Made by a program: the position numbers and the translations under genes. DNA of 64,000 nt from Asticcacaulis sp. ZE23SCel15. Its GTDB lineage: Bacteria > Pseudomonadota > Alphaproteobacteria > Caulobacterales > Caulobacteraceae. Every line of letters begins with the position of its first letter. The stretch's first letter is position 1. The stretch is from NCBI RefSeq assembly GCF_030505395.1, contig NZ_CP130044.1:1907001-1971000 (forward strand), in the 5' to 3' direction. This document shows positions 1 through 64,000 of this stretch, piece after piece. The notes beneath the pieces are model-generated. The model was not told where the DNA came from. It ran no database searches and saw only the letters and a list, made by a program, of their open reading frames with translations.

Positions 1-1
1 C

Positions 2-253
2 AGCCGTAAGGTGCCGGTGCAGTTCGGGGCACGGTTGGTCTCCGGCGCTCTGGCCGGGGCCACGCTGGCGATTGGTGTTGGCGCGCTTATCCCCGGTATC
101 GTTCTGGGCGTTGTTGGGGCGGTTGTCGGAACCTTTGGCGGGGCGGCGGCCCGTGGGAAATTGGCGGCGCGGTTTGGCAAGGATTTGCCCGCAGCACTTA
201 TTGAGGACGCGGTGGCGGTGTTTGGGGCTTTGGCTCTGATCCATTTGGTGTAA
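2..253 (+). CDS. DUF4126 family membrane protein, C-terminal part
   Basis: The reading frame is open to the left edge, so only the last 83 residues are visible; the GTG at position 11 is probably internal. The segment is hydrophobic and glycine/alanine-rich (two likely membrane helices) and ends in a GKDLPAALIEDAVAV-type stretch followed by a last helix. From memory this matches the end of the short (about 150 residue) DUF4126 membrane proteins, whose function is unknown. The stop lies 9 bases before the next start, so it is probably co-transcribed with the flavin oxidoreductase that follows. Confidence 0.75.
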   Translation, partial: SRKVPVQFGARLVSGALAGATLAIGVGALIPGIVLGVVGAVVGTFGGAAARGKLAARFGKDLPAALIEDAVAVFGALALIHLV

Positions 254-262
254 GGGGGGCAG

Positions 263-1627
263 ATGGCAGAGTTTGACGCGATCATTATCGGCGCCGGGCA
301 GGCCGGACCGTCTCTGGCCGGGCGGCTGACGCAGTCGGGGCAAAAGGTCGCCATTGTTGAGCGTAAGCTGTTCGGCGGCACCTGCGTCAACACCGGCTGC
401 ATGCCGACCAAGGCGCTGGTCGCCAGCGCCTATGCCGCCCATCTGGCGCGGCGTGGTGCGGATTACGGTATCAGTGTGGGCGAGGTGTCGGTCGATATGA
501 AGGCCGTCGCGGCCCGCAGTCACAAGGTCACGATCGATGCGCGCGGCAATGTCGAGGGCTGGCTCAAAGGCATGGACGGCTGCACGGTCATTGAGGGCCA
601 TGCGCGCTTTACCGGCCCCAAGACCCTGAGTATTAGCGGACAGGACATTACCGCACCAAAGATTTTCCTCAATGTCGGCGGACGGGCGGCGATACCCGGT
701 ATTCCGGGCCTTGATGGGGTTCCATATCTCACCAACAGCTCGATCGTGACGCTGGATCATCTGCCGACGCATCTGATCGTCATCGGCGGCAGCTATATTG
801 CGCTGGAGTTCGCGCAGATGTACCGCCGGTTTGGGGCACAGGTCACGGTCATCGAGCGCGGTACCCGCCTGATTGCGCGCGAGGATGCCGATATTTCCGA
901 CGCCGTGCGTGATATCCTTGAGGGCGAAGGGATCGTGGTTCACACTGGCATCGAAGACATGGCCGTCTCCCAAACCGGCGGCGTCATCAGTGTGGTTATG
1001 GGGACGCAGACGGTAAGCGGCTCCCACCTGCTGGTCGCCACAGGGCGCAGGCCCAATACCGATGATCTGGGGCTGGAGGCGGCGGGCATAAAAACCGATC
1101 CGCGCGGCTATATTACGGTCGATGACAGCTTGATGACTTCGGTTGACGGTATCTGGGCGATGGGCGATTGCAACGGGCGCGGGGCGTTCACCCATACCGC
1201 CTATAATGATTTTGAAATTATCGCCGCCAATCTGCTTGACGGCGCGGCACGTAAGGTCAGCGACCGGATTTTGGGCTATGCGCTCTATATCGATCCGCCG
1301 CTGGGACGGGTGGGCATGACGGTGGCCGAGGCCAAAAAAACCGGCCGCCCACTGCTGGTTGCGACCCGATCCATGACAAAAGTTGGACGCGCGATTGAAA
1401 AAGGCGAAACGAAAGGCTTTATGAAGGTGGTGGCCGATGCGGAAACCAAAAAAATCCTGGGCGCGGCGATTTTGGGCACCGGTGGGGACGAAGCCATTCA
1501 CGGTATTCTGGATATGATGAACGTGGGCGCGACTGTCGATCAACTACAATGGGCGGTGCCGATACACCCCACCGTGTCTGAGCTTATTCCGACCCTGTTG
1601 GGGGATTTAAAACCGCTGGGCGGTTGA
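263..1627 (+). CDS. FAD-dependent pyridine nucleotide-disulfide oxidoreductase (mercuric reductase-like)
   Basis: A 454-residue class I flavin disulfide reductase. The FAD-binding GAGQAG is at residues 10-15 and the redox pair is Cys41/Cys46 in GTCVNTGCMPTK. A second NAD(P)H-binding GGSYIALEFA lies near residue 175, a GDCNG FAD motif near 300, and a HPTVSE motif at the dimer interface near the end. It lacks the N-terminal metal-binding domain and the C-terminal vicinal cysteines of true mercuric reductase MerA, so mercury reduction should not be assumed; the physiological substrate is unknown. A GGGGGG ribosome site precedes the ATG. Likely in an operon with the DUF4126 gene. Confidence 0.9.
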   Translation: MAEFDAIIIGAGQAGPSLAGRLTQSGQKVAIVERKLFGGTCVNTGCMPTKALVASAYAAHLARRGADYGISVGEVSVDMKAVAARSHKVTIDARGNVEGWLKGMDGCTVIEGHARFTGPKTLSISGQDITAPKIFLNVGGRAAIPGIPGLDGVPYLTNSSIVTLDHLPTHLIVIGGSYIALEFAQMYRRFGAQVTVIERGTRLIAREDADISDAVRDILEGEGIVVHTGIEDMAVSQTGGVISVVMGTQTVSGSHLLVATGRRPNTDDLGLEAAGIKTDPRGYITVDDSLMTSVDGIWAMGDCNGRGAFTHTAYNDFEIIAANLLDGAARKVSDRILGYALYIDPPLGRVGMTVAEAKKTGRPLLVATRSMTKVGRAIEKGETKGFMKVVADAETKKILGAAILGTGGDEAIHGILDMMNVGATVDQLQWAVPIHPTVSELIPTLLGDLKPLGG

Positions 1628-1683
1628 AATAAATCTTAAAACCATGATCTAAGAAGGGATACTCAATTTCATCAGGAGTTCCC

Positions 1684-2076
1684 ATGAAGACGGTTGCTGG
1701 TTTTGCCTTGGTGGGCGCACTTGTGATGGGCGCATCATCCGTTTTGGCTCAAGCGCCTGCGACCGATCCGTTAGCGGCGGGCCAGAGGGTGTTTCTGGCG
1801 TGTAAGACCTGCCACAGCTTAGAGGCCGGCGGTAAGGACGGGGCAGGGCCAAACCTGAATGGCCTGTTCGGCAAAAAAGCGGGCACGGTCTCCAAGGGCT
1901 TCAACTATTCACCGGCCCTGCAAGCCTATGGGGTGGTATGGACTGACGCTACGCTGGATGCCTACCTCATGAACCCGACCAAGGCGGTGCCGGGCACCAA
2001 GATGGTCACCCGCGCTCCCGCTGATCCGGCGCGACGTGCGGCCCTGATTGCTTATCTCAAGGCCAGTACACGGTAA
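1684..2076 (+). CDS. Class I cytochrome c (cytochrome c2-like)
   Basis: A 130-residue precursor with a signal peptide of about 22 residues (hydrophobic core, cut after VLA). The haem-attachment motif CKTCH is at residues 40-44 and the distal methionine ligand is probably in GTKMV near residue 104. Size and motifs fit a soluble periplasmic electron carrier of the c2/c550 kind. It is preceded by AGGAG and followed by an intergenic repeat, so it is probably monocistronic or at the end of a unit. The electron donor and acceptor cannot be read from the neighbourhood. Confidence 0.9.
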   Translation: MKTVAGFALVGALVMGASSVLAQAPATDPLAAGQRVFLACKTCHSLEAGGKDGAGPNLNGLFGKKAGTVSKGFNYSPALQAYGVVWTDATLDAYLMNPTKAVPGTKMVTRAPADPARRAALIAYLKASTR

Positions 2077-2097
2077 GACGAAGGGGAGCCGTCAAGT

Positions 2098-2155
2098 ACC
2101 CCTCCGTCACGTCGCTATCGCTCCGCGCCACCTCCCCACAAAGTGGGGCGGAGGG
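2098..2155. repeat. Intergenic CCTCCGTC/CCACCTCCCC palindromic repeat, copy 1
   Basis: Contains CCCCTCCGTC, then CCACCTCCCC, and closes with GGGGCGGAGGG, able to fold on itself. The same two blocks recur at 31.5-31.7, 33.0, 47.3 and 58.0 kb. It separates the convergent cytochrome and catalase genes and could act as a bidirectional terminator. Confidence 0.7.
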
Positions 2156-2156
2156 T

Positions 2157-4250
2157 TTAAGCCAGCGTTCGCACACTCGGCTCGCGCTCAAAGAAACGCA
2201 TAGCCGCCTTGTCAATAAAGTGTTCGGCAAAGACCACGCCGTCATCGTGGACCACACCGGCCTTATCGAGCAGGGGGTGGCTTTGCGGCGTATGACCGAT
2301 GGCTTTCAGGTGACCAAAGGCGTCCATAACAAACTGAATGGCGGCCCCTTCCGTCATCAGCGCCTTGCACCCGTCTTCCGACAAGCAGACAAAGATGGCG
2401 TCAAACAAGGCTGACGGTGCGCCCTGAAGCTGGGCATCGGCGGCCATGAGTTTGCCGTCGGACAGCTTGGCCCCACCGACCTTGGGGGCGATGAGGACGG
2501 CCTTAGCCCCCGCATCGGTCACGGCGGTCTTGACCTGTTTTAGCAAGGCAGCATCCGTGCCATCGGCGATCAGAATACCTACGGCACGGCCCTCAAGGGT
2601 TGGTTTCAGGTTCTTCTGGATCGACAGGGCGTCCGATGCGGGCAGGTCAAACGGCGTGCTGGCCGCCTTGGCCTTATCGGGCAAAGGCATGTTCATGCCG
2701 TCAGCGACGCGCTTGGCCAGGTCATCATTGACGTTGCGCAGATTGGCGACCATGCGTTCACGGACGGGGGCTAAACCGACCTTTGACAGTTCAAACACGA
2801 AGCTTGAGGCAATATGGGCCTGCTCGGACTCGGTTTGCGAAATCCAGAACAGGCGGGCCTGCGAATAGTGGTCGGCAAACAACTCAGCCCGCACCCGCAG
2901 CTTATCGCCCTGTTCATCCATATCGGCGCGACCGGCGTCAGTTTTGAAACCGGTTACCGGACATTCGCGCGGCCCGCCCGGTTCACCAAATTCGGCCAGA
3001 GAATTGGGCTCATAGTTGGCGCGGCCCTTGGGGACATTCATCTGCATCATGCCGTCGCGTTGGAAGTTCATGACCGGGCATTTGGGCGCATTGATCGGCA
3101 ACTGATGGAAGTTGGCGGTGCCCAGGCGTGATTTCTGGGTATCGAGATAGGAAAACAGCCGCCCCTGCAACAAGGGATCATTGCTGAAATCTATGCCGGG
3201 CACGATATTGGCCGGGCAGTAGGCGACCTGCTCGGTCTCCGCAAAGAAGTTATCCGGATTGCGGTCCAGCACCATGCGGCCGATGATCTTTATGGGCAGG
3301 GTTTCTTCGGGGATCAGCTTGGTGGCATCGAGCACATCATAGGGCAGGCTGTCGGCAAAGGCCTGATCGAACAGTTGTACCCCAAGTTCCCATTCCGGGA
3401 AATTGCCGGTGTCGATGGCTTCATAAAGGTCGCGGCGGTGGTAATCATTATCGGCCGATTGCAGCTTAAGCGCCTCTTCCCAGACCGTGGATTGCAGGCC
3501 CAGCTTCGGCTTCCAGTGGAATTTCAAAAAGGTCGACTGGCCTTTGGCATTGATAAAGCGGAAGGTGTGAACCCCGAAGCCTTCGATGGTGCGCAGACTG
3601 CGCGGAATGGTGCGGTCCGACATGGCCCACATCAGCATGTGGGTGGTCTCCGGCATCAGGGAGGCGAAATCCCAGAAGGTGTCATGGGCCGATCCGGCCT
3701 GCGGGTAACCGGAATTAGCTTCCATCTTTACCGAATGGACAAGGTCAGGGAACTTAATGGCGTCCTGAATGAAAAAGACCGGAATGTTGTTGCCGACCAG
3801 ATCCCAGTTACCTTCCTGGGTGTAGAATTTCACTGCAAAGCCGCGCACATCGCGCGGGGTATCAACCGATCCGGCCCCGCCCGCCACGGTCGAAAAGCGG
3901 GTGAACACCGGCACTTTTTCGCCGACGCGCTGAAACAAATCAGCGGTGGTCACATCCGACAGCGATTGGGTCAGTTCAAAATAGCCATGGGCGCCGGAAC
4001 CACGGGCATGGACTATGCGTTCCGGGATGCGCTCATGGTCAAAGTGAAAGATCTTTTCACGCAGGATGAAGTCTTCGAGCAGGCTGGGGCCGCGCACACC
4101 GGCTTTCAGACTGTTCTGGTTATCGGAGACGCGGATACCCTGATTGGTGGTCAGATGGCCGTCCGGCGTGTGGGGGCCTTTTTCCGGCACCTGCTGATGG
4201 GTTTCGCCGCCGCTACCTTTGACAGTATCAAAATGTGTCTTATCGTCCAT
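2157..4250 (-). CDS. katE: Monofunctional catalase, large-subunit clade (HPII type)
   Basis: A 697-residue haem catalase that degrades hydrogen peroxide. The catalytic His lies in ERIVHARG, the catalytic Asn in [12 protein letters not shown], and the proximal Tyr haem ligand in RLFSYLDTQ near residue 375. A C-terminal region of about 150 residues (from roughly 550) has the flavodoxin/DJ-1-like fold typical of clade 2 enzymes such as E. coli HPII, and the length fits that clade. The start at 4250 is chosen because GGGAGG stands five bases upstream; an ATG six codons earlier has no such site. A candidate small RNA is transcribed divergently from the upstream region. Confidence 0.95.
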
Positions 4251-4437
4251 GATGGCCTCCCAGCGCATATGTTGAATGGCCGGAAGGTGCGCCTTATGGG
4301 CGTAAAGATGCAGTCGTTAACGCGGCTGAATAGATAAGGGGACTGCGTGCGACACGCTTAAAATTTACGTTTTGTATACGATCACAAAACTACGCCAAAA
4401 TGTAACATGAGTTGAAGCGGATTGTGTTTTAAAAAAC

Positions 4438-4466
4438 TTGCAACTTTGTGCGTCGCAGCATATTCT
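4438..4466 (+). promoter_or_regulatory. Sigma-70-like promoter for the candidate small RNA
   Basis: TTGCAA (4438-4443) and TATTCT (4461-4466) are separated by exactly 17 bases. No open reading frame follows; the first hairpin of the candidate RNA begins nine bases downstream. It would fire away from katE. Confidence 0.5.
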
Positions 4467-4472
4467 GAGGTT

Positions 4473-4557
4473 GTTCAGCGTTTCGACGCTGATTGCCCTT
4501 CCTGGGCGTTTCCTCCCTGTAAACTTTTAGCCGGACATTCGTGTCCGGCTTTTTTTT
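4473..4557 (+). ncRNA. Candidate small RNA with two UUCG hairpins
   Basis: A stretch of about 85 bases with no credible reading frame lies between a 17-spaced promoter and an intrinsic terminator. It opens with the hairpin TCAGCGT-TTCG-ACGCTGA (4475-4492), passes through a single-stranded pyrimidine-rich segment that includes TTTCCTCCCTG (4509-4519), and ends with AGCCGGACA-TTCG-TGTCCGGCT plus a T run. The exposed CCTCCC stretch is complementary to Shine-Dalgarno sequences. Sequence supports the architecture; expression, targets and family are inference. The 5' end is estimated from the promoter. Confidence 0.6.
4529..4557 (+). terminator. Intrinsic terminator of the candidate small RNA
   Basis: A perfect 9-bp stem (4529-4537 with 4542-4550) closes a TTCG tetraloop and runs into eight T residues. 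No protein gene ends on this strand here, so the terminator implies an independent short transcript. Confidence 0.85.
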
Positions 4558-4578
4558 GCTCAAAATCTGGCCATGAAA

Positions 4579-4607
4579 AAAACCGCCGAAATCATTCCGG
4601 CGGTTTT
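4579..4607 (-). terminator. Intrinsic terminator downstream of opgH
   Basis: Perfect 10-bp inverted repeat AAAACCGCCG / CGGCGGTTTT with a 9-base loop; on the minus strand it is followed by a run of T. It lies 13 bases after the opgH stop. Confidence 0.85.
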
Positions 4608-4619
4608 GGGAGGGCAGAA

Positions 4620-6509
4620 TTATGGCAGTTGCGTTGCTGGCGTCAGCGGGCTGTCCATTGGACTATCGGACTCAGTTACAACCCGGCCCTCTTCGGGGAT
4701 CAGGAAAACCGGCATCAAACGGCGCGGTGTCGCCTTGGCCGTCAGGTAAGCTACCGGCACCGACAGCATCAACGCAAAGGCAGCACCGGCGGTCATCAGC
4801 AAGGTTTCGGGCGCGAAGATGGAGGCAACCAGCAACAGTCCCATGCCGATAAGCGTGTGGGCGGTGAAGCGCCGGGCCAGTTCATCGGCGGAGACTTCGT
4901 ATTCCGAGCGGCGCTGAGATTTCCAGCCGCTTTTGCGACCCGACAGGATCGACGCCACCATAAAGGCATGGCTGATCATCACGACCGGCGCGATCAGGGT
5001 CGACAACACCGTCTCGACGATCAAGCTTAATGTGGCGCGCACACCGCCGCCAAATCCGGCGCGGGTCTCAGCATCGCGCAGAACGACGATAGCTGCCAGA
5101 ACCTTGGGTACAATGAGAAACGCCATGGTGACAGCAAATAGTCCGGCCAGAGGCCCGACCGAGGTGGCGGCGGGTGTAATATCAGCGGCGGCCAGAGCGG
5201 CACCTGTGGCCACCATGCCCACCCACATCGGGGCCAGCAGATAGTTGAACACCCCGCGCAGCAGATGGAAACGGTTGATCCCGTGTAGGCCCGAAGCCCC
5301 AACCACGGCGGCATGTTGCAGATTGCCCTGACACCAGCGCCGGTCGCGACCCAGAGTGTCCATCAGGCTGGGCGGGCTTTCTTCATAGGAGCCATCAAGA
5401 TGCGGGGCCATGTGTACAGCCCAGCCGGCGCGGCGCAGCAGGGCGGCCTCAACAAAGTCATGGCTCATGATATGGCCGCCAAACGGCGCACGACCCGGCA
5501 GGTGCGGCAGGCCCGCCGCTTCGGCAAAGGCGCGGGTGCGGATGATGGCGTTGTGGCCCCAGAAATTGCCCTCAGACCCGGACCACCACGCAATGCCACA
5601 GGCGGCAACCGGGCCGTAAAGGCGGGCGGCGAATTGCTCGCAGCGCGCAAACAGGCTTTTGCGGTTGATCAGGCGCGGCGCGGTCTGGATCAGGCCGACG
5701 CGGGGGTGGCGCTCCATCCCGCCCGCCAGTCGCACCAGCGTGTTGCCGCTCATCAAACTGTCGGCATCGAGCACGATCATGTGGGCATAGGCTCCGCCAT
5801 GACGGCTGACCCAATCGGCGATATTGCCCGCTTTACGGTCGGTATTGATCGGGCGGCGGCGGTAATAGATACGCGGCGCACCGCTTAAGCGCTGCATCTT
5901 GAGGAAGGCGGTGCGCTCAGTCTCCGCCGCGACCGGATCTTGGGTGTCGCTCAGGACAAAGATATCGAACCGATTGCCTTGCAGGGTGGCGATCAGGGAC
6001 TGCCGGATGGTGTCTAACCGGCCGACGACCGCATGGGCGTCCTCGTTGCAGATCGGCATGAGAATGGCGGTTTGTTGTCTCAGCAGCGGGATCGGCCCGT
6101 CCGGAAACAGCCCCAGATCGTCCTGACGCGTAAGGTATACCCACACGCCGGCCAGGGATGAGATAAAGGCAAAGGCCATCCAGGTGAACAGAAAACCCGC
6201 CAGACCCAGAAACACCATCTCCAGCGGGTGAAACCCCTGATAGCTCAGGCTCGCCGCCAGCACGCCAATGCCGGTAACCCCGATCAGCAGCGACAGGCCA
6301 AAGATGAACACCCGACGCCAGATCATGTGGCGCGGTGAGGTCGGGATGAGCGCCGATGATAAGGCGCCTTCGGTCAGGGACTGCACCGGCATGTCGAGCG
6401 GGGCCTCAGACGGCATGACCGGCGTATGAGGTTCGGTCACCGGCTGGCGGATGCCAAAGGCGGGGCCCAAGCGGCCTGCAAATCTCAGTAAGTCCATCTG
6501 AACATCCAT
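4620..6509 (-). CDS. opgH: Glucans biosynthesis glucosyltransferase H
   Basis: Inner-membrane family 2 glycosyltransferase that polymerises the beta-glucan backbone of osmoregulated periplasmic glucans. About 629 residues with an N-terminal pair of membrane helices, a cytoplasmic catalytic domain containing the DADSLMSG nucleotide-sugar motif and the GRDRRWCQGN signature shared with E. coli OpgH, and several C-terminal helices. It is shorter than E. coli OpgH (about 850). The start at 6509 overlaps the end of the preceding opgG/D gene by 25 bases; an in-frame ATG at 6497 is the alternative, and frames extending further upstream would lie deep in opgG/D. Coupled translation with that gene is likely. 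Confidence 0.9.
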   Translation of the reverse strand: MDVQMDLLRFAGRLGPAFGIRQPVTEPHTPVMPSEAPLDMPVQSLTEGALSSALIPTSPRHMIWRRVFIFGLSLLIGVTGIGVLAASLSYQGFHPLEMVFLGLAGFLFTWMAFAFISSLAGVWVYLTRQDDLGLFPDGPIPLLRQQTAILMPICNEDAHAVVGRLDTIRQSLIATLQGNRFDIFVLSDTQDPVAAETERTAFLKMQRLSGAPRIYYRRRPINTDRKAGNIADWVSRHGGAYAHMIVLDADSLMSGNTLVRLAGGMERHPRVGLIQTAPRLINRKSLFARCEQFAARLYGPVAACGIAWWSGSEGNFWGHNAIIRTRAFAEAAGLPHLPGRAPFGGHIMSHDFVEAALLRRAGWAVHMAPHLDGSYEESPPSLMDTLGRDRRWCQGNLQHAAVVGASGLHGINRFHLLRGVFNYLLAPMWVGMVATGAALAAADITPAATSVGPLAGLFAVTMAFLIVPKVLAAIVVLRDAETRAGFGGGVRATLSLIVETVLSTLIAPVVMISHAFMVASILSGRKSGWKSQRRSEYEVSADELARRFTAHTLIGMGLLLVASIFAPETLLMTAGAAFALMLSVPVAYLTAKATPRRLMPVFLIPEEGRVVTESDSPMDSPLTPATQLP

Positions 6510-8005
6510 GTTTCCGTGAGCGCCGTAGCGTCTTTGTGCAGCGCAAGCCGCAGGTCCGCTGTTTTTGCCTGTTCGGGTTGGAGGTGGCCCAATTCTAGGT
6601 GAAACCACGCGCGGATAACGCCGCGATCGTTTAGGGTTTGCAGCCTGACGGCGCTTAAAGTCCCGGCAGACGCTTCCGCCACGGCGGTCAGGGTGTCAGG
6701 GTCGATGCCTTTCAGGGCGAAATCGACCATAAACACTCGGCCATAGCCATTGATGTCCTTACCCGTGCGGGTTTGAACCACACGGCCGATCGTCTGGATT
6801 TGCGGATCAACCGAAGGTGATCCCCATGTGACAGTATAGTGATAACTGTGGCCGCGGTTAGGCTGAAGCGGGGCAGCGGGCCGCCAGAAGGCCACAATGT
6901 TGTCAAAACCCTCAGTATTGGACGGCAGTTCAATCAGATGCACGGCACCCTTACCCCAATTCCCCTTGGGGGTGACATAACCGCTGGGGCGCAGGTCGTA
7001 GCGGGCCTCGTAATCCTCAAAAACCGCCTGCGACTGCTCACGCTGCATCAGGCCAAAGCCTTTAGGGCCGGTATCCTGAAAGGCGCTTTCCTCAAGGTGG
7101 GGCGGGTTGGTGAGGACGCGCCAGATGGCCTCATCGCTGCCGGTGCGCAGTTGCAAGCCGTCGGCGTCATGGACGGCCCCTCTGAAATCATCAAAGCCAC
7201 CCTGATCGGCAGGGCCGTAGAGATACATGGCCGTCAGCGGCGCAATACCGACCATATCGAGCGTCACACGCGGGAACAGGGTGCATTCGATATCGTAAAC
7301 AGTCGCAGATCCCGGCGTGATTTTGAACGCGTAGGCCCCAGAGACGCTTGGGCTATCGAGCAGGGCATAGACCTGCACCGACGTATCACCGGCTTTCGGG
7401 CGCACGATCCAGTAACTGCGGAAAATCGGAAACTCTTCGCCGCGCGCGCTGGCGGTCGCGAGCGCCAGTCCGCGTCCTGACAGGCCGTAGGTTTGGTTAG
7501 CCGCCAATGACCGGAAATAGCTGGCCCCCAGAAACACCGCCATTTCGTCCATGCCGGGGACATTATGGGCATGGATTCGAAACCCGGCATAACCGATATC
7601 GCCGACAGGGGCCGTGGCCGAGCGTGGATCGAAGGTGAACTGGGAGGCGTCGTAGCGGAAGGGCGTCGCCTTACCGTCATGGACTTCAAAAATATCGATG
7701 CGCTCACGGCTTAAGCCGCCGCGATGGAAAAATTCGAGGTGATAGCCCAGGCCCGCCTGTTTCCACGGCCCGTGTTCCGGCTTAAAGCGGATGCCGCGAT
7801 AGGCGTCATAGCCCAGGCTGGCCAGTTCGGCGGGTAACTCGCTCGATGGCGCCACATAGGGGCTGCGGGCGGTTTTTCGCGCCAGATCAATGACCGTCTG
7901 AAAGCCAAAATTTGGGGCGCTGAGCGCACGCGCGGGCGCAAGCATGGTCGTCGCCATGGCCGCCGCACTGATCCCGCTCACAAACTGGCGTCGCTTCAAA
8001 CTCAT
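6485..8005 (-). CDS. opgG: Periplasmic glucans biosynthesis protein (OpgG/OpgD family)
   Basis: About 506 residues; needed for export or branching of periplasmic glucans and usually encoded directly before opgH, as here. The N-terminus MSLKRRQFVSGISAAAM is a twin-arginine signal, a trait of OpgD rather than OpgG in E. coli, so the symbol is by operon position only. The conserved GYAGFRIH, FLGASYFRSL and YGLSGRGLA segments of the family are present. The start at 8005 is selected for the Tat signal and the GGGGATAGG just upstream; a longer frame to 8077 would bury the signal. Confidence 0.9.
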   Translation of the reverse strand: MSLKRRQFVSGISAAAMATTMLAPARALSAPNFGFQTVIDLARKTARSPYVAPSSELPAELASLGYDAYRGIRFKPEHGPWKQAGLGYHLEFFHRGGLSRERIDIFEVHDGKATPFRYDASQFTFDPRSATAPVGDIGYAGFRIHAHNVPGMDEMAVFLGASYFRSLAANQTYGLSGRGLALATASARGEEFPIFRSYWIVRPKAGDTSVQVYALLDSPSVSGAYAFKITPGSATVYDIECTLFPRVTLDMVGIAPLTAMYLYGPADQGGFDDFRGAVHDADGLQLRTGSDEAIWRVLTNPPHLEESAFQDTGPKGFGLMQREQSQAVFEDYEARYDLRPSGYVTPKGNWGKGAVHLIELPSNTEGFDNIVAFWRPAAPLQPNRGHSYHYTVTWGSPSVDPQIQTIGRVVQTRTGKDINGYGRVFMVDFALKGIDPDTLTAVAEASAGTLSAVRLQTLNDRGVIRAWFHLELGHLQPEQAKTADLRLALHKDATALTETWMFRWTY

Positions 8006-8767
8006 CCTATCCCCAAAACACACAACTCTCGTCACCTGAATGCGGCTGCGTTCAGGTCTGAACTCAAAGCGGCACACCCTTTGGAGGCTTAAAGGGCCAT
8101 GCGGCGGGTCATTAAGGATCCGTCTGTTGAAATTGTGCTCAGAGGTCGCCCTCTGAACCCTGCTGTCTTATGCAGCGAACGGAAACCGTCGGCGGGCCTT
8201 TAAGGTCATGAGGCAACCGCTTGGGGCGTTAATGGCCTGACTTATCCCGGCGTCCCAATTTGCGGGAAACCACAGACAACGTCGCAAAGGACACAAACCG
8301 GGGAGGAATACAGCGTCTGCCTTGAAACAGGCCGCCGTCCGTGTCGCAATCCTTAAGACGCAATTAACCAGTTACGGTTTCGGGTTGTAAAAATTCGATA
8401 AGGAACGCGTACCAATTACAACAAAGGCGAATTATGAACGGTTGATTTCGCCTGCCTGGTGTCAAATCTGACACAGTCAAACACAGTCAGGTGTGGCTTT
8501 TATGGTAATTTTTCACCGACGATTACGCCCGGTCACGACAAGCAGCACGTTTGGTAAGGTGTATGGTCTTACCAAAAAATCGCTATATCTGACACAGCGT
8601 GTTGAAGTCTGAGAATTTTTAGAGTCATATGTGCGCCAGAGTCAGGCAGCCGCGCACGCACGCGGACATAACGGTCACTACGTCGCTGAGTGATCGAACA
8701 CATAAAACAAGCGGCAACACGGGATATTGCACTGCGGGCCATGTACGGTCGCAGAAAAGGGAACGCT
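8006..8767. other. Long intergenic region between opgG and the transporter gene
   Basis: No convincing coding frame on either strand over 760 bases. It must hold the divergent promoters of opgGH and the MFS gene. Visible structure: an inverted repeat TGTCA-N4-TGACA (8460-8473), an adjoining 10-bp tandem repeat (8471-8490), the GntR-like operator (8550-8576), and a second copy of TCTGACACAG near 8587. Confidence 0.6.
8550..8576. promoter_or_regulatory. Inverted repeat, likely operator of a GntR/FadR-type regulator
   Basis: A perfect 9-bp inverted repeat TTTGGTAAG / CTTACCAAA with a 9-base spacer. Nested in it is TGGTCTTACCA (8564-8574), which fits the TGGT-N3-ACCA consensus of the FadR branch of GntR regulators, the branch that includes the hexuronate repressors UxuR and ExuR. 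It lies about 190 bases before the hexuronate-type transporter gene. The regulator itself is not in the window. Confidence 0.55.
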
Positions 8768-10096
8768 ATGAGTAAATCAACGGGGGGCACCGCAGCCCCG
8801 CAGCCGGGCACCATGCCTGAGAGCCGGATGAGCAAATACCGCTGGGTGATCGTCACCCTTTTGTTTATCGCTATCGGCATCAACTATATCGACCGCCAGA
8901 TGATCGGCATTCTGAAGGACACGCTTCAGAAAGACCTGCAATGGACGGAAATCCAATATGCTCAGATCGTCTTCTGGTTTCAGTGCGCCTATGCCATCGG
9001 CTTCCTGACCTTTGGACGGGTTATCGATAAGATCGGTGTCAAGATTGGCTATGCCGTCGCCTTCACCATCTGGACGATTGCTTCGATCGGGCACGGCCTG
9101 ATCCATACGGTGACACAGTTTGCCGTTGCCCGCTTTGTGCTGGGCTTTGGCGAATCGGGCAGCTTCCCTTCCTCACTTAAGGCGGTCTCACAGTGGTTCC
9201 CGCAAAAGGAACGCGCGCAGGCCGTCGGCATTTTCAACGCCGGAACCGCGATGGGCCCGATCATTACCCCGCTTCTGGTGCCGTGGATTACGATTGCGTT
9301 CGGCTGGCGGGCAGCCTTTATCTCGATTGGTATCGTAACGGCCCTGTGGCTGTTCGCGTGGTTGCTGATGTATCGTCAGCCGGAAAAGCACCCCAAGGTC
9401 AATGCCGCCGAACTGGCGCACATTCGCTCGGATGTTGATCAGCACTCAGGGGAAGAGATTGAGAAGATTTCGTGGTTTAAGCTTTTGACTTTTCGCGGCA
9501 CCTGGGCCTATGCGTTGGGTAAGTTCCTGACCGATCCGATCTGGTGGCTTTATCTGTTCTGGTTGCCGGATTTTCTGGGTAAGGCTTACGGCCTTGATCT
9601 CAAAAGCTTCGGGCCGCCGCTGATTGCCATCTATATTCTGGCCGATGTCGGCTCGGTCGTCGGCGGCTGGTCGTCGTCCAAGCAGATTCAGATGGGCCGC
9701 ACGCCTAATGCCGCCCGTAAGACCACCATGCTGTTGTGCGCGTTTGCGGTCATACCCATCGTGTTTGCCCAGTTCGTCGGCAATCTGTGGGGCGCTGTGG
9801 CCATTATCGGTGTGGCGGCGGCAGCTCACCAGGCATGGTCAGCCAACCTGATGACCCTGCCGTCGGATATTTTCCCCAAGGCGGCGGTGGCTTCGGTCAT
9901 CGGCATCGGCGGCACGGCGGGGGCCATCGGCGGTATGTTGATGACCACCTATAACGGCTATATCCTTGAGTTCTTTGGCTCTTATCAGCCGATCTTCATT
10001 GTGGCGGGCAGTGCCTATCTGGTGGCGATTACCGTCATCCACCTGCTGACGCCGCACCTCAAGCGGATACCGATCGAGAAAATCCGGGTCGGCTAA
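8768..10096 (+). CDS. MFS transporter, hexuronate/ACS family
   Basis: A 442-residue major facilitator protein with twelve predicted membrane helices in two halves. The GINYIDRQMIGIL first helix, the GRVIDKIG loop (motif A position) and GFGESGSFPSSLKAVSQWFP are characteristic of the anion:cation symporter family that includes ExuT and other sugar-acid carriers, so a hexuronate or related sugar acid is the probable substrate; this is inference. The start at 8768 has AGGGAA upstream and avoids a non-hydrophobic extension to 8690. No catabolic genes adjoin it. A GntR-type operator lies upstream and a strong terminator follows. Confidence 0.85.
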   Translation: MSKSTGGTAAPQPGTMPESRMSKYRWVIVTLLFIAIGINYIDRQMIGILKDTLQKDLQWTEIQYAQIVFWFQCAYAIGFLTFGRVIDKIGVKIGYAVAFTIWTIASIGHGLIHTVTQFAVARFVLGFGESGSFPSSLKAVSQWFPQKERAQAVGIFNAGTAMGPIITPLLVPWITIAFGWRAAFISIGIVTALWLFAWLLMYRQPEKHPKVNAAELAHIRSDVDQHSGEEIEKISWFKLLTFRGTWAYALGKFLTDPIWWLYLFWLPDFLGKAYGLDLKSFGPPLIAIYILADVGSVVGGWSSSKQIQMGRTPNAARKTTMLLCAFAVIPIVFAQFVGNLWGAVAIIGVAAAAHQAWSANLMTLPSDIFPKAAVASVIGIGGTAGAIGGMLMTTYNGYILEFFGSYQPIFIVAGSAYLVAITVIHLLTPHLKRIPIEKIRVG

Positions 10097-10118
10097 AACC
10101 GGCGGATATATCACTCTC

Positions 10119-10157
10119 AAAATAGCGCTGCTCTCAGATTGGGGCGGCGCTATTTTT
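10119..10157. terminator. Bidirectional intrinsic terminator
   Basis: AAAATAGCGC (10119-10128) pairs perfectly with GCGCTATTTT (10147-10156), with T runs on both strands. It ends the transporter transcript; the stop codon of the convergent flippase gene is inside the right arm, so it can serve both genes. Confidence 0.85.
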
Positions 10158-11673
10158 TTAATAACCGCCTGACGATGCCTTGCCCTTTATGGACGATGGT
10201 GTGCTCAATCGTGTTGGGACGGCCCGCCAGCCCCCACACGGTAAAGACCACAATGGCATATATAATGAGGGCCGGGGCGACGACCAATCCAATGCTGATG
10301 ACCTCAAGCCATATGCCTTTGTCAAACCAGACCAGCGGTTTTAGGCCGTAAATCGTCGCGGCCATGGCCCCAAGACCCAGCAGATAGGGGACTAACGCGC
10401 CGATCTGATCGCGGATTTTAAGGCCTATCAGGGTGCGCACGCTGAACATGGAGAAGATAACCACGGCGGTCGCCGCTATGGCCTGAGTGGCAATCGCGCC
10501 GTAAACGCCGTACTGGCTGGCGGCAAACAGCATGATCGGCAGCTTGACGGCCAGTTCGGCCACCCCGCGCATCGACACAAACTGGTTGCGGTTCAGCACC
10601 ATCGCCAGACACGGCAACGGAAACGATGGCAGCACAATCATCGCCGTCAGGGCCAGCGCGGTAAGGTACGGCGCGGCCTCCAGCCACTTATCCCCGAACA
10701 GCACATTCAGCACCGGTGTCGATAACATGGCCAGCGACAGCAAAACCGGCGTGATCAGCATCGGTATGCCGGCTGAGGCTTTAAGATAGGCGGCCCCCAG
10801 ATCTTTGGGCGATTGAATGAGGGTCGCAAAGGCGGCGTTAATCGGCCCGATGGTCGGCAGGGCAATGGCTTGATAAGGGATATTGACCATATCGGTCGCC
10901 GCCGTAAATCGGCCAAAAGGTACTAGGTCGATATAGCGCGGCAGGATCAGCCGATCCATCTGCCAGTTTACGGACGATATAAACTGGGTCAGGGTGCTCC
11001 AGCCGACGACATTGGCAAAGCGCGGCCATTCCTTAAAAGTCAGGGACGGCTTCATGGGCGCAAACACATAGGTCAGGCTGACGAACACGACCGCCGTGGT
11101 GATGGTGCCGATGGCCAGCGCCCAGTAGCTGCGGGTCAGAATGGCCACGGTCGCCACCACGATCAGCGATACGGACTTTGATGCCACATCCAGTATGAAA
11201 CTTTTGCTGAAATCAAACTGCTTGGCAAACAGGATGAGCCGTGGGCTGATCAGGCCGCGCATGATCGGTGAGATCGCCAGACACGCAATCAGCGGCAGCA
11301 GGCGCGGCTCATTGTAAAACAGTGACATCGGCCAGGCCAGCGCCCCCAGCACCGCCGCCACAATCAGGCTGCGCATCAGACCGAGCGTGAAGGCCGTGTT
11401 GAACATGTCATCCGTCAGATGATCTTCGCGTAGCAAAATCGTCGTAATCGGCAGGTCAAGCACGGTCTCGACGATAAACACCGACGTCATAGCCATGGCA
11501 ACCAGCCCGAAATCGGCGGGCCCTAAAAAGCGCGCCAGTATAAGCAGGGCTATGAAATCGAGCACCTTGGCCAGTAACCGCCCGCTGATCGACCACGCCC
11601 CGGCCTTGGCGGTGCGGCCTGATAAGGATGGGTTCGGGGTATCGCCGGGAGAGGGGGCGGGCTGGTCGGTCAT
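10150..11673 (-). CDS. Lipopolysaccharide/exopolysaccharide flippase (MOP superfamily)
   Basis: A 507-residue integral membrane protein with about fourteen hydrophobic helices, starting after a short polar N-terminus with the helix motif KAGAWSISGRLLAKVLDFIALLILARFLGPADFGLVA. That opening is typical of the polysaccharide transporter (PST/Wzx-like) family that moves lipid-linked sugars across the inner membrane. The stop is TAG inside the shared terminator. No glycosyltransferase genes flank it, so the cargo polysaccharide is unknown. Confidence 0.85.
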   Translation of the reverse strand: MTDQPAPSPGDTPNPSLSGRTAKAGAWSISGRLLAKVLDFIALLILARFLGPADFGLVAMAMTSVFIVETVLDLPITTILLREDHLTDDMFNTAFTLGLMRSLIVAAVLGALAWPMSLFYNEPRLLPLIACLAISPIMRGLISPRLILFAKQFDFSKSFILDVASKSVSLIVVATVAILTRSYWALAIGTITTAVVFVSLTYVFAPMKPSLTFKEWPRFANVVGWSTLTQFISSVNWQMDRLILPRYIDLVPFGRFTAATDMVNIPYQAIALPTIGPINAAFATLIQSPKDLGAAYLKASAGIPMLITPVLLSLAMLSTPVLNVLFGDKWLEAAPYLTALALTAMIVLPSFPLPCLAMVLNRNQFVSMRGVAELAVKLPIMLFAASQYGVYGAIATQAIAATAVVIFSMFSVRTLIGLKIRDQIGALVPYLLGLGAMAATIYGLKPLVWFDKGIWLEVISIGLVVAPALIIYAIVVFTVWGLAGRPNTIEHTIVHKGQGIVRRLLKK

Positions 11674-11873
11674 CAGGTTTCCGGGCGGTACAGATTGACG
11701 GGCGAGATGCCCCGGCTATTGGCACACAGCGCGCGCGTAGGGCAAGGCGTGCGCTGATTATTACCATAGTTATAAGCCATTAGGATTTCCCTACCGGCTT
11801 TGAGTGTGGTCTGTGCGCCACAGGCGAGGCCTTAACGAACAACGGCCCCCGCTGTGTCGCAATTTACACAATT

Positions 11874-11918
11874 CTGTCACATGTCCATGTCGGTTCTGTC
11901 ATATAGCGCCCCTATAAG
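11874..11918 (+). promoter_or_regulatory. Putative PhoB-type promoter upstream of the lipoprotein gene
   Basis: Two heptamers, CTGTCAC (11874) and CTGTCAT (11896), lie on the same face of the helix exactly 22 bases apart, twice the 11-base PhoB repeat unit. A TATAAG -10 element follows at 11913-11918, seven bases after the second unit, the usual geometry of Pho promoters where the box replaces the -35. The intervening unit (CCATGTC) is degenerate. Phosphate control is inferred from the motif only. Confidence 0.5.
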
Positions 11919-12000
11919 CCCCCTTAAGGCAAAACGACCTTTGTTGTGGGGGAGAGCGGTCTTCGCTCTTCGACGCCTGTCAAACGTTGGAGACAAAGAC

Positions 12001-13464
12001 ATGATCAAATCCAGAAAATTCCGTATCGCGCTTATGACCGGCGGCGCTGCGCTTGGCGTAGCCCTGACGCTGGCCGCTTGTGGCGGTGCTGACGGCGTGG
12101 CCTCACCCGGCGAAGGCGTCCTGGTTGGCGGCGGTTCGTCGTCTTCGAGCAGCAGTTCTACACCTGGAAATGGTACACCGGCTACGGCATGCCCGACCGG
12201 CCTGCTGGATGGTGGCCTGGTTGCCAACAACACCCTGCGCGCCTGTCAGTTGCCAAACCTGATCACCGGTGATCTGGTTCTGAACAAGGTCGCGGGTGCG
12301 GTTTATTCCATTAACGGTCGCGTTCAGGTCGGTGACGACCTCGGCGCTAACCCGGCCGCCCCGCTGGCGGGCACCAAAGGCACCCTGACCATCGCGCCGG
12401 GCGTGAAGATCTTCGGCTCAGCCGGTCTTGACTACCTGATCATCAGCCGCGGTTCGCAAATCTTCGCGTCGGGCACCGCCTCTGAACCGATTATCTTCAC
12501 CTCCAAGCAAGGCATCGAAGGCACCGCCGGTGCTAACGCCATCGGTCAATGGGGTGGTCTGGTCATCGCCGGTCGCGCACCGTCCAACGTCTGCCCGGCT
12601 GGTGTCACCCCGCCGAACGTCGCCTGTTCCGAAGGTCAGGTCGAAGGCACCAACGCATTTTACGGCGGCAACACAGCTAACGACAACTCCGGCATCCTGA
12701 AGTATGTCCGCGTACAGCACTCCGGCTTTGAAGTTCTGCCCGCCAAGGAACTGAACGGCATCACCTTCGCCGGCGTCGGTTCGGGCACTACGGTTGATTA
12801 CGTTCAGGTTCATAACTCGTCCGACGACGGCATGGAAATGTTCGGCGGCACGCTCAACCTGAAGCACATCATCCTGACCGGCAACGACGACGACAGCCTC
12901 GACACCGACAACGGCTACCGCGGCGCGGTCCAGTTCCTGATCGTTAAGCAACGTGACAACGGCGGTGACCGTCTGTTTGAAATGTCCTGCGCCGGTAACG
13001 CGGCCTACTGCTCGCATCCGATGATCTCCAACGCCACCTTGATCCGCCGCTCGTCGGTCGCGTCGAACGGCCTGGAACTGAACACCGGCACGGACCTGAC
13101 CCTGATTAACTCGGTGATCCACAACACCTCGGCCACCACCACGACCGGCATCCGTATCACTGATGTCGCGACCCAAACGGCGGCCCCGACCTTTAGCTCG
13201 GTCTACATGTCAGGCTTCGCCACCCAGTTTGCCTCTTCCGGCAACACGGCGGCGATCTTCACCGGCGGCACCAACAACACCGCTAACGGCACGTCGACCC
13301 TGGTTGATTTCGTGAACGGCGCCAATGAAACCGCCGTCACGGTCACTCCGGCAACCGCCGTCAACGCCGTCTTCTCCAGCGTCACCTATGTCGGCGCCGT
13401 GAAAGATGCCAACGACAACTGGTGGAAGGGCTGGTCCTGCGGTCTGGACAGCAACCCTTGCTAA
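12001..13464 (+). CDS. Serine-linker lipoprotein, beta-helix-like, paired with a TonB receptor
   Basis: 487 residues. A lipoprotein signal ends in LTLAAC with the acylated Cys27, followed by a flexible tract containing eight consecutive serines (residues about 45-52) and then a large domain of short beta-strand repeats with motifs WGGLVIAGRAP, NSGILKYVRVQHSG, VHNSSDDGMEMFGGT and GNDDDSLD. The spacing of these motifs suggests a right-handed parallel beta-helix. The function is unknown; the receptor gene 88 bases downstream suggests a joint role in uptake at the cell surface. It may be related to the phosphate-starvation lipoprotein ElpS of Caulobacter crescentus, but that is from memory. Start chosen at GGAGAC-spaced ATG 12001. 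Confidence 0.8.
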   Translation: MIKSRKFRIALMTGGAALGVALTLAACGGADGVASPGEGVLVGGGSSSSSSSSTPGNGTPATACPTGLLDGGLVANNTLRACQLPNLITGDLVLNKVAGAVYSINGRVQVGDDLGANPAAPLAGTKGTLTIAPGVKIFGSAGLDYLIISRGSQIFASGTASEPIIFTSKQGIEGTAGANAIGQWGGLVIAGRAPSNVCPAGVTPPNVACSEGQVEGTNAFYGGNTANDNSGILKYVRVQHSGFEVLPAKELNGITFAGVGSGTTVDYVQVHNSSDDGMEMFGGTLNLKHIILTGNDDDSLDTDNGYRGAVQFLIVKQRDNGGDRLFEMSCAGNAAYCSHPMISNATLIRRSSVASNGLELNTGTDLTLINSVIHNTSATTTTGIRITDVATQTAAPTFSSVYMSGFATQFASSGNTAAIFTGGTNNTANGTSTLVDFVNGANETAVTVTPATAVNAVFSSVTYVGAVKDANDNWWKGWSCGLDSNPC

Positions 13465-13487
13465 TCAAAGCATAAGCGCCTGATGCG

Positions 13488-13522
13488 GGGCGTCAGGCCG
13501 GCTATGGCCCGACGCCCTTTTT
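13488..13522 (+). terminator. Intercistronic hairpin with T run (attenuator-like)
   Basis: GGGCGTC (13488-13494) pairs with GACGCCC (13511-13517), with further pairing inside the loop, followed by T5-CC-T8. It lies between the lipoprotein and receptor genes, so it probably sets a lower receptor output by partial termination or forms a 3' end. Confidence 0.75.
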
Positions 13523-13552
13523 CCTTTTTTTGATCAGCAAAGGTTTGATCAC

Positions 13553-16192
13553 ATGAAGCCCACAACCCTGTCTCTGGCCGTGCTTATGGCGACCTCGGCG
13601 CTGATCGCGCCCTGGGCCGCTATTGCTCAGGAAGCCCCACCGGCTGACGTCCAGCCCGAAGTTACCGATACCGCCGCCGAAGAACCCATCACCGAAGTGA
13701 CGGTGAAGGGCAAGTTCGTGCCGAACTCCATGCGCCGCACCGCCGAAGTCGTCTCCATCATGACCTCGGAAGACCTAAAGCGTACCGGCGATGACTCGGC
13801 AGCCACTGCCCTTACCCGCGTGACGGGTCTGTCGCTGGTCGAAGGCCGTTTCGTTTATGTGCGTGGTCTGGGCGAGCGTTATTCGTCAGCCCTCCTGAAC
13901 GGTTCGCCCCTGCCGTCGCCTGAGCCGCTTCAGCGCGTCGTGCCGCTCGACCTGTTCCCGTCCTCAATCCTGAGCCGCCTGTCGGTTCAAAAGACCCACT
14001 CGGCTGATTACTGGGGTGAATTCGGTGGCGGCGTGGTCGACCTTAAGACCGTGACGACCCCGGCATCGCCGTTCCTTTCCTTAAGCGTCAGCACCGGCGG
14101 CAATACCGAAACGACCGGCCAGCACGCCTTTACGCACTACGGTTCCGACAGCGACTGGTTCGGCTTTGATGACGGCACGCGTAAGTTACCTTTGCGCCTG
14201 CGTCAGGCCATCGCCACCGGCAAGCAGGTCACTCAGGGCAATTTTACCGATACCGAACTGCAAAAGATCGGTCAGGACTTTGTCAACGCGCCGCTTAACC
14301 TCATTCAGGAAACCGACAGCTTACCGGCGAACCTCAGCTTCAACGTCGTCGGGGGCCGCAGCTTTGATGTTGCCGCCGGTGAACTTGGCGTGATCGGTCT
14401 GGTCGACTTCTCCAATAGCTGGAAAGTCCGCAACGGCATCCAGCAGACCGCCGTCAACGACCTCGATAAGCTGGCCGTTTATGACGATTATGACTATTCG
14501 ACCTCGGAAAATAACGTCAGCCTGAACGGTCTGTTCGGTCTGGGCTTCCGTCAGGCCAAGCATTCAGTGCAGTGGACCAACCTGTTCATTCGCAACACCA
14601 CCAAGCGCACTCAGGTTCGCGAAGGCTATGACGGCGCCAATGGCGAAGTCCGCCGCCGTGAACAAAGCGGCTGGTATGAGCGTCAGTTGTTCTCGACCCA
14701 GTTGAACGGCAATTCCGACCTGACCGACAAGCTGACCCTGAACTGGCGTGCGTCCTATGCTCAAACCGAGCGTGACGTGCCGTACGAAAAGTCGATCACC
14801 TACGGTGTCGGCCTTGAAGGGCGCTGGTACCACGACGCGTCACGCGTGCGTAACCGCACCGATTTCTCGGAACTGAACGATAAGGTCAAGAGCGCAGGCG
14901 CCAGCCTCGATTACGACTTCTCGCTGGGTGAAGGCCGTGACGGCACGCTGACCGGCGGTTTTGATATCCTTGAAAACAAGCGCGATGCCTGGAACCGTCA
15001 GTTCAGCTATCTGACGCCGAACAACACCTTGCCGACCCCGGTGCAGTATACCCGTGTTGACTTCCTGCTGTCGGACTTCAACATCTCGCCGGATCGTCTG
15101 GTGCTGACCGAAGTCACCGGCGGCGACGGCGCTGCGGCTTATGAGGGTGGCCTGTTCGTCAATGCGGCCTTCGCTAAGGTTGATGTCGAAGTCATTCCGC
15201 TGGTGCGCGTCGCTGCGGGCCTGCGCTTTGAATCAGCCAAGCAGCGCATCACCACGGTCAACCTGTTCACGTCGGGCACAACACCAACCCCGATCACGCC
15301 GCTGAAGGAAGAATACCTCCTGCCGTCGGCCACCGTGACCTGGAACTTTGCCGACGACATGCAGTTGCGCGGCGGTATCTCCAAGACCATCGGTCGTCCG
15401 CAATTCCGCGAACTGGCCCCGCAGGTCTATCTTGATCCTGAACAGGACCGTCTGTTCGTCGGTAACCCGTTCCTGAAGGACACCGAAATCACCAATTTCG
15501 ATGCTCGTTATGAGTGGTACTACGACGCCGGTCAGTACATCACCGCCGGCCTGTTCTATAAGGACATCGAAAAGCCGGTCGAAGCCACCATCCTCGACAC
15601 CGGCTCCGGTGAAGGCCAGCAGTCCTACATCAACGCGCCGAAAGCGACGCTGATCGGGATGGAATTCGACTATAAGGGCGAGTTTGACTCCCCCGTCGAA
15701 GGCGCATGGTTTGCCTCCAAAAAATGGCTGGTCGCCGCCAACTATACCTGGACGGACTCAGAAGTGACCGCCAAGTCCGGTGATGTGGTCTATACGGCTG
15801 CCAACCAGGGCATGCCGACACCGGCTACCAACTATATCCTCGACGGCTCGCGTCTTCAGGGTCAGTCGGAGCATGTGGCCAACGTCCAGTTCGGCTGGAA
15901 CGACCTTGAAGCCAAGTCACAGGCCACGCTTCTGCTGACCTACGTCTCCGAGCGCGTCTCGGCGCGCGGCAAGCCGGGTTATCCTGACTACATTCAGGAG
16001 CCGGGCGCCATGCTCGACTTCACCTACCGTAAGGGCTTCGATGCCTTCGGTCAGGAACTGAACTTCGGTCTGGAAGTCCGCAACCTGCTAGGCACCGAAT
16101 ACGAAGAGTACCAGGAGCGTAATGGCCGCGTGAATATCAACAACTACGATATCGGCCAGAGCGTCTCGGTCAGCCTGTCGACCCAGTTCTAA
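13553..16192 (+). CDS. TonB-dependent outer-membrane receptor
   Basis: An 879-residue receptor with a signal peptide (cut near AIAQ, residue 26), a TonB-box-like ITEVTVKG, a plug domain that includes YVRGLGERYSSALLNGSPLPSPEP, and a long barrel ending in SLSTQF with the terminal phenylalanine typical of outer-membrane barrels. The plug variant with RGLGERYSS belongs to a class of large receptors not tied to classical siderophores. Coupling to the upstream lipoprotein suggests a shared substrate; what it is cannot be read here. A terminator follows at 16215. Confidence 0.9.
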   Translation: MKPTTLSLAVLMATSALIAPWAAIAQEAPPADVQPEVTDTAAEEPITEVTVKGKFVPNSMRRTAEVVSIMTSEDLKRTGDDSAATALTRVTGLSLVEGRFVYVRGLGERYSSALLNGSPLPSPEPLQRVVPLDLFPSSILSRLSVQKTHSADYWGEFGGGVVDLKTVTTPASPFLSLSVSTGGNTETTGQHAFTHYGSDSDWFGFDDGTRKLPLRLRQAIATGKQVTQGNFTDTELQKIGQDFVNAPLNLIQETDSLPANLSFNVVGGRSFDVAAGELGVIGLVDFSNSWKVRNGIQQTAVNDLDKLAVYDDYDYSTSENNVSLNGLFGLGFRQAKHSVQWTNLFIRNTTKRTQVREGYDGANGEVRRREQSGWYERQLFSTQLNGNSDLTDKLTLNWRASYAQTERDVPYEKSITYGVGLEGRWYHDASRVRNRTDFSELNDKVKSAGASLDYDFSLGEGRDGTLTGGFDILENKRDAWNRQFSYLTPNNTLPTPVQYTRVDFLLSDFNISPDRLVLTEVTGGDGAAAYEGGLFVNAAFAKVDVEVIPLVRVAAGLRFESAKQRITTVNLFTSGTTPTPITPLKEEYLLPSATVTWNFADDMQLRGGISKTIGRPQFRELAPQVYLDPEQDRLFVGNPFLKDTEITNFDARYEWYYDAGQYITAGLFYKDIEKPVEATILDTGSGEGQQSYINAPKATLIGMEFDYKGEFDSPVEGAWFASKKWLVAANYTWTDSEVTAKSGDVVYTAANQGMPTPATNYILDGSRLQGQSEHVANVQFGWNDLEAKSQATLLLTYVSERVSARGKPGYPDYIQEPGAMLDFTYRKGFDAFGQELNFGLEVRNLLGTEYEEYQERNGRVNINNYDIGQSVSVSLSTQF

Positions 16193-16214
16193 GATAGCTG
16201 ATCTGGATAGGTTT

Positions 16215-16248
16215 AAGCCCCTTCGCGTCTGGCGGAGGGGCTTTCTTT
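16215..16248 (+). terminator. Intrinsic terminator of the TonB receptor gene
   Basis: AAGCCCC / GGGGCTT stem (16215-16221 with 16237-16243), with extra CGC/GCG pairing inside, followed by TTCTTT. It begins 22 bases after the stop codon. Confidence 0.8.
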
Positions 16249-16271
16249 ATACAAAAATGGCCAGAATATAA

Positions 16272-16304
16272 AAAGGCCGGAGCATCATAAATGCTCCGGC
16301 CCTT
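16272..16304 (-). terminator. Intrinsic terminator of the siderophore receptor gene
   Basis: Perfect 11-bp inverted repeat GGCCGGAGCAT / ATGCTCCGGCC with a 5-base loop, flanked by A4 on the left and TTT on the right, so the minus-strand transcript ends in T residues. It lies about 45 bases past the stop of the minus-strand receptor. Confidence 0.8.
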
Positions 16305-16349
16305 TCATTGTGGAGATGTGCGCCTAATCAGGCTTAGCCCGGCTTAATC

Positions 16350-18437
16350 TTAGAACGTGTAGTCGAGGCTGACCATCACGCTGCGCGATGCACCGTAAAA
16401 GGACTGGCTCCACATCAGGCTGCCGAAATATTTCTCATCAAAGGCATTTTTGACATTGAGGGTGGCGCCCACCTTATCGGTTAGTTTGATACGGCCCATC
16501 AGGTCGACGATGGCATAAGAACCTTGCGTGACCGTATAGCCCAGATCGGTGGTTGAGATGTCGTCCTGCCAGCGCACAGACCCGCCCAGCTTCAAATCGC
16601 GCAGTTCCGGGATGCTATAGGTGGTGGACAACTTGAGAGTCTTACGCGGAATATAGGTGCGTACGTCATTGCCATCTTGGCCTTCGATCGACATCTGGGT
16701 CCAGCCGCCGTTGACCGTCCATTGCGGGGTGATCTTGCCTGCGACTTCGAGTTCATAACCTTTCACGAAGGTGTCGATGCCGATATAATAGCTCTTGCCG
16801 GTATCGGGGTTAAAGCCGGCATATTCCGCCAGATCATATTGTTCGGACTTAAAAACGGACGCGGTGGCATAAAGGCGTTTTTCGAACCATTCCGATTTGA
16901 CGCCGACCTCATAGCTTTTGCCCTTGGCGGCGGGCAGTCGGCTGCCGTCAAAATTGCCCTCCGACTGAGGATTGAAGATATCCGAATAGCTGGCGTAGAG
17001 CGATGCATTGGGTGTCACATCATAGACTATGCCGACATAGGGGCTGACCGCCTCTTCTTCACGTGACGCATCGACGGCGTAGGATTCGCCCGTGGTTTCA
17101 AGCTTGATGGCATTGAACCCGACCACGCTTTTCAGGCTGTCGGAAATATTCAGATGGATAGCGGCGTAACCGCGCGTCAGCTTATCGGTGATGTCTTCGG
17201 CGAGGTAAGTGTCCGGGTAGGTGGGCTCAGATGGTGCCACAATATGGGTACCCTGATAGGCATCATAGGCGAACATATCGGCAAAGGCTTCCCACTTATG
17301 GCTTTTGCTCTCATAGGTGTTGAGGCCTGCGACGACCTGATGTTCGCGGCCAAACAGGCTGACCCCGCCGTTGACGATAACGTCGAACATGTCCTGTTTT
17401 AATTCGGACGGATAATAGCCGCTCATCCCGCCGACACCGAGACCCGTGACCGGATCAGGATTGCCATAGGCGTACAAAAGCTTGGCTTTATCCTCCAGAT
17501 CCTTATGGGTATAGATGCCCTTGATGGTCCAGCCGTTCTCGAACTTATAGGACAGTTCGCCAAAGCTGGTCTTGCTGAAGGTATCCCAGAAGGTCCACGG
17601 GGCGGCGGTCGTTTCCGACACATCATAATCAATGGGCGTACCATCGGTATAGACCAGAGGCAAAGCGCCCCAGTTGTTGCCGGTCGCCAGATTGTCCTGC
17701 TGCGAATAGCCGGCGGTGAAGTTCAGCCTAGGGGTAATGTCCCACGCCACGACGCCGTAATAGACGTTGCGGTTGACGCCGTAATAGTTGAGGTAGGATT
17801 CTGTGTCGGTATTGGCGTACACAAAGCGCGCCGCCACCGTGCCATCGGCATTGAGCGGCGTTGAGACATCACTTTCAAGGCGCATATTGTCCCAGGTGCC
17901 ATAACCGACCGAGGCATTGGCGCGGAAGTCCTTGGTTGGGCGTTTACGGATATAGTTGATGGTCGCCGATGGGTTGCCGGTGCCGGTCATCATGCCGGTG
18001 GCGCCGCGCACGGCTTCGATACGGTCATAGATCACAGTGTCGAACGCGCCGGTTTGCAGGCCCCAGTCGAGGGGTTGCCCCACGCCGTCAACCTGAAACG
18101 TGGTGATCTCAAAGCCGCGTGAATTGTAATAGGTGCGGTCGGTCTCCGCCGGGACGACGTTGATGCCGGGGATGGTATCCAGCAACTGATTGGCGTCCGA
18201 AAGCCCAAATTCCTTGATTTGCTGAGCGGTAATCACGGTCACCGACTGAGGTGTTTCACGCAAACTCAGGTCAAGACCGGTGGCACCGGCAAACTCGCGG
18301 ATGACGCGCTTGCCCATGACGATGACTTCACGCACATCACCGGCATCTGCTGCATCATCGGCGGCGGCGGGCAGGGCGAGGGTCAGGCTGGACAGAATAA
18401 GGACAGACGCGGTCGCCCGCAGGGAAGATTTGAACAT
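16350..18437 (-). CDS. TonB-dependent siderophore receptor
   Basis: 695 residues: a signal peptide cut near ALPAAAD (residue 26), TonB-box-like VREVIVMGKR, a plug with the TPQSVTVITAQQIKEFG and RGFEITTFQVDGVG segments typical of FhuE/FpvA/FoxA-type ferric-siderophore receptors, and a barrel ending in SLDYTF. The exact siderophore (hydroxamate or other) is not predictable. A Fur-like box lies about 100 bases upstream and the PepSY gene upstream on the same strand is a usual partner, supporting an iron role. Confidence 0.9.
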   Translation of the reverse strand: MFKSSLRATASVLILSSLTLALPAAADDAADAGDVREVIVMGKRVIREFAGATGLDLSLRETPQSVTVITAQQIKEFGLSDANQLLDTIPGINVVPAETDRTYYNSRGFEITTFQVDGVGQPLDWGLQTGAFDTVIYDRIEAVRGATGMMTGTGNPSATINYIRKRPTKDFRANASVGYGTWDNMRLESDVSTPLNADGTVAARFVYANTDTESYLNYYGVNRNVYYGVVAWDITPRLNFTAGYSQQDNLATGNNWGALPLVYTDGTPIDYDVSETTAAPWTFWDTFSKTSFGELSYKFENGWTIKGIYTHKDLEDKAKLLYAYGNPDPVTGLGVGGMSGYYPSELKQDMFDVIVNGGVSLFGREHQVVAGLNTYESKSHKWEAFADMFAYDAYQGTHIVAPSEPTYPDTYLAEDITDKLTRGYAAIHLNISDSLKSVVGFNAIKLETTGESYAVDASREEEAVSPYVGIVYDVTPNASLYASYSDIFNPQSEGNFDGSRLPAAKGKSYEVGVKSEWFEKRLYATASVFKSEQYDLAEYAGFNPDTGKSYYIGIDTFVKGYELEVAGKITPQWTVNGGWTQMSIEGQDGNDVRTYIPRKTLKLSTTYSIPELRDLKLGGSVRWQDDISTTDLGYTVTQGSYAIVDLMGRIKLTDKVGATLNVKNAFDEKYFGSLMWSQSFYGASRSVMVSLDYTF

Positions 18438-18539
18438 CAGGTAAAGGCCTTTGTTTTGCGCTGGTCACACACAAAGCCGCCAGCTTATTTTTAACAATGC
18501 GTCGCAATGACTCTTGCGGGCTGATAAGTCAAGTTTGAT

Positions 18540-18554
18540 TGAGAATTAATTGCA
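18540..18554 (-). promoter_or_regulatory. Putative Fur box of the siderophore receptor gene
   Basis: TGAGAAT-T-AATTGCA has the 7-1-7 form of a Fur site and matches the classical TGATAAT-N-ATTATCA at 10 of 14 arm positions. It lies about 100 bases before the receptor start and just before the stop of the preceding gene, pointing to a promoter internal to the cluster. Confidence 0.45.
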
Positions 18555-18566
18555 AATTGGCAAGCT

Positions 18567-20081
18567 TTACTGGCCTATTTGCAACATCATTGCCTTGTGG
18601 GCGGTGAGCCAGCCGCGTGCCGCCGTCAGCGTAAGCCCGATCCCAAGCAGAATCAGCACGATATTGACCTGTAACGCGGCGGCGGTGAACGACATGTGGG
18701 TCGCCTGATGGACGCTGACCATCGCTAGCAGGCTCAGGCCCAGCGCCAGCCGCATCAGGCGCGACACGTCGGCAATAGGGGCGTCGCTGAAGCGCGGGCT
18801 GATCAGGGTGAGTACCGCCATCAACGCCATGCCGCCCCAGAAGACCGGCACCGGCGGGAGATTAAGCCCCATGCCCAAGGCAAATGTGACGGCAATCAGG
18901 GCGGGTGAGCCATAGATCAGCACCGTCCACAGGCGATGGATCAGCGGATGGGGCTTACCCTTTTCGGCCGATTTGATCAGCCAGATATCAAGACCTGCCG
19001 CGATCATGACCGTCAGACCAAAGCCCAGAATGACGTAGATCAGCTTGACCGGCCAGCCGCCAAAGGAGCCAAAATGCAGGTCGTACAGACTGGCGGCGAC
19101 CTGACGGCCGGCCGGACCATCCGACAGATTATAGCTGCCCTTGAGGTTGCCCATAGAGTCAAACCGCCACGCTTCGCCGTAGACCAGACGCTGATTGGGC
19201 TTGGTGGTTATCTCGATAAACTCGGTGGGGGTGCCGACCATGCGAATGGCGATGAAGGTGATCGGCTGATCCGATTGAGCGGCCTTGAGGTTCGTGATGG
19301 CGTTGATCATCGCGCCGTCCTGAAGCGGTAAGCCGCCGGTGGCTGCGGTCACTTCTTCGGGGGTGCCGAATATGGGCTCATAGGCCTTGAGGCTGTTGCC
19401 ATCGTAATAGAGCGCGCCCATGACCAGGGCGACCAGTTGCCCCAGACCAATGGCGGTGCCGGTAAGCGTAATGATCAGCCCGAACGGCAGGGTCCACGCG
19501 CCAATCCGGTTATGGATATCGGCGCGGGTCAGATGGCCCTGACGACGCACGCGAATGGCAAAGGCGTCGCGGAACATCTTGGGGTGAGACAGGGCCCCGC
19601 CGATCAGCAGGGCCATCATGCCAACCCCGAACAGGCAGACCACGATCATGCCAAAAGTTTCCGGCAGGTGCAGATAGTAATGCAGTTCGGTCAAAAAGTG
19701 GGTCAGGTCGTGGCTGGCTTCGCCGACATAGCGACCGTACTGATCATAGGCGCGGGCTTCGTGGCCATAGCCCACCGTCAGGCGCGGCATGGCCTGCGAC
19801 GGGGTGGTGATATAAAGATCGGTATCCAGCGGCCCGCGGTGATCGTCGGCCAGCATAACTGAGCGCATATCCGCCGTGGCGCGGGCAATCGCTTCGGGGG
19901 TAGCGGTGGAAAATTCCGGCACATTGGGCCGTTCCCAGCGCTCAACCTCAACATAATAGACCCCGGCCCAGCCGGTCATGCAGATGAGGTAAAGTATCCC
20001 ACACAGGGCAAGGCCCAGAATCTTATGGCCGCTCAACAGGCGGCGAACGAACGGGGCGGGGACTTTGGGCCAGACGGACAT
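18567..20081 (-). CDS. PepSY-associated membrane protein (siderophore utilisation)
   Basis: 504 residues with four or more strong membrane helices at the N-terminal half and further helices at the end, and periplasmic segments of the PepSY type between them. It opens with a helix followed by the HKILGLALCGILYLICMTGWAGVYY pattern common to this family, and holds conserved histidines in ELHYYLHLPETFG and DLHFGSFGG that may bind haem. Relatives such as FoxB/PiuB help release or reduce siderophore iron at the inner membrane. The TAA of the gene before it is separated from this ATG by one base, so the two are translated together. Confidence 0.8.
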   Translation of the reverse strand: MSVWPKVPAPFVRRLLSGHKILGLALCGILYLICMTGWAGVYYVEVERWERPNVPEFSTATPEAIARATADMRSVMLADDHRGPLDTDLYITTPSQAMPRLTVGYGHEARAYDQYGRYVGEASHDLTHFLTELHYYLHLPETFGMIVVCLFGVGMMALLIGGALSHPKMFRDAFAIRVRRQGHLTRADIHNRIGAWTLPFGLIITLTGTAIGLGQLVALVMGALYYDGNSLKAYEPIFGTPEEVTAATGGLPLQDGAMINAITNLKAAQSDQPITFIAIRMVGTPTEFIEITTKPNQRLVYGEAWRFDSMGNLKGSYNLSDGPAGRQVAASLYDLHFGSFGGWPVKLIYVILGFGLTVMIAAGLDIWLIKSAEKGKPHPLIHRLWTVLIYGSPALIAVTFALGMGLNLPPVPVFWGGMALMAVLTLISPRFSDAPIADVSRLMRLALGLSLLAMVSVHQATHMSFTAAALQVNIVLILLGIGLTLTAARGWLTAHKAMMLQIGQ

Positions 20082-20082
20082 A

Positions 20083-20679
20083 TTAAACGCTTCCCGTTAG
20101 GATAGGCAGGCTGACAAGGGCGGAGGCGGCAGCACCGGTGAGGGCAATCAGGCCAGTGGCCCGCCACGGACGCTGGGCGGCTAAACCTGCCATCAGAGCT
20201 ATGGCGAATGAAAAGGTAAAAAAGAACACCGCCCACGCATAGCGCGTCGAACCATGTCCCGGCATATAGGCCCAGGCCAGAAGCCCAACCGCCATGCCGG
20301 TGACCGGGGCGGCGATCAGACAGGACAGAACCCGCGCGGTGATGCGCAGGCTCTTACCGGGTGAGGCTGTGGGGTCGGCGGGGGCCTTTTCGCGGCGCTC
20401 ACGATGGCTGAGCGGGGCCGATATCCAGCCCCTGTAGCCCTGCCAGCCGATGATAATCAGTGGCAAACACATAAAGATCAGGAACCCGACCGAAAGACCA
20501 AAATCAGGTGTATAGGCGCGCATCCACAGGGCCGCCGATACACACAAACACCCCCATGCCACCGGCACGGCGACGGCCAACAGTCGTTCAGGCAAACCTT
20601 CGCCGCGCCACTTGGCATAAAGCAGTCCAATGGCGGCGGCGATCAGGGCGATGGCGATCACGGTGAGAATAAAAGTCAT
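20083..20679 (-). CDS. Hypothetical membrane protein of the siderophore cluster
   Basis: 198 residues with six likely membrane helices, three before and three after a polar loop (RERREKAPADPTAS). I do not recognise the family with certainty; small multi-helix proteins often accompany PepSY proteins in iron-uptake clusters. The ATG at 20679 is preferred to the GTG two codons earlier. Gene order (this protein, PepSY protein, siderophore receptor) and the Fur-like repeats upstream suggest iron-regulated expression of the three. Confidence 0.65.
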   Translation of the reverse strand: MTFILTVIAIALIAAAIGLLYAKWRGEGLPERLLAVAVPVAWGCLCVSAALWMRAYTPDFGLSVGFLIFMCLPLIIIGWQGYRGWISAPLSHRERREKAPADPTASPGKSLRITARVLSCLIAAPVTGMAVGLLAWAYMPGHGSTRYAWAVFFFTFSFAIALMAGLAAQRPWRATGLIALTGAAASALVSLPILTGSV

Positions 20680-20687
20680 GATCACGC

Positions 20688-20754
20688 GATAACAAATGCT
20701 TGCGGCCCTGTAAACAGAAACTGCGAAGCATTTGCACGGTCGTGTTTGTTATCA
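20688..20754. promoter_or_regulatory. Nested inverted repeats, probable Fur-type control region
   Basis: GATAACAAA (20688) pairs with TTTGTTATC (20746), and inside it AAATGCTT (20694) pairs with AAGCATTT (20726). The inner right arm belongs to a 15-base pseudo-palindrome, TGCGAAGCATTTGCA (20722-20736), of 7-1-7 form. The region separates the iron cluster from the beta-galactosidase gene and directly precedes the iron cluster. Confidence 0.45.
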
Positions 20755-20759
20755 ACCTT

Positions 20760-23264
20760 TTAACTGGCGGTCAGTTTCACGCTACCGGCCCGCAAACCTT
20801 CGGCGCTGGCGGTCACGGTGATGGCCCCCGCTTTACGATTGGTCTGGACAATGGCCTGAGCCAGACCGTTGAATAGTTTGCGTTCTGAGGCCTTATCAGC
20901 CTCGTGGCTGACCGGATTGCCATTGCCGACGCCGATCACCGCACCGGGGCCGGAGACGCTAAAGGTCACCAGATGATCGGCCTTTGGCACCGGACGGCCC
21001 TTGGCATCAAACGCCTCGACCTTAAGGATCGCCACATCGCGGCCATCGCCTTTGAGGGCGGTGCGATCCGCGGTGAGCACCAGTTTGGCCGCAGGCCCTG
21101 CGGTTTCGCGGGTCTGTTTCATCACGACCTTGCCGCCTTTATAGCCAAAGGCCTGAATCTTACCGGGCTGATAGACGACATCCCATTCAAGGTGGCGGTT
21201 CTTGACGACCGGCTTTTTGCCCGCCGACTTACCATTGACGAACAGTTCAACCTCATCAAGGTTGGAATGCACCCATACAGGAATGGTTTGCCCTTCCTTG
21301 CCCTCCCAGTTCCAGTGCGGGAACAGGTGCAGCAGCGGCTCAGCCTTCCACCAGGCGCGGTAATAGTAATAGTTGTCCTTGGGGAAGCCGCAGGTATCCA
21401 GAATCCCAAACTGCGACGAGATCGCGGGCCAGCGGTTATAGGGGGTCGGCTCCCCGCGATAGTCAAAGCCGGTCCAGATAAAGGCCCCGGCAATAAACGG
21501 CTTTTCGTCGAACAGCGGCCAGTAGGCTTCGGCGGTAGAGGCCCACCACGGATGTTCGGTGTCATAGGCGCGCACGAACGATTTCGCTGCATCCGTCACA
21601 TATTCTCCGCGCGTTGAGACGGTCGAGCCCGTCTCAGACCCCAGAATTGGAATGTGCGGATAGTCTTTGTGGAACTGCTCCATCAGGTGATGGCGATAGT
21701 TGAAACCGAGCACATCGACGACCGAGGTGATGCCCTTGCCGTAGGAATTATCAAGCGCTGCCGTCACCGGACGGGTCGGATCAAGGCGGTTGCACAGGGC
21801 CTTCATGGTCCTGGCGACTTCGATGCCGCGCTCAGTCCCTTGCAGAGGTTCTTCGTTGCAGATCGACCAGGCGATGACTGATGGGTGGTTGCGGTCGCGT
21901 ACGATCATAGCCTCAAGCTGATAGAGGCCTTCCTCACTGGACGACATCTTGCGCGTCTCATCGATCACCACGATCCCCAGCCGGTCGCAGGCCATCAGCA
22001 CTTCGGGCGTCGGCGGATTGTGTGAGCAGCGATAGGCGTTGGAGCCCATGTCCTTAAGCTGCTGCAAGCGCCACAGGTTCAGCGCATCGGGGATGGCGGC
22101 ACCGACACCGGCGTGGTCCTGATGGTTGTTGGTGCCCTTGAGTTTGACGTGTTTGTCATTGAGGAAAAAGCCTTTTTCGGCATCGAACTTAATGTCGCGC
22201 AGGCCGAAGTAGGTGACCTGCGTGTCGATATGGGCCGTGCCCAGGTATAGCCTGGTTTCCAGCCGATAGAGGTGTGGGTCTTCAATCGACCACAGACGCG
22301 GCGCGGGCACCTGAGTGACCATCGTGCTCTCACGACGGTCACCTGCTTGCAGGCCGTAATCCAGAACATAGTCTTCGGTCAGAACGGCCTTGCCGTCAGC
22401 ATCATAGGCGGTAATGACATATTTAACGTCGGCTTTTTCGGCCGAGGTGTTGGCGATGGTGACCGAAACGGAGGTCTTACCATCCGCACTGCCGCGCACC
22501 CATACGCCCCACTGCGGGATGTGAACCGGGTTGGCCTTAACCAGCCAAACATGGCGATAGATGCCGGCCCCTTCGTAGAACCAGCCTTCGCCCTGCGTCG
22601 CGTCAACGCGCACCACCAGCACATTGGGCTTATCGTCGGTATTGATGAAGTCGGTAATGTCGACATTGAAAGACGTATAACCGCTCTCATGGCGTTTCAG
22701 GATAAAGCCATTGAAGATGATGACGGCATCGCGGAACACGCCGTCAAATTCGATCCACAGGCGCTTGCCCTTATCCGCCGTCGATACCGGCACGATCTTG
22801 CGATACCAGCCGACCGAGGTTTCGGGGAAGTCACGTCCGATTGGCTTATAGCCATGATCCGACGGGGGATGATGCTCGCGCACGGTTTCAGGAATATAGT
22901 CGGCATGAGGATCGAACGGCAGCTCAACCGCCCAGTCGTGGGGCAGGTTCAGCGTGCGCCAGCCGGAGTTGTCATAGTCGGCCCCAAGGCATGAGGCGAC
23001 ATTGGCCCCTTGCTTGGCATGGGTAGCCTGTGCCGCGCCATAGCGGAAATCTTTATAGATATCGCTGGCGTGGCCGAAGTGGAATTTCCAGTCGAAATCA
23101 AGCAGCGTGCGCTCACGCGGGGCCAGATCGTCCTTGGGGAAAACATCAGTCATCATGGCCGGTTTAGGGGCGGCCATAGCTGCCGAAGCGCCCAAGCCGG
23201 TGCTGAGGGTAGCGCCCGTGACAGCGGCGCTTTGCAGGAGGTGACGGCGGTTGAGATCAGACAT
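20760..23264 (-). CDS. Beta-galactosidase, glycoside hydrolase family 2, Tat-exported
   Basis: 834 residues. The N-terminal NRRHLLQSAAVTGATLSTGLGASAAMA is a twin-arginine signal, so the enzyme acts in the periplasm or outside. Domain order: a sugar-binding jelly-roll (about 55-230), an immunoglobulin-like domain (about 240-345) and a TIM barrel with the acid/base Glu in WSICNEE and the probable nucleophile Glu in ILGSETGST. Further C-terminal beta domains are of the kind seen in long family 2 galactosidases. It is next to a TonB receptor, FecR/FecI and a GH53 galactanase, so beta-1,4-galacto-oligosaccharides are the likely substrate. Confidence 0.9.
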   Translation of the reverse strand: MSDLNRRHLLQSAAVTGATLSTGLGASAAMAAPKPAMMTDVFPKDDLAPRERTLLDFDWKFHFGHASDIYKDFRYGAAQATHAKQGANVASCLGADYDNSGWRTLNLPHDWAVELPFDPHADYIPETVREHHPPSDHGYKPIGRDFPETSVGWYRKIVPVSTADKGKRLWIEFDGVFRDAVIIFNGFILKRHESGYTSFNVDITDFINTDDKPNVLVVRVDATQGEGWFYEGAGIYRHVWLVKANPVHIPQWGVWVRGSADGKTSVSVTIANTSAEKADVKYVITAYDADGKAVLTEDYVLDYGLQAGDRRESTMVTQVPAPRLWSIEDPHLYRLETRLYLGTAHIDTQVTYFGLRDIKFDAEKGFFLNDKHVKLKGTNNHQDHAGVGAAIPDALNLWRLQQLKDMGSNAYRCSHNPPTPEVLMACDRLGIVVIDETRKMSSSEEGLYQLEAMIVRDRNHPSVIAWSICNEEPLQGTERGIEVARTMKALCNRLDPTRPVTAALDNSYGKGITSVVDVLGFNYRHHLMEQFHKDYPHIPILGSETGSTVSTRGEYVTDAAKSFVRAYDTEHPWWASTAEAYWPLFDEKPFIAGAFIWTGFDYRGEPTPYNRWPAISSQFGILDTCGFPKDNYYYYRAWWKAEPLLHLFPHWNWEGKEGQTIPVWVHSNLDEVELFVNGKSAGKKPVVKNRHLEWDVVYQPGKIQAFGYKGGKVVMKQTRETAGPAAKLVLTADRTALKGDGRDVAILKVEAFDAKGRPVPKADHLVTFSVSGPGAVIGVGNGNPVSHEADKASERKLFNGLAQAIVQTNRKAGAITVTASAEGLRAGSVKLTAS

Positions 23265-23302
23265 GGCGGGTTCCCTCTTTATGCGTTGAAATTATCTTAC
23301 AA

Positions 23303-23337
23303 ATAAAAAAGCCGGGCTTTCAAGCGAAAACCCGGCC
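23303..23337 (-). terminator. Intrinsic terminator of the STN-type receptor gene
   Basis: GCCGGG (23311-23316) pairs with CCCGGC (23331-23336), and the minus-strand transcript continues into six T residues. It separates the receptor from the beta-galactosidase gene, which therefore either has its own promoter or depends on read-through. Confidence 0.8.
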
Positions 23338-23356
23338 AAAAGTTATGCGGCGTAAA

Positions 23357-26278
23357 TCAGTACTTATAGGTCACATCAAACAGGAAGCGCCGCCCGTAAT
23401 AGCTCATGTCACCGACGCGGTTGGGCTTGTAGTCGGTATAAACCTTCATAGGCGTATCGAGCAGATTACCGGCCTGGAACCGCAGGGATATGTGGTCATT
23501 GACATTATAGCCAGCCGAGAAATCAAGCGTGGTTTCCGGCAGGACGCGCACCAGATTGGTCGAATCCCAGCCCAGAATAGCGGTATATTCGGAATGGTAC
23601 TTGGCCCCCAGACGGGCCTCGAACTTCGCATCCGAATACCACAGGTCCAGAATGGCGGTGGTGTCTGCCACGCCGTTCATCGGCAGAGGATTGCCGGTCG
23701 GGACCAGTTCCTTGATGTTGGAATTGACCAGAGCCAGGTTAGAATAGATGCCGAACTTATCCATCCACGGCGCATCAAAGAAGGTATCGAACGGCGTCTG
23801 ATAGGTGAATTCGACGCCGGTGATATAGCCGCCCTTATCGATATTGACCGGCGAGGTCAGTACATAGGGACGGCCCATGATGGTCTCAGAGCGCTGATCG
23901 TAACCGACATAGTTCTTGACGTTCTTATGGTAGCCCGACACGGCAAACAAAAAGTCCGGACGGAAATAGTATTCATAGGCGATGTCGATCTGATCGGCCT
24001 CGAACGGCTTAAGGTACGGATTGCCTGCCGAGCCGGTATAGGGTGCTACCGGTGACAGGCTGCGGTTGGCCTTAAGCTCGTTCATCGGGGCGCGCGAGAT
24101 CACACGGGCCGCCCCCAGCTTGAGGAAGCCGCCGCTGATGATTTCGATCTTGGCTGAGGCTGACGGCAGGACCTTGGTGTAGCTGATGCCGCCGGTGGCA
24201 GTGGTGACTTCCAGAGGGACCTCGATCCAGTCACCGGTGACAATATCCTGGAACCAGCCGCCGCCGGAGCGGGATTCGCCCGCACTCTGGCTATCGACAT
24301 CAACCACCCGCACGCCGATATTGCCGCTGACCGGGGCATCGATAAAGGTCGTCTCGAAATTCGCCTGCGCATAGGCTTCCCAGACCTTTTCGCTGACTTC
24401 GGAATTAAAGCGCAAACCGTCCGGATCGGGATTGACGGCGTTGGCACCGTAAGCCGTTTGCAGCAGGCTGTCGAAATCACCGTTCAGCATGACCGGAATG
24501 TTGAAGTTCTTGAACTTGTAGGCCTCAAGCGATGACCCGGCGATGGTCACGCCCGCAACCGGTGCCGGATACTGACCATAGCCAGTGGCTTCCTGCTTGG
24601 TGCGGTCGGCATAGCGCGCGCCGAACATGAGGTTGGTCCAGAAGTCGCCGCTGAAATCGCGCTTGAAATCAAGCTGACCGGCGCTCAGTTCGTCCTTGAC
24701 GCGGCCGGGGGTGGCTTCGCCAAATTCCGGCGTATAGCTTAAGGTGTCCGGTTGCTGTGTGACCGTGATCGACGGATCTTCGGTCAGAAGCCAGGTCATG
24801 CTTTCGGGATAGGCGTTCATCTGCACCGAGCGCCACAGATTGCTGCGTTCGGCGGTGGAGTAGGACAGGTCCGCCGAGACCGTCCAGTTATCATAGGTCC
24901 ACTTGCCATTCAGGCCGGTGACCAGCAGGGACTTATCTTCTTCGTAGCGGGCGACGACGGCGGTGATTTCGCTGTAGGCGGTGGTGGCACCTACCAGATC
25001 GCCGTCGATGATTACCGGATTGGTATAGCTGCCGGTGTTGCCCCCGGCCCAGTTGCCCCAGTTGTTGCCGCCGTACCAGGCCTGATTCTGGTCTTCCTGA
25101 ATCTTGTACTTGGAATAAAGGAGATCATAGGTCAGCTCAAAGTTTTCATTCGGGCGGTACTGCGCCCCAAACGAGGCACTGTAGCGCGTCGAATTGAGGA
25201 ACTTGGCCTCAGCACCAGCACCCCACGGCGTCGGCACTTTCGGGCCGTTCGCAACGATCGGGCCGGTCGAATTGCCGGGACGGATGGAATTGTCGTTATA
25301 GCCCCAGCCCCGGAAGCTTTCGTACCCGTTCTTCTGGTTCTGGCCGGTCAGACCGATGACAAAAGCGAACTGGTCATTGACCTTTTTGACCCACGACCCC
25401 GACGCGCGCCACCCCAGACCGTCATAGCCCGGAAAATCAGCCCCGCCGTCATAATAGACGCCACCACCACGGGCGACGAACTCAGGCCCGGAATAGCTGA
25501 GCGGGCGGATGGTCTGAAGATCGACCGTGCCGGAAATGCCGCCGGACAACAGGCGCGCTTCGGAGGATTTATAAACCGCCGCACCGGCCACGACTTCGGA
25601 CGGATAGATTTCCCAGCGGACATTGCGGTCGGGCTCAGATGTCGCCACTTCGCGGCCATTGACCGTGCCTAAGACCATGCGCGGGCCAATCCCGCGGATC
25701 GAAGCCTGACTGTCATTGCCGCGATCACGGCTGGTGTTGACGCCCGGCAGACGGGCGAGGGATTCAGCGATTGTCACGTCAGGCAGGACGCCGATTTCCT
25801 TGGCCGAGATGAACTCTGCGACCCCGGAACTGGCGCGTTTTTGGCCGATGGCGTCGCGCAGGGATTTGCGGATGCCGACGACGGTGACTTCTTCGACGGG
25901 CGCGTCGGCAAACTCAGCCGTGGCCTGAGCGGTTCCGGCCACGCGTTCGGCGCTGGCGGCCGTGGCGCGGGTCAGGACAATCGCCTTGCCGTCATTGGAT
26001 TTGATAGTAAGGCCCGTGCCGCTGATCAGCCGCTCCAGCGCCTGATCGACGGGCAGGGTGCCTTCGACCGCATTGGTGCGCACGCCGTCAAGATCAGAGG
26101 CGCTGGCCAGCACCTGAAGGCCGGATTGTTGGGCAAAGACCTGAACGCCTTTGGAGGCTGGCTGGGCGGCGATAGCGAAGGATTTACCCGATTGGGCAAG
26201 CGCGGGGGCGGCATAGACGGCGCTGATGCTTAAGGCGGCGATCAGGGCCGCGCGTGAGGCGCCTGTGAAATGGCTCAT
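23357..26278 (-). CDS. TonB-dependent receptor with STN signalling domain
   Basis: 973 residues. A signal peptide (cut near ALAQ, residue 29) is followed by an STN domain (about 32-105), which in FecA-type transducers contacts an inner-membrane FecR. Next come a TonB-box region with VEEVTVVGIRKSL, a plug with SIRGIGPRMVLGTVNGRE, and a barrel ending in RFLFDVTYKY. With FecR and FecI genes directly upstream and galactan enzymes on both sides, it probably imports galactan oligosaccharides and reports their presence. The 160 bases before it probably hold its sigma-dependent promoter. Confidence 0.9.
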   Translation of the reverse strand: MSHFTGASRAALIAALSISAVYAAPALAQSGKSFAIAAQPASKGVQVFAQQSGLQVLASASDLDGVRTNAVEGTLPVDQALERLISGTGLTIKSNDGKAIVLTRATAASAERVAGTAQATAEFADAPVEEVTVVGIRKSLRDAIGQKRASSGVAEFISAKEIGVLPDVTIAESLARLPGVNTSRDRGNDSQASIRGIGPRMVLGTVNGREVATSEPDRNVRWEIYPSEVVAGAAVYKSSEARLLSGGISGTVDLQTIRPLSYSGPEFVARGGGVYYDGGADFPGYDGLGWRASGSWVKKVNDQFAFVIGLTGQNQKNGYESFRGWGYNDNSIRPGNSTGPIVANGPKVPTPWGAGAEAKFLNSTRYSASFGAQYRPNENFELTYDLLYSKYKIQEDQNQAWYGGNNWGNWAGGNTGSYTNPVIIDGDLVGATTAYSEITAVVARYEEDKSLLVTGLNGKWTYDNWTVSADLSYSTAERSNLWRSVQMNAYPESMTWLLTEDPSITVTQQPDTLSYTPEFGEATPGRVKDELSAGQLDFKRDFSGDFWTNLMFGARYADRTKQEATGYGQYPAPVAGVTIAGSSLEAYKFKNFNIPVMLNGDFDSLLQTAYGANAVNPDPDGLRFNSEVSEKVWEAYAQANFETTFIDAPVSGNIGVRVVDVDSQSAGESRSGGGWFQDIVTGDWIEVPLEVTTATGGISYTKVLPSASAKIEIISGGFLKLGAARVISRAPMNELKANRSLSPVAPYTGSAGNPYLKPFEADQIDIAYEYYFRPDFLFAVSGYHKNVKNYVGYDQRSETIMGRPYVLTSPVNIDKGGYITGVEFTYQTPFDTFFDAPWMDKFGIYSNLALVNSNIKELVPTGNPLPMNGVADTTAILDLWYSDAKFEARLGAKYHSEYTAILGWDSTNLVRVLPETTLDFSAGYNVNDHISLRFQAGNLLDTPMKVYTDYKPNRVGDMSYYGRRFLFDVTYKY

Positions 26279-26438
26279 GGTGGACTTCCCTGTTGGGCCG
26301 TGCCGTGGAGGCAGCAGCGGCTGTATTTATCGGGTGAGGCCCGTTCCGGCGTTCACCCCTCCTGTTTATGAAGATGAAGCAGGTTTAAGTTTCCGCCGCC
26401 GGATTAAATATTTTTTGTTGGCTTATTATTCGGGCTAT

Positions 26439-27449
26439 TTATTCAAAGCTGCCGATGACGATGCGCTCATCATCAATCGTAACCGGCGCGTTCAACGCGA
26501 CATTAACGGCTCTGGCAAAGGTGTCGGGCTGATCGGCGCGGAACCAGCCGACCAGTTTTTCATCATTCAAAGCCGGATCAGCGATGACGATCTTGCGGCT
26601 GTTGTAGCGGTTAAACTCGGCGGCGGCGCGGCTGAGGCTATCATTATCAAGGGCGATCTGCCCGTCGCGCCAGGCCAGTTTCCGGTCGATGACATCGGGT
26701 GCGAACTCGGCGCGCAGAGGCTCAGGGACGGTCTGAGGCGCATAGGGCACAAACACCTTATCCCCGGCTTTGATGCGCACGGGGGTTTCCGGCGCGTGTG
26801 TGTTCCAGACCTCGACCACGCCTTCGCTGACCATGACTTCGGCGCCGGCCTCGAAGCGTCGCACCCCAAAAGCGGTGCCCACCGCGCGGGCGCGGACCGT
26901 ATCGGCGGCGACGACAAACGGCCGCTCAGGGTCTTTGGCGACCTGAAACCACACTTCGCCCTTGACCAGTTTTATGTCGCGCCGTGTTGGCGTCAGGGCG
27001 ATGTCGAGCGCGCTGTCGGTATTGACGCTGGCGACGCTCCTGTCTTTCAGCGGCACCTTGCGCAGTTCGCCGACCTGGGTCTCCAGCCGTGCGCGTCCTG
27101 ACCATAGCGGCAGCATCAGGGCGGCGCCCGTGGCGGTGGCGGCCAGCAACCCGCCGGTCTTCAGCAGATGGCGGCGGGTCGGTGATGCGGCGCGAGGGGC
27201 GGTTTGCGGCAGGGGCTCCGGCTCAAAAAGGGGGGACGGGATGTCCTCCGTACGCACACCAGCACCCATGACGCGGGCGCGATTAAGCATGGCGAAGGCC
27301 GCTTCGGCCCGGAAAAAGGCCCCCTGATGGCGGGTGTCCTCGGTCAGCCAGCGATCAAGCACAGCTTGCTTGTCCGCGTTCCAGTGACCGGAGGCGCGGG
27401 CCGCGACGAACATGGATGCCTGATCATCAATGGCGGGCATAACCTGCAT
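26439..27449 (-). CDS. FecR family anti-sigma/sensor protein
   Basis: About 336 residues in the usual FecR order: a cytoplasmic N-terminal helical domain (DUF4880-like, with HWNADKQAVLDRWLTED), a single membrane segment near residue 90 preceded by RRHLLK, the FecR domain (about 110-210) and a C-terminal periplasmic domain that would contact the receptor's STN domain. The start at 27449 (ATG) overlaps fecI by 23 bases; an ATG at 27440 is also possible, and the frame continues to 27500 without a better start. It sits between its sigma factor and its receptor, the classic arrangement. Confidence 0.85.
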   Translation of the reverse strand: MQVMPAIDDQASMFVAARASGHWNADKQAVLDRWLTEDTRHQGAFFRAEAAFAMLNRARVMGAGVRTEDIPSPLFEPEPLPQTAPRAASPTRRHLLKTGGLLAATATGAALMLPLWSGRARLETQVGELRKVPLKDRSVASVNTDSALDIALTPTRRDIKLVKGEVWFQVAKDPERPFVVAADTVRARAVGTAFGVRRFEAGAEVMVSEGVVEVWNTHAPETPVRIKAGDKVFVPYAPQTVPEPLRAEFAPDVIDRKLAWRDGQIALDNDSLSRAAAEFNRYNSRKIVIADPALNDEKLVGWFRADQPDTFARAVNVALNAPVTIDDERIVIGSFE

Positions 27450-28014
27450 GTTCCGGTTTTGTCGTTGGGGCGTTAGCGGCGCGGGCCGGGGCATCAGCAT
27501 CCCCTTGCGCGACCTGTTTGAGGATCAGGCTTAAGCCGCGGGCGGTTTCTTTTTCCACGATGTTTTCGCTGACCCCCAGACGGGCCGCGGTTTGTGCCTG
27601 AGACAGGCCGTGAACCTTACGCAGTTCAAACACGGCGCGGCAACGCTCCGGCAGGCCGTCGATAAAGGCCATGACGCGCGACAACTCCCGCCGCGCCGAG
27701 ACGGCCTGTTCCGGTGAGGGGGACGGATCGGCCCGGCCCAGCTCATCGATATTTTGCACGGTGGTGATCGACACGACGCGGTTTTTCCTGACCTGTTCCA
27801 GTATCAGATTGCGGGCCATCCGGTAAAGATAGGCACGCGGCTCTGTGATATGGGCAAAGCTTGTCTGGCGCAGCAGGCGGTAATATACCTCCTGCACCAG
27901 ATCGTCGCGCTCAGACGCCGTAAGGCCCGCGCGTGACAACCACTGCCGCAGTCCGGCCTCATGCGGCAGGATGTGCGTCCCGATGAAGGCGAGGCGTTCG
28001 TCGTGGGGGCTCAT
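27427..28014 (-). CDS. ECF sigma factor, FecI family
   Basis: 195 residues with region 2 (ERDDLVQEVYYRLLRQ and YLYRMARNLILEQVR) and region 4 (LPERCRAVFELRKVHGLSQAQTAARLGVSENIVEKETARGL) of an extracytoplasmic-function sigma factor. It should direct RNA polymerase to the receptor promoter when relieved or activated by FecR. The tail after region 4 is alanine/proline-rich and overlaps the start of fecR. It starts the minus-strand fecI-fecR-receptor unit. Confidence 0.9.
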   Translation of the reverse strand: MSPHDERLAFIGTHILPHEAGLRQWLSRAGLTASERDDLVQEVYYRLLRQTSFAHITEPRAYLYRMARNLILEQVRKNRVVSITTVQNIDELGRADPSPSPEQAVSARRELSRVMAFIDGLPERCRAVFELRKVHGLSQAQTAARLGVSENIVEKETARGLSLILKQVAQGDADAPARAANAPTTKPEHAGYARH

Positions 28015-28234
28015 AACCGGCCTCCACGAACCACGTCTCTACGGTATAAAATGCACGAGCGCGCGGTTTCCGCCGCATCGCGTGAATTTTTTTTACAACT
28101 ATGGCGTTGGCTGGTCACGATAAGGCTCCCTCTTTCCTTCGTCTGGGCGCGAAGGTTTTGAGGACACTATGCATGAGCCGAAAAATTTGACCAGTTAATT
28201 GTATGATAAAATGAGTGTGGTCAGTTCAGTGTGA

Positions 28235-29597
28235 TTATTTTGCCAATAGCCGGATAATGCCGGCCTTATCCGGCACCGTAATTTCCGAGGCGGGTGCGTC
28301 TTTTAACGCTTCCGGCGTCGTCGCCACCCCGGCAATCAGCCGGGTCCCCGGCCGCAGCCAGCTTTTGTAGACAAAATCACCGCCCTGCTTCGTCATGGGT
28401 ACCGCCAGTCCGCCGGTGAAATCCCCGCTCAGGTACAGGTGCGTCTGGCCCTCATCCTTAACACGGAACGTCATTTCCACCGGATAGACATAGGCCGCCT
28501 TGGGCCAGTCGAGCGCGGGCAGGGCCTTGCCGTCGAAATCAAAGAAGGTGGCGTTTTCCCAGTTCGAGCCGCTGCCCCAGCGGGTCTTGCACTTGGTCGA
28601 TACCCACGCCGGTTCCCAGTAGACGACGCCGACCCCGCCATTATCGAGCGTCAACTGCATCAGATCGTGCAGGTAGCGGGCCTGCCCTTCCGGCGAAAAG
28701 CCATAAGCCGAAAAGGTCGAAATCCTCGCCCATCAGATTGACGTTATTATCCAGATGTTTGTCGGTGAACGGGTAGGCGGTTTCGACGACCACAATATCC
28801 TTATCCGGATAGGTATGGCGCACGCGGTTGATGACGGCCCCCAGCCCTGCCATGTCCATCTTCGACCATTTTTTGTAATAGCTGATGCCAATCAGGTCAT
28901 AGCCGGTGACGCCCGCCTGGGTGGCGTTCAGGAACCAGCTTTCGACATTTTCCGGTTGGGCGATATGCAGCATGATGCGCGGGGTCGTGCCGGTTTTTGC
29001 ACCGGCATCCCTGACCGCCTTGATGCCCGCCTTAAACAGGCGGGCGTTGCGGTCCCAGTTGATCGGTTTTTTCGCCTGACCTTCTTTCCAGCTCAGGTCG
29101 CCCATCATCTCGCCATTGGTTTCATTGCCGACTTGCACCTGATCCGGCATCAGCCCCTGAGCGTGCAGGGTCATCAGGGTGTCGTAGGTAAATCTATACA
29201 GCGCCTCAGCCTGCTCGTCCGTGCTCAGCTTTGCCCAGGCCGCGGGCACCAACTGCTTCTCGCCGTCAGCCCAGTCATCGGAATAGTGAAAATCGAGCAG
29301 GACCGGCAAACCGGCGGCCTTGGCGCGACGCATGGCTTTGGTGACATCGGCCAGATTGGAATAGGGCGTCCACTTCGGGTCGTTCCATAACCTTAAGCGC
29401 ACCAGATTGGCGCCGGACGATTTGAAGATGCCGTAAACGTCTTCGGGCATGCCGGTTCGGCTATAGGTCGCGCCGCAGTCTTCCATCTCATTGACGTAAG
29501 ATAAGTCGCTGCCGAAATAATAATCGCGGGCAAGCGCGCTCTGGCCCGCCAGCAAACTTAAGGACAGGGCGGTGGCGGCAATCGTGTTTAAGCGCAT
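28235..29597 (-). pseudogene. Arabinogalactan endo-beta-1,4-galactanase (GH53), single-base frameshift
   Basis: A family 53 galactanase with a signal peptide (cut near ALA, residue 24), the acid/base Glu in GNETNGEMM and the nucleophile Glu in VVVETAYPF. The frame breaks at 28705-28706: the coding strand has GGC-TTA-TGG where GGC-TAT-GGC would continue into YGFSPEGQARYLHDLMQLT and on to the stop at 28235. Removing one base restores 454 codons. The last 80 or so residues form a non-catalytic tail. Either a recent mutation or a sequence error. It would release galacto-oligosaccharides for the nearby beta-galactosidase. Start at 29597 has GGAG upstream. Confidence 0.85.
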
Positions 29598-29672
29598 CAC
29601 AGGAACTCCGAACGGTTTCCTTATATGACGAAGCTGGCTGACTTTTCCGCCAAAGCTTGGTAAAGCGCCCGC

Positions 29673-30704
29673 ATGAATTTGCAAAAGCCCCCGCGACATA
29701 CCTTTGCCGTTGCCCCGCTCATGGACTGGACGGACCGGCATTGCCGTGCCTTTCACCGCGCCCTGACCAAGGAGGCGCTGCTCTATACCGAGATGGTGAC
29801 CTCACGCGCGATTATCCACGGTGATCGGGAAAAATTGCTGGGCTATTCGCCGGTCGAGCATCCGGTGGCCTTGCAGATCGGCGGATCTGATCCGGCAGAG
29901 CTGGCGGCGTGTGCGAAGATCGCGCAGGACTGGGGCTATGATGAGGTCAATCTCAACTGTGGTTGCCCGTCCGAGCGGGTGCAGTCAGGCTCATTCGGCG
30001 CCTGCCTGATGCGCGAACCGCAACTGGTCGCCGACTGTATGCAGGCGATGGCGGAGGCTGTGACCCTGCCCGTGACTGTCAAATGCCGCATCGGCGTCGA
30101 TGATCAGGACGAGGAAGCCGCCCTGTTTGCACTGGTCGAATCTTGCGCTGCGGCCGGGGTGAATACCTTCATCGTCCATGCGCGCAAAGCGTGGTTAAAA
30201 GGTCTGTCGCCCAAGGAAAACCGCGATATTCCGCCGCTCAACTATTCCCTGGTCTATGCCCTGAAACGCGCCCACCCGCAGCTGAATATCATCATCAATG
30301 GCGGCATCACGTCTTTTGAGGCGATCGATGAGCACCTGATGCACGTTGATGGCGTCATGCTGGGCCGCACCGCCTATCAGGAACCGGCCTTTCTGGGGCA
30401 AGTCGATCGGCGTTTGTTTGGCGCGGCCGGCGATGTCGGGCCGTTTGAAGCGCTTGAGGCCTACCGGCCCTATATGCAGGCGCAACTGGAGGCGGGCGTC
30501 AGCCTGCCCGCCATGACGCGCCACATGCTGGGGATCATGCACGGCCTGCCCGGTGCGCGTGCTTTCCGCCGGATTATGACGGTGGAATCGATCCGCGACG
30601 GCGCGGGCATTGAGGTGCTGGATATGGCCATCGCCGCCGTGCGTGATGCTATTGCCGCCGCCGAGGCCCGCCGCGAAGCCTATGCCGCCGGAGCCGCTCA
30701 ATAG
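29673..30704 (+). CDS. dusA: tRNA-dihydrouridine synthase A
   Basis: 343 residues. An FMN enzyme that reduces uridines in the D-loop of tRNA. The N-terminal VAPLMDWTDRHCRAFHR and the catalytic-cysteine segment NLNCGCPSERVQSGSFGACLM are diagnostic for the DusA subfamily; IIINGGI and the helical C-terminal recognition domain are also present. It is divergent from the galactanase gene with about 75 bases between starts. The product ends in an alanine-rich helix. Confidence 0.95.
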   Translation: MNLQKPPRHTFAVAPLMDWTDRHCRAFHRALTKEALLYTEMVTSRAIIHGDREKLLGYSPVEHPVALQIGGSDPAELAACAKIAQDWGYDEVNLNCGCPSERVQSGSFGACLMREPQLVADCMQAMAEAVTLPVTVKCRIGVDDQDEEAALFALVESCAAAGVNTFIVHARKAWLKGLSPKENRDIPPLNYSLVYALKRAHPQLNIIINGGITSFEAIDEHLMHVDGVMLGRTAYQEPAFLGQVDRRLFGAAGDVGPFEALEAYRPYMQAQLEAGVSLPAMTRHMLGIMHGLPGARAFRRIMTVESIRDGAGIEVLDMAIAAVRDAIAAAEARREAYAAGAAQ

Positions 30705-30848
30705 GCAGGGTCGCGGCCCCTGCACCCGGAAGTTTATTTGGACTCTAACTGGTCATTAAGTGTAGCCAAGTTGGCCTAATTTATCGATTGTTTGACTTTC
30801 CTGCTTATGCGGAAGCATAGACTATGACAGGTTAGTAGGGGCTGCTTT

Positions 30849-31415
30849 TTGACATCTAATCTCGCCATATTTCTTAGACAGGTACGCAGTCGCTCTCTTG
30901 AGCATCAGCGCGCAATGAGCCTATTGGCGGACGCAGGGCTTGTGGGGCAAATGGTTTCCGTCTTACGGCAGGAACTAGACTCAATGGTTCGTGTGATTTA
31001 CCTGCTTACACAAGATCATGAGCGGAAAGAAATTCTCATCGAAGCTTCGATCCATGGTGAAAAGTGGACGAAGAAAACATCTCGTGGACACGTCACCGAT
31101 AGAGAAATGGTCGAGATCGCTCAAGAACTTCAAGGGTGGACAAAATCCGTTTATAAGTTCGGATGCGCCTTTATACATCTTTCTGCCCTTCTTGACTACA
31201 ATGACCGTGACCCTCTGCTTCAGCTTTCTGCAGAAGAGAAAAACGATATTATAAAGCACTGCCGATATTATCATGGCGGCCCCGAACAGGGTGCCGAACG
31301 GTTTGACGAGCTTGTTCCATATCTACCTCGAATTCTTGTGAAAATTTCAGCAAATCTTGAATGCTATCTTAAAAAACTGGAAAATGGTGCCGGATTTAAA
31401 CCAAGTGAATTGTGA
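30849..31415 (+). CDS. Unknown all-helical protein, AT-rich orphan
   Basis: 188 residues from a TTG start with AGGGG ten bases upstream; an ATG at residue 23 is the alternative. Helical throughout, with the segments VLRQELDSMVRVIYLL, TDREMVEIAQELQGWTKSVYKFGCAFIHLS and SANLECYLKKL. I recall similar proteins scattered over unrelated bacteria but no function; a HEPN-like fold is a guess. Base and codon use are visibly more AT-rich than its neighbours and repeats lie downstream, which suggests horizontal acquisition. Confidence 0.7.
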   Translation: MTSNLAIFLRQVRSRSLEHQRAMSLLADAGLVGQMVSVLRQELDSMVRVIYLLTQDHERKEILIEASIHGEKWTKKTSRGHVTDREMVEIAQELQGWTKSVYKFGCAFIHLSALLDYNDRDPLLQLSAEEKNDIIKHCRYYHGGPEQGAERFDELVPYLPRILVKISANLECYLKKLENGAGFKPSEL

Positions 31416-31530
31416 TAGAGGTGATTTGGAATATTTAACTGATTTATATGAATAAATTTGTTAAAATAGCTGGTGCCGTGTGCTGCAACTAACCTAATGC
31501 TAGGCCGAGGCTACCACGGGTAGAGGCGGA

Positions 31531-31599
31531 CTCTCTCCTCCTCCCTATCGCAGATGGGGAGGTGGCATTGAGCGCAGCGAAAATGACGGAGGGGGATTG
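31531..31599 (-). repeat. Intergenic CCTCCGTC/CCACCTCCCC repeat, copy 2
   Basis: Inverted copy of the family: TCCTCCCT, then GGGGAGGTGG, GCGCAGCG and GACGGAGGGGGAT. It forms a head-to-head pair with the copy 70 bases further on. Apart from these two repeats I see nothing in the 333-base gap 31416-31748. Confidence 0.7.
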
Positions 31600-31671
31600 C
31601 GCCGTCCTCAATGCCTGAAAGGTCTTCGGGGGCTACACCTCAAAATCCTGTGCGTTGGTAATGCCTCAGCC

Positions 31672-31747
31672 ATCCCCCTCCGTCCGCTGCGCGGCCACCT
31701 CCCCATTGCTGCGCAACAGGGAGGAGAAAGCATAGGGAGGAGAAGGG
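31672..31747 (+). repeat. Intergenic CCTCCGTC/CCACCTCCCC repeat, copy 3
   Basis: Direct-orientation copy: ATCCCCCTCCGTC, CGCTGCGC, GGCCACCTCCCCA, then GGGAGGAGA. Together with copy 2 it could form a long cruciform at the 3' end of the convergent genes. Confidence 0.7.
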
Positions 31748-31748
31748 G

Positions 31749-32360
31749 TTATCCCTCCGCCTTGCGCAGGGCGGCGACCTCGGCCTCCAGTTCGGCAATG
31801 CGATTGCGCAGAGGGGCGGTCGCGGCTTCGATCTCTAAGGCCGTGAAACGGGGCGTGATATGTTGCGGGCAGTTCCAGTCAAAAGCCTCCAGCCTCAGCA
31901 CAATTCCGCGCTCGGCCACCCCGCGATAGCCCGGCGTGGCCAGTTTGGCGGCAAGGTCTGGCTCGACCTTAAGATCATGAACCGACGCATGGGCCAGCAC
32001 CTTAAGGCGGGCCTGATGCGGATAGTCCATAAGAAACAGCGACACACGGTCGTCCACGCTGACATTGCCCAGGCTGATATACTGGCGATTGCCGCGAAAA
32101 TCCGCAAACCCAAGGTGGGTGTCATCCAACACCTTTAGAAAGCCCGCAGGCCCGCCGCGATGCTGGACATAGGGCCATCCGTTCTCAGACGCGCTGGCCA
32201 TATAGAAGCTGTCGCGCTGCGCGATGAACGCGGCCTCGGCGGGCGTAAAGCGGTCCGAGGGCCGGTCATGGTGGCGCTCCCACAGGGCTGCCGCCCCGTT
32301 GGCACCTTGCGCGGCCTTTACCGCCGGCGTGATCAGGCGATCAAGATAATCGTAACCCAT
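31749..32360 (-). CDS. Pyridoxamine 5'-phosphate oxidase family protein
   Basis: 203 residues with the split-barrel flavin fold: FIAQRDSFYMASASENGWPYVQHRGGPAGFLKVLDDTHLGFADFRGNRQYISLGN is the diagnostic first half. Proteins of this type bind FMN or F420 and act on small molecules, but this one is not PdxH and its substrate is unknown. It ends in a coiled-coil-like helix (RNRIAELEAEVAALRKAEG). The start at 32360 has GGAGG six bases upstream; upstream extension to 32423 lacks a site. Confidence 0.85.
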   Translation of the reverse strand: MGYDYLDRLITPAVKAAQGANGAAALWERHHDRPSDRFTPAEAAFIAQRDSFYMASASENGWPYVQHRGGPAGFLKVLDDTHLGFADFRGNRQYISLGNVSVDDRVSLFLMDYPHQARLKVLAHASVHDLKVEPDLAAKLATPGYRGVAERGIVLRLEAFDWNCPQHITPRFTALEIEAATAPLRNRIAELEAEVAALRKAEG

Positions 32361-32460
32361 GCAGGCCTCCTTTGCGGTTATGGCGGAATATACCGTCTTT
32401 GGGGCGCAATAATCCAGCGCCACTTATCCCCGCTGTGCCGGTTTCCCCCATGCTTAGGGG

Positions 32461-32961
32461 ATGAGCCCCAATGCGCCAACTCAGGAACGCTACACGCCGC
32501 AAGAGCGGCGGGCGAGACTGCGCGCGTTTGCCGACCGGATGCTGGAGCGGCTGGAGGATTTGCCGCCGTCGCAGGATGTAGCCGAGATTGAGCGCACGGT
32601 GCGGGTGGGGCTGCTGATCGAGCGGTTATATGCCCGTGTTGATGCGGCTGAACGTAAAGCGCCGCCGCGTGAGCGTACACCCGAAGAACTGGCCGCCGAC
32701 CGCCGCGAGAACAAGCTTCACTACCAGCAGTTTCTGGCCCGCTGGGGCTTGTCGACATCCAAGCCCGAACCGAAGCCAGAACCTGCGCCTGCGCCTGCGC
32801 CATCTACAGACTGGGTTGATGAGTTTGAAGGCTATGGCTTTGAAGATGGTGGTCTGGACGATGAGTCTGAGGCTGTAATGTCACCGGTCATGCCGGAACT
32901 GGATGGCAAGGCGGCGTTCAAGGCTGTCTATCGGCCTCAGTCTGTACCCGACAGTAGTTAA
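32461..32961 (+). CDS. Conserved hypothetical protein with acidic tail
   Basis: 166 residues: a basic helical N-terminal half (RYTPQERRARLRAFADRMLERLEDLPP and ERTVRVGLLIERLYARVDAAERK) followed by a proline/alanine-rich linker (PEPKPEPAPAPAPS) and an acidic C-terminal third. No signal peptide or membrane segment. I do not recognise a function; the layout resembles small cytoplasmic or DNA-associated proteins of Alphaproteobacteria. A codon pattern typical of the neighbourhood supports it as real, and it lies divergent from the flavin protein gene. Confidence 0.65.
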   Translation: MSPNAPTQERYTPQERRARLRAFADRMLERLEDLPPSQDVAEIERTVRVGLLIERLYARVDAAERKAPPRERTPEELAADRRENKLHYQQFLARWGLSTSKPEPKPEPAPAPAPSTDWVDEFEGYGFEDGGLDDESEAVMSPVMPELDGKAAFKAVYRPQSVPDSS

Positions 32962-32969
32962 GGCCAAGA

Positions 32970-33150
32970 GGCCCCCCTCCGTCTCGTCGCTGACGCGCCG
33001 ATCCACCTCTCCCGACAAGTCGGGGGAGTATAAAGAAAATGAGATCACCCCTACTTATACCTCCCCAATGCGCTCAAGCAGCGAAGCGGTAGCGCACTAA
33101 ATTGTCTGGGGAGGGGGACCGCGACCTTTTACGGTCGGGGTGGTGGGGGC
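32970..33150. repeat. Intergenic repeat cluster, copies 4 and 5
   Basis: First unit at 32970-33030 (CCCCCCTCCGTC, then CCACCTCTCCCGACAAGTCGGGGGAG). A second unit at 33060-33120 runs from CCTCCCCAATGCGCTC to GTCTGGGGAGGGGGA, followed by a CGACC/GGTCG hairpin. It fills the convergent gap before the protease gene. Confidence 0.65.
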
Positions 33151-33222
33151 TCTTTTCACCATACCAAGATAAGTTGGCTTGTTTAGCCTTCCCGCTCGCG
33201 TGGGGAGGTCGCACCCGCATGG

Positions 33223-33756
33223 TTACGGCTTTAAAATAAGCGCCGTGCGGGTGGCTTCAAAGCCCGACAGGCGGCCAAGATAGCTCATGCCCAGCAAAGA
33301 CGTGCTCAGGCCCTCACGGATGACGATGGCCTCGACATCGCGCACTTCGGTCTGGCCGATATGGACGGAACGCAGCTTAACGACGGCGGCTTCGGTCTTG
33401 CCCATCGCCGTGGTCACCAGCCGGTCGTATTTCAGTTCATCGGCATCGACCCCTAAACGCAGGGCATCGGACGGGGTGAGGGCGACGATAGTGGCACCGG
33501 TATCGATCAGGAACTTCACTGAGGCGTCATTGACGCGCGCCTCAGCCCAGTAATGGCCGTCCTGAGACTTGGGGATCGAGGTCACTGAACCCGCGTTGGC
33601 GGGCAAAACCGGGATAGTCATGGCGACCGTGGTCAGGCTTTGGGCTTCGCTCTTCACCGTCTGGGCGGACAGGGTGTCGTCCAGCGCCATAACCGTGTGG
33701 CCAGTAAACAAAGCGCAGGCGACGGCGCACGTAAGTATAACAGCCGACTTCAACAT
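33223..33756 (-). CDS. Retropepsin-like aspartic protease, exported
   Basis: 177 residues with a signal peptide of about 26 residues. The catalytic motif FLIDTGATIVALT and a later hydrophobic-hydrophobic-Gly flap partner (SLLGMSYLG) define the clan AA single-domain proteases found in many Proteobacteria, which act as dimers. DNA-wise, the ATG at 33756 is preferred to a TTG five codons earlier. The substrate is unknown; similar proteins are periplasmic or membrane-anchored. No operon partner is visible. Confidence 0.85.
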   Translation of the reverse strand: MLKSAVILTCAVACALFTGHTVMALDDTLSAQTVKSEAQSLTTVAMTIPVLPANAGSVTSIPKSQDGHYWAEARVNDASVKFLIDTGATIVALTPSDALRLGVDADELKYDRLVTTAMGKTEAAVVKLRSVHIGQTEVRDVEAIVIREGLSTSLLGMSYLGRLSGFEATRTALILKP

Positions 33757-34005
33757 AGGATTTAATCCCAACCAACCATCTATGGCGGCGCTTTTTACGC
33801 CTTAAGGATCAGTCTAACCCAAGATGGTTTTTATAGAGTGAATCGGCGGGTGGGATTTTTTGGGCATGTGATTTGCGATTTTTTGGTTTTTAGATTTTGT
33901 AATTATATAATTAAAACAATTATTTATTGTTTTTTATAGAAAATATATGATCAGGGTTCGGATTAATTCTTGCGTTTGGTAAATTCTGTGTCACCATATG
34001 TCCGT
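33757..34005. other. AT-rich intergenic segment before a small gene
   Basis: About 250 bases with a marked A/T-rich core (33840-33950, long T and A runs). It must hold the promoter of the minus-strand protease gene and probably that of the plus-strand small gene; I see no reading frame or clear consensus element. Confidence 0.4.
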
Positions 34006-34055
34006 GACGCGACGACGACTGAGAGGGTGAAAACCCCTGCGAGCCGCGACGCGTC
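34006..34055 (+). other. Structured leader with GNRA hairpin before a small gene
   Basis: GACGCG (34006-34011) pairs with CGCGTC (34050-34055), and inside it GGGT-GAAA-ACCC (34025-34036) makes a perfect stem closed by a GNRA tetraloop. The element lies 43-92 bases upstream of the TTG-initiated small gene. It may be a regulatory leader; it fits no riboswitch class that I can name. Confidence 0.4.
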
Positions 34056-34097
34056 TCTTTGTCCATTTGTATTGTTTGTTGGAAAAGGAGACGCAAA

Positions 34098-34235
34098 TTG
34101 AAGGACAACGACAAAAACATGCAACACGCCCTGAATTCATTCGCATTTCTGGGCGGCATCCTGGTCAATAACAGGCCAAAATCATCCGGCGCAGGCAGTC
34201 GTCCCCAGGACTATAAACCGACAGGTAAGAAGTAG
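34098..34235 (+). CDS. Small hypothetical protein (45 residues)
   Basis: A TTG start stands seven bases after a strong AAAGGAG, opening a 45-codon frame to TAG. The peptide begins MKDNDKNMQHALNSFAFLGG, has a short central hydrophobic stretch and ends in a polar, lysine-rich tail. An internal ATG at codon 8 is possible but lacks its own site. A structured leader precedes it and a terminator lies 63 bases after it. Too short for family assignment; the ribosome site and flanking signals are the main support. Confidence 0.45.
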   Translation: MKDNDKNMQHALNSFAFLGGILVNNRPKSSGAGSRPQDYKPTGKK

Positions 34236-34297
34236 TCTCTGAGTTGGCTTAAATAAAGCGCTGCGCTCAAGGAACGAAGTGTTAGCGCAAACTAAAA

Positions 34298-34328
34298 AAA
34301 GCCTCTGCGTTGTTTACGCAGAGGCTTT
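34298..34328. terminator. Bidirectional intrinsic terminator
   Basis: A perfect 13-bp stem, AAAGCCTCTGCGT / ACGCAGAGGCTTT, with a 5-base loop, flanked by an A run before and T-rich sequence after. It can end both the small plus-strand gene and the minus-strand secreted protein gene. Confidence 0.9.
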
Positions 34329-34349
34329 CTATTTTATTATGGATTAGGC

Positions 34350-34718
34350 TTAGTTAGAGGCGAGCTTCACGCCAGCCTTGCCCGAAGCGTCAGCCAGGTT
34401 AGGCGACAGCTTGCGCAGCTTGATTTCCGAAACGGCGCCACCGGCAACCTTGGCTGAGCCTTCGACCCAGTACAGGCCATCGGCGCCCAGGAAGTTGTAC
34501 TTATAGTCAACGATGGTGGTGCCGGCGCGGACTTCGCAGGTGTTCAGGGTCACCATCTGCTTGCCAGTGACGGGAACGGCTTTGGAGACTTCGGTTTTCG
34601 CGGCGGCGGCTACGGCCTTACCGGCGACGCCTTCCTGAGCTTCATCGCACTCGGCGAAGGCTTGGGCCGACAGGGCGCTGACAGCAAAGGCGGTGGCGAT
34701 GAAAAGGGACTTGCGCAT
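34350..34718 (-). CDS. Small secreted hypothetical protein
   Basis: 122 residues beginning MRKSLFIATAFAVSALSAQAFAECDE, a clear signal peptide cut after AFA. The mature part has two cysteines (ECDE and NTCEV) that could form a disulfide and a beta-rich body (MVTLNTCEVRAGTTIVDYKYNFLGADGLYWVEGSAKV). The start at 34718 is chosen for the signal peptide; the frame also allows 34733. I do not recognise the family. It is flanked by strong terminators on both sides, so it is monocistronic. Confidence 0.7.
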   Translation of the reverse strand: MRKSLFIATAFAVSALSAQAFAECDEAQEGVAGKAVAAAAKTEVSKAVPVTGKQMVTLNTCEVRAGTTIVDYKYNFLGADGLYWVEGSAKVAGGAVSEIKLRKLSPNLADASGKAGVKLASN

Positions 34719-34813
34719 GTAAAGATCACTCATTCTGAATGGGTACGGAGAATGCCAATATATAAGAGCACAGTTAAAACGACGTAAAAGAAACCGATCA
34801 AAACAACAAAAAA

Positions 34814-34839
34814 ACGGAGAAGTGAGTACTTCTCCGTTC
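34814..34839 (-). terminator. Intrinsic terminator of the chemoreceptor gene
   Basis: Perfect 11-bp stem AACGGAGAAGT / ACTTCTCCGTT with a 4-base loop; the minus-strand RNA continues into seven T residues. It lies about 50 bases after the chemoreceptor stop. Confidence 0.9.
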
Positions 34840-34889
34840 TCTTTGCGTTACATGGTGTAACTATAGTCGTGATAGTTAAGTATTTATAG

Positions 34890-36617
34890 TTAAGCCGCAG
34901 TTAATTCACTTAAGAAGCGGCGAATGTTCTCGCTCATCGCCTGAGTGCGGTCTGTCAACTGACGGGCAGCGCCGAGCATTTCAGTCGAGGCCTTTTCCGT
35001 ATCCGCCGCCGAGGCCGACAGTTGCTCGACCGAAGATGAGGCGGTCGTGGTGCCGTCAGAGGCTTCGTTGACGTTGCGGGCGATCTCATTGGTGGCGTCG
35101 CCTTGCTGATGGACCGAGTCAGCGATCGAAGCGGCGATCTCGTTCATGTGCTTGATGGTCTCACCGATGCCGCGGATGGCGTTGACGCCGTTCTGGGCGG
35201 CACCCTGAATGTCCTTGATGCGATCGCGGATTTCATCGGTAGCCTTGGCGGTTTGCTGGGCGAGGGACTTCACTTCGGAGGCCACAACCGCAAAGCCCTT
35301 ACCGGCTTCACCGGCGCGGGCCGATTCGATGGTGGCGTTCAGGGCCAGCAGGTTGGTTTGCTGAGCAATGGCGTTGATCAGGTCGACGACTTCGCCGATC
35401 TGATCAGCGGCGCGGCTTAGTTCGGCCATGCTGTCGTTGGTGCGGTCAGCTTCCGATACGGCCTCAGCGGCGATTTCCACCGAGCGGACGGCCTGGTCAC
35501 CGATGACGCCGATCGAGGCGGACAGCTCAGTCGTAGCCGAGGCGACGTTCTGGACGTTGTCAGCCGAGTTGCGGATCGAATAGACTGCCGATTGCGAGCG
35601 GCGCTCATTTTCCTGAGCGATGGTCAGCAGGGTGCGGCCGTTGGCATCAAGGTCAGAAGCGGCGGAACCCAGTGCGTCGAGCATGTCCTGAGCTTCGTGG
35701 CGGAAGCGCTCAGCCAGTTCCGACATCTGACGGGCGCGCTCTTCGCGGGTCTTGGCGGTGGCGGCTTCGATGGCCATCAGGCGTTCTTTTTCTTCGGCGT
35801 TCGATTTGAACACGTTCAGGCTTTCGACCACCGACTTCAGTTCGTCGCGGCGGGCCAGGGCGCTGATGTCGACGTTCAGATGGCCGTTGGCCAGTTCTTC
35901 GGTCGTCTTGGCGATGCGGTTGATGCCAGCGACCGTCGTGCGCGAGAACAGATAGGCGATGGTGCAGGACGCGGCGGCCATGATCACGGCGAAGATGGTC
36001 AGAAGGCCGATGGCTGAATTCTGGGTCTGTTGGGCCTTGGTGCCGTCAGCCTTGGCCGAGGCAACGCTTGCCTTGATCAGTTGGTCGCTGAGGTCCGACA
36101 TCTTGGCGTAACCGGCATCGAACTGCTCAAGGAAGCCGACGACCGAGGCGAAGTCCACTTCCATGACCTGGCCGGCGAAATCCACGGCCTCTTTATAAGT
36201 CTTCACTTCTTTGGAGAGTTCGCCCAGCAGTTTTTTCTGGTTCGGGTCGGTGACGGAGGCATCGACCTGCTTGATGTGGGCTTCGATCTTGCCAATGTCG
36301 GCAACGACTTCGGCGGACTTGGCGGCTGAGTTGGTGCCGACGCCTGCGGCTTGGGCGGTCAGGATACGGAAGAACTCACCGTTGGCTTCGCGGATCTCAG
36401 CCTTGATCTCGCCCATCTCAACGGCCTGCGGCAGGCTTTTGTTGTTGATGGCGTCAATGGCCTTGCTCTGCTGGTTCATGGTGTAGATCGCACCACCGGC
36501 CAGAGCGGCGATCAGCGCAGTCGCCACGGCGGCAGGCGCCATGAACTTGAGCGTGAACGACCAGTTGGAGATATTAATGCCGCCGCCCTTGGTGCGGATC
36601 TTGGTTGGCTTCGTCAT
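34890..36617 (-). CDS. Methyl-accepting chemotaxis protein
   Basis: 575 residues. Helix 1 (about 25-48) and helix 2 (about 200-225) bracket a periplasmic four-helix-bundle sensor of about 150 residues. A HAMP domain (about 225-280, with [38 protein letters not shown]) and a long signalling coiled coil follow, with the conserved hairpin tip [37 protein letters not shown]. There is no C-terminal CheR-tether pentapeptide. The ligand is unknown. GGGG stands upstream of the ATG. No other chemotaxis gene is nearby, so it is an orphan receptor. Confidence 0.95.
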
Positions 36618-36954
36618 GAGTGGCCCCTTAATGCCTGCCGGGTTTCCCCCCGGTCCAGTCCAGATTCATAAAGAAAGAAGCTGCCCCCCTGATATTCAAG
36701 AGCATCCTCTATCGCCTGTGATCCACGGGTCGGTGCGTGAGTACCGAATCAATCGGTCTCACGGCATGAGTCGCAGACCTCAAGCCTTGGGCGCAAACAT
36801 GTCAGATTATAGTTGTCGAATTCCTAACAGGGTAAAGGAAGATGGTTACCGGCCGTCCTGTTAACCATATTTGGGCGGCGATAATGCTCCTTATGGGCAC
36901 GATCAGGCGGGGCGCGCGCAGGCTAAGGTCTTCATCGGTATGGCTTTGGTATGG
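36618..36954. other. Intergenic region upstream of the chemoreceptor gene
   Basis: No reading frame. It should hold the chemoreceptor promoter. An inverted pair ATGGTTA (36842-36848) and TAACCAT (36862-36868), the second being part of TTAACCAT, matches CtrA half-sites; otherwise nothing distinctive is seen. Confidence 0.4.
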
Positions 36955-36982
36955 AAAAGGCCCCGCCGGAGGGCAGGGCCTT
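36955..36982 (-). terminator. Intrinsic terminator of the cell wall hydrolase gene
   Basis: AAGGCCC (36957-36963) pairs with GGGCCTT (36976-36982). On the minus strand the stem is followed by TT. It begins about 40 bases past the hydrolase stop. Confidence 0.75.
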
Positions 36983-37022
36983 AAATTTTGAGCCATTAAC
37001 GATTTCAGGCCGGTTTTTAGCC

Positions 37023-38219
37023 TTAAGACGCGTCGCCGGGGGCTGTTTTGTCTGCCTGAGCCGCTTTGGCGGGCTTGGTCAGGGTCGAAACAAGCTCGTT
37101 AGCCGCCGCACCTTTGAGGGTATCGGTTACCTGCATGGCCCGGATTTCCGGGGTTTGCTGACGGTTCAGAACGGTCGTGACGTCATCGGCGGGCGCTTCG
37201 ATCACGGTCTCGGTTTCCGGCGCCTTGACCAGTTGCGGGGCGGCGGACGGGCTTATGCCGCGGTTATTGCGCGCCATCTGGGAGCGGGCGCCTTTGAACT
37301 GATAAAAGACATGGCTGCCGACGGTGGCGATACGGTCCATGCGGCCCGACCACGACGGATTGACCTGAGTGGTGTGAAAGTGGGTCGAGGTGCCCACGCT
37401 GGCCATCACATGGCCGGACAGGGCGTCTGCGGCGATCTTCTCGGCGCGCTTCCAGGCCCAGTTTTCAACGCGGCGGCCCAGGGCGCCGTTACAGGTAAAG
37501 CTGAACTGGCAGCCGGTGCGATGATAGGCGCCCTGATAGACCACATTACAGATGGTCTTGGGGTAGGCCGGATGGCGGACGCGGTTCAGGATGACTTGCG
37601 CCACGGCGCGTTGACCGGATTCGGTTTCACCGCGCGCTTCGTAATAGACGGCCTGAGTCAGGCAATCCATATCGCTGCGCGAGCGGTTATCAAGCGCGAA
37701 CGGGGCTGCAGCCTGAGAGCGCGGACGGCCCAGAAGGCCCTCTTTGCTAAGGCCCATACCGAGGCTGGCCTGAACGATCTGAGCGCCGTCATGGCTGGGT
37801 TGCTTACGAACCCTGATCTGGCGCTGAGGGCGATGCGGATCGGCGCGCAGGGACGACAGGTTCTGGGCCAGCAGGATCGATTGGCGGTCGCGCAGGGCCT
37901 GAGACGGGCTGACGGCCGGATCGTAGCGCATGGCGATCGCCATGGCGCTGCGGTCAACGGAGGCCTGATCCGTAGAGAGGGCAATCGTGTTATGAGGGGC
38001 GTGGGCCCGCACCGGTGCGACAGCGGACATGTTCAGAAAGTGTTCGTCCGCAAAGCCGTTATCAGCGACTTCAAGCAGGCGTTCAGCCTGAGAGTGGACG
38101 TTTGAGTTGCGTGACATGTGGCCACCCAGCCAGGCTGCGCCTACGGCAGCACCCAGCAGAAGGCCGATAGATGACGCCGCCATCATGGCCCGCGCTTTCG
38201 TGCGGGCAGCGAGGTTCAT
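37023..38219 (-). CDS. SleB-like cell wall hydrolase
   Basis: About 398 residues. After a short cytoplasmic N-terminus there is one membrane anchor (SIGLLLGAAVGAAWLGG) and a long linker, and then the catalytic hydrolase_2 domain (about 185-310). Its MDCLTQAVYYEARGE holds the catalytic Glu and is followed by AVAQVILNRVRHPAYPKTICNVVYQG, CQFSFTCNG and STHFHTTQVNP. Relatives cleave peptidoglycan, in spores (SleB) or in vegetative cells of Alphaproteobacteria. The C-terminal 90 residues are low in complexity. The ATG at 38219 is used; an in-frame TTG lies 11 codons upstream. Confidence 0.85.
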   Translation of the reverse strand: MNLAARTKARAMMAASSIGLLLGAAVGAAWLGGHMSRNSNVHSQAERLLEVADNGFADEHFLNMSAVAPVRAHAPHNTIALSTDQASVDRSAMAIAMRYDPAVSPSQALRDRQSILLAQNLSSLRADPHRPQRQIRVRKQPSHDGAQIVQASLGMGLSKEGLLGRPRSQAAAPFALDNRSRSDMDCLTQAVYYEARGETESGQRAVAQVILNRVRHPAYPKTICNVVYQGAYHRTGCQFSFTCNGALGRRVENWAWKRAEKIAADALSGHVMASVGTSTHFHTTQVNPSWSGRMDRIATVGSHVFYQFKGARSQMARNNRGISPSAAPQLVKAPETETVIEAPADDVTTVLNRQQTPEIRAMQVTDTLKGAAANELVSTLTKPAKAAQADKTAPGDAS

Positions 38220-38870
38220 CTTCGGAACACGCAGGTTAAGTTTCAAAACCAAAGGTTTCGAGTCCTATGTGACGAGAGCCTTTGTGGCTCCCCGGAAAAG
38301 GTGCGTAAAATTCAACTCAGTTAAGCGTACTAACTTAAAGTCTGAACCTACGGCTTTTTGCCGCGCGGGCCTGTCATGGACAACGTGGCCACCGCGTTCG
38401 GAGGTGCGGTTAACATCACAAATGTGGCGAAAATGTGTTCGCCATGAATATGATCTGAACTTAGCACAGTTCTGCCTTATAACAATAGACTATAGCTAGA
38501 GTTCATGGGGGCGGAGCGTCGTAGTTAATGCGATTTATATTGACAGGACTTTGTGAGTATAAATTACTTTGTCTTTTCGATTTGCCTGATTTTTATTGTT
38601 GGGCTGTTCTGTATTCGTTGCGCGTTGGTCAATTTAATGGCCTGTTAATAAAGTTTTAAACGAATGATGTCGGTGATTTTTACCGTATTGAGGGATGCGG
38701 CTATCCACAGGGGCGGTAAATCGCCTTGATCTCTATGAGGAAATTCGACGGGGCGGGGTGTGAGCGAATACATGTCAATAGGCCGTGTGCGGAAGGGTGG
38801 GCGCAAAAGGGGCGCGGTTGAAACATTTTGTGTTGGCATCTTTCCTTTTTATTTTAAAAAGCTACATTGT
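38220..38870. other. Long intergenic region between the hydrolase and uvrB
   Basis: About 650 bases, more AT-rich toward uvrB, with no convincing gene. It includes TTAA-N7-TTAA (38645-38659), which resembles a CtrA site, and an isolated TTGACA (38540). A GCTACATT stretch (38861-38868) fits the Caulobacter-type -10 element for uvrB. Confidence 0.45.
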
Positions 38871-38885
38871 GTTCATGACACGTTC
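38871..38885 (+). promoter_or_regulatory. LexA (SOS) box of uvrB
   Basis: GTTC-ATGACAC-GTTC is an exact match to the alphaproteobacterial LexA operator GTTC-N7-GTTC. It stands directly after a GCTACATT -10-like element, placing the expected transcription start inside the box, ideal for repression. The probable uvrB start codon is also within it. Confidence 0.8.
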
Positions 38886-41088
38886 TCATTTTAAGTCCTC
38901 GGCTCATCTCATCGCGCCGTTTTCCGTCTCAGACATGGCCCCGTCCGGCTTTTCGGATCATTCGGGGGCGTTTGCGGCTGATTTTTCGCCCCTCCATCCG
39001 GCTACATGGGTGCCGCATAAGCCTGAGCGGCCCGATAAGTCTGAGGGCGGTAAGCGCTTTCGCCTGAATGCGCCCTATGAACCGGCGGGCGACCAGCCGA
39101 CCGCCATTGCCGATCTGCTGGCGGGCATTGAGGGCCGCGAGCGCGATCAGGTGCTGCTGGGGGTGACCGGGTCGGGCAAGACCTTCACCATGGCTAAGAT
39201 CATTGAGCAGACTCAGCGCCCGGCCCTGATAATGGCGCACAATAAGACGCTGGCCGCCCAGCTTTATAGTGAATTCAAGGCGTTTTTTCCCGATAACGCC
39301 GTCGAATATTTCGTCTCCTACTACGACTATTACCAGCCCGAAGCCTATGTCCCGCGCACAGACACCTATATCGAAAAGGATTCGTCGATTAACGAGCAGA
39401 TCGACCGGATGCGCCATTCGGCGACGCGGGCAATTCTGGAACGCGATGACGTGATTATCGTGGCGTCCGTATCGTGCATCTACGGCATCGGCTCGGTTGA
39501 GACCTATACCGCTATGACTTTTGAGCTAAAGGTCGGGCAAATAATAGATGAGGCGCAACTGCGCGCCGATCTGGTGGCCTTGCAATATAAGCGCAATGAC
39601 ATGGCCTTTGAGCGCGGCAGTTTCAGAAGGCGGGGGGATGTTATCGAGATTTTCCCGGCCCACTATGAAGACCGGGCGTGGCGGATTTCGCTGTTTGGCG
39701 ATGAGATCGAGGCCCTGACCGAGTTTGATCCGCTGACGGGTAAGAAAACCGCTGACCTGAAAGACCTTAAGGTCTATGCGGCCAGCCACTATGTCACCCC
39801 GCGTCCGACCCTGAAACAGGCCATCGACCGCATCAAGGCCGAACTTAAACTGCGGCTGGATCAGTTGCGCGCCGAGGGCAAGCTTTTGGAGGCTCAGCGC
39901 CTTGAGCAGCGCACGACCTTTGACCTTGAGATGATGGAAGCGACCGGAGCCTGTGCGGGCATCGAGAACTATTCACGCTATCTGACCGGGCGCAATCCGG
40001 GCGACCCACCGCCGACATTTTTTGAATATCTGCCGGAAAACGCCCTGCTGTTTGTCGACGAAAGCCATGTCTCGGTGTCGCAGATCGGCGGCATGTATAA
40101 GGGCGACTTTGCGCGCAAATCGACCCTGTCGGAATATGGTTTTCGACTGCCGTCGTGCCTTGATAACCGCCCGCTCAAGTTCGAGGAATGGGACGCCATG
40201 CGCCCGCAGTCGGTCTATGTGTCGGCGACCCCTGGCAAATGGGAGATGGAGCGCACTCAGGGCGTCTTTGCTGAGCAGGTTATCCGCCCAACCGGCCTGA
40301 TCGACCCGCCGGTTGAGATCCGTCCGGTCTCTAAAGACGGCGCCAATCAGGTTGACGATGTGATTGCCGAGGTCCGCAACGTCGCCAAGATGGGCTATCG
40401 GTCTTTGGTGACGGTTCTGACCAAGAAGATGGCCGAGAACCTGACCGAATATATGCACGAGCAGGGCATCCGCGTGCGCTACATGCACTCGGACATCGAC
40501 ACGCTGGAGCGGATTGAGATTATCCGCGATCTGCGGCTGGGGGCGTTTGATGTGCTGATCGGCATCAACCTGCTGCGTGAGGGGCTGGATATCCCTGAGT
40601 GCGGGTTTGTGGCCATACTGGACGCCGATAAGGAAGGGTTCCTGCGGTCTGAGACCTCGCTTATTCAGACGATCGGGCGGGCGGCGCGTAACGTCGATGG
40701 CCGGGTCATTCTCTATGCCGACAGGATGACCGGCTCGATGGAGCGGGCCCTGTCTGAGACCACCCGCCGCCGTGAAAAGCAACTGGCGTTTAACACTGAG
40801 CACGGCATCACGCCCGAAAGTGTCAAGCGCGGCATCGCTGATATTCTCGACAGCCCTTATGAAAAAGGCGACCGGGTCAATGTGCCGATGGGTGTGGCTG
40901 AAAAAGATACCAAGCCGTTTCTGGGCTCCAACTTTCAGGCGACGCTCAAAGACCTTGAAAACCGGATGCGCGAAGCGGCCAGCAATCTTGAGTTCGAAGA
41001 GGCTGCCCGTCTGCGCGATGAGGTCAAGCGGTTGAAACTGCTCGATCTGGAATTTGCACGCGATATGATAAGTGGCGGGGAAGGGTAA
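38875..41088 (+). CDS. uvrB: Excinuclease ABC subunit B
   Basis: About 737 residues. The DNA-loading ATPase of nucleotide excision repair. It has Walker A GVTGSGKT, the [18 protein letters not shown] beta-hairpin that clamps the damaged strand, helicase motifs LFVDESHVS and [16 protein letters not shown], and a C-terminal UVR motif ([14 protein letters not shown]) for UvrC. A 60-residue N-terminal extension before [16 protein letters not shown] exceeds that of most UvrB proteins. The ATG at 38875 is kept because a leaderless message is possible there; ATG 38935 would also preserve all motifs. No ribosome site is seen for either. Confidence 0.95.
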
Positions 41089-41450
41089 GCTATTATACTG
41101 TGACTATGTGGCCACGGTTGCTGTGCATAAGTCTTATGCCTATCGCTTTTTAATGACCGATTGGGGCTTTATTTGCGCACTGATGTGTGTTCGCTGTTTG
41201 TGTAAATATAAGTAAATAACAAGGGCGTGATCACAGCTTAGCTGTCGCAAAATGTCACACCGCTGAGACTTAAATGTGCTAATGTGGCACGAAAAGGGAA
41301 AAACGCCTTTACGATGGGCAATACGGCAGCATTTCGCGGTGGCCCGGCCTGTGCATAACCTGGTCTGTTGGCTTTGGCAGTGCCCAATTGCCAGACTGAC
41401 TGAGTATCATTTGTAAGAGCGTTAAAACACGGATTGTGGGGTTTAAGAGG
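41089..41450. other. Intergenic region after uvrB
   Basis: About 360 bases with short A/T runs and no clear gene, terminator or consensus site. It should contain the promoter of the following small gene. I see nothing further in it. Confidence 0.4.
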
Positions 41451-41924
41451 ATGCGTAGAACTCGTTTAAATGTCGTGCCGCCTGTCTCTAAGCCGCACGG
41501 CAAGGAAAATGGCTCAAATGGTCATGCGACCAATGGGCATATGAATGGCCACAGCAATGTGATCGAAGCTGGGTTTAATGGCGATGGCGGGCCCCACAAC
41601 GGGACTCTGGCCACGATTGCGCTCGATATGCCGTCCCTCAACCTGCCGGAAGTCAGCGTGACCGCATCCATGGCTGAGGCTTATCTGGCCAAGGGCGAAA
41701 GCCGCAATGAGCGCGTGCGTAAGCTTCAGGAAGAAGCCAAGCGTCTGGCGCGTGAGCAGATTCTGGAATTTGAAGTGCTGCTGGAAGCGACCGCCAAGAT
41801 GGCGCTCGATATCGCTGATGGCGGGGACATCTACTCCGTCGGATCGCGCGAACTGTGCCGCCGTCTGGCCGATGAATTGCCGCGCACCCTGCAAACCCTG
41901 CAAGCCATCACTAAGCGCAACTAA
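41451..41924 (+). CDS. Conserved hypothetical protein of Caulobacterales
   Basis: About 157 residues. The first third is asparagine/glycine/histidine-rich (GSNGHATNGHMNGHSN), apparently disordered. The rest is helical and looks conserved: ESRNERVRKLQEEAKRLAREQILEFEVLLEATAKMALDIADGG followed by RELCRRLADELPRTLQTLQAI. No membrane segment or signal. Function unknown. The ATG at 41451 follows GGGG-TTTAAGAGG; a GTG at 41436 would add five residues and cannot be excluded. Confidence 0.65.
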   Translation: MRRTRLNVVPPVSKPHGKENGSNGHATNGHMNGHSNVIEAGFNGDGGPHNGTLATIALDMPSLNLPEVSVTASMAEAYLAKGESRNERVRKLQEEAKRLAREQILEFEVLLEATAKMALDIADGGDIYSVGSRELCRRLADELPRTLQTLQAITKRN

Positions 41925-42011
41925 GGCTTTTCGCCGTTAACTGAAAATGACTCGCTAAACGGGGGATAATTCCCTATGAAAGCGGGTCATCATCGTGTCA
42001 GCGGAGGTACT

Positions 42012-42641
42012 ATGCGCGTCTCATCCAAGGATTTCGCCAGTACCACAATAAGTACCGCCATAGGTGTCGCCACCTTGCTTGCCCTGTCAGCCTGCGGCAA
42101 AAAGGAAGAGGCACCGCCACCCGCACCAGCCCCCGTGGTCGAAGCGCCCAAACCCCCACCCATGGAGCCTATGCCTGCCCGCAAGCCCGGTCTGTGGGAG
42201 ACGGCCTATTCCGAAGAGGGCTCTGACGGGGTGGCGCCGGTTATGAAAATCTGCATCGATGCCGAGACCGATAAGCATCTGGGGATCACCGGCAACGACC
42301 TGTCGGGCGACAAATGCACCAAGACGGCGGTGTCGCGCATGGAAGACGAAGACGGCAAACCCTATTGGGCCATGATTGCCGAATGTGACATGGGCTCAGG
42401 CGGCAAGACCGAAATCAACGGCAAATTCATTGGCGACTATACGTCGAACTATACTTTTACCGCGCGGTCTCAGACGACGGGGGCCGCACTTGAGCACATG
42501 AACCGCGTCGTCAATATCACCGTCAAATCGCGCCGCGTCGGGGCCTGCCCGGCCAACATGAAGGGCGGCGATGTCATCATGCCCGGTGATGTGAAGATGA
42601 ACCTGTTTGATATGTCGGTGGTTCCGCCCGAAGGCCAGTAG
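42012..42641 (+). CDS. DUF3617 family lipoprotein
   Basis: 209 residues. A lipoprotein signal ends in LLALSAC (Cys28), followed by a proline/alanine-rich linker and a DUF3617 domain starting at RKPGLWET, with cysteine pairs (ICIDAET and KCTKTAV; AECDM and ACPANM) that may form disulfides. The role of the domain is unknown. GGAGG lies eight bases before the ATG at 42012, which settles the start over an earlier frame. The stop directly abuts the stop of the convergent next gene. Confidence 0.85.
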   Translation: MRVSSKDFASTTISTAIGVATLLALSACGKKEEAPPPAPAPVVEAPKPPPMEPMPARKPGLWETAYSEEGSDGVAPVMKICIDAETDKHLGITGNDLSGDKCTKTAVSRMEDEDGKPYWAMIAECDMGSGGKTEINGKFIGDYTSNYTFTARSQTTGAALEHMNRVVNITVKSRRVGACPANMKGGDVIMPGDVKMNLFDMSVVPPEGQ

Positions 42642-43043
42642 TTATATCAACCAGCCTTTGGGGGTTGGGTATGGGCGGTTGTGGACCAGATGGTTGAAAC
42701 CGACCACGCTGCGGCCGACGGTCCAGATAAAGACGCTGCCGAACGCCACCCAGGCCAGAAACGGGATTTTCAGGCCGGTAATCACGATCAGCAGTATCAC
42801 CATAGCAATCCCAATCCAGAAGGTGCGCTTCTGGAACTCATAGTGGGATTTCAGCCAGTCGGGGGCATTGTCCTGAAACAGATAAATCAGGGTGATCGCC
42901 AGAATCCCGGTAAAGCCAAGGCTCATCAGGAAAATGAAGAACAGCAGATAGTTGATCATCGGCACCAGACGCGGATTGCCGAAAAAGGCTTTGAGCTGGG
43001 ACGCGGGTTTGTCGGACAAGGGGGCAGGCGTTTCGGAGGACAT
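42642..43043 (-). CDS. Small inner-membrane protein (DUF4870-like)
   Basis: 133 residues: a polar N-terminus and three or four membrane helices (LVPMINYLLFFIFLMSLGFTGILAITLIYLF, then IGIAMVILLIVITGLKIPFLAWVAFGSVFIWTVG). The ending NRPYPTPKGWLI and general layout resemble DUF4870/Tic20-like proteins, but the match is from memory. The ATG at 43043 is preferred to a GTG two codons earlier. Confidence 0.65.
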   Translation of the reverse strand: MSSETPAPLSDKPASQLKAFFGNPRLVPMINYLLFFIFLMSLGFTGILAITLIYLFQDNAPDWLKSHYEFQKRTFWIGIAMVILLIVITGLKIPFLAWVAFGSVFIWTVGRSVVGFNHLVHNRPYPTPKGWLI

Positions 43044-43080
43044 GATCACTAACTGATAAATAAGGACGTGATCAGATTAG

Positions 43081-43126
43081 AGCGCATTCCAAAAAGTGTG
43101 AAACGGTTTTTTGGACAAAATGCGCG
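43081..43126 (+). repeat. RIME-like intergenic palindrome, copy 1
   Basis: Begins GCGCATTCC and ends AAATGCGCG around AAAAGTGTGAAACGGTTTT. A nearly identical element stands in opposite orientation at 60003-60048. It resembles the widely spread intergenic elements of Rhizobiales, whose consensus I recall only roughly. Confidence 0.65.
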
Positions 43127-43165
43127 TCATAGGTATAAAAACCAAAGCGGCGCAGACGCAAGGTT

Positions 43166-43696
43166 TTAAAGTTCAGGTATAAGCACCAGTATATCCGTCA
43201 CCCCGACATCAATGCCCATCTGCGACAGCAAGGTCGTGGTCTGGCCGCGGTGATGGGTTTGGTGATTGAAGATGTGGGTCAGGACGAGACCGAGGGTTTT
43301 GGTATGGGGTTCATTGTTGCCGCGCACATAGCTGAGTGGCGTTTCAAGCGCGGCGTCATCGAGGCTATCGATATAGGTGATCATTAAGTGATCGAGGGCT
43401 TGACGGGCGGGGATATAGTCTTCAAGCCGCTCATAAAGCACGGCATTGAGCCCGGTCGGCATGGGGTAATCATGGATCGGGGTGAGCGCGCCGCTGGCTG
43501 TATGACCCGCCAAGCGCTTGCCCCAGATGATATCCGCGACGATCAGATGATTGAGTGTGCCCATGACCGAGCCGAAAAACGCCCCGCGATCGGCCCACAA
43601 ATCGTCATGACTAATCGGGCGGATGGCCGCGATCAGTTTGGCATTCATCCACTGATTATATTGCGCCAGATGGGCAAGGGCGGCTTTCTGGCTCAT
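43166..43696 (-). CDS. DinB family metal-dependent protein
   Basis: 176 residues in the DinB/YfiT four-helix fold. The probable metal ligands are His in LNHLIVAD and the two histidines of HIFNHQTHHRGQ. Members include thiol-dependent transferases and stress proteins; nothing identifies the thiol or substrate. ATG overlaps the folB stop by four bases (ATGA), so it is translated with the pterin genes. Confidence 0.85.
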   Translation of the reverse strand: MSQKAALAHLAQYNQWMNAKLIAAIRPISHDDLWADRGAFFGSVMGTLNHLIVADIIWGKRLAGHTASGALTPIHDYPMPTGLNAVLYERLEDYIPARQALDHLMITYIDSLDDAALETPLSYVRGNNEPHTKTLGLVLTHIFNHQTHHRGQTTTLLSQMGIDVGVTDILVLIPEL

Positions 43697-44046
43697 CGCT
43701 CCATAACTACGGTGCAGCCGGCTTGGTCGGCATCGGACAGGGCTTCGGGTTTGTTGATGGTGACCTCGACAGACCTAACGATAGCCAGTTCCAGCAGGTG
43801 GGTGGCGATGTCTTCAGCCAGAGACTCGACCAGCTTGATATGGCCGCGGGCGATGATATCGCGCGCAAACTGCCCGACCAACTCGTAATTGAGCGTGTCT
43901 TTCAGGCCGTGGATGGGATGGGTGCCGACGGTAATGACGGCATCGATAATCAGGGGCTGGGTGCGGCCATGTTCGTGGTCATAGATCCCGATCGCGGCCT
44001 CAACCTTTAAACCCCGGACGAAAATCTTACGGGATTTCAGGCTCAT
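43693..44046 (-). CDS. folB: Dihydroneopterin aldolase
   Basis: 117 residues, the expected size. It converts dihydroneopterin to 6-hydroxymethyl-dihydropterin and glycolaldehyde in folate synthesis. RGLKVEAAIGIYDHEHGRTQPLIIDA and the C-terminal VEVTINKPEAL, which provides the pterin-binding region, are family hallmarks. Four-base overlaps on both sides (with the pterin synthase and the DinB gene) make it the centre of a coupled operon. Confidence 0.9.
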   Translation of the reverse strand: MSLKSRKIFVRGLKVEAAIGIYDHEHGRTQPLIIDAVITVGTHPIHGLKDTLNYELVGQFARDIIARGHIKLVESLAEDIATHLLELAIVRSVEVTINKPEALSDADQAGCTVVMER

Positions 44047-44579
44047 GCGGCAGGCTCCAGATCGTTTATGCTGTGGTCGGGGCGGTGCGTCCAGGCCCCG
44101 AAGTCAAAGCTGCATTCGGCCAGATCTTCGAGGGTGAGGATGACGCTGTTGGTCGGGGTTTCTTCGATCTCAAAGCGCACGCACTCGAAATCCGGCACAT
44201 GGGCGGACAGGATGGCCCCCAGCTTATGATAGAGCGCCATAGCCACGGCTTCGGTGGTCGGATCGCCTTTGATGATCAGCAGGCGCGGCAGCAATTGCGG
44301 CTCATGTGCCCGAAAATAGCCGATCATCGGGTCGTCATGGCCAAGCTGAAAGGCATGATCAAGGGCATTGTCGACGAAGGCGTGCCAGTCGCGTTTCAGC
44401 GCCTCAAAACTCAAGGCATAGTTTTGGTGCCCCCACGCAACGGCCGAGGCCGAGGGCTTGGCTTTCAGGGTCACCTTGACGAACTCATTATGGCCATGCG
44501 GGGTCAGGCACTTCGACGAAGCGTCGGCGCGCAGGCGGTGGGCCATGGAAAAGCGGCGGGTGAACTGAATCTGGGGCAT
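44043..44579 (-). CDS. 6-pyruvoyl-tetrahydropterin synthase/QueD family protein
   Basis: 178 residues. The zinc ligands are His in FSMAHRL and the two of HGHNEF, and the catalytic Cys in C-x3-HGH (CLTPHGH) is kept as in QueD. It is longer than typical QueD (about 120), with extra residues in the middle. In front of folB it may act on dihydroneopterin triphosphate for folate or on 7-deazaguanine synthesis; the neighbours favour the pterin role. The end overlaps folB by four bases. Confidence 0.85.
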   Translation of the reverse strand: MPQIQFTRRFSMAHRLRADASSKCLTPHGHNEFVKVTLKAKPSASAVAWGHQNYALSFEALKRDWHAFVDNALDHAFQLGHDDPMIGYFRAHEPQLLPRLLIIKGDPTTEAVAMALYHKLGAILSAHVPDFECVRFEIEETPTNSVILTLEDLAECSFDFGAWTHRPDHSINDLEPAA

Positions 44580-44648
44580 AACATCAACTGGACAGAGCTT
44601 TGCCGTTGCTAAATCCTATATAGGGCGTGATGTCAAATAATGTGAGGG

Positions 44649-45407
44649 TTACAGCCCCGCCATATCGGGGGTGCGCCAGTTGAGATGCTGGCCGCCGTCA
44701 ACGCAGATCATCTGGCCCGTCACAGACGGGGCGGTCGCAAGGTAAGCAACGGCGGAGGCAATTTCCTGCGGGGTGGTCGCCTTTTGCAGCAGGATCGCGC
44801 GGGCTTCCTGAGCGAAATCCTCGGCACTCTGGTGGATCGACGGCAGGGTCGGGCCGGGGCCGACCGCATTGACGCGGATGCGCGGGGCCAGTTCCTGCGC
44901 CAGGGTACGTGTGGCGTGCCACAGCCCCGCCTTGGACAGGCCGTAACTGAAAAAGGGCGGGGACGGCTTCAGCACGCGCTGATCAATGATGTTGATGATC
45001 GAGGCACCGTCAGGGATGCGGGCTTGCGCCGCAAAGGCCTGAGACAAAAGCACCGGTGCCTTAAGGTTGGTATCGATGTGGGATTGCCAGCTTTCCTCGG
45101 TCATCGACCCCAGCCGGTCATCGGAAAAGACCGAGGCATTATTGACCAGAAGGCTGATCGGCCCAAGCGCGCCTGCCGCTTTGGGCAGCAGAGCCTTGAC
45201 GCTCCCCGTGTCGCTTAAATCGGCCTGAACGGCGACCGCCGTGACGCCGAGCGCCGACAGTTCGTAAACCAGATCGCGCGCGTCGGCCTCTGAGCGGCCA
45301 TAATGGACGCCGATATCATAGCCATGACGGGCCAGTTCAAAGGCAATGGCCCGGCCAATGCGTTTGGCGGCACCCGTGACCAGCGCGGCTTTAGAAGGGT
45401 TAGTCAA
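44649..45407 (-). CDS. SDR family oxidoreductase, pteridine reductase-like
   Basis: About 252 residues in the short-chain dehydrogenase fold. The cofactor motif TGAAKRIG, LLVNNASV and catalytic YGLSK (Tyr-x3-Lys) are visible, and GQHLNW near the end resembles FolM/PTR1-type pteridine reductases. The pterin genes that follow support a dihydropterin or dihydrofolate substrate. I place the start at the TTG at 45407, giving MTNPSKAALVTGAAKRIG; a TTG at 45422 is five codons longer. The start overlaps the stop of a small membrane peptide gene by eight bases. Confidence 0.85.
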   Translation of the reverse strand: MTNPSKAALVTGAAKRIGRAIAFELARHGYDIGVHYGRSEADARDLVYELSALGVTAVAVQADLSDTGSVKALLPKAAGALGPISLLVNNASVFSDDRLGSMTEESWQSHIDTNLKAPVLLSQAFAAQARIPDGASIINIIDQRVLKPSPPFFSYGLSKAGLWHATRTLAQELAPRIRVNAVGPGPTLPSIHQSAEDFAQEARAILLQKATTPQEIASAVAYLATAPSVTGQMICVDGGQHLNWRTPDMAGL

Positions 45408-45480
45408 TACGGCCAAAGTCAATCAGGTTCAAAGCCACTATAAAGCCCAGAAAACAGGCCAGCACACCGATGGCTACCAT
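45400..45480 (-). CDS. Candidate 26-residue membrane peptide upstream of the SDR gene
   Basis: An ATG six bases after GGGAG opens 26 codons: M-V-A-I-G-V-L-A-C-F-L-G-F-I-V-A-L-N-L-I followed by DFGRID and TAA, a single membrane helix with an acidic end. An in-frame ATG two codons earlier sits on the ribosome site itself. The stop overlaps the pteridine-reductase start by eight bases, suggesting re-initiation coupling. The helix could be a real small protein or just a leader peptide. Confidence 0.4.
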   Translation of the reverse strand: MVAIGVLACFLGFIVALNLIDFGRID

Positions 45481-45600
45481 CGTCATCTCCCATACATATT
45501 TGTGACTGATGTAACCCGGCAGTTTAGCTGTGACAAGCCTTGCGTCGGGTGGGTTGTCTTTTTATATGAAGATTAAAAGTAATAATAGGAAGTAACCTGC

Positions 45601-46074
45601 ATGGAAGACTGGAAACGCGTTGTTGAGCCCTATACACGGCCTTTGTTCTTTGCCCATTCGCGCATGACGCGGGGCAAGACCCTGGGCGTGCGCGGGCTGG
45701 TGGTTGATGAGCGCGAGCGGGTTTTGCTGGTCGAACATACCTACCTCAAAGGCTGGTGGCTGCCGGGGGGCGGTGTTGACGCTGGCGAAACGGCGGGGGA
45801 CGCCGTGGTGCGTGAGCTTAAGGAAGAGGCCGGCGTCATCGCGCGGGAAGCGCCAAAGCTGTTGTCGGTGCATTCCAATGAACAGTTCTTTCCCGGCGAT
45901 CATGTTTTGTTGTTTCGGGTCGATCAGTTTGAGGCGGGCGACATGACCTCGCATGGTGAGATCAAGAATGTCGATTTTTTCTCTATCGACCACCTGCCCG
46001 AAGATACCAATCGCGGGTCGCTGAACCGTATCAATGAGGCGCTGCGGGGGTTTCCGGCTGATCCGCTCTGGTAG
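45601..46074 (+). CDS. NUDIX hydrolase
   Basis: 157 residues. The complete Nudix box G-x5-E-x7-REL-x-EE-x-GV is present (GGGVDAGETAGDAVVRELKEEAGV), preceded by the substrate-facing LKGWWLPGG. It hydrolyses a nucleoside diphosphate linked to some group; the opening segment DWKRVVEPYTRPLFFAHSRMTRGKTLGVRG suggests a small-molecule or nucleotide-sugar type rather than MutT. AGGAAG lies upstream. The stop lies directly beside the end of the convergent acyltransferase. Confidence 0.9.
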   Translation: MEDWKRVVEPYTRPLFFAHSRMTRGKTLGVRGLVVDERERVLLVEHTYLKGWWLPGGGVDAGETAGDAVVRELKEEAGVIAREAPKLLSVHSNEQFFPGDHVLLFRVDQFEAGDMTSHGEIKNVDFFSIDHLPEDTNRGSLNRINEALRGFPADPLW

Positions 46075-47140
46075 TTATTTGATAAATCTACGGATATAGC
46101 GGCGAGACGGCACTTCAAAGCCATAGTGGGCCAGCGCCGACAGGCCGATGATGACGGCCATGCTTATGATCAGCCACAGTTCCTTGGGGCCGGGCAGGGG
46201 CGGGGCGGCCTTGAACATCAGGTACAGCACGGCGTCGTGGATCAGGTAAATGGCATAGGACAATAGCCCCAGCCCGTGTACCCAGTTGACATTGATGGCG
46301 CGGGCAATGGGTCCCTGATCGTGGCTTAGGGCCATGATCAGCACCATAAATGCGGCGATCAGGGCGATATCGCTGAACCGCCACAACAAAAGGGCGAGGA
46401 TAGTGATGACCGTCGGGGTGACCCATTTTGCGCTGACGAAATCGCGTAACCGGTAAGCGACCAGACCGATAAAGAACGACGCCAGACACCTGAGCATCGT
46501 CCCCGGCGCATAAGATGACGCGATATCGAGCGGGCCGGTACGGCGCAAAAGTTCAGTCTGAGCCCAAAATATCGGCCCAAAGGCGATCAGGGCCAGCATG
46601 CTTAAGCTTATCACCGCACCCGCCATCGCCACCCGTTTAGGCGCGCGCAAGGCGGCCCACACAAACGGCGGAAACAGAAGATACGCCATCCATTCCGTCG
46701 AAATCGACCAGGTTGGCCGCACGATCGAATTGGCCAGCCCCCACGCCTGAAGTCATGGTCAGGTTGGGCAGGATAGCGCGCATGAGATCTTCGCGGAAAT
46801 AGGTCTTGCCCAGCACGGTGACGATCAGGATCGCGGTGATCACCGTCATCAAAAGGTAGAGCGGATAGACCCGCGCCAATCGCACCAGTAAAAAGCGCTT
46901 ATAATCCGGCCACTTGAAGCCGTGAATAAACAGCTTGCCATAGGTCAGGGCCATGACAAACCCGCTGAGGATAAAGAACAGGTCGACGGAGATATAACCG
47001 TGCTTGATAAAAGGCCGGATGGCGTCGGGGAAATGGTAGTGCCCCGTCATGTGGTACAGCACCACATAGATGGCCGCGATCCCGCGCAGGCCGGTCAGGG
47101 CCTTGATCTCGGATTTGATTTCTAGGTGCGCGGTCGACAT
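46075..47140 (-). pseudogene. Acyltransferase 3 family membrane protein, single-base frameshift
   Basis: Two adjoining frames make one acyltransferase 3 (OafA-like) protein, about 354 residues. It opens with ALTGLRGIAAIYVVLYHM (catalytic-type His) and DLFFILSGFVMA, and continues with nine or ten helices to SRRYIRRFIK. The break is at 46750-46751, where the coding strand reads ATG-ACT-TCA-GGC-GTG and one T too many displaces QAWGLANSIVRPTWSISTEW. Removing a base restores the whole frame. It would transfer acyl groups to surface sugars. Start at 47140 has GGGAAG upstream. Confidence 0.8.
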
Positions 47141-47265
47141 TCGGCGCTTCCCTATCCGGTCTGTTTGAAATGGCAAGGGGCAAAATGCCGTGATGAGAAC
47201 AAAAAGAGATTGTATTGAGCTGGTGACGACTTATTTATCACGTCGTGTGTCGCGATTCCTTATCC

Positions 47266-47405
47266 AGAACCTCTCCTGATTTTAGGAAGGGGGACCATAA
47301 GCGAAGCGCAATGGTGGTGGGGTTAAACCCTCTGAAGATTAACCCCACCCGTCATCCGATCCTGACGGATCGTCTGCCACCCTCCCCTCCTTGAGGGGAG
47401 GTTCT
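47266..47405. repeat. Large nested inverted repeat between the acyltransferase and uvrC
   Basis: Outer arms AGAACCTCTCCT (47266) and AGGGGAGGTTCT (47394) pair with one mismatch. Inside are GGTGGGGTTAA / TTAACCCCACC, a GATCCTGACGGATC hairpin and CCCCTCCTTGAGGGG. It is related to the CCTCCCC repeat family and would form a long cruciform or stem in the uvrC leader. Confidence 0.65.
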
Positions 47406-47419
47406 AACAGGAACCTCGA

Positions 47420-49336
47420 TTGACTGACGAACCGACATTACCGGAAGATGCGCCGATCATGCCGCCGGTTGATCTTGAGGCCATGAATGAGCTTCTGATC
47501 GGTGGTGAGCTGATCCGCAAGGAGGCGGCGCTCGCCCCCGATAAGCCCGGTGTCTATCGCATGATCGGCACGGACTCTGAGGTTCTGTACGTCGGCAAGG
47601 CCAAATCCTTAAAAAAACGCATCCTTCAGTATGCGCAAGGTAGGTTCCACTCCAATCGCATCGCCCGCATGGTGTCGCTGACGCGCGAAATGGTGCTGGT
47701 GCGCACCGAAACCGAAGGTGAGGCGCTGCTGCTGGAAGCGCGGCTTATCAAGTCGCTGAAACCCCGTTACAACGTCCTGCTACGCGACGATAAATCCTTT
47801 GCCGAGATACTGGTGCGCAAAGACCACGAAGCGCCGCAGATCACCAAGCACCGCGGCGCCCACACCATCAAGGGCGAATATTACGGGCCGTTTGCCTCGA
47901 CCCTGGCGGTTAATCGCACGCTCGATACCCTGCAACGGGCGTTCCTGCTGCGGACCTGCACCGACAATGTCTATGCCAGTCGTACCCGGCCGTGCATGTT
48001 GCATCAGATCAAGCGCTGCTCAGCACCCTGCACCGGTGAGATCGGCCTTGACGCTTACGGTGAGCTAGTCAAACAGGCCCAGACCTTTTTGAATGGTAAG
48101 AGCCGCGCGGTGATCGAAGACCTGTCTGCGCGCATGATGCGGGCCTCAGAGGATATGGAATTTGAGCGCGCCGCCCACCTGCGCGACCGGATGCGGGCGC
48201 TTAATCACGTCGTCATGTCGTCGTCGGTGGGCTTGAACGAGGCCGAAGCCGATGTCTTTGCCGTCCATGCCGAAGGCGGCTATGCCTGTGTCCAGAGCGT
48301 GTTTTACCGGGCAGGCCAGAACTGGGGCGACCGGGCCTATTTCCCGCGCGTTGATATTTCCGATTCTGAAGGGGATATTCTGGACGCGTTTCTGGGGCAG
48401 TTCTATCAGGATAAGCCGGTGCCGAAGCTGGTGCTGATCTCTCACGGTCTGAGCGAGCCCGACCTGATGATGGAGGCCTTGAGTTTGAAAGCCGACCGCA
48501 AGGTGCAGATCACCTGCCCGCAGCGCGGCGAAAAGCTCGATGTCGTCCAGCACGCGCTCAACAATGCCAGGGCGGCTTTGGGGCGGCGCATGGCGGAGCA
48601 ATCGGCGCAATCCAAACTGCTGCAAGGGGTGGCGGAGACTTTTGGGTTGTCTGCCCCGCCGACGCGCATCGAAATCTATGATAACTCCCACCTGAGCGGC
48701 ACCCATGCGGTCGGTGGTATGGTGGTGGCCGGCCCCGAAGGGTTCATGAAGGGGCAGTACCGCAAATTCACCATCCGCGACCTCGATACCGTGGCCGGCG
48801 ACGACTATGCCATGATGCGCGAAGTGTTTCGCCGCCGGTTTCTGCGGTTGAAAAATCGGGCGTCGGATGCCTCGGAAGACGAAGGTTTTGGCAAGCCCGA
48901 TCTGGTGCTGGTCGACGGCGGGCAGGGGCAGCTTGATGCCGTGCTGGGCGTCATGGATGAACTGGGCATGAGCGATATCAAGATCGTCGGGGTGGCTAAG
49001 GGGCCCAACCGTGACGCGGGCATGGAGCGCTTTTTCATGCCGGGGCGGTTGCCGTTCATGATGGAGCCGAAGTCACCGGTGCTTTATTACCTGCAGCGGC
49101 TGCGTGATGAGGCGCACCGCTATGCCATTGGGGCGAACCGCCAGAAACGGGCCGCGGCCCTGACTAAAAACCCGCTTGATGAGATTGATGGCATCGGCGC
49201 GCGCCGTAAACGCGCCCTGCTACAGGCCTTTGGCTCAGCCCGTGAAGTGGGGGAAGCCCGCGTCGAAGACCTGATGAAAATCGAAGGCATCAATGCCGCT
49301 ATGGCGCAGAAAATATATGACTATTTTCATGGCTGA
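47420..49336 (+). CDS. uvrC: Excinuclease ABC subunit C
   Basis: 638 residues. The dual-incision nuclease of excision repair. The GIY-YIG domain ([27 protein letters not shown]) makes the 3' cut; a cysteine cluster ([27 protein letters not shown]), a UVR motif for UvrB ([15 protein letters not shown]), the RNase H-like 5' nuclease ([18 protein letters not shown]) and a helix-hairpin-helix end ([16 protein letters not shown]) follow. The TTG start at 47420 has AGGA at proper distance; an ATG 13 codons on is the alternative. A large inverted repeat fills its leader. Confidence 0.95.
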
Positions 49337-49356
49337 TTTTTAGGCGTTACGGAAAA

Positions 49357-49584
49357 TTAGTCCGCCTTGAGATCCGGCGTCAGGAACAGCAGATAGACCG
49401 ACATCCACAGGCTGCCTGCGATCAGCGGCAGGGCATAGGCGTGGGTGAAATCCGTAGCGGTTTTGTGGACCATGACCGTCAGAGCGATCACAACCACCCA
49501 CGATACCAGAAATACCCAGCCCAACCAGCTATGGTCGCGGCGCTCAGTTGACGCTTCGTTTTGGAACGGGGACATTATCGACAT
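49357..49584 (-). CDS. Small membrane protein
   Basis: 75 residues: MSIMSPFQNEASTERRDHS followed by two membrane helices (GWVFLVSWVVVIALTVMVH and AYALPLIAGSLWMSVYLLFL) and a short acidic end. No family recognised. An ATG at 49584 or 49575 fits; the upstream frame to 49719 is arginine-rich and probably not coding. It is convergent with uvrC. Confidence 0.55.
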   Translation of the reverse strand: MSIMSPFQNEASTERRDHSWLGWVFLVSWVVVIALTVMVHKTATDFTHAYALPLIAGSLWMSVYLLFLTPDLKAD

Positions 49585-49987
49585 GATATTACCGGCCTTT
49601 TTGACTTGAAACCTGAGCCTGCGGGCGTTTGCGCGCCGAACAGGCCATTTAGTTACCTCAGTGCATAAAGCGGGCCGCCGCCGTCCGCTTATGGGATAAA
49701 CCGTCCTGATAAAGACCAATCCCGCTATCTTTATGATATATTTATAAAAATTAGGCGGGAGGATTTGCCCACAGATGGGTGTGTGCGGGCGCTATGGGTC
49801 GCAAATTAATCGATTGCGGGACATATGCCCCCTAAAGGTTGTGCGATTGTGAAACAGGCTCGCCTAAGTGAGGCATTGCCATTTGCCCCTTGAATGTGGG
49901 GTTTTTCGGCGCGCTACTGCTTCGCGGCTTGAGCGCTGAGTGATTAAATGCCAAAAGAACAACCAGTTTAAATCGCAGAGATTCCCC
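49585..49987. other. Intergenic region upstream of pgsA
   Basis: About 400 bases holding the divergent starts of the small membrane protein and pgsA. It has an A/T-rich segment near 49725-49755 that may include a promoter and an imperfect GCCCACA...TGTGCGGGC repeat near 49770-49790. No gene is seen. Confidence 0.4.
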
Positions 49988-50611
49988 ATGACCAAAGAGA
50001 ACGTCAGCCCCATTCCCAATGCCATCACGGCCGTGCGTCTGGTGGTCGGGCTGGTCATGTTCGTGCTGCTGGCCGGGGCGGCGGGGGGCGTACCGTTCCT
50101 GAGCGCATACCTTACCATCGATGACCAGTTCGCCATGCAAAGATGGGCCTGCGTGGCCTTTGTGGTCGCCTCCGTGACCGACTTCGCCGACGGTTATCTG
50201 GCGCGCAAGATGCACGCCGAAACGCGCTGGGGCGCCATTCTTGATCCGATCGCCGATAAGATTCTGGTCTGCGGCACGATCCTTGGATTGTTCGCCCTGG
50301 GTGCCCAACCGGTGATAGCCCTGCCGACCGCCCTGATCCTGTTCCGCGAATTTGCCGTCAGCGCCCTGCGTGAAGCTGCCGCCGGACGCGGCGTGGCCGT
50401 GCCCGTGACCCTGCTGGCCAAGTGGAAGACGACCATTCAGCTTGTGGCGCTGGGCCTGTTGCTCCTGACCGAAAGCTGGGCCGCCTTTGACTTCGACCCG
50501 ATCCATGTGCCGATGATGTCGCTGATTTCATACGGATTGATCTGGATCGCCGCCGCCATCACCGTCTGGACGGGCGCGGTCTATTTCATCGCCGCCAAGC
50601 ACGACATTTGA
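49988..50611 (+). CDS. pgsA: CDP-diacylglycerol-glycerol-3-phosphate 3-phosphatidyltransferase
   Basis: 207 residues, an inner-membrane enzyme that makes phosphatidylglycerol phosphate. The CDP-alcohol phosphotransferase signature D-G-x2-A-R-x8-G-x3-D-x3-D is complete (ADGYLARKMHAETRWGAILDPIADK), with N-terminal IPNAITAVRLVVG and about five helices. The start at 49988 follows GAGATTCCCC; a longer upstream frame from 49940 is polar and unlikely. A palindrome 40 bases after the stop may terminate it. Confidence 0.95.
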   Translation: MTKENVSPIPNAITAVRLVVGLVMFVLLAGAAGGVPFLSAYLTIDDQFAMQRWACVAFVVASVTDFADGYLARKMHAETRWGAILDPIADKILVCGTILGLFALGAQPVIALPTALILFREFAVSALREAAAGRGVAVPVTLLAKWKTTIQLVALGLLLLTESWAAFDFDPIHVPMMSLISYGLIWIAAAITVWTGAVYFIAAKHDI

Positions 50612-50650
50612 AATCGCGGTCTTTGGCCGATTAATACGCGGTCTGCACTA

Positions 50651-50672
50651 GCGGGTACTTAAGTGTACCCGC
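50651..50672. terminator. Perfect palindrome downstream of pgsA
   Basis: GCGGGTAC / GTACCCGC, an 8-bp perfect stem with a 6-base TTAAGT loop, followed by GTCGTTTG, so the T run is weak. Position suggests a terminator, but it could be an operator of the ABC exporter operon starting 160 bases further on. Confidence 0.45.
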
Positions 50673-50832
50673 GTCGTTTGCCAGCTATTACTCGCCACAA
50701 ATCTCACGATTTCAGCGGCGGTGTAAAAGGTAGAAAGTCTACTCCTGAACAAACGGTAATGTGCATTACACCGATTTAATTAGACCTTTGTTGCAAAAGC
50801 TAACATGTTGAACCCAGTGAGGAAGGGGTTCT

Positions 50833-51973
50833 ATGTCTTTAGCTTTATCTACCCTGATTTTTGAATGGCGCCGGTATCTGGCCGCCGTTATCGCTCTGGC
50901 CGTGGCCGGGCTGCTGGTTCTGGCCATGAGCGGTATGTTCATGGGCATGGCCAAGTCGTTTACCAATACGATTGACAGGTCGCCCGCCCATATCATGGTG
51001 TTGCCGCCGCAGTCGGAAAGCCTGTTTGCCAATTCCGGCGGCCAGCCGCGCCGGATTATCCCGATGCTGTATCAGCATCCGGAAGTGGCCGAAGTCATGC
51101 CGATGAACGGGAGCTGGGCCAACTTTTCCAACTTCCCCAAGGACGGCCAGACCGCCAAGTCCGACGGGGTTCAGGTCATTGTGATCGATCCGTTCGAGGG
51201 TTCGGTGACCCTGCCTAGCGATTTCTCAGAGCCGGTTATGCAGGCTTTGCAGGAGCCCTATGCGGTCGTGCTTGACCGCTCGGTCTTAGGCAAGCTGGGC
51301 GTACAACTGGGCGATAAGGCCAAGATGAACGGCCAGACGGTCAATATCCGCGCCACCGTCGATGGTTATCCGTCCATGTTCAATTCGATGGTCTTTACCT
51401 CGCGCCAGACGGCCCGCCTGCTGGGCATTGTCTACGAAGGCCCGCGCGTCGGCCCGCTGCTGGTCAAGGTCAAGGATCCGACCCGTGCCAAGCAGGTCGT
51501 GGCTGAGCTTAACGCCATCGGCGGCGGCCAGTTCAAGGCCTGGACTTCGCGAAGATCTGTCGGTTGCCAATCAGGGCACCATGATGAAAGAAGGCGGCAT
51601 CTCGATCATGATCGGCTTTGCGGTGGTCGTCGGTATCTTTATCGGTATCGTCATCACTTGGCAGACCCTTCAGGGCGCTATTCTGGCCAATATCAAGGAA
51701 TTCGCCTCCCTGCGGGCGCTGGGCGTATCGATGGGCCGGTTGCGGCTGATCATTATGGAGTTGTCCCTGTGGGTCGGCATCGCGGGCCTTGGCCTGACGG
51801 CGGTGCTGGTTGCCGGTGTGGCGGCTCTGGCCAATGCGTATGCCGTCCCGATGGATTTTCCGATGAGCATCGTCATTCCGGTCGTGTTTATGCTGCTCAT
51901 CATTGCTATTCTGTCGGGCCTGTTTTCACTCGGCATCCTTAAGAAAAGCCAGCCTGCGGACTTGTTAAGATGA
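50833..51973 (+). pseudogene. ABC transporter permease (FtsX/DevC-like), single-base frameshift
   Basis: An FtsX/MacB-type permease: one N-terminal helix (RYLAAVIALAVAGLLVLAMSG), a periplasmic domain of about 200 residues and three C-terminal helices ending [10 protein letters not shown]. The frame breaks at 51546-51547: AAG-GCC-TGG-ACT-T is followed by CGC-GAA-GAT, and removing one T gives KAWTREDLSVANQG in a 379-residue protein. The two pieces are otherwise intact and the next gene starts inside its end, so a sequence error or very recent mutation is likely. It partners with the ATPase and adaptor genes downstream. Confidence 0.85.
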
Positions 51974-52671
51974 GTAATATTGCCATTGACGCCAAGGGGC
52001 TGTCCAAGAGTTACAAGATCGGCAAGACCAAGCAGCAGGTGCTTAACCATGTCGATTTCAACGCCTATCATGGTCAGGTGACCATGGTGATGGGGCCGTC
52101 CGGGTCGGGTAAATCGACCCTGATTGCCGCTTTGTCCGGGTTGATGAAACCTGACGAGGGTGAGGTCATTGCTCTGGGCGAAGACCTGTGGAAAAAGAAG
52201 AAGGCTAAGATCGATAAGTTTCGCCTCGATCACTGCGGGTTTATCTTTCAGGGCTTCAATCTGTTTCCGGCGCTTAACGCCACCCAGCAGGTCGAGCAGG
52301 TGCTGAAATTCTGCAAGGTTAAGGGCCCGGAGGCCCGTCAGCGTGCGATTGCGGCCCTGACCGAAGTGGGACTGGAGCACCGCCTGCGTCAGACACCGGC
52401 GGCATTGTCGGGCGGGGAAAAGCAACGGGTCGCCATTGCGCGCGCCCTGTCGAAGAACCCGCAACTGCTGTTTGCTGATGAGCCGACCTCGGCGCTCGAT
52501 TCCGTCAGCGGTCAGGTGGTCATTAAGCTGCTGCACCGGGCGGCCAAGGAGCATGGGGCGGCGGTGATCTGCGTGACCCACGATCCGCGCCTTGAGGCCT
52601 ATGCCGACCGCATTATTCACATGGAAGATGGTAAGATTCTGGATGACCGCCAGATTACGCCGCTCACCTGA
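51970..52671 (+). CDS. ABC transporter ATP-binding protein (LolD/DevA-like)
   Basis: 233 residues with Walker [11 protein letters not shown]-loop [13 protein letters not shown], signature [15 protein letters not shown] and Walker [13 protein letters not shown], followed by the H-loop CVTHDPRL. The FQGFNL sequence and Glu-rich context mark the MacB/LolD/DevA branch that drives extrusion by FtsX-fold permeases. Its start overlaps the permease stop by four bases (ATGA), so the two are coupled. Confidence 0.95.
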
Positions 52672-52700
52672 AAACAATTAAGATGTACACGAGAAATATC

Positions 52701-53690
52701 ATGTCAGTCAGACGCTCAAAACTTATGAAATCGGTGATGCTGGCCCTGCCCATCGCGGTGCTGTCCGCCGCAGGTCTGTCGGGCTGCGGGCCACAAGCCG
52801 ATAAGGGCAAGACCGAGGTCAAGGCCCCGCCGACCCCCTATGCCGCTATCGCCAATGGTAAGGTCGACGTCGAAGGTGGGGTGATCGAAGTTGCTGCCCG
52901 CCGTGCCGGTGTCGTCGATGAAGTCTATGTGCAGGAAGGGGATGCGGTCACCAAGGGCCAGATTCTGGCCAAGCAGGAAGATGACGCTGCCCGCCTGACC
53001 GTTGCCCGTGCTGCCGCCGCCGTTCAGGAATTGACCGCCGCCATGCGCCTGACGCAGGTAAGGATCGATACGGCCAAACGCGAATTTGAGCGCTATAACG
53101 CTCTGGCCAAGGATAATTTCGTGTCGGGTACCAAGATCGACTCGACCCGCGACGCTATCCGTGAGGCCGAAGCGACTTTGGCGTCGCAGCAGGCCGGGGT
53201 GGCCACGGCGCGGGCGTCACTGGCCCAGGCGCAGTACGATCTGGAACAAACCCGCATTATCGCCCCAGCCGATGGCCGCATCGTGCGCCGCTATGCCAAT
53301 CCGGGGGCGGGGGCGTCGACCCTTAACGTCTCGACCATGTTCGATCTGGAGCCCAAGACCGAGCGCATCATCCGGGCCGAAATCGTTGAAAGCTCGATTC
53401 CTGACGTCACGGTCGGTCAGGAAGTCGAAATCATCCCCGAAGTCGAGCAAACCAAAACCTATATCGGCTCGGTTAAGCGCATCGCCGCCACCTTTGGGGC
53501 GCGCAAGCTGAAATCCGACAGCAATACCGAAGCGTCCGATGAACGGGTGGTTGAGGTGGTGGTGACCGCCAACGACGCCCCGTTCCTGATCGGTCAGCGC
53601 GTGCTGGTTAAATTTATGAAGCCCGGCGAAAAGGCGGGCATCAAGCGCGAAGCGCCCAAGCCGGTTGATCCGAAAGCGGCCAAAAAGTAG
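52701..53690 (+). CDS. HlyD-family periplasmic adaptor, lipoprotein
   Basis: About 329 residues. A lipoprotein signal ends in GLSGC (Cys29). The mature part has the biotinyl-lipoyl half motif GVVDEVYVQEGDAVTKGQILAKQE, a long coiled-coil hairpin (about 95-180), the second lipoyl half RIIAPADGRIVRRYANPG and a beta-barrel. With the permease and ATPase it forms a DevBCA/MacAB-like exporter that would join an outer-membrane TolC protein encoded elsewhere. ATG 52701 is preferred; 52683 is in frame. A terminator follows. Confidence 0.85.
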   Translation: MSVRRSKLMKSVMLALPIAVLSAAGLSGCGPQADKGKTEVKAPPTPYAAIANGKVDVEGGVIEVAARRAGVVDEVYVQEGDAVTKGQILAKQEDDAARLTVARAAAAVQELTAAMRLTQVRIDTAKREFERYNALAKDNFVSGTKIDSTRDAIREAEATLASQQAGVATARASLAQAQYDLEQTRIIAPADGRIVRRYANPGAGASTLNVSTMFDLEPKTERIIRAEIVESSIPDVTVGQEVEIIPEVEQTKTYIGSVKRIAATFGARKLKSDSNTEASDERVVEVVVTANDAPFLIGQRVLVKFMKPGEKAGIKREAPKPVDPKAAKK

Positions 53691-53744
53691 GTCTAGAAAT
53701 AAGTTCGAGTAAGCCTAAAGCGTATCGTTTCTTTCGAGCCAACT

Positions 53745-53778
53745 GCCCCCGTCCTTTACCGGTCGGGGGCTTTTTTTT
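53745..53778 (+). terminator. Intrinsic terminator of the ABC exporter operon
   Basis: GCCCCCG / CGGGGGC perfect stem (53745-53751 with 53764-53770) followed by eight T residues. Confidence 0.9.
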
Positions 53779-53825
53779 CGGCCCGCTTATTGCACAGCCT
53801 CACTGTTGAATATCTAAGAGACTGC

Positions 53826-54944
53826 ATGACTATGCCTGCCACGCCTGAGATTCCCGGCCCTGAGCCCGTGGCCCGCAAAGGGGCCGCCAGCCTTGATGTC
53901 CTGCGCTTTCTGGCGGCGGGATTTATACTTTTGTACCATTTCGGCCAGAACGCGCCAATCCTGCTGCCTGAAATGTCGCCGCTGTTTGATCAGGGCTGGT
54001 TGGCGACCGATTTCTTTTTGATCCTGTCAGGGTTTGTGTTGTCGCGGGCTTATGGGGCGCGACTGGCCGCCGGGCGCATAGCGACGGGGCCGTTTATGTT
54101 GCGCCGGATCGGGCGATTGTGGCCGTCGCATATGGTGGTTTTGCTGTTACTGGCGGCGCTGATCGTCGGGGGAGCGGCGCTGGGCTTTCCGCCGAACCAT
54201 CCGGAAAAATATAGCGTGATCGACTTTGTGTCTCAGGTGTTCATGGTCCACGGCTGGGGCGGATTTGAGGAGCCGGGCTGGAACGTACCGACCTGGACCC
54301 TGTCGGCCCTGATTGTCTGTTACGCTCTGTTTGCGCTCTATGCTCGCCATGTGCAGGCCATGTCCCGCGCAGGATTGGTAGCGCTTTTGACGGTGGTCAT
54401 GGTGGTAGCGTTTGCGGGGGCACATGCGGTTGATCATGCCTTTGCCGACCTGCCATTCCGGTTTGCCCTGATGCGGGCGGTGCCGTTGTTTGTGGTCGGC
54501 ACCCTGATTGAGCGGTTACTGGCGCCGGTGAGTATTGGAAAAGCCGCATTTTTTGCAGGCCTTGCGGCGGCGGTGCTGGCAATTGTGATGCTTGAAACCC
54601 AAGGACGCGGCCTGATCAGCGATGTGATCGGGCTATCTCTGCTGGCGGCCATTATTAGCCTTGGCGGGGCGGTGACCTTACGGGGCAATCACCTGACGCA
54701 TCAGATGGGACGGGCGTCGTTTTCCCTGTTCCTGACCCATTCGCTGGTCGGTGCGGTGTGGTTTGCGCTGATCCCGAAAGTCACCGATCGTTTCGAGCTG
54801 TCCGTGACCGCCCAATGGGCCGTTTGGGTCAGCGGGATTGTCACCGCCATTGTGGTTGCGTTCGTATTTGAGGCAGTGGTTGACCGGCCCTTAAGCCAGT
54901 GGGTGCAGAAGCGGCTCAGTAGTGGTAGCGGCACTGGGCGATAA
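53826..54944 (+). CDS. Acyltransferase 3 family membrane protein
   Basis: About 372 residues with ten or so membrane helices. The opening SLDVLRFLAAGFILLYHFGQ, with the conserved Arg and His, and TDFFLILSGFVLSRAYG identify the acyltransferase 3 (OafA/NolL) family that acylates exported sugars. It is unrelated in position to the broken copy at 46 kb. The start at 53826 has AAGAGA upstream; a TTG 12 codons earlier is less likely. The 3' end overlaps the convergent toxin gene by 29 bases. Confidence 0.85.
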   Translation: MTMPATPEIPGPEPVARKGAASLDVLRFLAAGFILLYHFGQNAPILLPEMSPLFDQGWLATDFFLILSGFVLSRAYGARLAAGRIATGPFMLRRIGRLWPSHMVVLLLLAALIVGGAALGFPPNHPEKYSVIDFVSQVFMVHGWGGFEEPGWNVPTWTLSALIVCYALFALYARHVQAMSRAGLVALLTVVMVVAFAGAHAVDHAFADLPFRFALMRAVPLFVVGTLIERLLAPVSIGKAAFFAGLAAAVLAIVMLETQGRGLISDVIGLSLLAAIISLGGAVTLRGNHLTHQMGRASFSLFLTHSLVGAVWFALIPKVTDRFELSVTAQWAVWVSGIVTAIVVAFVFEAVVDRPLSQWVQKRLSSGSGTGR

Positions 54945-55167
54945 GAATTGCGTCATCCATCACGCGGTAAATAAACCGGTGCTCCTGATCAATCCGCCGT
55001 GACCAGAAGCCAGCCCAATCATGCTTGAGGGCCTCCGGTTGGCCGATGCCTTCAAACGGGTGGCGGCGTATATCTTTGATGAGCGCATTGATGCGTTTGA
55101 GTTGGGCTTTATCAGATTGCCAGAAAAGATAATCGTCCCAGGCATCCTCGGCGAATATGATCTTCAT
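54916..55167 (-). CDS. yoeB: Txe/YoeB family toxin (mRNA endonuclease)
   Basis: 83 residues, close to the 84 of E. coli YoeB. A ribosome-dependent mRNA interferase. The catalytic set of YoeB (Glu46, Arg65, His83, Tyr84) has equivalents here in GQPEAL, WSRRIDQEHR and the terminal RYHY. It starts four bases inside the end of the antitoxin gene (ATGA). The 3' end extends into the convergent acyltransferase gene. Confidence 0.9.
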   Translation of the reverse strand: MKIIFAEDAWDDYLFWQSDKAQLKRINALIKDIRRHPFEGIGQPEALKHDWAGFWSRRIDQEHRFIYRVMDDAILIAQCRYHY

Positions 55168-55418
55168 TCTTCGATCAGGTCGCGAACAGTGCCGCCCCCC
55201 GCTTCGAGTTCAGCAATCGACCGGCGCAGTCTTTCGGCGTTTTTCGGGCTGGCCATGAGATAGGCCGTTTCCTGCCAGGACGCGAAATCCTCCAGTGACA
55301 TGACGACCGCCGGACGACCGTTCTGACGCGTAATCAAAAGCGGCACATGATCGTCATTGACCTTATCCAGCATATTGGCCAGATCAGCGCGAAAGGTGGA
55401 ATAGGTTACGTGTTTCAT
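55164..55418 (-). CDS. yefM: YefM-type antitoxin of the Phd/YefM family
   Basis: 84 residues. The N-terminal DNA-binding part TYSTFRADLANMLDKVNDDHVPLLITRQNGRPAVVMSLEDFASWQET is typical of Phd/YefM, and the acidic C-terminus would wrap the toxin. The start at 55418 leaves room for the operator just upstream. The gene overlaps yoeB by four bases, the standard toxin-antitoxin order with antitoxin first. Confidence 0.9.
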   Translation of the reverse strand: MKHVTYSTFRADLANMLDKVNDDHVPLLITRQNGRPAVVMSLEDFASWQETAYLMASPKNAERLRRSIAELEAGGGTVRDLIEE

Positions 55419-55429
55419 GGCAAAATCCT

Positions 55430-55447
55430 TGTACTTATTTTTGTACA
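55430..55447 (-). promoter_or_regulatory. YefM-YoeB operator
   Basis: TGTACT (55430) and TGTACA (55442) begin exactly 12 bases apart. In E. coli the YefM operator contains TGTACA cores with the same 12-base centre spacing, so autoregulation at this site, 12 bases before the antitoxin ATG, is probable. Confidence 0.65.
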
Positions 55448-55478
55448 ATAATTTGCCACAAAACACAAGGTCGTTGAA

Positions 55479-56360
55479 TTAAACCGCATCCAGTCCGATA
55501 TCGAACACAGGCGCTGAGTGGGTAAGCGCCCCGATCGAGATAATGTCGACCCCGGCTTCGGCGATGGCGCGCACGGTATCGAGATTGACCCCGCCTGATG
55601 CCTCAAGGATCGTCTTGCCCTTGGCGAGTTTGACGGCTTCCTTGAACATATCGAGGGTGAAATTATCGAGCAGCAACACGTCCGGAGAAAACGGCAAGGC
55701 CTGCTTCAACTGGGCGATGGAATTGACTTCGAGCTCGATCTTCATCAGGTGACCGGCGGCGGCCTTGGCGCGCTCCATGGCCTGAGCCACACCGCCACAG
55801 ACGGCGATATGGTTGTCCTTGATCAGGATGGCGTCATCGAGGCCGTAACGGTGGTTATGGCCACCACCGCATTTGACGGCGTGCTTCTCTAAGCCGCGCA
55901 GCAGGGGCGTGGTCTTACGGGTACAGGCGATGCGGGCGGGCAGATCGGAAATGGAGGCGACAAATTTGTGGGTCAGGGTCGCCACCCCGGACAGGTGACA
56001 CAGCATATTTAGAGCGACCCGCTCGGCGGCTAAAATGGCGCGGGCATTGCCTTCAACGCGGGCGATGACATCACCGGCCTTAACGTGGGTTGCATCGGGC
56101 GCTACGATTTCAAACCGCACCTGATGATCCATCAAAGCCATGGCCAGACGGGCGCAGTCGATACCAGCAGTTACGCCGTTGCCGCGCGCACGGAATTCGG
56201 CCTTAAAGCGCGCCTTGGGCGGGATACAGGCCATGCCGGTGACATCGCCCGCCAGCCCCAGATCTTCGCGTAGCGCATCGCGGATAACAGGCTCGACCAA
56301 TATGTCGGGCAGACCCGTCATCATGCTTAAGGCTTTGGCGGGGGCTACGGCTTTGTCCAT
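55479..56360 (-). CDS. nadC: Nicotinate-nucleotide pyrophosphorylase (carboxylating)
   Basis: 293 residues. It makes nicotinate mononucleotide from quinolinate and PRPP. The fold is shown by ALREDLGLAGDVT, the arginine-rich CTRKTTPLLRGLEKHAVKCGGGHNHRYGLDDAILIKDNH and the C-terminal LEASGGVNLDTVRAIAEAGVDIISIGALTHS. The start at 56360 has GGAG upstream and overlaps the nadB stop by one base (TGATG). Last gene of the NAD operon. Confidence 0.95.
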   Translation of the reverse strand: MDKAVAPAKALSMMTGLPDILVEPVIRDALREDLGLAGDVTGMACIPPKARFKAEFRARGNGVTAGIDCARLAMALMDHQVRFEIVAPDATHVKAGDVIARVEGNARAILAAERVALNMLCHLSGVATLTHKFVASISDLPARIACTRKTTPLLRGLEKHAVKCGGGHNHRYGLDDAILIKDNHIAVCGGVAQAMERAKAAAGHLMKIELEVNSIAQLKQALPFSPDVLLLDNFTLDMFKEAVKLAKGKTILEASGGVNLDTVRAIAEAGVDIISIGALTHSAPVFDIGLDAV

Positions 56361-57913
56361 CAGATGATCTCCAGTTGGGGCTCCGGCAGTTTTGGGCGAC
56401 ACTGTGCCCAGGTCGTGAACGTCCTAAGCGGCGTATCACTAAGCTGGGGGAAGTCGCTTCGGTAATGAGAACCCCGACTTTCCTTTCGGCGCAAGGCCGA
56501 AAGTGCAATCAGGCGCGCATTTATCAGCGCCAGCGATCCGGTATATTGGTTTTCGAGGTCTTCGATCTGATTTAACAGGGTTTTCAGGCCGGTTTCATCG
56601 CGCACGACCCCGGCATAACGGCTGATGGCGTCACGTAAGGCTTGCAGATTTTCCGGCGGGAGCGTGGGCGGCAGGGCGGGGATGATGGCCGAGGCTGTGT
56701 CCGGCGTGAATGGTGCGTCGCTTAAGGTCTGCGCGCACTCCAGACCGACCCGTTCCCCGAAAGCGGCGGCTTCAAGCAGGCTGTTGGACGCCAGACGATT
56801 GGCACCGTGTACGCCGGTTGAGGCACATTCGCCAACGGCATAAAGCCCTTTGAGGGATGAGCGGCCGTGGATATCGGTCGATATCCCGCCCATGTGATAG
56901 TGGGCGGCGGGGGCAACGGGCATGACCTGGGTGCGCGGGTCGATGCCGACGCTCTGGCAGGAGGCGAACACGGTTGGGAACTCGGCGGGGAAGTGGTCGC
57001 CAATCGCAGTCGTGGCATCCAGAAACGCGCCGCGGCCAGTGACATTGGCTTTATGGACCGCGCGGGCCACGATATCGCGCGGGGCCAGTTCGCCGTCCTC
57101 ATGGTCTTCCAGCACAAACCGGATGCCGTCCTTATCGATCAGGGTCGCCCCTTCGCCGCGCAGGGCTTCGGTCGCCAGCGGGGCGGGGTCGAGGCCGACA
57201 TTGAGCGCGGTCGGGTGAAACTGCACAAACTCAGGATCAGCGATCACCGCACCGGCCAAGGCCGCCATCGCCATACCGTCTCCGCGCAGGTTGGGCGGGT
57301 TGGTGGTGACGGCATAAAGCCCACCCAGCCCTCCGGACGCCATGACTGTGACCGGCGCATAGACGTGCAGGGTTTTGCCCTCATGGCTTACGACCGCGCC
57401 GATGACCGCGCCGTCGCTTGCTGTGATCAGGCCGGTAGCAAAAGCCTGCTCCCAAATCTCGATATGGGCGGCGTTGCGGGCGGCTTCGGCGACGGCGGTG
57501 AGGATCGCCTTACCGGCCAGATCGCCGCCGACGCGGGCGACGCGGGCCAGACCGTGGGCGGCTTCGCGGTTCAGAACGAACGACCCATCGGTGTTGCGAT
57601 CAAACGGCGCGCCAAGGTCGGACAGGTGCTCAACCACATGGCGGCCCATTTCAGTCAGGGTTCTGGCGGCGAGCGGATCGACAATACCGGCTCCGGCATC
57701 GAGAGTGTCCCTGGCGTGGGCTTCGGGGGTGTCCTGATCCGACAGGGCGGCGGCAATCCCGCCCTGCGCCCAGGCCGACGAACAGGCCACACCCAGTGCG
57801 ACCGGCGCCAGCACCAGCGTTTTCAGCGGCGCGGTATGCAGGGCGACGGATAGTCCGGCTAAGCCTGCGCCGATCACCAGCGGGCCATTATGGATATAGG
57901 TTTCAGTGGCCAT
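56360..57913 (-). CDS. nadB: L-aspartate oxidase
   Basis: 517 residues. An FAD enzyme that oxidises L-aspartate to iminoaspartate for quinolinate synthesis. The FAD motif GAGLAGLSVAL near residue 15, SSAWAQGGIAAAL, HPTAL and the covalent-type region GGISTDIHGRSSLKGLYAVGECASTGVHGANRLASNSLLE are diagnostic. GGAGG lies before the ATG at 57913. It is separated from nadA by repeats but lies on the same strand in A-B-C order. Confidence 0.95.
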   Translation of the reverse strand: MATETYIHNGPLVIGAGLAGLSVALHTAPLKTLVLAPVALGVACSSAWAQGGIAAALSDQDTPEAHARDTLDAGAGIVDPLAARTLTEMGRHVVEHLSDLGAPFDRNTDGSFVLNREAAHGLARVARVGGDLAGKAILTAVAEAARNAAHIEIWEQAFATGLITASDGAVIGAVVSHEGKTLHVYAPVTVMASGGLGGLYAVTTNPPNLRGDGMAMAALAGAVIADPEFVQFHPTALNVGLDPAPLATEALRGEGATLIDKDGIRFVLEDHEDGELAPRDIVARAVHKANVTGRGAFLDATTAIGDHFPAEFPTVFASCQSVGIDPRTQVMPVAPAAHYHMGGISTDIHGRSSLKGLYAVGECASTGVHGANRLASNSLLEAAAFGERVGLECAQTLSDAPFTPDTASAIIPALPPTLPPENLQALRDAISRYAGVVRDETGLKTLLNQIEDLENQYTGSLALINARLIALSALRRKESRGSHYRSDFPQLSDTPLRTFTTWAQCRPKLPEPQLEII

Positions 57914-57927
57914 GCGGGCCTCCAATC

Positions 57928-58052
57928 TCTATCCCCTCTCCCCATTTCATGGGGAGAGGGTTAGGGTGAGGGGCTATCCGTGGCGGCAATTTGCCCCCTC
58001 CGTCAGCCCGCTTTGCGGTCTGCCACCTCCCCCGTAAACAGGGGAGGAGAAG
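57928..58052. repeat. Two intergenic palindromic repeats between nadA and nadB
   Basis: The first unit (57931-57983) has CCCCTCTCCCC / GGGGAGAGGG followed by GTGAGGGG, a common bacterial REP form; the second (57993-58052) is the local family: CCCCCTCCGTC, CCACCTCCCCC, then GGGGAGGAG. They may tune nadB/nadC expression by mRNA stability. Confidence 0.7.
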
Positions 58053-58053
58053 A

Positions 58054-59175
58054 CTAACTGATTAATTCCACATCAACGTGGTGGCGGGCCTTGATCATGT
58101 CGTAGCGCGCGGGGAGTTTCAGCGGCGGCATGTCGATCATGCGCTGCACGGCCAGACGGGCCTTATCAATGATGGCGGGATCGACGGTCACTTCGTACTG
58201 ACGGTGCAGCAGCGATTGATAGATGCCGTCGAGCGTAATGCGCTTCATGTGCGGGCACAGATTGCACGGCCGCAGGAACTCAACGCCTTCGACATCGGCG
58301 GCGACATTATCGGCCATCGAACATTCGGTCACCAGCACGACCTGCTTGGGCTTATGATCCATCACATAGTCGATCATGGCGGTGGTCGAACCTGTGAAAT
58401 CACAGGCCGCGATCACGTCGGGTGGGCATTCGGGGTGACCCAACACAATCGCACCCGGATGGGCAGCGCGGACATCGGCAATGTCCGACGCGTCAAAGCG
58501 CTCATGGACTTCGCACGACCCTTTGTAGGCAATGATGCCGATGTTCGTCTGGCGCGCCACATTGCGGGCCAGAAACTCATCCGGCACCATGATGACGCGG
58601 TCCACGCCCCATTCGCGGGCAATGTGTTCGACGACCTGCACCGCATTGGCCGAGGTGCAGCAGATGTCGGTTTCAGCCTTCACATCGGCGGTGGTGTTGA
58701 CGTAGGTCACGACCGGCAGGCCGGGATAGCGCTGCTTGATCAGCCGCAGTTGGTCACCCGTCAGGCTTGAGGCCAGCGAACAGCCGGCGCGTAGATCGGG
58801 GATCAGCACGGTCTTTTCAGGGGCAAGAATCTTTGAGGTCTCGGCCATGAAGTGCACGCCGCCCTGCACGATAATGTCGGCCTTGGATTTGGCCGCTTCG
58901 CGCGCCAGCCCAAGTGAGTCACCGACATAATCGCCGACGCCATGAAAGATTTCCGGCGTCATATAGTTGTGGGCCAGAATAACCGCGTTCATGTCGCGCT
59001 TGAGGCGGTTGATTTCGGCAATCAGCGGGGCCTGAAGTTGCCATTCGATGGGGGAGACCTTGCCTTTGAGGCGCGCATAGATATCGGCGGTGTCGGCCTC
59101 GACCTGCGGGGTAAAGTCCAGCGCCACAGGCGGGGCCTTAGCGGCGGGTGTGAACTCAAGGGTAGTCGAAGGCAT
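58054..59175 (-). CDS. nadA: Quinolinate synthase A
   Basis: 373 residues. An iron-sulfur enzyme that condenses iminoaspartate with dihydroxyacetone phosphate. Ligand cysteines are present in [16 protein letters not shown] and CNLCPHMK, and [24 protein letters not shown] marks the substrate face. It is first in nadABC. A perfect inverted repeat lies 29-59 bases before the start and is the probable control point. Confidence 0.95.
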
Positions 59176-59203
59176 GGGCCTCTCCTGTACAACCGCAAGG
59201 GCA

Positions 59204-59234
59204 ACACCTTATGCTCATTTTTAGCATAAGGTGT
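59204..59234 (-). promoter_or_regulatory. Perfect 12-bp inverted repeat, probable NAD operon operator
   Basis: ACACCTTATGCT (59204-59215) and AGCATAAGGTGT (59223-59234) pair without mismatch around a 7-base loop, 29 bases before the nadA ATG. No T run follows on either strand, so an operator is more likely than a terminator. The regulator (NadQ- or NrtR-type, or other) is not encoded here. Confidence 0.6.
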
Positions 59235-59433
59235 CATTAAAATAGTCCTATCTCGGAACTATTCAAGCCCATTTTGCACAGGGGCCAAATAAATATGACG
59301 ATGCGGTGACATGGCGCACGCTTTAAGCATCGGTTCTTTATGGTTCATTTCGGGTGATACCGAAGGATTTAATTGCATATTTATGTGGGCATTATCATAT
59401 ATCCCATACCGGATTCATTAAGGAGATAAACCC

Positions 59434-59901
59434 ATGGCCGCTTCCAAAGCGTCTGCTGTTGATCACGACAAAAAAGTCGCCCACGAACTGTCGAAACTGC
59501 TGGCCGACAGCTATACCCTGTATCAGAAAACCCACGGCTACCACTGGAACGTGACGGGGCCGACCTTCTCTTCGCTGCACGCTCTGTTCATGGAGCAGTA
59601 CACCGAAATGTGGGACGCGATCGACGATATTGCCGAACGCATCCGTGCCCTGGGCGAACTGGCCCCGCAGTCGGGTTCGGCACTCGGCAACCTGACCTCG
59701 ATCAAGGATGGCGACCCGTCATTATCGTCCGAAGAGATGCTGAAAGATCTGAAATCAGGTCATGAGACAGTCATAGCTACCCTGAAAAGCGTGGTTGAAC
59801 TGTCGGAAGAGGTCGGTGATGTGTCATCGGCCGATCTGGCCACCCAGCGCCTGACCGCCCACGAAAAGCACCTGTGGATGATCAAGGCGACACTGTCGTA
59901 A
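59434..59901 (+). CDS. dps: Dps-type ferroxidase/DNA-protection protein
   Basis: 155 residues, the normal size of Dps. The ferroxidase ligands are His in THGYHWNVTGP and the acidic residues of FMEQYTEMWDAIDDIAERIRALG at the dimer interface. It stores iron as a 12-mer and uses up peroxide in stationary phase; together with katE it points to peroxide defence. Its lysine-containing N-terminal tail may bind DNA. Start has GGAG at 9 bases. Confidence 0.95.
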   Translation: MAASKASAVDHDKKVAHELSKLLADSYTLYQKTHGYHWNVTGPTFSSLHALFMEQYTEMWDAIDDIAERIRALGELAPQSGSALGNLTSIKDGDPSLSSEEMLKDLKSGHETVIATLKSVVELSEEVGDVSSADLATQRLTAHEKHLWMIKATLS

Positions 59902-59905
59902 AGAA

Positions 59906-59956
59906 CTCCCCCTCTTGGAGGGGGAGCTTCGCTTCGATTTATCGATGCGAAGAGGG
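59906..59956. repeat. CTCCCCC hairpin repeat downstream of dps
   Basis: CTCCCCCTCTTGGAGGGGGAG is a strong hairpin (59906-59926), and TTCGCTTCGAT / ATCGATGCGAA (59928-59951) adds a second imperfect one. It probably terminates dps and resembles the local repeat family. Confidence 0.6.
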
Positions 59957-60002
59957 GGTAACTATCTTCTCTTGAAATCATCCCTCGGTTTGGAATTTTT
60001 AA

Positions 60003-60048
60003 CGCGCATTTGGGCCCGAAAACCGTTTCACACTTTTCGGAATGCGCT
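60003..60048 (-). repeat. RIME-like intergenic palindrome, copy 2
   Basis: On the minus strand this reads GCGCATTCCGAAAAGTGTG, AAACGGTTTTCG and AAATGCGCG, nearly the same as copy 1 at 43081-43126. It stands 12 bases before the arfB start, so it is in the leader. Confidence 0.65.
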
Positions 60049-60060
60049 TAGAACCGAGGG

Positions 60061-60489
60061 ATGATCTTTATCACCCCCCGCATCTCTGTTGACGAAGCTG
60101 AACTGACGGAAAATTTCGTCCGCTCATCGGGCGCGGGCGGGCAAAACGTCAATAAGGTCTCGACCGCCGTTGAACTGCGGTTTTCGATTTTTGAGAACCT
60201 GACCATCCCCTATGACGTCAAGATGCGGCTGATCAAGCTGGCCGGACGAAGGGTCACACAGGAAGGCGTGCTGGTGCTGTTTGTGCAGACCCACCGTACG
60301 CAGGACATGAACCGCAAAGCCGCCCGCGAGCGCTTTGTCGAGCTGTTGCAAAAGGCCGCCGCACCCCCGCCGCCGCCACGCATTGCCACCAAACCGACCT
60401 ATGGTGCCAAACAGCGTCGATTGGTGGGTAAGTCCATTCGCGCCACCGTTAAATCCAACCGCCAGCGACCGCAAGATGAAGATGACTGA
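60061..60489 (+). CDS. arfB: Peptidyl-tRNA hydrolase ArfB (ribosome rescue)
   Basis: 142 residues. It frees stalled ribosomes without a stop codon. The catalytic GGQ is at residues 26-28 in SSGAGGQNVNKVSTAVELRF, and a basic C-terminal tail (KQRRLVGKSIRATVKSNRQRP) can enter the mRNA channel. Overlaps the start of the acetyltransferase gene by eight bases. Confidence 0.95.
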   Translation: MIFITPRISVDEAELTENFVRSSGAGGQNVNKVSTAVELRFSIFENLTIPYDVKMRLIKLAGRRVTQEGVLVLFVQTHRTQDMNRKAARERFVELLQKAAAPPPPPRIATKPTYGAKQRRLVGKSIRATVKSNRQRPQDEDD

Positions 60490-60994
60490 TATCCGCCCCG
60501 CCACCGCCGCCGACATAGACTGCCTTTATGACCTCTACCGGCAGGTGGCTCGTCAAGGTGAGGGCCTTGCGCGGACCGAGGCCGAGATTTCGCGCGCCTA
60601 TATCGTGGGCTTTGTCGCGCAGGCGCTTGAGCGTGGCCTGATCATGGTGGTTGAGGGGGAGGCTGGCCTTATCGGATCGCTGCATGCCTATGCGCCACAG
60701 CCCGCACAGTTTGGTCACTGCCTGTCTGATCTGACGATTGCCTTAAGCCCGAATGCGCAAGGCATGGGTCTGGGGCAGCGTTTGTTTGAAGCCTATATTG
60801 CGCGGGTGCGCACGCAGCTTACTCACATCCACCGCATTGAGTTGATGTGCCGTGAAAGCAATATCCGTGCGCTGAAACTCTATGAGCGTCTGGGATTTGT
60901 CACAGAAGGCCGCCTAAAAGGCCGGGTGCGCCGCCCCGATGGCACCTTTGAAGATGACCTGATCCTCGGCCTCAGTCTGATTACAATGCCTTGA
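60482..60994 (+). CDS. GNAT family N-acetyltransferase
   Basis: 170 residues. The acetyl-CoA loop NAQGMGLGQRLFEAYIARV, the beta-strand LMCRESNIRALKLYERLGF and the ending GRLKGRVRRPDGTFEDDLILGL are typical of RimJ/RimL-like or small-molecule acetyltransferases. The substrate is unknown. The start at 60482 (ATG) overlaps arfB by eight bases; 60476 is also an ATG. Confidence 0.85.
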   Translation: MTDIRPATAADIDCLYDLYRQVARQGEGLARTEAEISRAYIVGFVAQALERGLIMVVEGEAGLIGSLHAYAPQPAQFGHCLSDLTIALSPNAQGMGLGQRLFEAYIARVRTQLTHIHRIELMCRESNIRALKLYERLGFVTEGRLKGRVRRPDGTFEDDLILGLSLITMP

Positions 60995-61079
60995 GCCGGT
61001 TAAATCAAACCGCTGCCGACCGGATGAAGTAGAGGATTAGCAGGGTTTGGTGTAGGGTTGCCGAAACTTTGGGGGGATA

Positions 61080-61742
61080 ATGACTGATACGAAACAGCCG
61101 ATAATGAAGCAATTCAGGCGTTCTATGGTTGTCTTTGGGATATTGGCCTCATTTTCTTTTGCAACGACATTTTTTGGGGTGTGGTTACTGAATCTTGGAG
61201 TGCTTTTTTTGGGCCCCCTGATATGGCTGGGTGTAATTATCATTGCTGGGGCCATAATCGTATTTAAAGGCCTTGAGGCGGCATGGCACGGACGTGGGTT
61301 TGGCCCGCGTTTAATTATGGCTTTGATTGCACCCATCCTGCTTGGGTTGGCAATATTACTGTCGTCACCCTTATCGACAGCGGGCGAGGTGTCCGGGGCT
61401 TGGTTGCGCCTTATGATTGAGCGCTCTCGTTACGAAACGATTATCGAAAAGGAAAGTCAGCCGCCAAGTGGAACGGCTCGTATCGTGGATAGAGAAGATG
61501 GCGGTATCACCTATACCGTCGATGCCGGACCGCCTGTGCGTGTGGCGTTTAATCCTGACGGTATTATCGATAACTGGACAGGTATTATCTATGATCCAAC
61601 CGGTGAGGTATTGCTGGCAAAAGGGTTTGATCCGGTGACTGGGGAGTTCCACATGCCGTCTCATATTAAGGAACTCTTTGGCGGTGACCTTGTGGCTTGT
61701 CGCCATATATGGAGTGACTATTACAAGTGCTCGTTCACATAA
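61080..61742 (+). CDS. Hypothetical membrane protein with C-terminal periplasmic domain
   Basis: 220 residues: three hydrophobic helices (about 15-35, 38-62 and 78-98) and then a polar domain with the pattern ARIVDREDGGITYTVDAGPPVRVAFNPDGIIDNWTGIIYDPTGEVLLAKGFDP, plausibly a beta-sheet. Two cysteines near the end (ACRHIW and KCSFT) may form a disulfide. No family recognised. A strong GGGGGG precedes the ATG. AT content is higher than in flanking genes. Confidence 0.65.
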   Translation: MTDTKQPIMKQFRRSMVVFGILASFSFATTFFGVWLLNLGVLFLGPLIWLGVIIIAGAIIVFKGLEAAWHGRGFGPRLIMALIAPILLGLAILLSSPLSTAGEVSGAWLRLMIERSRYETIIEKESQPPSGTARIVDREDGGITYTVDAGPPVRVAFNPDGIIDNWTGIIYDPTGEVLLAKGFDPVTGEFHMPSHIKELFGGDLVACRHIWSDYYKCSFT

Positions 61743-61865
61743 AAATTATGATTTAATCTATTATATTACAATACCTTGGGTGTATTGACACCTTATCCAC
61801 ATCTGTCATTGTTACCGCTAACAGCGCCCGATCCAAACAGAGGCGCTAACAACGGGAGAAAACAA

Positions 61866-63104
61866 ATGACACAGACAACGGCACAAAATCGCCGTCGCTT
61901 CCTCATGGGTGCGGTCGGCAGCGGCGCGATGTTGGCTACTGCGGCCTGCGGTGGCGGTGGAGGGGGCGGCGGTTCCTCTGGCGGCGGCGGGGGATCGTCA
62001 TCCAGTTCGTCCTCAAGCTCGTCTTCATCCAGTTCATCATCCAGTGCGGGGAGTTTGCCCGATCCGGCGACGGCGCCAGCACTCAAGACCTTTTTCAATG
62101 GCAAGTTCAAGGTCGGCTTTACCGCCGATCCGGCGTGGATCAATGATGCCCCAAGCCAGGCGATCCTGATCAAGCACGCGGGTTCGATCACCGCCGAAAA
62201 CGTCATGAAGGCCCAGACTATTGGCACCAGTGCCGGTGTCTATAACTACGGTCCGGCCGATCAGGTGGTCACCTTTGCGCAGGCCAACAATATCGCTGTG
62301 CGTGGTCATGCTCTGGTCTGGCATTCGTCAACACCAGCGTGGTTCTTTGCCGGTGACCGCAGCGATATGACGGCGTTTCGCGCCTTGGTGCGCCAAAGAC
62401 TTGAGACCTATATCACCGATGTCGTCACCCATTTTAAGGGCAAGGTCTATGCCTGGGATGTGGTCAATGAACCGGCCAACGATGACGCCGGATCAACCTA
62501 TCGCAATTCAGAATGGTATCAGATTTTTGGCGACAGTTATCTGGATATCGCCTTTCGCGCCGCGCGCGCCGCTGACCCGGATGTTGAGCTATTCATCAAT
62601 GATTACAGCACCGAAGACCCCGGCAAACGCGCCCGCTATATGACGGTTATCCAGACCCTGCTCGATCGTGGTGTGCCAATCGACGGTGTGGGCCATCAGT
62701 TCCATATCTCGACAACCTACCCCAGCGCCGCGCAGGTTCAGCAGGCCCTGATCGAGGTTGAGGCCAAGGGGCTGATCAACCATGTCACTGAGCTTGATAT
62801 CTCCTTCTACACTGATCCGGGCTCATGCTTTGCCAATCAGACGGGATGTGTGACCGGTCTTGCGGCGGGATCGGCGGCAGTGACCACAACCTTGCGCGCG
62901 CAGGCCCTGCAGTACCGGGCGATGTATGCGGTCTTTGCCGCCCGCGCCAGCGTGGAATTGGTTACCACCTGGGGCGTGGCTGACAATCATACGTGGCTTT
63001 CGACATTTCCGATTACGCGCCTGAACCTGCCGTTACTATTTGATGCGACCGGTAATCCGAAATCAGCCTTCTGGGCGGTGGTCGATCCGGTGTTTGTGCC
63101 GTGA
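61866..63104 (+). CDS. Endo-1,4-beta-xylanase, GH10, Tat-dependent lipoprotein
   Basis: 412 residues. The signal has both a twin-arginine motif (NRRRFLMG) and a lipobox ending TAAC (Cys28), followed by Gly-rich and Ser-rich tracts up to about residue 60. The GH10 barrel has the acid/base Glu in WDVVNEP and the nucleophile Glu in VTELDIS, with HALVWHSSTPAWF in the active-site wall. A surface or periplasmic face xylanase, probably tethered by its lipid. The start at 61866 has GGGAG upstream. Confidence 0.9.
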   Translation: MTQTTAQNRRRFLMGAVGSGAMLATAACGGGGGGGGSSGGGGGSSSSSSSSSSSSSSSSSAGSLPDPATAPALKTFFNGKFKVGFTADPAWINDAPSQAILIKHAGSITAENVMKAQTIGTSAGVYNYGPADQVVTFAQANNIAVRGHALVWHSSTPAWFFAGDRSDMTAFRALVRQRLETYITDVVTHFKGKVYAWDVVNEPANDDAGSTYRNSEWYQIFGDSYLDIAFRAARAADPDVELFINDYSTEDPGKRARYMTVIQTLLDRGVPIDGVGHQFHISTTYPSAAQVQQALIEVEAKGLINHVTELDISFYTDPGSCFANQTGCVTGLAAGSAAVTTTLRAQALQYRAMYAVFAARASVELVTTWGVADNHTWLSTFPITRLNLPLLFDATGNPKSAFWAVVDPVFVP

Positions 63105-63179
63105 TAACCCTTTAATTCTCAAAGCGATCTTGTGTGCAGTCATACTCAAACTCTGCGGCTATATCGGCAGGGAGTGCGC

Positions 63180-64000
63180 TTAAACGAGGACAAACTGCTC
63201 ACGCTCGAACTGCGGCACATGGAGCAGGGCGTATTGTGATATGTCCATAACAGCAACGGTGCCGCGTTTTGAACATCCACACTGTCGCAGATATTGAGCA
63301 GATCGAGGCCAATGCCGTGAATATCGTCGGGGTCGCTGACATCATCGATAAGGCCGAGTACCCATGGCGTATCGCCGTCTTTGAAATTATGTGTAAGGCA
63401 TTCCAGAACCGGCCAGTCTCTTTGTGCTAGCCCGCGCTCGGCAAAGGCTCTGATGCGAGAGTTTGAGGTGCGAGATATGGAGCGGATGGCCGTAAGACGA
63501 AGGGGTACATCATCCGAAAACGCCAATTCAAAGATTTTAGGGTGAAGGTCGGGCAAAGCGCGAAACCTGAAACATCTTAGATAAAGGCGCTGCTCAACGG
63601 GATCGTCTGATGCGATCAGGGCCGCAAACAGTTTTTGGATGTCCTCATCAGATGCCCTGCGGCCAACACCGGTACCACTAAACTTCGTTTTGAACGGATC
63701 ACTTTGTACGAGCTGAATATAGTCTTCGGTCGAAAGGTGCGGCGTTTCTGTTCGGGTTCGTCCGACATTAACAGATAGCCATCTGTCCGCATTACCCTGT
63801 CGATATAGGCGTGCACACCCCTATCAGTTTGGGCTGCCTGATCGAAGGCTTTCGTAACGTTGTCTTTTCCCAGTTTGTCCGCATAGTGCGACAAAAACCA
63901 GTTGTCTTCGCGGTATTCAGGGTTCTCAGCCAGATAGTGACCAATGTGTGAGGCCGAGAATATCAATCCTTCCACGCCGTTCAGATCGACAATGTGGTGA
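63180..64000 (-). pseudogene. HEAT-like helical protein, frame broken twice, continues past the window
   Basis: The frame is open at the right edge (HHIVDLNGVEGLIFSASHIG), so the start lies outside. The first part runs to about ARTDGYLLMSDEPEQKRR, then the coding frame jumps between roughly 63731 and 63800 to one reading LSTEDYIQLVQSDPFKTKFSG; a second jump at about 63255-63290 leads to GTVAVMDISQYALLHVPQF and a stop at 63180. Each jump needs one extra base. Helical pairs such as LHPKIFELAFSDDVPLRLTAIRSISRT suggest HEAT-like repeats. Sequence errors or decay; function unknown. Confidence 0.6.

Follow-up and report, generated by a model that had tools for sequence, protein, structure and literature searches.

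A probable αR8-family small RNA gene of Asticcacaulis with a predicted PhaR operator in its promoter

Between a catalase gene and a family-2 glycosyltransferase gene of Asticcacaulis sp. ZE23SCel15 lies an unannotated stretch that reads as a promoter followed by a short, strongly folded transcript. The locus raises the question of whether this is a real small RNA gene, which family it belongs to, and what controls it. All coordinates below refer to the window, which is the whole 64-kb stretch of DNA that was analysed, unless a genome position is given.

The RNA gene and its family

A preliminary description had proposed a gene for a small RNA of about 85 nt, with a TTGCAA-N17-TATTCT promoter, two TTCG hairpins and an anti-Shine-Dalgarno segment. 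These elements were found in place. The promoter and the hairpin TCAGCGT-TTCG-ACGCTGA (4475–4492) could be read directly from the sequence, the pyrimidine-rich segment UUUCCUCCC (TTTCCTCCC) occupies 4509–4517 in a single-stranded linker, and the second TTCG hairpin with its eight T (4529–4557) was both read from the letters and picked up by a terminator scan, which recovered the stem at 4529–4550, with the T run at 4550–4557. Although both hairpins are real, a short third one between them, at 4495–4507, had been overlooked. The statement that no reading frame fits the stretch holds loosely, but a mechanical TTG frame of 202 aa (4422–5030) crosses it, antisense to the glycosyltransferase gene. 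A simple sigma-70 scan returned no promoters at 4438–4466. The features are:

4473–4557, + strand: αR8 (SisA/MmgR/suhB-type) sRNA gene, matched by RF00519; the start at about 4473 is placed from the −10 box and the 3′ end from the T run
4438–4466, + strand: promoter, with −35 TTGCAA at 4438–4443, a spacer of 17 nt at 4444–4460 and −10 TATTCT at 4461–4466
4475–4492, + strand: 5′ hairpin UCAGCGU-UUCG-ACGCUGA (from fold and covariation)
4495–4507, + strand: middle hairpin GCCC-UUCCU-GGGC (from fold and the Rfam consensus structure)
4509–4518, + strand: seed UUUCCUCCCU, an anti-Shine-Dalgarno 10-mer (from sequence)
4529–4557, + strand: Rho-independent terminator with a 9-bp stem, a UUCG loop and eight U (from terminator scan and fold)
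4443–4463, unstranded: predicted PhaR (AniA) operator
4401–4415, + strand: upstream element TGTAAC-N4-GTTGA, in many sibling copies replaced by the variant TGTAAC-N5-GTGATC

When positions 4470–4560 were folded as RNA, the energy was −35.8 kcal/mol, compared with −17.9 ± 2.5 kcal/mol for dinucleotide shuffles (z −7.1; 0/200). The Rfam model RF00519 (suhB/MmgR, αR8) matched positions 4488–4565 over model positions 1–77 with 63.6 bits (E = 9.2e-11 over the whole window), where the gathering cut-off is 41 bits, and was the only Rfam family above cut-off in the 64-kb window. According to the accessible text of PMC12559287, αR8 RNAs have the 10-mer UUUCCUCCCU in common, placed downstream of a weak hairpin. 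Here, too, it is internal, single-stranded and downstream of the weak hairpin at 4495–4507, and the Rho-independent terminator expected of the family follows at 4529–4557.

Two αR8 copies scored above cut-off in the genome. The sibling (G000:C1:1842251-1842329, 69.4 bits) adjoins a gene for N-formylglutamate amidohydrolase (FGase, PF05013), an address that is usual for αR8 copies without defining them; the 4473–4557 copy does not. The accessible part of PMC12559287 reports the FGase-adjacent location for sisA and most species, as the usual one in single-copy species, and places three of the four Caulobacter siblings elsewhere. A third match, at genome positions 2193233–2193307 (32.9 bits), was below the cut-off and lacked the 10-mer core, and was not counted as a copy. 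Further afield, RF00519 scored above cut-off in 38 of 41 relatives, 57 of 60 genomes of the family and 73 of 143 genomes of the class. A 32-base αR8 core pattern matched 42 stretches among the named genomes, all of them in Asticcacaulis, and a search of the plasmid collection gave no match.

The conservation of promoter, stems and loop that a real gene of this kind should show in related genomes was found. Three close species (G002, G004 and G013) have nearly the same promoter sequence, the layout recurs in the copies of the genus and, judged by eye, promoter and RNA form the best conserved part of a four-species intergenic alignment. Covariation was assessed in 19 hand-chosen sequences, all from Asticcacaulis. 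For the whole structure, none of 500 shuffles reached the observed value on any of five covariation measures, and in the 5′ hairpin both sides had changed at 7 of 7 pairs, with 97% of cells paired. No variation was seen in the middle hairpin (4/4 pairs) or in 5 of 7 terminator-stem pairs, which are therefore uninformative on selection, and another pair, close to the terminator loop, was unsupported (47% paired). The covarying 5′ hairpin lies mostly outside the Rfam model, and positions 4475–4487 are not part of the Rfam match.

The RNA had also been likened to CCUCCUCCC-type RNAs. These RNAs, known as 'cuckoo' RNAs, carry the CCUCCUCCC motif in the loops of stem-loops and share with the present RNA a pyrimidine-rich anti-Shine-Dalgarno segment. 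Their motif and layout are absent here, however: CCTCCTCCC does not occur in the stretch, there is only UUUCCUCCC, in the linker, and RF00519 scored far above its cut-off while no other Rfam family reached its own. That the RNA is of the CCUCCUCCC type is scarcely credible, and the likeness gave way to an assignment to αR8/RF00519. Judged from sequence, the locus very probably holds a genuine gene for a small regulatory RNA, an unannotated Asticcacaulis copy of the known αR8 family.

A predicted PhaR operator in the promoter

The promoter spacer contains the PhaR core box TGCGTCGCA at 4449–4457, and the surrounding positions 4443–4463 fit all 21 positions of the consensus WNWDDNYGCRNYGCRNHHWNW, which comes from Sinorhizobium meliloti (PMC12542648, accessible text). 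This is the only full-consensus PhaR site in the window. The whole genome has 37 such sites, compared with 23 for a reversed-pattern control, and both αR8 promoters are among the 37. Besides these two promoters, 22 of the sites were placed (the other 13 were left out), and 9 of the 22 fall within long frames; in view of these counts, many of the genomic sites must be due to chance. Two intergenic full-consensus sites precede the citrate synthase gene and the mannose-type PTS EIIA gene; in S. meliloti, PhaR sites are likewise predicted for gltA and manX, according to the available part of PMC12542648. A membrane pyrophosphatase and ExoD, also encoded behind PhaR sites, are only similar in kind to entries of the S. 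meliloti list, namely soluble ppa and exopolysaccharide genes. The genes behind most other intergenic sites are unrelated, among them those for TonB receptors, a chemotaxis protein and a mannosyltransferase. These candidate PhaR sites of the genome, before the PTS EIIA and citrate synthase genes and before some envelope or energy genes, are found in L374 and L385, near position 1500 of each locus, and in L372, L383 and L384.

The genome encodes PhaR itself (TIGR01848, 155 bits; cut-off 109), in a gene that adjoins frames reading, by eye, as phaA and phaB. Both marks of membership in a PhaR regulon, a phaR gene and a consensus box in the promoter, are thus present. PhaR was found in 39 of the 41 relatives, including the strain itself; the two without it (G027 and G039) also show no αR8, and in G031 PhaR is present and αR8 was undetected.

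The box recurs widely. A first promoter-spacer pattern, which was too strict, gave no match. With the core box defined as YGCRNYGCR, it was found at −53 to −57 from the GGGCG core in 45 of 50 distinct Asticcacaulis copies (53 distinct copies minus three rows of other genera), compared with 151 of 4560 random 45-nt windows, the copy counts not being independent because the copies of one genus are related. Across the class, with one copy per genome, 24 of 29 and 21 of 35 copies (45 of 64 together) had a core box in the 120 nt upstream, and 17 of these 45 had at least two. Compared with regions upstream of long ORFs (81/817), the class set gave a Fisher p of 5e-27. Other backgrounds were 358/4642 and 242/3442; one set was higher (134/737), and was given less weight because its windows are short, overlapping and near promoters. 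The 35-copy set comprises 40 loci minus five whose expected position held no core (L326, L329, L331, L332 and L338). The class set omits three of the 72 other class genomes above cut-off (G144, G169 and G183) and includes one genome of the same family (G166), one of the same order (G025) and some same-genus pairs. Copies from other Caulobacteraceae genera had the core box in 17 of 22 cases, again compared with 81/817 upstream of long ORFs, while the full 21-mer matched none of the 22 copies in this family sample. The full 21-mer was present in 28 of the 50 Asticcacaulis copies and in 11 of the 64 class copies, compared with 3 of 1391 flanking windows.

The box is not universal, and further copies from multi-copy genomes were divided, 12 of 20 having a box and 8 lacking one. 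All five box-less Asticcacaulis copies of the 50 have a GACAGCGCTGTC palindrome instead, and L063 has both; the palindrome loci are L008, L028, L048, L056, L063 and L090. In genus g155, each of six genomes sampled has exactly one αR8 copy with a box at −55 or −56. Among nine siblings of these copies, four have a GTAGCGCTAAC-type palindrome (L359, L362, L363 and L395), four a GACAACGTTGTC-type palindrome (L394, L397, L399 and L401) and one, L393, neither. The GACAACGTTGTC-type palindrome also lies upstream of three boxed g155 copies and is therefore compatible with PhaR control. Palindromes of other types mostly occur at copies that have no PhaR box, a pattern suggesting that the αR8 siblings are divided between regulators.

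Candidate controls of the RNA

We consider it likely that the gene encodes an Hfq-type sRNA of the αR8 family that is repressed by PhaR until PHB titrates PhaR, and that then covers Shine-Dalgarno regions through UUUCCUCCCU. PhaR bound between the −35 and −10 boxes would repress the sRNA promoter; when PHB granules form, the polymer would take up PhaR, and the RNA would be made. Together with Hfq, the RNA would then lower the translation of several mRNAs, whose Shine-Dalgarno regions its single-stranded UUUCCUCCCU would cover.

Hfq binding, seed pairing and repression by PhaR are proposed for the Asticcacaulis RNA by analogy with studied members of the family. MmgR of S. meliloti likewise belongs to RF00519, has a PhaR box in its promoter and is linked to PHB (PMC12542648 and PMC7143759, in their accessible parts). 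PhaR binds and represses the mmgR promoter, which was among those included in EMSAs (PMC12542648, same parts). MmgR differs in being single-copy in S. meliloti and also NtrC-activated (PMC12542648 and PMC7143759, same parts); the catalase/glycosyltransferase address is a feature of the Asticcacaulis 4473–4557 copy, unlike MmgR. SisA–SisD of Caulobacter crescentus resemble the Asticcacaulis RNAs in having UUUCCUCCCU below a short hairpin, a terminator and several siblings, one of them beside FGase, and SisA pairs with mRNAs through the 10-mer, covering their Shine-Dalgarno regions (PMC12559287, accessible text).

The same Caulobacter RNAs offer an argument against PhaR. The RNA might be constitutive, or under another regulator acting, for example, via TGTAAC-N4-GTTGA, with the PhaR-like box a by-product of shared promoter descent. 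SisA is nearly constitutive in Caulobacter, and its authors noticed no motif common to the regions upstream of sisA–D, as far as the available part of PMC12559287 goes. In 33 of the 50 distinct Asticcacaulis copies the PhaR box is preceded, at a distance of about 48 nt, by the second conserved element or its variant. Unlike sisA–D as so reported, however, the Asticcacaulis siblings mostly share the core box in the promoter spacer, and the class-wide boxes stand at varying positions and are repeated in 17 copies, which makes them more than inherited promoter sequence; the binding of S. meliloti PhaR to the mmgR promoter also speaks against this reading, which we regard as unlikely. With siblings divided as described above, an old PhaR input could be compatible with the lack of a common motif upstream of sisA–D.

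The catalase gene offered another partner: the RNA could be an oxidative-stress sRNA that controls the catalase gene or is controlled together with it. The preliminary description had placed the RNA divergent from the catalase gene, and this order holds in four Asticcacaulis genomes, the strain itself (G000) and G002, G004 and G013, the last three with the same catalase/αR8/glycosyltransferase arrangement. The catalase start region contains GGGAGG, and over 51 window genes catalase had the lowest seed duplex energy (−15.1 kcal/mol). However, the runner-up was at −15.0 kcal/mol, a margin of 0.1 kcal/mol, and no sure mRNA target emerged from seed pairing over the 51 genes; GGGAGG is missing from the same place in G013; and the sibling αR8 copy adjoins FGase. 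In a fifth genome, that of A. machinosus (G009), oxidoreductase, cytochrome c, αR8 and glycosyltransferase genes stand in the same order with catalase absent, and the catalase neighbour is therefore incidental. Catalase as a functional partner was dropped as the main reading, and such a partnership is improbable. The sequence evidence suggests that carbon reserves (PHB), rather than the neighbouring catalase gene, control the RNA.

Several further observations concern this neighbourhood. The strain's own catalase is 97% identical to that of A. endophyticus, near which the host was placed. Between cytochrome c and αR8, close species differ in whether catalase is present (window 2157–4268) or absent (L391, near 4704). 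An inverted repeat GTTTTGT-N8-ACAAAAC at 4369–4390, between catalase and αR8, is a possible catalase operator, and its TTTGT-N8-ACAAAAC part is kept in four species. Another inverted repeat, AAAACCGCCG...CGGCGGTTTT at 4579–4607, between αR8 and the end of the glycosyltransferase gene, is conserved in four species and is probably the terminator of that gene.

Finally, many phage contigs carry RF00519 elements, and the copy could be a relic, or a phage-derived late-leader copy with no present function. None of four neighbours tested (catalase, glycosyltransferase, oxidoreductase and cytochrome c) is a phage gene, and the conserved promoter and RNA and the full PhaR box, matched in 0 of 57 phage copies, also argue against such an origin. 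The terminator is of the host type, with eight T: the median longest T run after the core is 8 in 53 distinct copies, 7 in 51 class and family copies and 4 in 57 phage copies, a difference that is only suggestive, since copies for the class and family sets were chosen for the highest RF00519 score, a choice that biases them towards long T runs. We regard a relic or phage-derived copy as very improbable.

αR8 copies on phages and the wider family

Viral contigs were scanned with the core motif GGGCGTTTCCTCCCT, giving at least 120 stretches, and 80 of these were examined. RF00519 scored above cut-off in 57 of the 80 IMG/VR records (34/50 and 23/30; loci L218–L274), a rate that is inflated because the records had been preselected by the core motif. 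BLAST found five named phages, of which three were searched and two had RF00519 above cut-off. The PhaR core box occurred within 110 nt in 8 of the 57 phage copies, in scattered places and at about the background rate. One phage, L215 (PP395640.1), is listed under the cyanobacterium Microcystis; its αR8 RNA, at 62.8 bits, suggests instead that the host is an alphaproteobacterium or that the source was labelled wrongly.

A NusG-like gene ends 120–293 nt upstream of the RNA, on the same strand, in 13 of the 57 loci, and in 10 of these 13 a large terminase gene starts 0.9–1.3 kb downstream; at an eleventh locus with a downstream terminase the upstream sequence is too short to judge for NusG. One locus has a NusG-like gene 5 kb downstream instead, and four have another type of large terminase upstream of the RNA. 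The layout of NusG-like gene, αR8 and terminase thus holds for a minority of the 57. The profiles used were seeded from the same loci, and independent support comes from PHROG 6386 and Pfam NusG. PHROG 6386, 'transcription antiterminator', matched in 13 of 50 records, directly upstream of the RNA in 8 of the 13; matches in 12 of 14 control genomes agree with its being a NusG relative. Pfam NusG was above cut-off in 3 of 10 upstream phage proteins tested, with a fourth just below. In Bradyrhizobium phage ppBeUSDA76-1 (L216), the gene before the RNA, annotated as an ABC transporter protein, is one of these NusG matches, and HNH and terminase genes follow.

The position behind a NusG-like gene recalls phage lambda, in which the late leader RNA sits behind gene Q. 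It is possible, though we hold it only tentatively, that αR8 is common to alphaproteobacteria and their phages under two modes of control, with chromosomal copies governed by PhaR, and so by PHB status, and some phage copies governed by an antiterminator before the terminase genes. In the latter, the phage RNA would stop at its weak terminator unless the NusG-like antiterminator let RNA polymerase pass into the late genes. If so, the phage late promoter would yield a mimic of a host anti-Shine-Dalgarno regulator. Our search of the accessible literature found no report of αR8 on phages.

The family itself is known; what is new here is the predicted PhaR operator, an exact consensus match, in the Asticcacaulis αR8 promoter and the class-wide core box. 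A literature search, with most subscription journals outside its reach, found no report of a PhaR box at αR8 in Caulobacterales. PhaR is unmentioned in the accessible text of PMC12559287, and in the accessible part of one paper PhaR, mmgR and Caulobacter occur together with no link drawn between them. The phage copies are a more surprising lead than an ordinary unannotated chromosomal member, and they raise a separate question, that of phage use or mimicry of a host riboregulator, partly at the step before the packaging genes. For Asticcacaulis, an unannotated RNA gene gains a name and a likely input, and the class-wide PhaR box suggests that the αR8 family has taken PHB status as an input since early on.
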